A stretch of 21,664 nt of DNA. It comes from a virus. Made by a program: the position numbers and the translations under genes. The notes beneath the pieces were generated by a model. The model did no database searches and was not told the origin of the DNA. It saw only the letters and a program-made list of their open reading frames with translations. Positions 1-21,664 of the stretch are shown piece by piece. The stretch lies in IMG/VR virus record IMGVR_UViG_3300029787_000387, positions 1 to 21,664 of that record; one strand, 5' to 3'. How positions within the stretch are numbered: position 1 is the stretch's first letter; the number at the start of each line of letters is the position of its first letter.

Positions 1-2
1 CA

Positions 3-143
3 GAAGACCCAGAGTTCGAGACTTTCTATACAAAGAACATTCTTTTAAACGAAGGTATGAGAGCATGGATGTCATCAGTTGATCAACCTCATGAGAACTT
101 CGTATTCCCAGAGGAAGTACTACCTCGTGGTAACGCACTATAA
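3..143 (+). CDS. psbD: Photosystem II D2 protein, C-terminal end (partial)
   Basis: Only the last 46 codons are in the window; the gene begins upstream. The frame reads a D2 C-terminus almost unchanged from cyanobacteria: an [11 protein letters not shown] segment, then [13 protein letters not shown], ending PRGNAL before TAA. D2 is one of the two reaction-centre core subunits of photosystem II and sits in the thylakoid membrane. Cyanophages carry psbD, usually with psbA, and express it to keep photosynthesis running during infection. A small membrane peptide and a terminator follow on the same strand, so this is the end of a photosynthesis transcript. The identity is clear; whether the missing 5' part is intact cannot be judged. 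Confidence 0.93.
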
Positions 144-169
144 ACATATGCTGAGGAGCACAAGCACAA

Positions 170-268
170 ATGACTCAATTTCTAGTAAAGTATGGAGGAT
201 ACATTTCAATATTTGAATTCATATTCTTTGTTGCAATAGGTATCGGATTAGGACCAGTCCTAACATAA
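170..268 (+). CDS. 32-aa single-span membrane peptide after psbD
   Basis: This short frame starts at ATG 170, 27 nt after the psbD stop, with a GAGGAG purine tract (153-158) about 11 nt upstream. The product is 32 aa, with polar residues up to Tyr11 and then one hydrophobic segment (about residues 11-31, rich in Ile, Phe and Gly). The gene is followed within 10 nt by an intrinsic terminator, so it would be co-transcribed with psbD. Its size and single membrane span resemble the low-molecular-weight subunits of photosystem II or cytochrome b6f. I compared it from memory with PsbT, PsbM, PsbN, PsbX, Psb30, PetG and PetN and did not recognise a match. Function is unknown; being a real gene is likely but not certain at this length. 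Confidence 0.5.
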   Translation: MTQFLVKYGGYISIFEFIFFVAIGIGLGPVLT

Positions 269-274
269 CTTTCA

Positions 275-298
275 AGACCCCAACAGGGGTCTTTTTTT
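275..298 (+). terminator. Intrinsic terminator after psbD unit
   Basis: A perfect 7-bp stem, AGACCCC (275-281) with GGGGTCT (286-292), has an AACA tetraloop and runs into seven T residues (292-298). It separates the psbD transcript from the pstS unit. Confidence 0.9.
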
Positions 299-314
299 AT
301 GTCAGGAAATACAA

Positions 315-362
315 ATTAAGAGAAGTTTAAATGTAGTTTATGATACAGGTATGTTGTATAAT
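315..362 (+). promoter_or_regulatory. Pho-box-like direct repeats and -10 element of pstS
   Basis: Three 8-mers in 11-bp register (ATTAAGAG at 315, TTTAAATG at 326, TTTATGAT at 337) are each separated by 3 bp. This is the layout of cyanobacterial Pho boxes, tandem 8-bp half-sites with 3-bp spacers. A perfect TATAAT (357-362) lies 12 nt after the last repeat, where the -10 of a PhoB-activated promoter is expected, and no good -35 is visible. The repeats are degenerate relative to the consensus. Inference: pstS is switched on by the host PhoB/PhoR system under phosphate stress, as reported for other cyanophages. Confidence 0.6.
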
Positions 363-388
363 TATTAATAGTTTATAAACTAAAACTA

Positions 389-1354
389 ATGAAAGCATTC
401 GCAGTCGCCCTGCTCGGTCTGTTTACGATCACACCGATAGCAGAAGCATCAACCAGACTAAGTGGAGCAGGAGCATCTTTCCCTGCCAAAATTTACACTC
501 GTTGGTTTGCTGACCTTGCAAAAGAAAAAGGTGCAGCACGAGTAAACTATCAGGCAGTTGGATCTGGTAGTGGTAGAAAAGCATTCATCGATCAAACAGT
601 AAACTTTGGTGCATCTGATGATCCTATGAAGGACGCAGACATTGCCAAAGTGACAAGAGGTTTAGTTCAGATACCTATGACAGGTGGAACTATTGCTTTT
701 GGATACAACAATCCTGGTTGTGACTTAAAACTCACACAACAACAGGCAGTTGAAGTTGCTATGGGTATGATTGACAACTGGAAGGAACTTGGTTGTGATG
801 ACCAGAAACTAACTTGGGCACATCGCTCAGATGGTTCTGGAACAACTAAGGCATTCACAAATAGTATGGAAGCATTCTCTCCTACATGGACACTAGGTAC
901 AGGTAAGTCAGTTGCTTGGGTAAAAGGAGTTGGTGGTAAGGGTAACGCAGGAGTAGCAGGAGTGATTAAGAATACACCTGGTGCTATCGGTTATGTAAAC
1001 CAATCTTATATTGATGACACTGTTAGAGCAGCAGCATTACAAAACTTGAATGGTGACTTTGTAAAACCATCTGTTGAAGCAGGAGCATTAGCACTCAATG
1101 GTATTGAGTTAGATGAAAACCTAGCAGGAAAGAATCCTAACCCAACAAAGGCAGGAGCATATCCTATTGCTACATTGACATGGGTACTTGCTTATGAAAC
1201 TGGTAATGGTAGAAGTACTGACGCAATCAAGTCTTCATTGAGCAGACTACTTAGTGACGAGTACCAAGATAAAGCACCTAAACTAGGATTCGTTCCTCTA
1301 AAAGGTGAGATCTTAGAGAAAGCAAGAGCAGCAGTTGACAAGATCGGCAAGTAG
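389..1354 (+). CDS. pstS: Phosphate ABC transporter substrate-binding protein PstS
   Basis: This is a periplasmic phosphate-binding protein of 321 aa, the normal length. A signal peptide covers about residues 1-20 (hydrophobic 4-17, likely cleavage after AEA). The family motifs are present: GAGASFP (26-32), GSGSG (58-62), GASDDPM (74-80) and the phosphate-binding RSDGSGTT (146-153). It delivers inorganic phosphate to the host PstCAB importer; the phage carries no transporter of its own here, so it must work with host components. It is a monocistronic unit, with a Pho-box-like promoter in front. A consensus promoter for the next transcript begins inside its last codons (TTGACA 1335-1340). Cyanophage pstS is a well-known auxiliary metabolic gene and is probably host-derived. 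Confidence 0.96.
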   Translation: MKAFAVALLGLFTITPIAEASTRLSGAGASFPAKIYTRWFADLAKEKGAARVNYQAVGSGSGRKAFIDQTVNFGASDDPMKDADIAKVTRGLVQIPMTGGTIAFGYNNPGCDLKLTQQQAVEVAMGMIDNWKELGCDDQKLTWAHRSDGSGTTKAFTNSMEAFSPTWTLGTGKSVAWVKGVGGKGNAGVAGVIKNTPGAIGYVNQSYIDDTVRAAALQNLNGDFVKPSVEAGALALNGIELDENLAGKNPNPTKAGAYPIATLTWVLAYETGNGRSTDAIKSSLSRLLSDEYQDKAPKLGFVPLKGEILEKARAAVDKIGK

Positions 1355-1363
1355 TGTTATATT
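1335..1363 (+). promoter_or_regulatory. Consensus sigma70 promoter inside the pstS 3' end
   Basis: TTGACA (1335-1340), a 17-nt spacer and TATATT (1358-1363) form a near-perfect vegetative promoter overlapping the last codons of pstS. Transcription would begin near 1370, at the 5' edge of a gene-free structured region, and end at the terminator at 1585-1607. This placement suggests a promoter dedicated to a non-coding RNA. Confidence 0.65.
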
Positions 1364-1573
1364 ATAAGGGTGAGAGTAATTAACTCACAAGGGAGTGACT
1401 GAATAACCCTGTTGGAATTAGGCGGGGTAATGTAAAGAGTTAGGGGTGGTGCCCGCTGCTTCGGCAGAACTATGACCAATAGAACTCTTGTTGTTATGTA
1501 CTAATTTTCGCACTAGCGATTCCCATAGCATGAGGGTAAAATGTATTCCCTCCTCCCACCCTTCTATATCATG

Positions 1574-1581
1574 GATAAATA
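1574..1581 (+). promoter_or_regulatory. Late-type promoter octamer GATAAATA
   Basis: GATAAATA differs by one base from the T4-type late promoter TATAAATA (cyanophage form NATAAATA). Transcription would start about 6 nt after it, near 1587, inside the left arm of the terminator hairpin and about 20 nt before the ATG at 1608. It is the best candidate for driving the large structural gene late in infection. Confidence 0.5.
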
Positions 1582-1584
1582 ACT

Positions 1585-1607
1585 AGACCTATACTAGGTC
1601 TTTTTTT
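1585..1607 (+). terminator. Intrinsic terminator abutting the 1608 start codon
   Basis: AGACCTA (1585-1591) and TAGGTCT (1595-1601) form a perfect 7-bp stem with a 3-nt loop, followed by a T-tract to 1607. The start codon of the next gene begins on the very next base. It would end the putative non-coding RNA made from the 1335 promoter. Confidence 0.8.
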
Positions 1608-4600
1608 ATGGTTGCAGGAAATCCTTGCTACGGTTCGGACGGAATACCACTGCTACCCAGTAGTACCACAAGCAATAGTTATCCAAGAGCAAGACAGGGT
1701 GAAGTTCCTCCAACTCCACCCACTCCTGCGGGTGAGAACATTCGGATATCTGTTGGTGGTTGCTATGTTGTTGAGAGTATACCTAGTGTTACCCCTGATG
1801 CACCAGGGTCACCACGAGTAAGTACAGCAAGACCACCGACAGTAGATGACTCAGTACCCCCTCCTGCTGCGTCTCCATCAGATTTAATAAGAAGTATTGT
1901 AGATAATTGTTATGATGGTTTACCTATTGCATTAGCACCATCAAATAAGGGTGCGTATCCTAGACAAAGACAAGGAGAATCAGAACCACCAGCAGCAACA
2001 CCAGCAGGACAAGCGATAAGAAATATTGTGGACCAGTGTTATGGTCCTATCAATCCACCACTCACACCTTCTACTGGTAAACCTATTCGTAATAGACAGG
2101 GTGAACCTCCTGCTGCGTCAGTCATAAACCCAGGTCAGGTCATCAGAGATATAGTACAAAGATGTTACCCTGCTGTTGACTTAGCACCAGTACAAGAAGC
2201 GATTGGTCCTAGTGGTATTGATGTAATCAAACTAGATCCTGTTGGTCCTATTGATTGGTTATGTGAACTCTTCCCTGACCTTACTATATGTCAGTTCGGT
2301 GACGTAGGTCCTATCTCAATGCCACCAACGATGCCAGACCCAGGCAGTCTTAATGATGATTGTGAAGAGGTCATGAATGGACTAGCAGATGGTAGTGTTA
2401 AGAAAAGTACAGATCCACAACAAGCAAAGGAAGGAATCTATATTGTATTAGAATCTGGTAGGGAACTCGTATGTAAAGGACTCAATGAAGATGGAGATCC
2501 AGGGTGGGAACAGTGTGTTAAAGATGCAGTCGACTGTATATTCAAACCATATGTCACAGGCACATGGAGAACCCCAGGTGCTGACTGTAAGTCATTCTAT
2601 TTCAGAGGAGAGAATGCTACTACTGGTGAGATATGTATAGAGAACTGCAACGGTCCACGCATAGGAATATATGAGTATGCAAAAGGAAATGCACAACCTA
2701 ACGTATCAATAGCACCATTCTCCAATGCAGTTGGTGGTAGTTCTGCTGCTCTTAAACATAACCTTAGAGTTGTTACTACTGATGTAGCAGGAAACTATAA
2801 GGGTGGTAAAGTACGCAGTGAATCAGGTAATTTATATTTCAATAGCACTACATTACAAACAAGAACAGTTACCATGGGTAGTGCCACTATTACATTCAAA
2901 GCACAAGGTATATTAAATGGTAGTGAGTATGATTCTGAGTGGTGGGTAGACTCATGGACAGGTACACTGCCTGCGATAGGTACAACAGCAACACATACAT
3001 GGAACCCAGGTTTGAGAGACCTAACTGTCACATTAGAAATCATAGGTGGTGGTGCAGAGGACAGTAGATATGGTCTCACACCCGCCCCAGACAAAGCAGG
3101 ATACGTCTCTGTGGGATCAGACCCTGCATTCTATATCCTAGGTCAACAATTAGATGGAACTGTACCACTTTATAGATTCTTCTCTCCAAGCACAGAAGAT
3201 ACATTCTTAGTTACTAACCCAGGTGTACCTGACTCTGCTGGAAGTGGTGAACGTGCCACTATGAACGCAGCAGGCATGACAAATGGTGAGATACTAGGGT
3301 ATGTGTACAAGACACCTTCGGATGCAGTAGCAGCATTGTCACAGGGTGAACAAGTAGAGGAACTACACAGATATTATCGTGGAGGATCACCAGCAATAAC
3401 AGCATCATTCAGTGGTACTAACCTAGTGATAGGTGGAACAGGAACTGGTAGTGTTAAGTTAGATATGAAATGGTCAGATAATCCAAGCACAGCAGGAACT
3501 GCATTTGATACACTGACTGTTGCAGGAGCAACGTTCACACGATCAGGTAGGAGAGGTAACTCATCAACAATGGTTAATGTGACAGCAGGACAGTCGTATG
3601 CTGTGTCTGGTATAAACTATTCCTCCACTGTAAAAGATGGGGGTGAGTTCTTATGTTTAAGAGACGGTGATGGTAGTGATTGTAATGCTACACTCAGGAT
3701 AGGAACTCTAACAGAAGTAACCCCTGGTCCTTCCCCTGACCACAAGTATTCATTAGTCAAGGCACAACAGACAGATAAACCAGCGACATACTTACCAAAC
3801 AGATTGTCGTATAGGATCATGAACAGACCAGCAGCACCTGTCATCATTTCATATAATATTATTGCTGGAAATGCAGGGTATGATAGTTCATGGGGTATTG
3901 CTATTACAAATGCAGCAGGAGATAGTATATCTTGGGCAAGAGTTATTAAAGGAAGAGTAAAACAAAATATCGATACAACACAGTACAAGATTCCTATCAG
4001 TGTACTAGAACAATACCCTAACCAAGAGATTGTATTCTTCTTAGTTCCTAACGGTGGTAACAATGGACTGACAGATGGACAGACCATAACATTTACTGCT
4101 AACAGTGGTGGATATAAGAACAGTGCATCGTCACAATCTGACTGGGTGTTCTTCTCTAATAGAACGATGAATCCAGATGATGTATCTAAGGTTAGATTCA
4201 ACTCAGAGAACTGGCAGTGGTGGGAAGATCTATTGAATGGTGACGATGATTATGATGACTTCAAGGTGTACTATGAAATGATGCAACCTGGATCTGACTA
4301 CAAGTATGAAGGTATAGAAGGATATGTGTTCGGTGAGGACATGCCAGACCCAGTTAAGATACCTGTCATTGTAAAAGAGAAATGTACTGACCCAGCATTT
4401 GATAATTGTTTTGAAGAAACTACTGTGACTCGTACTGGATGTGGTTCACCTGTACCTCAGAGTTCTGCTACTGGACAGGAGAATGCATCTGTTGGTGTGT
4501 GTAGTGGTGAGTATTCAGCAGAGGTTAACAGGACACAAACTATTACAGCGTTGAAGGCAAGCACACTGGAACTGAAAGCATATGGAATAATGATTCGTGC

Positions 4601-6026
4601 ACCAGAGGCAGAGGAGATTAAGTATCGGTTTACATTTAAGAAGAATGGTTCTACTCTCGTAGATTACACAGCAAACGTTGCAACATGGCCAAGGATAGGA
4701 CATACATTTGCACAGTTTACTGTTGCAGATGGTGACACACTGACATATAAACTCGAAGAGATAAGCAAGGGACCAGCAGCAGGATCGTGTTCCTTTGGTC
4801 TGATCATGATGGATGTAGCAACACAACAGTTCGAGAAACCATGGTCAACTAATCTAGTTACATCACCAGCAGCAGGAGAAGCAGCAGGACGTAGTAGAAT
4901 TGCATCTAACTCACCTAGGACAGACACTGACACAGGTAACCAAGGTAGGATCAAGAAACTCAGCATACAACTCTGGGACAACAGAGCACAGTCATGGACT
5001 GATAAGGTTGTAGTGTGGGACAACGGACAACAGGTTGCTGATAACACATACTGGAATGACAATTACTATGGTGGTTCTGAGTGGGGACTACAAGCGGGTG
5101 ACACAACACGTCAAGCATTCCCTGGATTCTATGAGGGTGGTACCAATGGTAGAAGAGGTATCATCATGTCTAGTAATCATGATGCTGATGGTTCATACAC
5201 AAGGTCTGGTAGCACTGGTGATCGTGGTATCTATTACAACACACTGTTTGAGTTCAATCGTGGACTCATATGTAAACCCTCTGAGACTATTGAAGGTGAC
5301 TTAGGATTGAAAGTAGACAGTAACTTCTTCCAGCATAGTAACAAGAATGGATTTACTGCATGGTTTGGACACTACAAAGCACCTGGGGCAAGTGGTTCAA
5401 ACAAACAAGCATTCCATAACTTACTTGATGCATACTATGCTAGTGGTATTACTAACGGTAACGCAGGAGGATATCCTATGGGTACTGTACCAACATCCAA
5501 CGGACAGTATAGTAAGATGTCATTCATGCATGACTATGTGTTAGGTGAGTTTGGTGCACAAGAACGTATCGTAGATACAATCCCCAACGGAAAGGTAAGG
5601 ATGGCATTCTGGCCATATACTGTACCTCCTACTGACTTTGTAGAGGGGGTTGATTTAAGGTATGGAAATAGTATATACTGGTGTGCAGGGGTAGAAGTAT
5701 TTGGTGTTACCGAAGGTGACGCATACCAAATAAATCAAGAGTTTGAATTTCAATACCCTCCTGTCCAAGCACAGAAGAATAAATATCAGAACGTTGCAGG
5801 ATCTGTAACTCCATACTATCCTAGGGATAATGGTACTAACATTTCTCTACCCAGAGAGATCATACTAGAAGCAGAGGATAGAGATTCCGATCCAGAAAGA
5901 TTCACACCTCGTGAAGTTTTCTATCAGGAGTCACACAATAGAGATTCTAATCTCTGGTATCTCTCTCAGTCAGATCAGAAAGTTGATCGAATTAAATTTA
6001 AACTAACTATTGATGAGGTTTACTAA
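1608..6026 (+). CDS. Very large virion structural protein with N-terminal Cys-Tyr repeats
   Basis: This 1472-aa protein shows no catalytic motif and looks like a particle component (tail fibre, whisker or baseplate-attached). The first 190 residues hold five proline-rich repeats of 42-49 aa. Each carries a Cys-Tyr pair (Cys7, 52, 101, 144, 186), most after an IR-x-IV pattern, and several share an RQGE-x-PP segment. Around residues 519-595 a PLYRFFSPSTEDTF start and an LHRYYRGG end resemble a DUF5648-like module. Around 805-895, FFLVPNG then DDDYDDFKV resembles the acidic calcium-binding end of DUF4114-type modules. The rest is rich in Gly, Ser and Thr, as in beta-structured adhesins. The ATG directly follows a terminator T-tract and has no Shine-Dalgarno sequence; no other in-frame Met lies near. 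It overlaps the next gene by one base. The structural role is inferred from size, composition and the late-type promoter. Confidence 0.75.
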   Translation: MVAGNPCYGSDGIPLLPSSTTSNSYPRARQGEVPPTPPTPAGENIRISVGGCYVVESIPSVTPDAPGSPRVSTARPPTVDDSVPPPAASPSDLIRSIVDNCYDGLPIALAPSNKGAYPRQRQGESEPPAATPAGQAIRNIVDQCYGPINPPLTPSTGKPIRNRQGEPPAASVINPGQVIRDIVQRCYPAVDLAPVQEAIGPSGIDVIKLDPVGPIDWLCELFPDLTICQFGDVGPISMPPTMPDPGSLNDDCEEVMNGLADGSVKKSTDPQQAKEGIYIVLESGRELVCKGLNEDGDPGWEQCVKDAVDCIFKPYVTGTWRTPGADCKSFYFRGENATTGEICIENCNGPRIGIYEYAKGNAQPNVSIAPFSNAVGGSSAALKHNLRVVTTDVAGNYKGGKVRSESGNLYFNSTTLQTRTVTMGSATITFKAQGILNGSEYDSEWWVDSWTGTLPAIGTTATHTWNPGLRDLTVTLEIIGGGAEDSRYGLTPAPDKAGYVSVGSDPAFYILGQQLDGTVPLYRFFSPSTEDTFLVTNPGVPDSAGSGERATMNAAGMTNGEILGYVYKTPSDAVAALSQGEQVEELHRYYRGGSPAITASFSGTNLVIGGTGTGSVKLDMKWSDNPSTAGTAFDTLTVAGATFTRSGRRGNSSTMVNVTAGQSYAVSGINYSSTVKDGGEFLCLRDGDGSDCNATLRIGTLTEVTPGPSPDHKYSLVKAQQTDKPATYLPNRLSYRIMNRPAAPVIISYNIIAGNAGYDSSWGIAITNAAGDSISWARVIKGRVKQNIDTTQYKIPISVLEQYPNQEIVFFLVPNGGNNGLTDGQTITFTANSGGYKNSASSQSDWVFFSNRTMNPDDVSKVRFNSENWQWWEDLLNGDDDYDDFKVYYEMMQPGSDYKYEGIEGYVFGEDMPDPVKIPVIVKEKCTDPAFDNCFEETTVTRTGCGSPVPQSSATGQENASVGVCSGEYSAEVNRTQTITALKASTLELKAYGIMIRAPEAEEIKYRFTFKKNGSTLVDYTANVATWPRIGHTFAQFTVADGDTLTYKLEEISKGPAAGSCSFGLIMMDVATQQFEKPWSTNLVTSPAAGEAAGRSRIASNSPRTDTDTGNQGRIKKLSIQLWDNRAQSWTDKVVVWDNGQQVADNTYWNDNYYGGSEWGLQAGDTTRQAFPGFYEGGTNGRRGIIMSSNHDADGSYTRSGSTGDRGIYYNTLFEFNRGLICKPSETIEGDLGLKVDSNFFQHSNKNGFTAWFGHYKAPGASGSNKQAFHNLLDAYYASGITNGNAGGYPMGTVPTSNGQYSKMSFMHDYVLGEFGAQERIVDTIPNGKVRMAFWPYTVPPTDFVEGVDLRYGNSIYWCAGVEVFGVTEGDAYQINQEFEFQYPPVQAQKNKYQNVAGSVTPYYPRDNGTNISLPREIILEAEDRDSDPERFTPREVFYQESHNRDSNLWYLSQSDQKVDRIKFKLTIDEVY

Positions 6027-6319
6027 TGCCACAAGGATTTGGTGAGAATGCAGTTGATCGTAGTCTTATGCACTCGGTCCGTAGAATGAATGCCTTGACG
6101 AAGGTCTTAGGTAAGTATGAGAACGATCCCAAGGGTCGTAAGAAGATGCTGAAAAAGATGAAGAAATATTATCACGGTTGGCAAGGTGAATTAGATAGAA
6201 TAGAAATGAAAGAGGTTGACATGCCTGCACCACCTACTAGAATAGAAAAGGTAGAGGAAGAGAAACCAGAACTAACACCTGACGAAGTAAAAGACGTAAA
6301 AGACTTCCTATCTAAATGA
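6026..6319 (+). CDS. Small basic hypothetical protein
   Basis: A 97-aa protein whose ATG overlaps the stop of the large structural gene (TAATG), so translation is probably coupled. The first 55 residues are rich in Lys and Arg, with a KKMLKKMKKYY stretch. The remainder is acidic and Pro/Glu-rich and ends in a short predicted helix (ELTPDEVKDVKDFLSK). No signal peptide, membrane segment or known domain is visible. Its place between a virion protein and an oxygenase suggests a role in making or decorating that protein, but the family is not recognised. Confidence 0.7.
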   Translation: MPQGFGENAVDRSLMHSVRRMNALTKVLGKYENDPKGRKKMLKKMKKYYHGWQGELDRIEMKEVDMPAPPTRIEKVEEEKPELTPDEVKDVKDFLSK

Positions 6320-6864
6320 CATTTACACACTTGAAGTGCCCCGACACTCAACTATATCATCAGACAAAAGAGTTACTACTTAAAGGTGACTTTGCATGGT
6401 ACTATAAACCAACCACAGTCGTAGGTTCAGAAGGAAGTGACTGGAATTTAGATGGGTGGTATAGTCATGAACTATTATCACGTCCTAAGTTTGGTACGAT
6501 AGGAGAGCATTACTTCCCTACTGTTCAATCACAGCAGTTCCAGAATGTTTATCCAATGGTACATGAGATCTTTGATTTCAATAACATACCAGTCAACTGT
6601 ATATACAGGGTCAATGCTAACTGTGTACACCCTTCTATCAATCCAAGAAGCACTCCTCCTCACATAGATCATCAGTTCCCACATCATAATCTGATCGTGT
6701 ACTTGACAGATGCAGGAGGACCGACTATTATAACTGATGAGGAATTCATAACTCAGGAAGTGCACCAACCCATAGAGGACGACATCGTTATCTTTGATGG
6801 TTGGCACTGTATGAAACCACCCATCAGCAAACGTAGGGTGGTGTTGGTTGTTACGTTTTCCTAA
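6316..6864 (+). CDS. 2OG-Fe(II) oxygenase family protein
   Basis: This 182-aa protein matches the small 2-oxoglutarate/Fe(II)-dependent dioxygenases common in cyanophages. The iron-binding facial triad is visible as H116-x-D118 (PPHIDH) and H164 (DGWHCMKP), and R173 or R174 (SKRRVVLVV) is placed to bind the 2-oxoglutarate carboxylate. The spacing of about 46 residues between HxD and the distal His, followed by Arg about 10 residues later, is normal for the fold. Such enzymes hydroxylate proteins, nucleic acids or small molecules; the substrate is not known. The start overlaps the previous stop by 4 nt (ATGA), so it sits in the operon of the 1472-aa structural protein, and modification of that protein is a reasonable but untested idea. 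Confidence 0.8.
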   Translation: MTFTHLKCPDTQLYHQTKELLLKGDFAWYYKPTTVVGSEGSDWNLDGWYSHELLSRPKFGTIGEHYFPTVQSQQFQNVYPMVHEIFDFNNIPVNCIYRVNANCVHPSINPRSTPPHIDHQFPHHNLIVYLTDAGGPTIITDEEFITQEVHQPIEDDIVIFDGWHCMKPPISKRRVVLVVTFS

Positions 6865-6867
6865 CGC

Positions 6868-6896
6868 TTGACATTAAGAATGTGTTAAGTTATACT
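6868..6896 (+). promoter_or_regulatory. Consensus sigma70 promoter
   Basis: TTGACA (6868-6873), a 17-nt spacer and TATACT (6891-6896) form a strong vegetative promoter directly after the oxygenase stop codon. It would drive the small secreted protein at 7009, probably early in infection with host RNA polymerase. The expected start near 6903 gives a 5' leader of about 105 nt. Confidence 0.8.
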
Positions 6897-6928
6897 AAAT
6901 AAAATTACGAGGACTCGAAAGATCGTAA

Positions 6929-6986
6929 CCCTGCGTAGAATAAAAGACCCCCATGTCGGGGAGGTCTCACATCCGCAGGATTTTTC
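6929..6986 (+). promoter_or_regulatory. Structured 5' leader, possible attenuator
   Basis: Within the leader of the 7009 gene, CCTGCG (6930-6935) pairs with CGCAGG (6974-6979). Inside it, AGACC (6945-6949) pairs with GGTCT (6963-6967), capped by a C-run/G-run helix (6950-6952 with 6958-6960). The outer stem runs into ATTTTTC (6980-6986), so the element looks like a two-tier terminator or attenuator upstream of the start codon. The pairing is clear; the regulatory role is inference. Confidence 0.5.
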
Positions 6987-7008
6987 TTGCGAGAAACTAA
7001 AAACAAAA

Positions 7009-7368
7009 ATGATTAAATCACTCTTAGCAGTAGCAGCAGTCTCTGCATTCTCAGCACCTGTATTAGCAGGTCCTTACGTCGGTATCGACACAAAATCAAA
7101 GTGGACAGGTTCTGACTACTCTTCAACCGAATTCACAGCAAAGATCGGTTACGAAGGTAAAGTTGGTACTTCTAAGTACTTTGTAGAAGGCGGTCCTGTT
7201 ACAACAGCACCTGATGGTGGAGAAGCAGATACAGAGATCTTTATTGCAACTGGTGTAGGTTTCCCTATCTCAGATTCAGTTGGTGCAAAAGCATCCATCA
7301 AGTATGAATCAAATGAAGGTGGAGACAACAAGTACGAATTCAAAACTGGATTAAAGTACAAGTTCTAA
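7009..7368 (+). CDS. Small secreted outer-membrane beta-barrel-like protein
   Basis: A 119-aa protein with a clear signal peptide (about residues 1-20, probable cleavage VLA/GP), leaving a mature chain of about 99 aa. The mature part alternates polar and hydrophobic residues in short strands (YVGIDTKSKW, STEFTAKIGYEG, AKASIKYES, YEFKTGLKYKF) and ends in Phe. These are marks of small outer-membrane beta barrels recognised by the BAM machinery. It has its own promoter, structured leader and terminator, so it is a stand-alone unit of moron type. It may alter the host envelope, for example in superinfection exclusion or uptake; this is a guess from location only. A soluble secreted beta protein is the main alternative. 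Confidence 0.75.
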   Translation: MIKSLLAVAAVSAFSAPVLAGPYVGIDTKSKWTGSDYSSTEFTAKIGYEGKVGTSKYFVEGGPVTTAPDGGEADTEIFIATGVGFPISDSVGAKASIKYESNEGGDNKYEFKTGLKYKF

Positions 7369-7381
7369 GTTCAATACCAAA

Positions 7382-7388
7382 CTAAATA
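7382..7388 (+). promoter_or_regulatory. Weak late-promoter-like CTAAATA
   Basis: CTAAATA resembles the degenerate end of the T4-type late motif and lies 41 nt before the glutaredoxin start. A terminator stands between the two, so its use for the downstream operon is doubtful. Confidence 0.2.
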
Positions 7389-7390
7389 TC

Positions 7391-7414
7391 AGGGAGCATT
7401 ACGCTCCCTTTTTT
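7391..7414 (+). terminator. Intrinsic terminator after the secreted protein gene
   Basis: AGGGAGC (7391-7397) and GCTCCCT (7403-7409) form a perfect 7-bp stem with a 5-nt loop, followed by a run of six T residues. It ends the unit started at the 6868 promoter. Confidence 0.92.
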
Positions 7415-7428
7415 ATTCCCTTATTAAC

Positions 7429-7680
7429 ATGTCAAAGAATCCTGGTGGCACCGTAATCTATACTAGATCTGGTTGTCCTTACTGCACAAAAATCAAAGAG
7501 GTTTACAAAACAAAGGGTTGGGGGTATACTGAGTACGCACTCGGTTCCCAGTTTACTCGCGAACAATTCAAGCAAGAGTTCGGACAGACTGCAACCTTCC
7601 CACAGATTCTTATCAATGGAATCAAAAAGGGTGGTTGCACCGAGACCATTTCATATTTGAGAGAAGGCAATTATCTATGA
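7429..7680 (+). CDS. Glutaredoxin
   Basis: This is an 83-aa thiol-disulfide oxidoreductase. The redox motif C16-P-Y-C19 is the classical dithiol glutaredoxin active site. A TFP segment (56-58) supplies the conserved cis-proline, and KGGC (67-70) is the glycine pair that helps bind glutathione, with an extra Cys. The length fits a minimal thioredoxin fold. In T4-like phages such proteins (T4 NrdC) supply electrons to ribonucleotide reductase, supporting dNTP synthesis; no reductase gene lies in the window, though thyX is in the same operon. It is the first gene after a terminator, and its stop overlaps the next start (ATGA). Confidence 0.93.
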   Translation: MSKNPGGTVIYTRSGCPYCTKIKEVYKTKGWGYTEYALGSQFTREQFKQEFGQTATFPQILINGIKKGGCTETISYLREGNYL

Positions 7681-8033
7681 ACCAGATTAATGAAGAGGAA
7701 TTTTACGAACTGATTGAACGTGCAATAGATGCAGCAGTGAAACCAGATGGTAAGTTTCTCTTCAAAGTCTATCCATATCTAAAAGCAGGGAAGTGGACTC
7801 GTCCCTCAGTCGACAGATTTATTGAGTCAAGCACAGCAACAGAGATCAATGAGATCATAATGCAACTGGAAGGTTACATTAAAGGTGGTGACAAACAGTT
7901 GCTTGAAGCATACGGTCACATACCAAAACCAAAGGCAAGAAAGATAAAAGACTACCTCTATGGTATGCTAAATGACGCATGGACTTACCATGCTGAACGC
8001 AAACCAGGTCGTAAAAAGAAAGCGACTAAATAA
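7677..8033 (+). CDS. Hypothetical cyanophage protein
   Basis: A 118-aa protein starting at ATG 7677, which overlaps the glutaredoxin stop. An earlier in-frame ATG at 7635 lies inside glutaredoxin and is less likely. The product looks helical and soluble, with an acidic N-terminus (INEEEFYELIERAIDAAV), a central basic region and a Lys/Arg-rich tail (KPGRKKKATK) that could touch nucleic acid. No catalytic motif is seen. It sits in a long operon of nucleotide and DNA metabolism genes, which hints at an early or middle function. Confidence 0.75.
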   Translation: MNQINEEEFYELIERAIDAAVKPDGKFLFKVYPYLKAGKWTRPSVDRFIESSTATEINEIIMQLEGYIKGGDKQLLEAYGHIPKPKARKIKDYLYGMLNDAWTYHAERKPGRKKKATK

Positions 8034-8054
8034 CTAAAACAACAGGAGATAGAC

Positions 8055-8297
8055 ATGGCAGATCCCGCATTCATTTACATTGTATCCGTCTTGACTGTTG
8101 GAGCATTCTTAATAGGGTTTGCACTCTCATGGCAGTTAAAAGATGCTTATGATACTTGGGTAGAACGTAAAGACTACACACAGGCAGTCTTACATCCAGA
8201 AATGTATGACCAAGAAGGTAATTTAAGTGGGGAAGAGATGATATACTTGCGCTTTCCCGAAGATGATGATACAATATATGATGAGGAAGAAGACTAA
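8055..8297 (+). CDS. Single-span membrane protein with acidic tail
   Basis: An 80-aa protein with a good ribosome binding site (GGAG 8045-8048 before ATG 8055). One hydrophobic segment (about residues 5-27) is followed by a polar cytoplasmic-type domain that becomes strongly acidic (EDDDTIYDEEED at the end). No domain is recognised. Small inner-membrane proteins like this are frequent in cyanophages. Confidence 0.75.
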   Translation: MADPAFIYIVSVLTVGAFLIGFALSWQLKDAYDTWVERKDYTQAVLHPEMYDQEGNLSGEEMIYLRFPEDDDTIYDEEED

Positions 8298-8303
8298 TAA
8301 ATA
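8296..8303 (+). promoter_or_regulatory. Late-type promoter octamer AATAAATA
   Basis: AATAAATA fits the cyanophage late motif NATAAATA and lies 30 nt before the ATG at 8334, in the only gap of this operon segment. Matches of this length arise by chance in AT-rich DNA; the position is the main support. Confidence 0.4.
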
Positions 8304-8333
8304 TTCTTACCTACCATTAACTGATTTTTAATT

Positions 8334-8765
8334 ATGAGACTACTGATCTCAGAAGTGCTACAAAAAGCACATAATGCAAAGACAAAAGCACAGAAGATCA
8401 AAATCCTTAGAGATAATGATTCTCAAACGCTTAGGTCTATCTTCATCATCAACTATGATGATTCATTAGAATGTTTATTGCCAGAGGGCACACCTCCTTT
8501 CAAAGAGAACGAGGCACCCGAAGGTACAGAGCATACTAAATTAGAGAAGGAAGGTAGAATCCTACATCACTTTTTTAAAGGTGGTTCTAACATCCCTCGT
8601 ATGAGACGTGAACAAATGTTCATTCAATTACTAGAAGGACTTCATCCCGATGAAGCGAAGGTTGTTATCCTTGCAAAGGATGGTACTCTTAATAAGAGAT
8701 ACAAAATTACTAAGGCATGCGTCGAAGAAACATTTCCACAAATTAAATGGGGGAATAGAGGGTGA
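8334..8765 (+). CDS. Conserved cyanophage protein (DUF6433-like)
   Basis: A 143-aa soluble protein. The N-terminal half has a helical start (LISEVLQKAHNAKTKAQKIK) and a FIINYDDSLECLLPEGTPPF segment. The C-terminal half has a helix-rich part with LLEGLHPDEAKVVILAKDG and ends KITKACVEETFPQIKWG. The pattern is familiar from a family present in nearly all T4-like cyanophages, which I associate with DUF6433, though I cannot confirm the name here. The GLHPDEAKVV-x-LAKDG-x-L sequence recalls the end of T4-type clamp loader or coactivator-like proteins only loosely, so no function is assigned. It overlaps the next gene by 4 nt. Confidence 0.75.
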   Translation: MRLLISEVLQKAHNAKTKAQKIKILRDNDSQTLRSIFIINYDDSLECLLPEGTPPFKENEAPEGTEHTKLEKEGRILHHFFKGGSNIPRMRREQMFIQLLEGLHPDEAKVVILAKDGTLNKRYKITKACVEETFPQIKWGNRG

Positions 8766-9028
8766 AACAACTCAAAAGAGATTGTAAACCAGAAGACGCA
8801 AACGATAGATCACTACCATCAAACTCATACCTCATCTCGTATAACGATGGTACCAAGATTGCACATGACATAGTAATGTCATCTAAACAAGCAGACATCT
8901 TTGATTATTATTATGATAATTTTAAAGACACAAAGATGGTCTGGAAACAAACAGAAGGGAGAATACAACCAAGATTATGGTTAGAACAACAGGAGGACAC
9001 AGGGAAGAAGAAACGCAAAAGAAGGTGA
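8762..9028 (+). CDS. Small hypothetical protein, GTG start
   Basis: An 88-aa protein that starts at GTG 8762, overlapping the previous stop (GTGA), with a GGGGG-type purine tract just upstream. The middle (SYLISYNDGTKIAHDIVMSSKQADIFDYYYD) looks like a small alpha/beta domain, and the C-terminus is strongly basic (KKKRKRR). It is a typical small cyanophage operon gene with no recognised family. The basic tail could bind nucleic acid or the ribosome. Confidence 0.65.
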   Translation: MKQLKRDCKPEDANDRSLPSNSYLISYNDGTKIAHDIVMSSKQADIFDYYYDNFKDTKMVWKQTEGRIQPRLWLEQQEDTGKKKRKRR

Positions 9029-9261
9029 TGTATAATATGTCTCCTTTTAAGAAAGAACCAGACCCAAAAGATGATCCTGCATATATGTGGGGTTTTAATA
9101 AAGGTGAGGTCCTTCTTGACTTCTTACTTGGTGTAGCAATCCTACCATTTTTTATTTGGGGAGCATGGAACTTATGTATGCCTGCTCTGTTTGGATTACC
9201 CGCTATCGGATATGTGAAATCGGTAGCATTATATATTTTGACTAGATTTATTGTAAGATGA
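9028..9261 (+). CDS. Two-span membrane protein
   Basis: A 77-aa protein beginning at ATG 9028, which overlaps the previous stop (TGATG) and has AGAAGG a few bases upstream. An in-frame ATG at 8977 would place 17 extra codons inside the previous gene and is less likely. A charged N-terminus (KKEPDPKDDP) precedes two hydrophobic segments, about residues 28-47 and 52-75. The protein is probably inserted in the host inner membrane. The family is not recognised beyond its resemblance to small proteins of other cyanophages. Confidence 0.7.
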   Translation: MYNMSPFKKEPDPKDDPAYMWGFNKGEVLLDFLLGVAILPFFIWGAWNLCMPALFGLPAIGYVKSVALYILTRFIVR

Positions 9262-9965
9262 ACCCAAAAGTATGTTTGATCTCTGTAACACCCGACGCAG
9301 AGAAAACAATAGGATATATCGCTCGTGTTAGTAATCCTAACAACCAAGATAATCCAAAGGTGGCAGGACTATTAAAGTATTGTATCAAGCATGGTCACTG
9401 GTCTGTATTTGAACAGGCAAGTATGACATTGCAGATCGAAACTACACGAGGACTTGCAGCACAGATACTTAGACATCGTTCTTTTACATTCCAAGAATTT
9501 AGTCAGAGATATGCTGACAGTAGCATGCTAGGTGACATTGAAGTTCCTGAGTTACGTCGACAAGACGATAAGAACAGACAGAACAGTATCAATGACCTTG
9601 ATCCTACTATGATCCAGAAGTATGAGATCTTGATCCAAGATCACTTCGAGCATGGTATGGAATTATATAAGAAGATGCTTGCTGAGGGCATTGCAAAAGA
9701 GTGTGCTAGATTTGTACTCCCTCTTGCAACTCCAACCAAACTATACATGACAGGTAGTTTGAGATCGTGGATACATTACATCGAACTTCGTAGTGCCAAC
9801 GGTACACAGAAGGAACACATGGATGTAGTCTCACTTGCTAAACGTCATTTCGTATGTCAGTTTCCAATCATATCCGAAGCACTAGAATGGTGTGATGGTT
9901 CTTGTGATTGTGATGAACTTGATGAATACGCAGCATCAATACAACCTTGTTTGAGGATAGATTAA
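9258..9965 (+). CDS. thyX: FAD-dependent thymidylate synthase ThyX
   Basis: This 235-aa flavoenzyme methylates dUMP to dTMP using methylene-tetrahydrofolate and NADPH. The ThyX signature is present at residues 72-85, where RHRSFTFQEFSQRY fits the RHRxxSxxxxSxR motif with Thr in the first Ser position. HWSVFEQASM (48-56) corresponds to the conserved substrate-pocket segment, and LPLATPTKLYMTGSLRSW with the following HYIELR segment is the C-terminal dUMP/FAD-binding region. ThyX replaces the T4 thymidylate synthase in most cyanophages and keeps dTTP supply up during replication. The start overlaps the previous stop by 4 nt (ATGA). The gene is complete, with all main motifs. Confidence 0.96.
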   Translation: MNPKVCLISVTPDAEKTIGYIARVSNPNNQDNPKVAGLLKYCIKHGHWSVFEQASMTLQIETTRGLAAQILRHRSFTFQEFSQRYADSSMLGDIEVPELRRQDDKNRQNSINDLDPTMIQKYEILIQDHFEHGMELYKKMLAEGIAKECARFVLPLATPTKLYMTGSLRSWIHYIELRSANGTQKEHMDVVSLAKRHFVCQFPIISEALEWCDGSCDCDELDEYAASIQPCLRID

Positions 9966-9967
9966 TT

Positions 9968-10249
9968 ATGAAAGTTGTACGCAAACTAAAAGCACAAGTG
10001 AAAACTAGATGGTATTATATTTTCTGGGGTATCGCAACAACCTCAGTGGTGGCGGGGCAGATCGTAGTAGGTACAGGGTACCGAACTATGGCGGAGACAA
10101 GTCAGCAAATCTCTGCTGATATAAACTTACTCATAGAGACTATGCTTTATAGTAGACCAACTGGTCCTTCACAAAGACCTAGGTATGAACCAATGCCTGC
10201 ACCTTCACCAGAAGATTATCCTACAAACCAAATGCCAATCATTCAGTAA
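9968..10249 (+). CDS. Membrane-anchored small protein with Pro-rich tail
   Basis: A 93-aa protein starting at ATG 9968, two bases after thyX; an upstream in-frame start at 9947 would lie within thyX. A basic N-terminus (KVVRKLKAQVKTR) is followed by one membrane segment (about residues 15-36), a short helical region (TSQQISADINLLIETML) and a proline-rich tail. The charge pattern predicts the N-terminus in the cytoplasm and the tail outside. Function unknown. Confidence 0.7.
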   Translation: MKVVRKLKAQVKTRWYYIFWGIATTSVVAGQIVVGTGYRTMAETSQQISADINLLIETMLYSRPTGPSQRPRYEPMPAPSPEDYPTNQMPIIQ

Positions 10250-10250
10250 C

Positions 10251-10481
10251 ATGCCTACCTACCCCTTAATAAATAAGATCACAGGAGAAAAGAAAGAACT
10301 CTCTATGAGTATGAAAGCATACGACGAGTGGAGAGCAGCGAATCCAGACTGGGATAAAGACTGGTCAGCAGGAACTGGTGGTACCATATATGGTAAACCA
10401 AAACAGACTGATGGATTCAAGGAGGTCATGCAAAAGATCTCAGCAGAACATCCGAAAGCGAACCTTTCCCAATACACATAA
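10251..10481 (+). CDS. Small cyanophage protein (MPTY-type)
   Basis: A 76-aa protein that starts one base after the preceding stop. It opens MPTYPLINKITGEKKE and continues SMKAYDEWRAANPDW. This resembles the start of FmdB-type zinc-ribbon proteins, but the CxxC pairs of that family are absent here, so it would not bind zinc in that way. The stop overlaps the phoH start (TAATG). The family pattern is common in cyanophages; its function is unknown. Confidence 0.7.
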   Translation: MPTYPLINKITGEKKELSMSMKAYDEWRAANPDWDKDWSAGTGGTIYGKPKQTDGFKEVMQKISAEHPKANLSQYT

Positions 10482-11227
10482 TGCCAAGACCAAAGAAGTC
10501 ATTAGCAAACATACCCACTAAGGTTATGCGTAGAAAGACACCAATTAATATCGATCACCTCAGTGTGATTGAACCTCTTACAGATAATCAAAAGAAAGTC
10601 TTTGATGCATACAAAGAAGGAAAGAACTTAGTCCTTCATGGTGCAGCAGGGACAGGTAAGACTTTTATTAGTTTGTATCTTGCGATGCAAGATGTATTAG
10701 AACCTTCTACTCCATATGATAAGGTGTACATGGTACGTTCACTTGTACCTACAAGAGAGATAGGATTCCTCCCAGGTGATCATGAGGACAAGAGTAACTT
10801 GTATCAGATACCATACAAAAATATGGTGAAGTACATGTTCAAGATGCCTGATGACTCATCATTTGAAATGCTATATGATAATCTCAGAGCACAGCAAACA
10901 GTTTCTTTCTGGTCGACATCATTTATAAGGGGTGTCACTTTGGATAAGTGTGTTATAATAGTAGATGAGTTTAGTAATTTAAACTTCCACGAACTTGATT
11001 CAATCATCACTCGTGTAGGTGAAGATGCTAAGATCATATTCTCAGGAGACTACACACAGTCTGACCTGACAAAAACAAACGAGAGAACAGGTGTGCTAGA
11101 CTTCATGAAGATCTTACAGACAATGCCATCATTTGATTGTACAGAGTTTGGTATTGAAGATATCGTAAGGTCTGGTATGGTAAGAGAGTATCTTGTTAGC
11201 AAAATCAATCTTGGATTCCAAACTTAA
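10481..11227 (+). CDS. phoH: PhoH-like P-loop ATPase
   Basis: A 248-aa protein of the PhoH family. Walker A is GAAGTGKT (54-61) and Walker B is CVIIVDEF (157-164, D162/E163); a sensor-like GDYTQSDL lies at 189-196. The VRSLVPTREIGFLPGD segment (85-100) is typical of PhoH proteins. The family is a helicase-like NTPase whose role in phage is unsettled; it has been linked to phosphate stress and RNA metabolism, and the gene is a common cyanophage marker. It overlaps the genes on both sides (TAATG). No Pho box lies near, so phosphate control, if any, would act from the operon promoter. Length and motifs are intact. Confidence 0.94.
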   Translation: MPRPKKSLANIPTKVMRRKTPINIDHLSVIEPLTDNQKKVFDAYKEGKNLVLHGAAGTGKTFISLYLAMQDVLEPSTPYDKVYMVRSLVPTREIGFLPGDHEDKSNLYQIPYKNMVKYMFKMPDDSSFEMLYDNLRAQQTVSFWSTSFIRGVTLDKCVIIVDEFSNLNFHELDSIITRVGEDAKIIFSGDYTQSDLTKTNERTGVLDFMKILQTMPSFDCTEFGIEDIVRSGMVREYLVSKINLGFQT

Positions 11228-11910
11228 TGAAAACATTTAATCATGTAGGTGCTGCTAAGGAACTCAGACCTTTATCAGCAACACAGGTGAAAGGGAGACG
11301 TTTCTATAAGACTCCCGAAGATAACTGGTACCCCTCCGTCACCACCATTGTGAGTCACATATCTAGTGCGACTCTAAAAGCATGGGAAGAACGTGTAGGA
11401 TTTGAAGAAGCGGAGAAAGTCCGTCGTACATCAGCATTAAGAGGAACAAAGTATCATGGCATCGTTGAAGCGTACTTGGAGGGCAACCATAAGAAGGTGG
11501 AACAGAGCGAAGGTCTTCCCAAGTACCTTTTTGGGTTTAGTCGTGAGGTTCTTGATAACATTGATAATGTTCACGCTATTGAAGCACCTCTTTACAGTGA
11601 TGATTTACGCATTGCTGGTAGGGTTGATTGCATTGCTGAATATTGTGGGGAGTTGGCAATAATAGATTTCAAAACAACCAAGGAACTAAAACGTGAAGAG
11701 TGGTTGCACAAATACTTCGTACAAGAAGCAGCATATGCTTACATGTATTGGGAAAGAACTGGTTGCGAAGTAAAGAAACTTGTTACTATTTCTGTGGCAG
11801 AAGACGGACAGACACAGGTAGTAGAAAAGTATGACAAGACACCTTACATTGATGTATTGTGCGAGTGGATTAAAGAGTTCCGTTACTACTTAGAGGGCAT
11901 CAAATCGTGA
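11227..11910 (+). CDS. PD-(D/E)XK nuclease, RecB/Cas4-like
   Basis: A 227-aa protein with the full RecB-type nuclease core. It shows a RGTKYHGIVEAYL helix with H77, E119 before the core, RVDCIAEY with D134, IIDFKT with D147 and K149, and QEAAYAY with Q166 and Y170 (the QxxxY motif). These residues bind the metal ions and cut single-stranded DNA ends in this family. Such stand-alone nucleases occur widely in T4-like cyanophages; roles in recombination, end processing or host DNA breakdown are plausible. The gene starts on the last base of the phoH stop codon (TAATG), and its own stop overlaps the gp33 start (GTGA). Confidence 0.88.
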   Translation: MKTFNHVGAAKELRPLSATQVKGRRFYKTPEDNWYPSVTTIVSHISSATLKAWEERVGFEEAEKVRRTSALRGTKYHGIVEAYLEGNHKKVEQSEGLPKYLFGFSREVLDNIDNVHAIEAPLYSDDLRIAGRVDCIAEYCGELAIIDFKTTKELKREEWLHKYFVQEAAYAYMYWERTGCEVKKLVTISVAEDGQTQVVEKYDKTPYIDVLCEWIKEFRYYLEGIKS

Positions 11911-12152
11911 AGGATCTTGAAGAGAATTTTATGACACAGAATAAGTTCAGTGCTCTCGTTGAGACCACAGTTCAGAATAACAATGGTCTTATAAATTATA
12001 TTGAAGCAGTTGCATCAGTATGTGAAGAGTATGAGATAGAAATTGAAAGAGTTAGTAAACTCATTTCTAAACCACTCAAAGATAAGATCAAAGCAAACGC
12101 ACAGCAACTTAACTGTATCAAACGAACCAGTAGAGGAGTATTACCCTTATGA
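11907..12152 (+). CDS. 33: Late-transcription coactivator gp33
   Basis: An 81-aa protein whose middle, INYIEAVASVCEEYEIEIE followed by KLISKPLKDKIKANA, aligns by eye with T4 gp33 (SYLEATTAFLEENSI, then GIIEKIQSEA). T4 gp33 binds the beta-flap of host RNA polymerase and, through its C-terminal tail, the gp45 sliding clamp, linking late transcription to replication together with sigma factor gp55. Here the tail ends GVLPL where T4 has LDFLL. The start may be GTG 11907, which overlaps the nuclease stop, or ATG 11931 (residue 9); neither has a strong ribosome binding site. The presence of gp33 fits the TATAAATA-type late promoters seen in the window. Confidence 0.78.
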   Translation: MKDLEENFMTQNKFSALVETTVQNNNGLINYIEAVASVCEEYEIEIERVSKLISKPLKDKIKANAQQLNCIKRTSRGVLPL

Positions 12153-12550
12153 ATATAGAAGATGAAGACTTCTTTAAATCAGAAGTAGTCAAGGAAGAAC
12201 TAGATGATCTACAAGAGTGTTATACTGAACTCTTACAGATGTCTCAGGGGTTTCAGTCATTTGATAATGAAGCACGACTAAACCATATTAATAAGACATT
12301 AGATTTGATTGCAAAACAGAAGGTATTCTATTCAAGACTGCAACTCATGGCAGGATATGTTCAAGTAAATAGCGAAGATGATACAGAGAAGTCAGAGATA
12401 AGTGAAATGAAAGATAGAATAGATCAGATGTCATCCATGTACTCTGGCGGAGGTAATCTGCTGAGTATATTGCAAGTCATGGAGGACAAACTATTAGGTT
12501 GGAAGAAGGACTTGCAGGATGGAAAGAGTGGTCACGACTTCCAGATATAG
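12149..12550 (+). CDS. DUF1825 family protein
   Basis: A 133-aa, mostly helical protein. The N-terminal EDFFKSEVVKEELDDLQECY and the following FDNEARLNHINKTLDLIAKQK and FYSRLQLM match the DUF1825 pattern shared by cyanobacteria and their phages (FFDSEIVQEE... and FMKRFELS...). The function of the family is unknown. A serine/glycine break (SSMYSGGGN) separates a C-terminal helix. It overlaps gp33 by 4 nt (ATGA) and is the last gene before the gp32 promoter region. Confidence 0.78.
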   Translation: MNIEDEDFFKSEVVKEELDDLQECYTELLQMSQGFQSFDNEARLNHINKTLDLIAKQKVFYSRLQLMAGYVQVNSEDDTEKSEISEMKDRIDQMSSMYSGGGNLLSILQVMEDKLLGWKKDLQDGKSGHDFQI

Positions 12551-12554
12551 GGGG

Positions 12555-12583
12555 TTGTCATCGCATAAATAGTATGCTATCAT
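12555..12583 (+). promoter_or_regulatory. Overlapping sigma70-like and late promoters of gp32
   Basis: TTGTCA (12555-12560), a 17-nt spacer and TATCAT (12578-12583) form a good sigma70 promoter with one mismatch in each box. The late-type octamer CATAAATA (12564-12571) lies inside its spacer. Both point towards gp32 at 12630, suggesting expression in both the early/middle and late phases. Confidence 0.6.
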
Positions 12584-12629
12584 TTATGGTGGCGAACATA
12601 CCAAATACAAAACAATACGGAGAATACAG

Positions 12630-13547
12630 ATGTCATTTTCATCGCTTAAAAAGTCTAGCAGTTCATCTATCAGTTCATTAACAAAAGAACTAGACAAGAT
12701 GACTACTAAGGGTGGGGGCAAAGGTCCCGACGAGCGTCTATGGAAACCAGAGGTGGATAAAGCAGGCAACGGTTACGCAGTAATCAGATTCCTTCCTGCT
12801 CCTACAAAGGAAGATCTACCTTGGGCACAAGTCTTTTCTCATGCATTCCAGGGTCCTGGTGGTTGGTACATCGAGAACTCGTTGACTACTCTTGGTCAGC
12901 AAGATCCAGTCGGTGACCTTAACCGCGTGCTCTGGAATTCGGGTTTAGACTCAGATAAAGATGTAGCAAGGAAACAAAAGAGGAAACTCTCCTACTACTC
13001 AAACATCTACGTTGTAAAAGATCCTCTACATCCAGAGAATGAAGGAAGAGTCTTCCTTTATAAGTATGGTAAGAAGATACATGATAAGATTGCTGAGGCA
13101 ATGAAACCTCAGTTTGAAGATGAAGATCCTATCAATCCTTTCTGTTTCTGGAAGGGTGCTGACTTCAAATTAAAGATAGTCAAGCAAGATGGATACTGGA
13201 ACTATGATCGTTCTGAGTTTGCTTCTGCGGGTACACTCGGTAACTTCGAGGACACTAAACTTGAAGAGATATATAATCAGGAGTATAGTTTAAAAGATTA
13301 TACTGAGGCAAAGAACTTCAAGTCATACGAAGAACTAGAAGCAAGATTGAATCTTGTTCTTGGTAAGGCAAGTCGTGCTTCTGCTATCAATGAAGACGAC
13401 GATGGTTTAGATTATGAAGATAAGATTACAGAACCAGTTGAAGAAGTGTCTACTACTCCAACACCAGGGTTCGGTAATGCTGTATCATCATTAAAAGAAG
13501 AGGAAGATCCTGATCTATCCTACTTTGCTAAACTAGCAGAAGAATAA
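12630..13547 (+). CDS. 32: Single-stranded DNA-binding protein gp32
   Basis: This 305-aa protein is close in length to T4 gp32 (301 aa). The N-terminal Lys/Ser region (KKSSSSSISSLTKEL) corresponds to the cooperativity arm. The core carries YAVIRFLPAP, the strongly conserved SNIYVVKDPLHPENEGRVF (124-142), YGKKIHDKI and FCFWKGADFKLKI. The C-terminus (about 254-305) is acidic, as expected for the tail that recruits replication and recombination partners. In T4 a zinc ion is held by His and three Cys; here the region reads QQDPVGDLNR (90-99) where T4 has Cys, and the only Cys in the protein is C172, so the zinc site is gone. GGAG precedes the start. It coats single-stranded DNA in replication and repair. 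Confidence 0.94.
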   Translation: MSFSSLKKSSSSSISSLTKELDKMTTKGGGKGPDERLWKPEVDKAGNGYAVIRFLPAPTKEDLPWAQVFSHAFQGPGGWYIENSLTTLGQQDPVGDLNRVLWNSGLDSDKDVARKQKRKLSYYSNIYVVKDPLHPENEGRVFLYKYGKKIHDKIAEAMKPQFEDEDPINPFCFWKGADFKLKIVKQDGYWNYDRSEFASAGTLGNFEDTKLEEIYNQEYSLKDYTEAKNFKSYEELEARLNLVLGKASRASAINEDDDGLDYEDKITEPVEEVSTTPTPGFGNAVSSLKEEEDPDLSYFAKLAEE

Positions 13548-13834
13548 TGAAAAAGATCGTACTTGCACTTGCAGCATTGTCATTTGCAACCCCTGCCAAC
13601 GCACTAACTTGGGCAGAGTTTTGGGAACCGTTTGTTGAATACAGCAATCATCACCATCACTCTTATGACAGAGGTTATCATTATAATGAAGACAGTTGTC
13701 TGCCAGTGCATTACGATTATTACTACTATGTTCCTGGATACTATAATGGACGTCATTATGTTAAAGGATACAAACGTAGAGAGACGAGGACTAAGTATGT
13801 TAACTGTCATACACCCTCGCATCATCATCACTAA
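13547..13834 (+). CDS. Secreted His/Tyr-rich small protein
   Basis: A 95-aa protein starting on the last base of the gp32 stop (TAATG). A signal peptide is clear: MKK, a hydrophobic core, and cleavage after ANA (17-19). The mature part of about 76 aa has 12 His, including HHHH at 35-38 and again as the last four residues (92-95), and 14 Tyr, with a YDYYYY run. Two Cys (51, 87) could form one disulfide. The composition suggests metal binding in the periplasm or on the cell surface, or a sticky low-complexity region. No family is recognised. A lysis-related or envelope role would be guesswork. Confidence 0.75.
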   Translation: MKKIVLALAALSFATPANALTWAEFWEPFVEYSNHHHHSYDRGYHYNEDSCLPVHYDYYYYVPGYYNGRHYVKGYKRRETRTKYVNCHTPSHHHH

Positions 13835-13867
13835 CCCATATATTATTTCACTTTTGAAATGAAAAAA

Positions 13868-13909
13868 GGGGGGAAAAAAATTCGCGGTAATTTTTCGCCC
13901 CCAGGGTTT
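13868..13909 (+). terminator. GC-capped A/T hairpin, probable terminator
   Basis: A G-run (13868-13873) pairs with CCCCC (13898-13902), and AAAAATT (13876-13882) pairs with AATTTTT (13889-13895), around a CGCGGT loop. A T-run follows after AGGG (TTTTT 13907-13911). On the other strand the same element is followed directly by TTTTTT, so it could stop transcription in both directions. It closes the gp32 unit. Confidence 0.6.
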
Positions 13910-13924
13910 TTATAAATTAACATC

Positions 13925-14131
13925 ATGTCTTGCGGTAAGAACGAACACTACAAAACTTATAGCGTCGAGTGGCATAGATATCGCTATCTTAAAGAAGCGA
14001 TAGATAAGTACCTAGATGACTATATTGATCCCGAAGTTATTATGACTGATATTCGACATGTGCTCCATGATAGATCTCATGCTGCACGTCAAGAAGCATC
14101 ATACATAGAAAAAATAGAATCGGAACTTTAA
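13925..14131 (+). CDS. Small hypothetical protein
   Basis: A 68-aa charged, helical protein (MSCGKNEHYKTYSVEWHRYRYLKEAI, then a DDYIDPEVIMTDIRHVLHD segment). It is followed with no gap by the next gene. A TATAAATT (13911-13918) stands too close to the start to be a normal late promoter. No family is recognised, though small proteins of this look are common in cyanophages. Confidence 0.7.
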   Translation: MSCGKNEHYKTYSVEWHRYRYLKEAIDKYLDDYIDPEVIMTDIRHVLHDRSHAARQEASYIEKIESEL

Positions 14132-14449
14132 ATGCTATCAACCCAATATCGACTCAGACTCGATAAAGTCTGCAAATTGATTGCCGAAGGAAAAGAGGTG
14201 AATCTTACAGAAATGATATGGGCACAAAAACTAGCAAAGTCAAATACTACTGCTGCCACATGGTTGCGTCAAGCACGACAGCGAGCAGCAAATCCCAACA
14301 TGAAGAAGGGAGGGACGGACGATTTTCTGAATAGGATGGGATTAGGCGAATCCGACCCATCTGATTATAGAGAAGGATTCGACAGTGCTGACGATATAGG
14401 CGAATGGTTCAACCGCAAAAAACCTGATGATTGGAGACAACGTGACTAA
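14132..14449 (+). CDS. Small hypothetical protein with helical N-terminus
   Basis: A 105-aa protein that starts at the base after the preceding stop. The N-terminal half (LRLDKVCKLIAEGKEVNLTEMIWAQKLAKS with a following WLRQARQRA helix) is helical and could bind nucleic acid. The C-terminal half is acidic and Asp/Gly-rich. It is probably a conserved cyanophage protein; no function is assigned. Confidence 0.7.
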   Translation: MLSTQYRLRLDKVCKLIAEGKEVNLTEMIWAQKLAKSNTTAATWLRQARQRAANPNMKKGGTDDFLNRMGLGESDPSDYREGFDSADDIGEWFNRKKPDDWRQRD

Positions 14450-14702
14450 ACCTACTGAAAACTACGAACAACTAATTCAACGCTTCACTAAGCGTACAAT
14501 GCAACTCAATGCCAGACAAGATGAACTAAAAGGTTGGTATGATGAGTATATCAAGAATGAGAGCGATCTGAAAAGATTAGAAGGTTCTATGCAAGCAATA
14601 CAATACGTTGCATTTGGAAAAATGCCTGGGGATGGTAATCACGACAAATTCAAGGATCACACCCCAGAAGCATATAAGGCAAATATACCAGATCGTTACT
14701 AA
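14442..14702 (+). CDS. Small hypothetical protein, GTG start
   Basis: An 86-aa protein. The start at GTG 14442 is chosen because GGAG lies 5 nt upstream (14433-14436) and it overlaps the previous gene by only 8 nt; the in-frame ATG at 14427 has no ribosome binding site. The product is helical and highly charged (NYEQLIQRFTKRTMQ, QDELKGWYDEYIKNE) with a possible coiled coil. Its stop overlaps the next start (TAATG). Confidence 0.65.
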   Translation: MTKPTENYEQLIQRFTKRTMQLNARQDELKGWYDEYIKNESDLKRLEGSMQAIQYVAFGKMPGDGNHDKFKDHTPEAYKANIPDRY

Positions 14703-15010
14703 TGATATTTTGGATAGGATTCACCCTCATGGTCTTAAATGAGGGTTTTGTCATGATGAGACATATATCTCCTTTCTTTGATAATTTGAGAAAGAAGGTA
14801 ATTAAGAAATTAGGAGAAAACGTGTGGTATCGTCTCCATGGCACTTTGGACTACACATGGATAGGACTCGTCACACTAGGATTGATAGTCAACTCTAATA
14901 GAGTTGTACATTTGAGTATATTGCTTATATTCTGGTTTGCGTCGTTTTGTATATTTTATCTACCACGTTATATTAGTAACCACCGTAACCGCCACCACCA
15001 GAAGAACTAG
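14702..15010 (+). CDS. Small multi-span membrane protein
   Basis: A 102-aa protein with three hydrophobic segments, about residues 1-18, 51-64 and 68-88, and a basic loop between the first two (LRKKVIKKLGEN). The C-terminus is basic and His-rich. The last 38 nt lie over the 3' end of gp53 on the other strand, so the two genes converge with no terminator seen between them. The family is not recognised. Confidence 0.65.
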   Translation: MIFWIGFTLMVLNEGFVMMRHISPFFDNLRKKVIKKLGENVWYRLHGTLDYTWIGLVTLGLIVNSNRVVHLSILLIFWFASFCIFYLPRYISNHRNRHHQKN

Positions 15011-15932
15011 ATCCACCAGAGGAACTAGATCCAGAACTGGAACTACTAGAACTAGAACTAGATGACGATGTATCGTCAGATGTTTGTGACGCAGTAGATG
15101 AAGCATCTGTGGTTCCTGCGACTACACCTGATGAGTTTACGTCAGTAGATGTAATAGTTGTAGTTTGAGTAGCACCACTTTCAGTTGTAGTGGTAGTAAC
15201 TGTCTTATTTACTAATTCAATAGAAGAGGCGAAATCAACAGATGGTGTTAAACCGTATTCTGTTGTATATTCGTCTTTTTGTGTTATAAAGACCTCTTTG
15301 ATGATATTAGGAGTTACCTTAATATCGGATTCTGGGTCTAATTCTTCATTTGGAGCATATTTCATCAAACTCTCAAATTCGTCAACAAAGTCCTCTATGT
15401 ATTCTGGACGTAATAACCAAATATTTGATTTTGAGTCATTTATGCCTTTTTCGTACTCATAGTTAGAAACTGGATATGTGGTATTTGTCACAGTTGTGCC
15501 ATCTGATCTAATATACCCCCAATTCTCATTTACTTGGATTCCTGCCTTCACAAGCACCTTTCCTGTATCTAAGTCTTTTATTTCATTCGTCTCATAATGA
15601 TGTACACCAGTTGAGAACCTATATTTGTCTTTTACATAATCTTGGAGTTCCTGCTCAGACAAGGGCCAATCGTCATATACATTAATTATGTTGTTGCATA
15701 GTAACACAACCCAATCGTATAGTGAGTCTCCATATACGTTACTTGCAATAAGATCTGGTCTTTCGTTGTTAGCGATAGAATACTGTTGAAATCCAAGAAC
15801 ACTCTCCTGCATTTCTTCGATAAGAGTGCATTTTCTGAATATGTTTCTTGCAATAACAGATGGTTCTACATTATTTTGTCTAAATGTAGACGTTCTGACT
15901 GCGACTCTTGGTAGATAACTGAAATATCCCAT
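14973..15932 (-). CDS. 53: Baseplate wedge protein gp53 with Ser/Gly-rich tail
   Basis: A 319-aa protein. The N-terminal two thirds match T4 gp53, a baseplate wedge subunit of 196 aa. The gp53-type elements are MGYFSYLPRV, the DLIASNVYGDSLYDWVVLLCN segment, NVYDDWPLSEQELQDYVKDKY and HHYETNEIKDLDTGKV. The C-terminal extension is Thr/Ser-rich and ends in runs of Ser then Gly (about residues 276-319, ending GGGGYGGY) that T4 lacks. The tail is coded by simple-sequence DNA (AACTAG-like repeats on the plus strand, about 15003-15060). The start overlaps the gp48 stop by one base, so the two baseplate genes are co-transcribed from the minus-strand late promoter in gp4. Confidence 0.85.
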   Translation of the reverse strand: MGYFSYLPRVAVRTSTFRQNNVEPSVIARNIFRKCTLIEEMQESVLGFQQYSIANNERPDLIASNVYGDSLYDWVVLLCNNIINVYDDWPLSEQELQDYVKDKYRFSTGVHHYETNEIKDLDTGKVLVKAGIQVNENWGYIRSDGTTVTNTTYPVSNYEYEKGINDSKSNIWLLRPEYIEDFVDEFESLMKYAPNEELDPESDIKVTPNIIKEVFITQKDEYTTEYGLTPSVDFASSIELVNKTVTTTTTESGATQTTTITSTDVNSSGVVAGTTDASSTASQTSDDTSSSSSSSSSSSSGSSSSGGSSSSGGGGYGGY

Positions 15933-17089
15933 TATCTTCTGCTCCTACGTCTACCTCTTTGCCCCTCACGATTAATCGTTGGAGTAGTTGATCTATCCAC
16001 TTGTAACCTCCCTTTCGGATTAGATGGCATACCTCTACCTGATGTACCTAAGTTAAAATTACCAGATTTAGTACCAAGGTTAGCAGTTGGATCTCTATCA
16101 TCACCTGTAATCATGTTACGAGTAACAAATGCAGTCTCGTCAAATCTTAGTGATAACCTATATGACGCAGGACCAAAGTCTTGCATTGTTCCATCTTCAC
16201 TTGCACCAAATCCTTGTCTAAGTGATGTATTCTGACCTGATGGTGTCAAATCAACATCCATACCTGTTAGCACCAAATTTGTAGGGAATCTTAGTAATGC
16301 TGCTAGTGAAGCGGGTTTGTTAAGACCTTCTCCTGCGATCTCTGCACCAAAACCCCTAGGTGTGTACCTTACTATCTCACATCCGAAGAATCTAGGGATA
16401 GTTAACCAACGAGCATTGATACCATTAGTATCGGGTAACATACTCTCACGCATACAACTTATTATCTCTTGTATCTCTACTGCTTCTTTGGGATTACGAG
16501 GTGACATATCAAAATCAAAAGCATGAGAGCGATAGTTGACCCCCTTAAACACAGTTTCTTCATAAGGGTTAAATACTTTTCCTTTCGCAAGTGCAGCGAT
16601 ATTCTGTTTTGATACATTACCTTCCAATCCTAACGCACCAGTGGCATTGTTAAATACACCAGCAATAGCACTAAATGCTATCTCTGTTTTACCACTATCT
16701 GCTGCCTGTGATAACTTAGGTCCTATTTCCTCAGCAGTTGCACCTTGTAGAACCTCTGCTCCTGCTGCACCGAATGCACCTAATGCTGCCTTTTCATAGT
16801 TAACACCATATGATTCTTTTAATTGATGTGGTAAATATAGATAAATTGTCTTATATATGCTATTCTTTTGAGTAGTGTCGTTACCTATTTGCTTTGCACC
16901 AGCACCTCCGCCCAATGGTCCTGATACATAGTTATATGGGTTTGCACCTGATTCTGGATCATAAACAGTAAATTTAAGGTAATCTATTGCCTTAGTACTG
17001 AATTGTGACTCTGGATTTATACTTTCGTCCCCTGCACTCGGTCCTCTCGGACTGGTCATGGGGTACATTAATCGTGTTTTTGCTGACAT
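15932..17089 (-). CDS. 48: Baseplate tail-tube cap protein gp48
   Basis: A 385-aa protein with the length (T4 gp48 is 364 aa) and neighbours expected for gp48, which caps the baseplate and starts the tail tube. Recognisable segments are KFTVYDPESGANPYNY, LYLPHQLKESYGVNYE, FDFDMSPRNPKEAVEI-x-EII and YRLSLRFDETAFVTR; the C-terminus is Arg-rich. The start codon is CAT at 17087-17089 on the plus strand and overlaps the gp4 start by two bases; Met8 and Met11 are other possible starts. A perfect TATAAATA on this strand lies 64 nt upstream. The call rests on pattern and context more than on a single motif. Confidence 0.75.
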   Translation of the reverse strand: MSAKTRLMYPMTSPRGPSAGDESINPESQFSTKAIDYLKFTVYDPESGANPYNYVSGPLGGGAGAKQIGNDTTQKNSIYKTIYLYLPHQLKESYGVNYEKAALGAFGAAGAEVLQGATAEEIGPKLSQAADSGKTEIAFSAIAGVFNNATGALGLEGNVSKQNIAALAKGKVFNPYEETVFKGVNYRSHAFDFDMSPRNPKEAVEIQEIISCMRESMLPDTNGINARWLTIPRFFGCEIVRYTPRGFGAEIAGEGLNKPASLAALLRFPTNLVLTGMDVDLTPSGQNTSLRQGFGASEDGTMQDFGPASYRLSLRFDETAFVTRNMITGDDRDPTANLGTKSGNFNLGTSGRGMPSNPKGRLQVDRSTTPTINREGQRGRRRSRR

Positions 17090-17522
17090 GGCATATTCTG
17101 GACGTTATAGACCTACTAACAAAAATAAATACAAGGGAGATCCTACCGCTATTATTTATAGGAGTTTATGGGAAAGAAAGTTCATGGTCTGGTGCGACAA
17201 GAATGAAAACATCTTGGAATGGGGATCAGAGGAGATTATCATACCTTATATCAGTCCTCTTGATGGGAGGGTGCATCGTTATTTCCCAGACTTTTACGTC
17301 AGAGCAAGGACTAAAACTGGGGGGACGCAGAAGTTTATTATTGAGGTCAAACCTAATAAGCAGACGACACCTCCCAAGCAACAACGCAGACGTACAAAGA
17401 AGTATATAACTGAAATCAAGACATATGCTATAAATGAAGCGAAGTGGAAAGCAGCAGTAGAATACTGCAAGGACAGACGTATGACTTTTAAGATACTTAC
17501 AGAACACGAGTTACAAGTATGA
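17088..17522 (+). CDS. 4: Head completion protein gp4
   Basis: A 144-aa protein (T4 gp4 is 150 aa) nearly collinear with T4 gp4. It shows SGRYRPTNKNKYKGD, YRSLWERKFMVWCDKNE, LEWGSEEIIIPY, HRYFPDFYV, IIEVKP and a C-terminal AKWKAA-x-EYC segment. gp4 completes the filled head before tail joining; its core resembles a PD-(D/E)XK nuclease fold (E, D and E-x-K positions in WGSEE, PDFY and IEVKP). The start is set at ATG 17088 because MAYSGRYRP aligns with the T4 N-terminus; an upstream ATG at 17058 would add 10 residues. The start overlaps the divergent gp48 start. Confidence 0.93.
   Translation: MAYSGRYRPTNKNKYKGDPTAIIYRSLWERKFMVWCDKNENILEWGSEEIIIPYISPLDGRVHRYFPDFYVRARTKTGGTQKFIIEVKPNKQTTPPKQQRRRTKKYITEIKTYAINEAKWKAAVEYCKDRRMTFKILTEHELQV
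17153..17160 (-). promoter_or_regulatory. Minus-strand late promoter TATAAATA for gp48-gp53
   Basis: The plus-strand TATTTATA reads as a perfect T4-type late octamer TATAAATA on the minus strand. It lies inside gp4, 64 nt upstream of the gp48 start, and fits late transcription of gp48 and gp53. Confidence 0.65.
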
Positions 17523-17983
17523 GTGTATTCGAGGACATTAAAGATGCTACACAAGGTAAACCAAAGTCAAAGGACTGGTACAGAGGACAGTTATTTGGTG
17601 CATTAGACCCAGGTGAGGTCAAGGTAGGTGATTGCATATATTACAGTTATAGTGCTAAAACTGAGTCGTTACCGTTCTACGATACATTTCCAATGACTCT
17701 TGTTGTTGACATTGATCCTATAAATGGACACTTTTCTGGTGGTAACTTACATTATCTACGTCCAACAGCACGTCAAAGCATTGCAAAAACATGGGGTAGT
17801 GGTTCTATATCATATCCTATGCGTTGCCATCATAAATACTTTATAGGTAGGGCATCTAATATACGATTGGTTCCTGCTGTTGATCTCCGAGATTTCGTTC
17901 CACTACCGTCTGAACAGTTTGTTAGAGAACTTGGTGGTGTACGAGTAGAGATCCCTAGTAGTTTTATTTGGAGTAGGTTGTAG
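17519..17983 (+). CDS. Hypothetical protein in the tail cluster
   Basis: A 154-aa protein that overlaps gp4 by 4 nt (ATGA) and the next gene by one base. The centre (VKVGDCIYYSYSAKTESLPF and the following TLVVDIDPINGHFSGGN) looks like a small beta barrel. After it come LHYLRPTARQSI and a CHHKYFIG segment. Its position between gp4 and baseplate genes suggests a morphogenesis role, either an assembly factor or a minor baseplate component. I do not recognise a T4 counterpart. Confidence 0.7.
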   Translation: MSVFEDIKDATQGKPKSKDWYRGQLFGALDPGEVKVGDCIYYSYSAKTESLPFYDTFPMTLVVDIDPINGHFSGGNLHYLRPTARQSIAKTWGSGSISYPMRCHHKYFIGRASNIRLVPAVDLRDFVPLPSEQFVRELGGVRVEIPSSFIWSRL

Positions 17984-18681
17984 TGGACCCAAATAGTTTT
18001 AAAGAGTTTCAATCAATGATAGGTAGGTCAGCGGGTTCTATGCCCATGACCAGTAACCTGTATCAGGTTAATTTGGGTGCACCTAATATATTTGACTCAA
18101 AGATTTACGATCCAATAAAGGTAATAGAAGCAACAAGAACTGTTGACTACTATGCTAACAGTATTACTCTACCTAGTAGAGCAGTAACAACTGGTGAGTT
18201 GAATAATATAGGACAGATAAGAAGATTTGCAACAGGACAGACTGCATCAGAGATCAATATACAATTTATAGTTACAAAAGACCAGAGACATAGATATTTC
18301 TTTGAACAATGGTTGAATCACACAGCATCAGACTCAGATAACACAGTAGCATTCTATGATGACTATGTTATAGACATGGAGATCTTGAAGTTTGAAAATG
18401 GACCAGAAGGACATCAACAGACTGCTGCATATAAGATATTTGGTGCATTTCCATTCAATGTGGGTCAACTACAACTTGATAATGAACAAACAAACCTAGT
18501 ACAGTTAGATGTTGCGTTTTATTTCGAGAGATATAGGATGGATCAGACCATGCCACAGACATTAAGGGCAAAACCTCAGATATATAAACCAAAAGACCTA
18601 TATACTGACACAAGCATACCGAACTTCCTTGATACCTTCGTTGGAGACTTTCCTTCTCTTGGAGGAAATAGGTTAGTGTAA
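17983..18681 (+). CDS. Tail-tube-fold baseplate protein, gp54-like
   Basis: A 232-aa protein starting at GTG 17983 on the last base of the previous stop (TAGTG). Its layout is that of contractile-tail tube proteins: an early LYQVNLGAP segment, SITLPSRAVTTGEL, INIQFIVTKDQRHRYFFEQW, then YDDYVIDMEILKFE and AYKIFGAFPFNVGQLQLD, ending with LVQLDVAFYFERY. T4 gp19 (163 aa), gp48 and gp54 share this fold. Next to gp48, gp26 and the tape measure, the tube initiator gp54 is the best fit; a duplicated gp19-like tube protein is the alternative. Confidence 0.65.
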   Translation: MDPNSFKEFQSMIGRSAGSMPMTSNLYQVNLGAPNIFDSKIYDPIKVIEATRTVDYYANSITLPSRAVTTGELNNIGQIRRFATGQTASEINIQFIVTKDQRHRYFFEQWLNHTASDSDNTVAFYDDYVIDMEILKFENGPEGHQQTAAYKIFGAFPFNVGQLQLDNEQTNLVQLDVAFYFERYRMDQTMPQTLRAKPQIYKPKDLYTDTSIPNFLDTFVGDFPSLGGNRLV

Positions 18682-18685
18682 GTGC

Positions 18686-18693
18686 TATAAATA
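18686..18693 (+). promoter_or_regulatory. Late promoter TATAAATA for gp26/tape measure
   Basis: A perfect TATAAATA lies in the 34-nt gap between the tube-fold gene and gp26, 30 nt before the ATG at 18716. This is the expected position for a late promoter of the chaperone and tape measure operon. Confidence 0.75.
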
Positions 18694-18715
18694 AAAATGA
18701 TATTATAAATTCATC

Positions 18716-19417
18716 ATGCCATTACCAAAACTTGTAGTGCCTGAGTATGACTGTAAATTACCAGTCACAGGGAAAAAGGTCAACTTTCGACCATTTCTCG
18801 TAAAAGAAGAGAAATTACTGTATCTCGCAATGGAGACACAGAAAGAGAAAGAGATGATCAAGGCAGTCAAGAATATATTAAAATCTTGTACTGATTTGAA
18901 AAGTGTAGATAGTCTACCAACATTTGAACTAGAATTCTTGTTCTTACAGATTAGATCCAAAGCAGTTGGAGAAGAGAGTGAGTTCAAGATAATATGTGAA
19001 GATGATGGTAAGACAGAGGTAGAAGTTACACTTGACTTAAACGAAGTTCAAGTAGACATACCAAAAGGTCATAAGACTATCATACCATTGAGTGACGACA
19101 TCAAATTACAGATGAAATATCCAGCATTGGATGCATTCGTTGACCGTAATATGGTGGATAATCCAGATGTTGAAGATGTATTTGCTCTTGCAGCAGAGTG
19201 TATTGACAAAGTATATGATGGAGACGAGATCTATGATTCTTTCACATCGAAAGAAGCAAAGGACTTTATAGGTGACATGAATAATGCACAGTTTACTAAG
19301 ATCCAGAACTTCTTTGAGACTATGCCGAAATTAACTCATACATTGAAGGTAGAAAATCCCAACACCAAAGTTGTTAATGAAGTGGTATTGGAGGGACTTG
19401 CTGCTTTTTTCGGATAG
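18716..19417 (+). CDS. 26: gp26-like tail assembly chaperone / baseplate hub protein
   Basis: This 233-aa protein resembles T4 gp26 (208 aa). Seen are PLPKLVVPEYDCKLPVTGK followed by KVNFRPFLVKEEKLLYLAM, ILKSCTDLKSVDSLP, FELEFLFLQIRSKAVGE, and a C-terminal helical half with FIGDMNNAQFTKIQNFFETMP. gp26 is classed as a baseplate hub subunit in T4, but a gene with this helical pattern just before the tape measure also fits the tail assembly chaperone role. The last sense codons are TTT TTC GGA before TAG; they contain a slippery heptamer, and a -1 shift there gives a longer protein of about 299 aa (see 19405-19471). A late promoter stands 30 nt upstream. Confidence 0.85.
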   Translation: MPLPKLVVPEYDCKLPVTGKKVNFRPFLVKEEKLLYLAMETQKEKEMIKAVKNILKSCTDLKSVDSLPTFELEFLFLQIRSKAVGEESEFKIICEDDGKTEVEVTLDLNEVQVDIPKGHKTIIPLSDDIKLQMKYPALDAFVDRNMVDNPDVEDVFALAAECIDKVYDGDEIYDSFTSKEAKDFIGDMNNAQFTKIQNFFETMPKLTHTLKVENPNTKVVNEVVLEGLAAFFG

Positions 19418-19471
19418 CATTAATGCATGACAGTCTTATGAATCACTATAAGACGAACTTCGCATTAATGC
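19405..19471 (+). promoter_or_regulatory. Programmed -1 frameshift signal: slippery site plus stem-loop
   Basis: In the gp26 reading frame the end reads GC[T TTT TTC] GGA TAG, so T TTT TTC (19405-19411) is a textbook -1 slippery heptamer in the correct phase. After a 5-nt spacer (GGATA), the 10-mer GCATTAATGC (19417-19426) can pair with its second copy (19462-19471). Inside this, GTCTTAT (19433-19439) pairs with ATAAGAC (19448-19454) around an 8-nt loop. Together they form a two-tier stem-loop of 17 bp at the distance expected for a stimulatory structure. The -1 frame is open through CGG ATA GCA TTA into the frame at 19423. Confidence 0.75.
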
Positions 19472-19614
19472 AGCATCACAAGTATAGTTTGACGGAGTTA
19501 AACGATATGATTCCATGGGAACGTGATGTGTATGTTAACCTATTAATAGGACACTTGAAGGAAGAGGAAGAGCGAATCAAGAGACAACAGAACAAGAATA
19601 GGACTTCTATCTAG
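19411..19614 (+). CDS. Tail assembly chaperone -1 frameshift extension
   Basis: This frame has 63 codons from ATG 19423 (ending at 19614), or 67 residues (RIAL plus the 63) when entered from gp26 by -1 slippage at 19405-19411. There is no ribosome binding site before ATG 19423, which favours expression as a gp26 fusion. The sequence YSLTELNDMIPWERDVYVNL, then LIGHLKEEEERIKRQQ, resembles the short second frame of tail assembly chaperones (lambda T type): a Trp-containing turn followed by a charged helix. It occupies the slot of T4 gene 51 relative to gene 26, but is much shorter than gp51. Its stop overlaps the GTG start of the tape measure gene. Confidence 0.75.
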   Translation, partial: RIALMHDSLMNHYKTNFALMQHHKYSLTELNDMIPWERDVYVNLLIGHLKEEEERIKRQQNKNRTSI

Positions 19615-21664
19615 TGGCAGCAACACTAAGAGAATATATCAGCGTCAAACCGCCTAGTGGTAATTCGGCACAGGTTAAAGCGATGCGTCCTCTTTTAGTC
19701 AGTCAGAATAGACTAGGTGGAGCAGTCACATATTTTGGTCAACAGATAAAAGATCTCAGTGAGATCATGTCGGTTCATGCAGATGTTTCTAGTGCATTAG
19801 TAACAGAAGAGAAAACATTATTAGACGACGAGCATGAACACCGTAAAGAATTAATCAAACCTTTAACTCCTATCTCCCCTTTGGTAGATCAAGGAAGAAA
19901 GAATGACAAAGCAGCAGAAGATGCACAAGAAGATGATGAGGAGGATGAAGATAGTAAAGACGTAGGTGAAAAGATAGCAGAGAAAGAAGAGAAAAAGTTG
20001 ACATGGTGGCAGAGACTTCTAAAAGGTTTCGCACCCATTGTCAATTTTATTTCAAATGCATTTACAGCATTCGTAGCATATAAGGCATTTGATTGGTTGA
20101 GTGATCCTAATAACCAAAAGAATGCACAGACAGTATTAAAAGGACTAGGTGCCATAGTAGGTGCTGCTGCAAAGATTGCTGGTTTTGGTGTCTTTCAAGT
20201 CATGGAAGGTGTCACCAAAGTATTCGGCACCAACCCAGACAGTAAAGGTATAGGTAAGGTATTTGATAAGTTATTTGGTGTTTTACAGATATTTGGTGGA
20301 TTAGGGTCATTATGGGCAGCGTCACGAATATTGATGCCATGGAAACTTGTAGGTGACTACAAGAAAATGAAGAAACTTGGTGATACACTAGGTAAAATCA
20401 AGAAGTTCTTCCAAAGAAAACCAAACGTACCAAAGGTAACACAAGGAAAAGGTGGAAAAGTAAAGGGTAAACCCAAAGCAAAGATTACTGGTAGTAAAGT
20501 TGGGATAGTAGATCGTGCCAAACAGTTTGGTAAGAAGAAGTTATCACAGGTAAAGAATCTAAAAAATAATGTGGTGACTAAGGTAAAAGGTATTCCTAAG
20601 ACCATATCTAAGATAAAAGGTAATGTCACGAATATGGGTAAAAACATAGGAAACTTTGGTAAGAATGTATTTACTAAGGGTAAGAACTTCCTAGGTAAAG
20701 CAAAGTCATTTGGAATGGATGCGATAGAGAAAGGTAAGAACATATACAAAGGTGCTAGTGAGTGGGCATCAAAGAATGTTGGTAGAATGAAGAACCTTGC
20801 AAAGAAAGCAGGAAAGGGTGTATTTGATTTTGGAAAGAACCTAGGATCAAAGATCAAAGGTCTCAAAGATATGGTGAAGAATCCACAGCAGATGTTCAAA
20901 CCTGTAATGGAGAGGATAAAGGGTGCCATTAAACCTATTATAGAAAAGAACCCTAACATTAAGAAGGTACTGTCTCTTAAAAATGCAAAGACTGGATTGA
21001 AGAATGCAAAAGACTTTGCAATCAAGAATGTTAAGGTTGCAATGAAGAGCAAGGAGATGGCAAACCTATCCAAGTTCTTGAAAGAAGCAAAAGGAAGAGT
21101 AAAGATAGGTGGTATTGATAAAGTTATAGCAGCAGTCATGGGACTCATAGACTATGGTATGGGTGAGTCTCCTATCAATGCTATTGTAAGTGCAACATCT
21201 GGACTACTAGGATATGCTGCTGGTTTTGCAATCGGTTCACCGTTCGGTGGTTTCCCTGGATTTGTCACAGGTGCAGCAGGAGGTATGGCAGGAGAATTTA
21301 TTGGTGGTCAATTACTAAGAGGTCTTGCCAAGTTCCCTGTATTTAAGAAATACACAGAGATAGAAGATCCACTTGCTAATGCATTAGGATTGAGTCCAAG
21401 ACCAATACTTAGAGATCCAGACGTAGAGAGGAAAAAAGAGAATGACGAGAAGATTAATAAACTCTTGGAGGAAGAGGACGAGGATAAGTTTGTTTTACCA
21501 CAGGATGAGAAAACTATAAGTCTTTTAGATTATGGTGGTGTTGACGATCAAAAGTATAGTCTTAACCAACTATATGTTATGGAGAATAATGGTGATGAGG
21601 CAGCGATAAAGTATCTTGAAGCGAGAAGAAATATGCATAAAATCATGAATGAAAGGATGGGTAG
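19614..21664 (+). CDS. Tape measure protein, gp29-like (partial, runs off the window)
   Basis: The frame opens at GTG 19614 (TAGTG overlap with the chaperone stop) and stays open for 683 codons to the end of the window. The N-terminal 100 residues are helical. An acidic stretch follows (about 102-127), then a hydrophobic helix (about 135-165, FAPIVNFISNAFTAF). Residues 250-480 are a long Lys/Gly/Asn-rich helical region with loose repeats of the type GKN-x-GNFGKN and KGKNFLGKAKSF. At about 531-566 a Gly/Ala-rich membrane-like segment (GYAAGFAIGSPFGGF and GAAGGMAGEFIGG) appears, then a charged C-terminal part. This layout, and the place right after the chaperone frameshift, fit the tail length-determining protein, which sits inside the tube and may enter the host membrane. 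Sequence similarity to T4 gp29 is not obvious by eye. Confidence 0.8.
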   Translation, partial: MAATLREYISVKPPSGNSAQVKAMRPLLVSQNRLGGAVTYFGQQIKDLSEIMSVHADVSSALVTEEKTLLDDEHEHRKELIKPLTPISPLVDQGRKNDKAAEDAQEDDEEDEDSKDVGEKIAEKEEKKLTWWQRLLKGFAPIVNFISNAFTAFVAYKAFDWLSDPNNQKNAQTVLKGLGAIVGAAAKIAGFGVFQVMEGVTKVFGTNPDSKGIGKVFDKLFGVLQIFGGLGSLWAASRILMPWKLVGDYKKMKKLGDTLGKIKKFFQRKPNVPKVTQGKGGKVKGKPKAKITGSKVGIVDRAKQFGKKKLSQVKNLKNNVVTKVKGIPKTISKIKGNVTNMGKNIGNFGKNVFTKGKNFLGKAKSFGMDAIEKGKNIYKGASEWASKNVGRMKNLAKKAGKGVFDFGKNLGSKIKGLKDMVKNPQQMFKPVMERIKGAIKPIIEKNPNIKKVLSLKNAKTGLKNAKDFAIKNVKVAMKSKEMANLSKFLKEAKGRVKIGGIDKVIAAVMGLIDYGMGESPINAIVSATSGLLGYAAGFAIGSPFGGFPGFVTGAAGGMAGEFIGGQLLRGLAKFPVFKKYTEIEDPLANALGLSPRPILRDPDVERKKENDEKINKLLEEEDEDKFVLPQDEKTISLLDYGGVDDQKYSLNQLYVMENNGDEAAIKYLEARRNMHKIMNERMG

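Follow-up and report, generated by a model that had tools for sequence, protein, structure and literature searches.

A cyanophage manA RNA with its own predicted promoter and terminator, proposed to be a discrete early transcript

In 2010 Weinberg et al. (PMC2864571) described the manA RNA family (RF01745), using marine metagenomes and T4-like cyanophages, and judged it to be cis-regulatory and probably a riboswitch; since that year Rfam has listed it as a cis-regulator presumed to be linked to mannose, with no ligand assigned, and it was later reported in cyanophage S-CREM1 (PMC9964418). The wcaG (RF01761) and PhotoRC-II (RF01717) RNAs, which are families distinct from manA, are likewise structured RNAs reported in cyanophages (PMC2864571). 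The glutamine riboswitch (RF01739) also occurs in marine cyanobacteria and in phages that infect them. The GOLLD RNA and the stable T4 RNAs C and D are also structured phage RNAs with an unclear function, often found beside tRNA genes; manA resembles these in being adjacent to tRNAs at some loci, no relationship of sequence or structure being claimed.

The window analysed here is a 21,664 nt stretch of phage DNA, in which the initial annotation had proposed a novel structured RNA with its own promoter and terminator downstream of pstS, suggesting a search with covariance models, by which any known family that matched would name it instead. Such a search (cmscan, Rfam 15) returned a single match in the entire window, to the manA RNA at 1371-1562 on the plus strand (124.7 bits, E 1.6e-32, gathering score 55.2). 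The match is full length, covering model positions 1-192 with nothing cut off, and the RNA almost certainly belongs to this family. It is, judging from this match, a copy of an already described RNA and not a new family; hence the proposal of a structured phage RNA flanked by a promoter and a terminator of its own is supported, but its novelty is refuted. Neither wcaG nor PhotoRC-II reaches its gathering score in the window, and there is no match to the glutamine riboswitch, the marks of which had already been judged missing from the spacer. The window RNA shares its core sequence, its fold and its cyanophage setting with manA; it differs in that it is followed by a terminator of its own and that a late-promoter motif precedes the next gene, one unrelated to mannose.

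The fold begins with a P1 hairpin at the predicted 5' end, seen in both the Rfam alignment and the relatives, the arms of which are at 1370-1374 and 1384-1388 (these and all further window features are on the plus strand). A P1-type hairpin of at least 4 bp is found in 57 of 62 relatives, with 39 different left arms; its placement near the core, in 76% of relatives against 45% in shuffles, represents only a moderate excess. Beyond P1 lies a core, GGGAGTGACTGAATAA (1391-1406), invariant in the alignment of relatives, within which GGGAG (1391-1395) forms the 5' strand of the closing stem; the 3' strand, CTCCC (1553-1557), is placed by the RF01745 alignment and by the structure count on the relatives. 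Since this stem is invariant in the 62-sequence set, the search for which itself required the GGGAG side, the support for the predicted pairing lies in the complementarity of its strands. The hairpin loop GUGGUG (1446-1451) is also invariant, and its UGGU (1447-1450) is complementary to an invariant ACCA loop (1475-1478), suggesting a possible loop-loop contact, to which a covariation test does not apply because the pair is invariant. A CTGC-UUCG-GCAG hairpin is found at 1456-1467; together with P1 and the closing stem, this bears out the local helices, including a UUCG hairpin, that were originally described. The idea that CCUCCC mimics the anti-Shine-Dalgarno end of 16S rRNA was dropped; some relatives carry TCTCCC.

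The density of pairing had been taken as a sign of structured RNA. The helices are present, but the energy of folding does not stand out (z -1.5, with 15 of 200 shuffles doing equally well) and is weak evidence when taken alone, so that the density of pairing would not by itself prove a structured RNA. The convincing evidence is instead the Rfam match together with covariation in relatives, the latter having also been proposed as a check. When the manA structure was counted on 62 aligned, dereplicated relatives, 84% of cells paired and 28 of the 47 pairs had double changes, with 286 cells changed on both sides compared with 77 in shuffles (0/500); slid controls gave far lower values.

Upstream of the RNA, the TTGACA-N17-TATATT promoter already noted inside the end of pstS was confirmed at 1335-1363, with a predicted transcription start at around 1370. 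It is of the sigma-70 (host or early) type, has a TG ahead of the -10 box, and matches at 11 of 12 positions, as do three other sites in the window; its -35 box lies within the coding end of pstS (389-1354, stop codon 1352-1354). The spacer appears to be free of coding sequence, as had been thought, there being no plus-strand ORF of 50 aa or more in 1355-1607. The terminator originally described as perfect is likewise present at 1585-1607, consisting of a 7 bp stem (AGACCTA/TAGGTCT), a TAC loop and a T-run. Hence the sequence provides both a promoter and a 3' end dedicated to the RNA, as would be anticipated for a stand-alone small RNA. This terminator folds independently of the manA core: the folding energies of the two add up, and no strong alternative pairing between them was found, the tail-core pairings reaching at most 7 bp with no more than one G-C. 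Antitermination in the window was rejected, this alternative pairing being unconvincing, and no riboswitch expression platform overlapping or pairing with the aptamer was found there.

Just ahead of the terminator, at 1574-1581, is GATAAATA, which by sequence match is a candidate T4-type late promoter for the downstream gene; the T4 late promoter as used for cyanophages is TATAAAT (PMC3037559). This gene (1608-6026) encodes a large protein of 1472 aa that belongs to PHROG family 26996 (unknown function) and partially matches virion-protein families and a DUF4114 domain. Across 1574-1610, the ATAAATA motif, terminator hairpin and T-run are followed at once by an ATG with no visible Shine-Dalgarno sequence, and the same layout is found before large late-type genes in L055, L061, L117 and L156.

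The core GGGAGTGACTGAATAA was found in at least 120 IMG/VR stretches, and manA was recovered from 16 named genomes of cyanophages as well as over 100 contigs of IMG/VR, in keeping with the marine, T4-like cyanophage setting of the family. Each of the 16 complete genomes and six large contigs has a single copy; these genomes were chosen for matching manA, and the count is no measure of the frequency of the RNA. The widely used isolates P-SSM2, P-SSM4, P-HM1 and P-HM2 all carry it, and it can therefore be tested by RNA-seq of infections; it is located at 142837-143034 in P-SSM2 (AY939844.2), at 164829-165014 in P-SSM4 (AY940168.2) and at 4771-4969 in P-HM2 (GU075905.1). At an E value of 0.001, manA was not found in ten other cyanomyoviruses (Syn9, S-PM2, S-SM1, S-WAM1, S-RIM2, S-RIM8, Syn19, S-CAM9, S-CAM3 and S-CREM2). 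Four manA-scoring contigs are filed as bacterial genomes (L132, L133, L137 and L153; Nonlabens, Flavobacteriales, Prochlorococcus and Gammaproteobacteria). Over 8 kb, the Nonlabens contig L132 (NZ_RMVE01000006.1) shares 99.0% identity with cyanophage P-TIM40, and the other three are about 69-71% identical to cyanophages over parts of 8 kb. Bacterial carriers were rejected on these grounds, no genuine bacterial copy being found among the contigs with the exact 16-base core, which this check covered; as all four match cyanophages, the family may be confined to these phages. In most other genome contigs matching the 16-base core the rest of the RNA is missing, and these chance-like matches were discarded.

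Of 132 manA relatives, 126 have a promoter matching at 10 or more of 12 positions in the 90 nt ahead of the RNA, compared with 121 of 2640 random 90-mers. Three of the six exceptions (L010, L059 and L112) share an upstream best match or a tRNA-Thr-like sequence: in both L112 and L010, a tRNA-Thr lies upstream and ends where manA begins. In 38 of 118 relatives, L003, L013 and L018 among them, the promoter is fused to a terminator upstream of manA, with the -35 box TTGACA in the terminator loop and the -10 box after the T-run (e.g. GAGGGTTGACACCCTCTTTTTTTATGCTATAAT); such an arrangement would shield manA from upstream transcription. A glutamine riboswitch is also located near manA in L003.

The neighbouring genes vary on both sides, the upstream ORFs falling into 52 clusters in 107 loci and the first downstream ORFs into 37 families across 120 loci, although ORFs were called mechanically and small ones may inflate both counts. 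Directly upstream, pstS is found in the window and three phages, making four of 107 loci; a functional link to the adjacent phosphate gene, raised as a possibility in the initial annotation, is not supported and was rejected. Downstream, gp32 (23 loci) and transaldolase (15) recur, with Hsp20, PurS, phosphomannomutase-like, mannose-6-phosphate-isomerase-like, carbamoyltransferase and pyrimidine dimer glycosylase genes among the others. A mannose-type gene follows in at most six of 120 loci, having a mannose-6-phosphate isomerase domain in one of them and belonging to a phosphomannomutase-like family in the other five, and mannose regulation by manA was rejected on this count. Amongst the 170 pairs of manA sequences at least 95% alike, the downstream family differs in 146 and agrees in 24, and three of the differing pairs have identical cores. 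On a quick tree of the RNA the downstream family changes 80 times, as against 85-95 with shuffled labels, which suggests that position is partly inherited, yet that neighbours change often.

The 3' sides were surveyed in the 119 loci that offered 300 nt or more of downstream sequence. A terminator follows within 60 nt in 21 of them, an accessory hairpin in 28 and a tRNA, 4-18 nt past the closing stem, in seven; the remaining 63 lack all three, and in these the first ORF is a median of 33 nt away. The late-promoter motif occurs in nine of the 21 loci with a terminator and in 11 of the 98 others (Fisher p 0.0016, related loci not being independent); the window has both motif and terminator. In 25 loci the accessory hairpin, composed of CCTAAGATGCAACT-N3-16-GGGCAGATGG and a flanking stem, is situated 14-22 nt past the closing CTCCC, and about 1 Mb of these loci yielded no other occurrence; the window itself has none. 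Scanning IMG/VR for this hairpin alone gave about 120 occurrences, 97 of which have a manA core upstream by pattern; a further seven with enough sequence have a slightly divergent manA upstream when read by eye, and 15 of 16 cut by a contig end show the 3' end of manA. It has no Rfam family, the best score being 13.1 bits against 40. The outer G-C pair is changed to A-T on both sides in 7 of 20 and 17 of 69 sequences in two sets, a covariation test limited by a search pattern that fixed most letters. On these comparisons the conserved 3' hairpin (UAAGAUGCAACU...GGGCAGAUGG), present beside manA in many phages, is previously undescribed. An example is at 4145-4190 of L100; it is found only beside manA, whatever gene follows.

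We consider it reasonably likely that the window manA, that of a T4-like cyanophage, is made as a discrete RNA of around 230 nt, with a proposed action in trans. Host RNA polymerase would initiate at around 1370 from the early-type promoter within the end of pstS, transcribe the multibranched core (1371-1562) and stop at the hairpin and T-run (1585-1607); the gene at 1608-6026 would use its own late-promoter motif, so that manA would not be needed as a leader. The compact folded RNA would then act in trans, its probable partner early in infection being a protein of the host or the phage. Protein binding is suggested because conservation is concentrated at the folded junction and its surroundings, and action in trans because no single neighbouring gene stays with manA. 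We are quite confident that the window specifies a discrete transcript, and would put the chance that this acts in trans at about even; a trans-acting small RNA, as first suggested for this spacer, is thus plausible, and the scattered gene contexts add support.

The Rfam filing would instead make manA a cis-regulatory leader or riboswitch, the 5' untranslated region of the next gene, sensing a metabolite or the state of infection; in the window it would control whether transcription passes the terminator at 1585-1607 and enters the large gene at 1608. The rich, aptamer-like conserved core speaks for this, as do the 63 of 119 loci in which an ORF is typically reached 33 nt past the closing stem and the published judgement (PMC2864571); these leader-like loci and that judgement, along with the recurrence of gp32 and transaldolase and the slightly reduced number of changes on the tree, count against a discrete RNA. 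However, the 37 unrelated downstream families, the scarcity of mannose-type genes, the different genes after near-identical RNAs and the single copy per genome count against a dedicated leader, as do two features of the window: its terminator lacks a strong alternative pairing with the core, and a late-promoter motif precedes the gene at 1608. A leader therefore seems unlikely as the general explanation, although manA may possibly have such a role at about half of the loci, those without a separate 3' end. The varied gene contexts, the one copy per genome, the promoter of its own and the often separate 3' end fit a discrete RNA better than a leader tuned to any single gene, and the contexts collected here appear to favour a discrete early phage RNA over the cis-regulatory label.

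Mixed downstream genes would also be expected of a generic expression module, in which a strong promoter and a 5' fold shield the mRNA from RNase E; gene identity would be irrelevant, as the fold would protect whichever mRNA follows, and a P1 hairpin at the predicted 5' end, next to the promoter, suits such a stabiliser. This leaves unexplained the terminator, tRNA or accessory hairpin directly after manA in 56 of 119 loci, as well as the single copy per genome and the strict conservation of about 190 nt, and we think it rather improbable. Far less credible is that manA is a 3' untranslated element of the pstS message, made by read-through from the pstS promoter and forming the message end with its terminator. 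In its favour, the search of the window revealed no terminator separating pstS from manA, and pstS is directly upstream there and in three phages; but these account for just four of 107 loci, a dedicated promoter lies between the two in the window, and 38 of 118 relatives have a terminator upstream of manA.

The new observations include the promoter almost always preceding manA, the one copy per genome, the changing neighbours and the 3' hairpin beside the RNA. Whether manA is in general a discrete, early, trans-acting, single-copy RNA of open-ocean cyanophages that moves between positions, the 3' hairpin often being part of the RNA and not of the next gene, seems to us evenly balanced; if the evidence from context is right, searching for a ligand via neighbouring genes would be misdirected, and manA should be studied as a phage effector RNA. 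No report of manA transcripts was found in the literature searched, and a search by term of the main text of the P-HM2 expression paper gave nothing on manA. Several annotated hypothetical proteins (T4-GC 428, 524, 569, 570 and 1355) overlap the RNA and are probably not genes; manA-overlapping annotations are at 2551-2724 of L162, 2505-2711 of L165, 2466-2642 of L161, 2556-2730 of L167 and 2560-2691 of L157.

Follow-up and report, generated by a model that had tools for sequence, protein, structure and literature searches.

A near-invariant TTTTTT run as a probable slip site, and candidate frameshift stimulators, at the gp26-gp51 junction of T4-like phages

How does a T4-like cyanophage express the reading frame that lies between gp26 and the next large gene? 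This question was raised by the DNA of an uncultured cyanophage (IMG/VR record IMGVR_UViG_3300029787_000387, positions 1 to 21,664; this whole stretch of 21,664 nucleotides is hereafter the window). The gp26 gene (18716..19417, + strand) encodes 233 amino acids, ends with TAG, and belongs to the T4_baseplate family (PF12322, 6.6e-69, 232 bits against a curated cut-off of 24.5; phrog_150, 2e-75). Its product may be the short form of a tail assembly chaperone (TAC-N). The 3′ end of the gene reads GCT GCT TTT TTC GGA TAG, so that a slippery heptamer T_TTT_TTC occupies 19405..19411 (+) in frame 0 of gp26. The heptamer is followed by the 5-nt spacer GGATA (19412..19416, +), in which GGA, the final codon of gp26, precedes the TA of the TAG stop (19415-19417). 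From the heptamer, the -1 frame is open to 19614 (19405..19614, +) and provides an extension of 66 codons leading into the gp51 frame; a -1 frameshift would thus produce a 299-aa fusion (TAC-NC) with a gp51-type C-terminal domain. It was found that phrog_634 matches the extension from the junction residue onward (1.2e-30), while the phrog_150 match also takes in residues 232-278. A preliminary description of this DNA had pointed out the in-phase heptamer, the 5-nt spacer, and the open -1 frame, and all three are where it placed them. The same region holds an ORF (19423..19614, +) that is annotated as a separate gp51 gene in relatives. Its ATG is missing at that place in many lineages. The preliminary description saw no ribosome binding site before this ATG; a weak anti-SD pairing (-3.3 kcal/mol) does exist there, and nothing stronger. 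The large gene that follows (19614..21662, +) exits the window and is presumed from its position to encode the tape measure protein.

Is the heptamer merely a chance occurrence? Among the + strand ORFs checked, 22 X_XXY_YYZ sites are in frame. The site at 19405 is the sole TTTTTT among them, and it is the only one of the 22 located less than 40 nt from a stop codon. Thus, the heptamer is more than a product of chance. One other site, AAAGGGT at 7626-7632, is in phase in a glutaredoxin-like ORF (7429-7680) and opens a long -1 frame of 135 codons into the next gene, a configuration that overlapping genes could give by chance. Elsewhere in the window, a gene for a PstS-like phosphate-binding protein was read from the translation of 389-1354, and a small predicted secreted protein that is very rich in histidine (HHHH runs) is encoded at 13547-13834, adjoining a gp32-like gene.

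Is the slip site conserved in relatives, as the preliminary description had asked? Loci were collected from viral contigs and phage records, giving 251 gp26 genes with a visible stop codon. TTTTTT was found in phase near the stop in 250 of them: TTTTTTC in 231 loci, TTTTTTT in 17, and TTTTTTG and TTTTTTA in one each. Every complete locus has a -1 extension of 58-71 codons. The carriers include cyanophages, Pelagibacter phage Mosig, Sinorhizobium phiM12, Stenotrophomonas Bhz51, Delftia W-14, and Rhizobium Y68, as well as Straboviridae outside the T4 group (Aeromonas AS-zj and Vibrio XZ1). The site is also present in Cronobacter S13, which was inspected in addition to these. The nearest isolate found to the present phage is S-SZBM1, whose gp26 is 73.6% identical. 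In some records, the -1 extension of gp26 carries no annotation at all (L085 of Aeromonas AS-zj, from 2199 onward; L284 of Cronobacter S13, from 1869 onward; and L279-L280).

Clustering at 80% protein identity gave 90 lineages, and the codons at the slip site were compared among these. All of them (90/90) have TTT as the first Phe codon, for which the background frequency is 74%. The second is TTC in 73/88 lineages against a background of 26% (p 3e-29), although this and the other binomial p-values given below overstate independence because the lineages compared are related. The codon before the Phe pair ends with T in 90/90 lineages. After clustering at 60%, TTT was still found in 34/34. It is known that, in E. 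coli, U_UU.C ranks second among tetramers for shift-proneness and that H_HH.U_UU.Y heptamers shift with some of the highest efficiencies (PMC4066793). Might RNA polymerase, rather than the ribosome, slip on the T run to give the -1 frame? The near invariance of the six-T run would suit such an explanation. There are other systems in which runs of T are known to cause slippage. However, polymerase slippage would favour the longer run, whereas TTTTTTC is preferred to TTTTTTT in 73 versus 15 lineages even though TTT is the common Phe codon (74%), and the internal Shine-Dalgarno (SD) sequence and downstream stem described below act on ribosomes. On these grounds transcriptional slippage was rejected, and it is the least probable of the explanations considered here, with hardly any weight left to it.

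Is the extension decoded as part of a fusion or from a start codon of its own? At extension codons 4-5, which are those past the frame-0 stop, single differences are 1317 synonymous and 346 nonsynonymous in the -1 frame (expected, 527 and 1136); these are pairwise counts of related lineages that indicate direction and size and carry no formal probability. In 42/78 lineages, the first 16 extension codons hold no ATG, and GTG or TTG is found among them in only 2 of these lineages. In the lineages devoid of ATG, the start region of the extension is still under coding constraint. The SD energy at the first extension ATG is -1.5 kcal/mol on average, versus -5.0 kcal/mol at the start of gp26 itself. 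Thus, the conserved ribosome binding site that the preliminary description named as evidence against a frameshift is, on average, absent from relatives. These results suggest that the extension is decoded in continuation of gp26, giving a fusion, and that it does not depend on a start codon of its own.

The competing possibility is that gp51 is made separately, by termination-reinitiation at ATG 19423, 5 nt past the gp26 stop, or through a TAATG or TGATG overlap in some relatives. The two-gene annotation of the locus in the records of relatives agrees with this, as do the ATG just past the stop in P-SSM2-type loci and the TAATG or TGATG at the stop in several distant phages. Nevertheless, the 42 lineages without an early ATG have codons in that region that evolve as a -1-frame protein, an SD is lacking before the first ATG, the slip site persists with a codon choice unlike the background, and both parts are fused in frame in T4-group phages. 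Separate translation as the main route was rejected on the missing ATG and SD, the retained slip site, and the T4-group fusion; it is highly improbable. The frameshift is the best supported reading because the slip site is kept, its codons are selected, and the -1 frame is under coding constraint before, or even without, any start codon. It is therefore very probable that the phage makes gp26 and a 299-aa gp26-gp51 fusion by a -1 frameshift, as far as comparison of sequences can tell. The central claim of the preliminary description, gp26 plus a fusion of about 299 aa, is thus supported by slip-site conservation, codon choice, and the -1-frame constraint.

What may stimulate the shift? An element that the preliminary description did not mention is a putative internal SD, GGAGGG (19390..19395, +), whose GGAGG (19390-19394) is positioned 10 nt upstream of the heptamer as counted from its last G. 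The anti-SD energy at this site is -9.8 kcal/mol, and 0.2% of background gp26 windows reach that value. In 34/49 lineages, Glu at the SD place is encoded by GAG (background 30%, p 1e-8; 13/16 after clustering at 60%), and the invariant Gly codon there is GGA or GGG in 52/90 (background 30%, p 3e-8). The anti-SD energy is -6.26 kcal/mol versus -4.77 kcal/mol for a synonymous-codon null (p 5e-11). The same shift was sought in nine control blocks along gp26, and none showed it. Thus, codon choice across lineages favours the internal SD. SD-type frameshift stimulators have been described (PMC4066793).

The second candidate stimulator is an RNA stem downstream (19417..19471, +). Two copies of the palindrome GCATTAATGC, at 19417-19426 and 19462-19471, can form the outer stem of 10 bp that the preliminary description reported. 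It also reported an inner stem of 7 bp; this stem is present and consists of 8 bp including one G-U (19433-19440 with 19447-19454). The fold of 19412-19480 has an energy of -21.9 kcal/mol (z -5.5 against dinucleotide shuffles), while the longer segment 19380-19500 gives a z of only -1.1. Across lineages, the folding bias is strongest just 3′ of the heptamer (mean z -1.67 with synonymous shuffles; controls, -0.3 to -0.8). In the window clade, both stems are kept: across 24 distinct relatives, 96.5% of cells are paired. Only the nearer relatives have the outer stem, and the expected compensatory changes are modest: an AU-to-GC change in the inner stem in 9 sequences, with G-U intermediates, is the only clear such column in the window clade, and the other variation is mostly G-U changes. 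In the P-SSM2 clade, a spacer of likewise 5 nt is followed by an 11-bp hairpin (93.6% paired) that is unrelated to these stems. Distant clades have a different stem at that position, or none. Thus, of the elements whose conservation the preliminary description had asked about, the stems are clade-specific.

Might the stem be a by-product of a repeated A-L-M motif, with the heptamer alone driving the shift? Read in the -1 frame, the palindromes spell A-L-M-H and A-L-M-Q, and their identity therefore stems partly from the protein sequence. Such a by-product would also explain why most variation in the outer stem consists of G-U changes, why distant clades have lost it, and why 45/89 lineages have no clear stem. 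On the other hand, the stem segment of the window has a z of -3.6 even against synonymous-codon shuffles, the inner stem shows the AU-to-GC change, and the P-SSM2 clade places a different hairpin at the same 5-nt spacing. I consider the by-product explanation unlikely, although it deserves far more weight than the two rivals above. Both a clear SD and a clear stem were found in 26/89 lineages, and neither in 28/89. The latter suggest that these elements modulate the system rather than define it.

The predicted signal, with an SD at 10 nt, T_TTT_TTC, and a stem 5 nt downstream at -21.9 kcal/mol, has the layout of a dnaX-type cassette. The E. coli dnaX signal likewise has an SD about 10 nt upstream, a one-base-repeat heptamer, and a stem about 5 nt downstream. 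The two differ in that the heptamer is T-based here and in that the dnaX shift yields the shorter product, whereas the shift here would yield the longer one. The lambda gpG/gpGT pair is similar in that a -1 shift close to the 3′ end of the short gene, directly upstream of the tape measure gene, gives short and long forms; here the gene downstream is a presumed tape measure gene. The lambda heptamer is G_GGA_AAG, unlike T_TTT_TTC, and the present phage presumably has a contractile tail, which lambda does not. In the proposed mechanism, most ribosomes would terminate at TAG 19415-19417, which yields the 233-aa short chaperone. Some would pause with P- and A-site tRNA-Phe on TTT TTC, owing to anti-SD pairing to the upstream GGAGG and to the stem 5 nt downstream. 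Both tRNAs would then move back by one base to pair with TTT TTT, after which the gp51 frame would be read to give the 299-aa fusion. By analogy to lambda gpG/gpGT, the short form may coat the tape measure protein, the fusion may recruit tail tube subunits, and neither may stay in the virion. The comparison shows the slip site, the frame, that the extension is coding from the junction on, and signs of selection on the stimulators; shift efficiency and protein functions are inferred.

Is gp26 a chaperone rather than a structural hub subunit, as the preliminary description proposed? The chaperone reading is not new. A 2010 review listed gp26 and gp51 as hub assembly chaperones and gp51 as absent from the particle (PMC3004832), and the 2022 study of Vladimirov, Gautam and Davidson, as PMC10885494 and PMC12846349 cite it, identified gp26/gp51 of T4-like phages as tail assembly chaperones. 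The record of Acinetobacter phage Konradin names gp26 and gp51 as tape measure protein assembly chaperones. The structure model of gp26 (pLDDT 86) has the HK97 tail assembly chaperone 2ob9 as its top PDB fold match, with a non-significant E of 0.43. The fold search of a T4-type gp51 model against the PDB gave no significant match, and a gp26-profile sequence search of the PDB gave only weak matches, to an unrelated protein. The PDB has T4 gp29 chains (9mkb), while a T4 gp26 or gp51 chain was not found; the missing chain is an indirect sign of absence from the virion. The downstream gene belongs to a family common to S-SZBM1, P-SSM2, C48C1, Vibrio XZ1, and Stenotrophomonas Bhz51. Comparison with T4 gp29 gave no match, the library labels for the gene hold no tape-measure name, and T4 gp29 was not found in the cyanophage, Vibrio XZ1, and Aeromonas AS-zj genomes. 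This long conserved gene directly 3′ of the extension is presumed to be the tape measure gene by position.

How does T4 itself fit in? T4 has often been cited as an exception to the conserved frameshift of tail chaperones (for example in PMC5009743). Its gp26 is homologous throughout to that of the window; unlike here, genes 26 and 51 are two genes on opposite strands without a slip site. It was revealed that residues 1-201 of T4 gp51 match PF12322, the gp26 family (177 bits), and that its C-terminal part is homologous to the cyanophage extension (hhalign E 8e-7). There are two PF12322 genes in 5/5 T4-group genomes, and one, together with a -1 extension, in each of 13 others. By homology, T4 gp51 is therefore a gp26 paralogue with the same extension fused in frame, and in the T4 group the long form has a second gene of its own. 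This duplicated long form agrees with the 2022 study as cited in PMC10885494 and PMC12846349. In one T4-type contig (L262, 2501-3246), a frame change of apparently one base, which a sequencing error probably explains, breaks gp51.

A further variant was found in the two phages of Ackermannviridae with scanned genomes or inspected gene ends, and in the Ackermannviridae-like Vibrio phage K413, where NTT TTC or GTT TTT replaces T_TTT_TTC and the -1 extension is open. A single PF12322 gene was counted in Serratia 3M, and likewise in Vibrio K413. T_TTT_TTC itself occurs in the Ackermannviridae-like Vibrio phage Bakedbeans. Seven loci (L279, L280, L281, L286, L091 of Ackermannviridae, L282, and L090) have a gp26 ending with NTT TTC (ATT, GTT, or CTT) or GTT TTT followed by a homologous -1 extension. 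Such ends are possibly a T_TTY tetramer version of the same shift. They resemble the GTTTTT motif reported for Vandenendeviridae (PMC12846349). A scan of viral contigs with the Vibrio K413 protein gave no match.

How new is this arrangement? According to PMC10885494 and PMC12846349, the 2022 study had already attributed poly-T slip signals to T4-like phages, and its protein families and pair of short and long forms are the same as those described here. The present case differs in coming from an uncultured cyanophage and in the analysis of the internal SD and clade-specific stems, for which I found no earlier description, the key 2022 study being represented by the papers that cite it. It is thus a well-supported new example of a published arrangement, not a new kind of system. 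More tentatively, at somewhat less than even odds, the chaperone ratio in T4-like phages may be set by exchangeable, codon-selected stimulators (an SD at 6-10 nt and a stem at 5 nt), the stem having re-evolved per clade beside a near-invariant slip site, with a T_TTC-type tetramer in Ackermannviridae and gene duplication replacing the slip site in the T4 group.

The many sequences compared show that T4 belongs to a family that mostly keeps the frameshift, while the T4 group itself has a duplicated, fused gene. Annotation of the cyanophage gp51 should treat it as the C-terminal part of a gp26 fusion and not as a separate catalyst, and the dnaX-like stimulators offer a way to test how the balance between the short and long forms is set.
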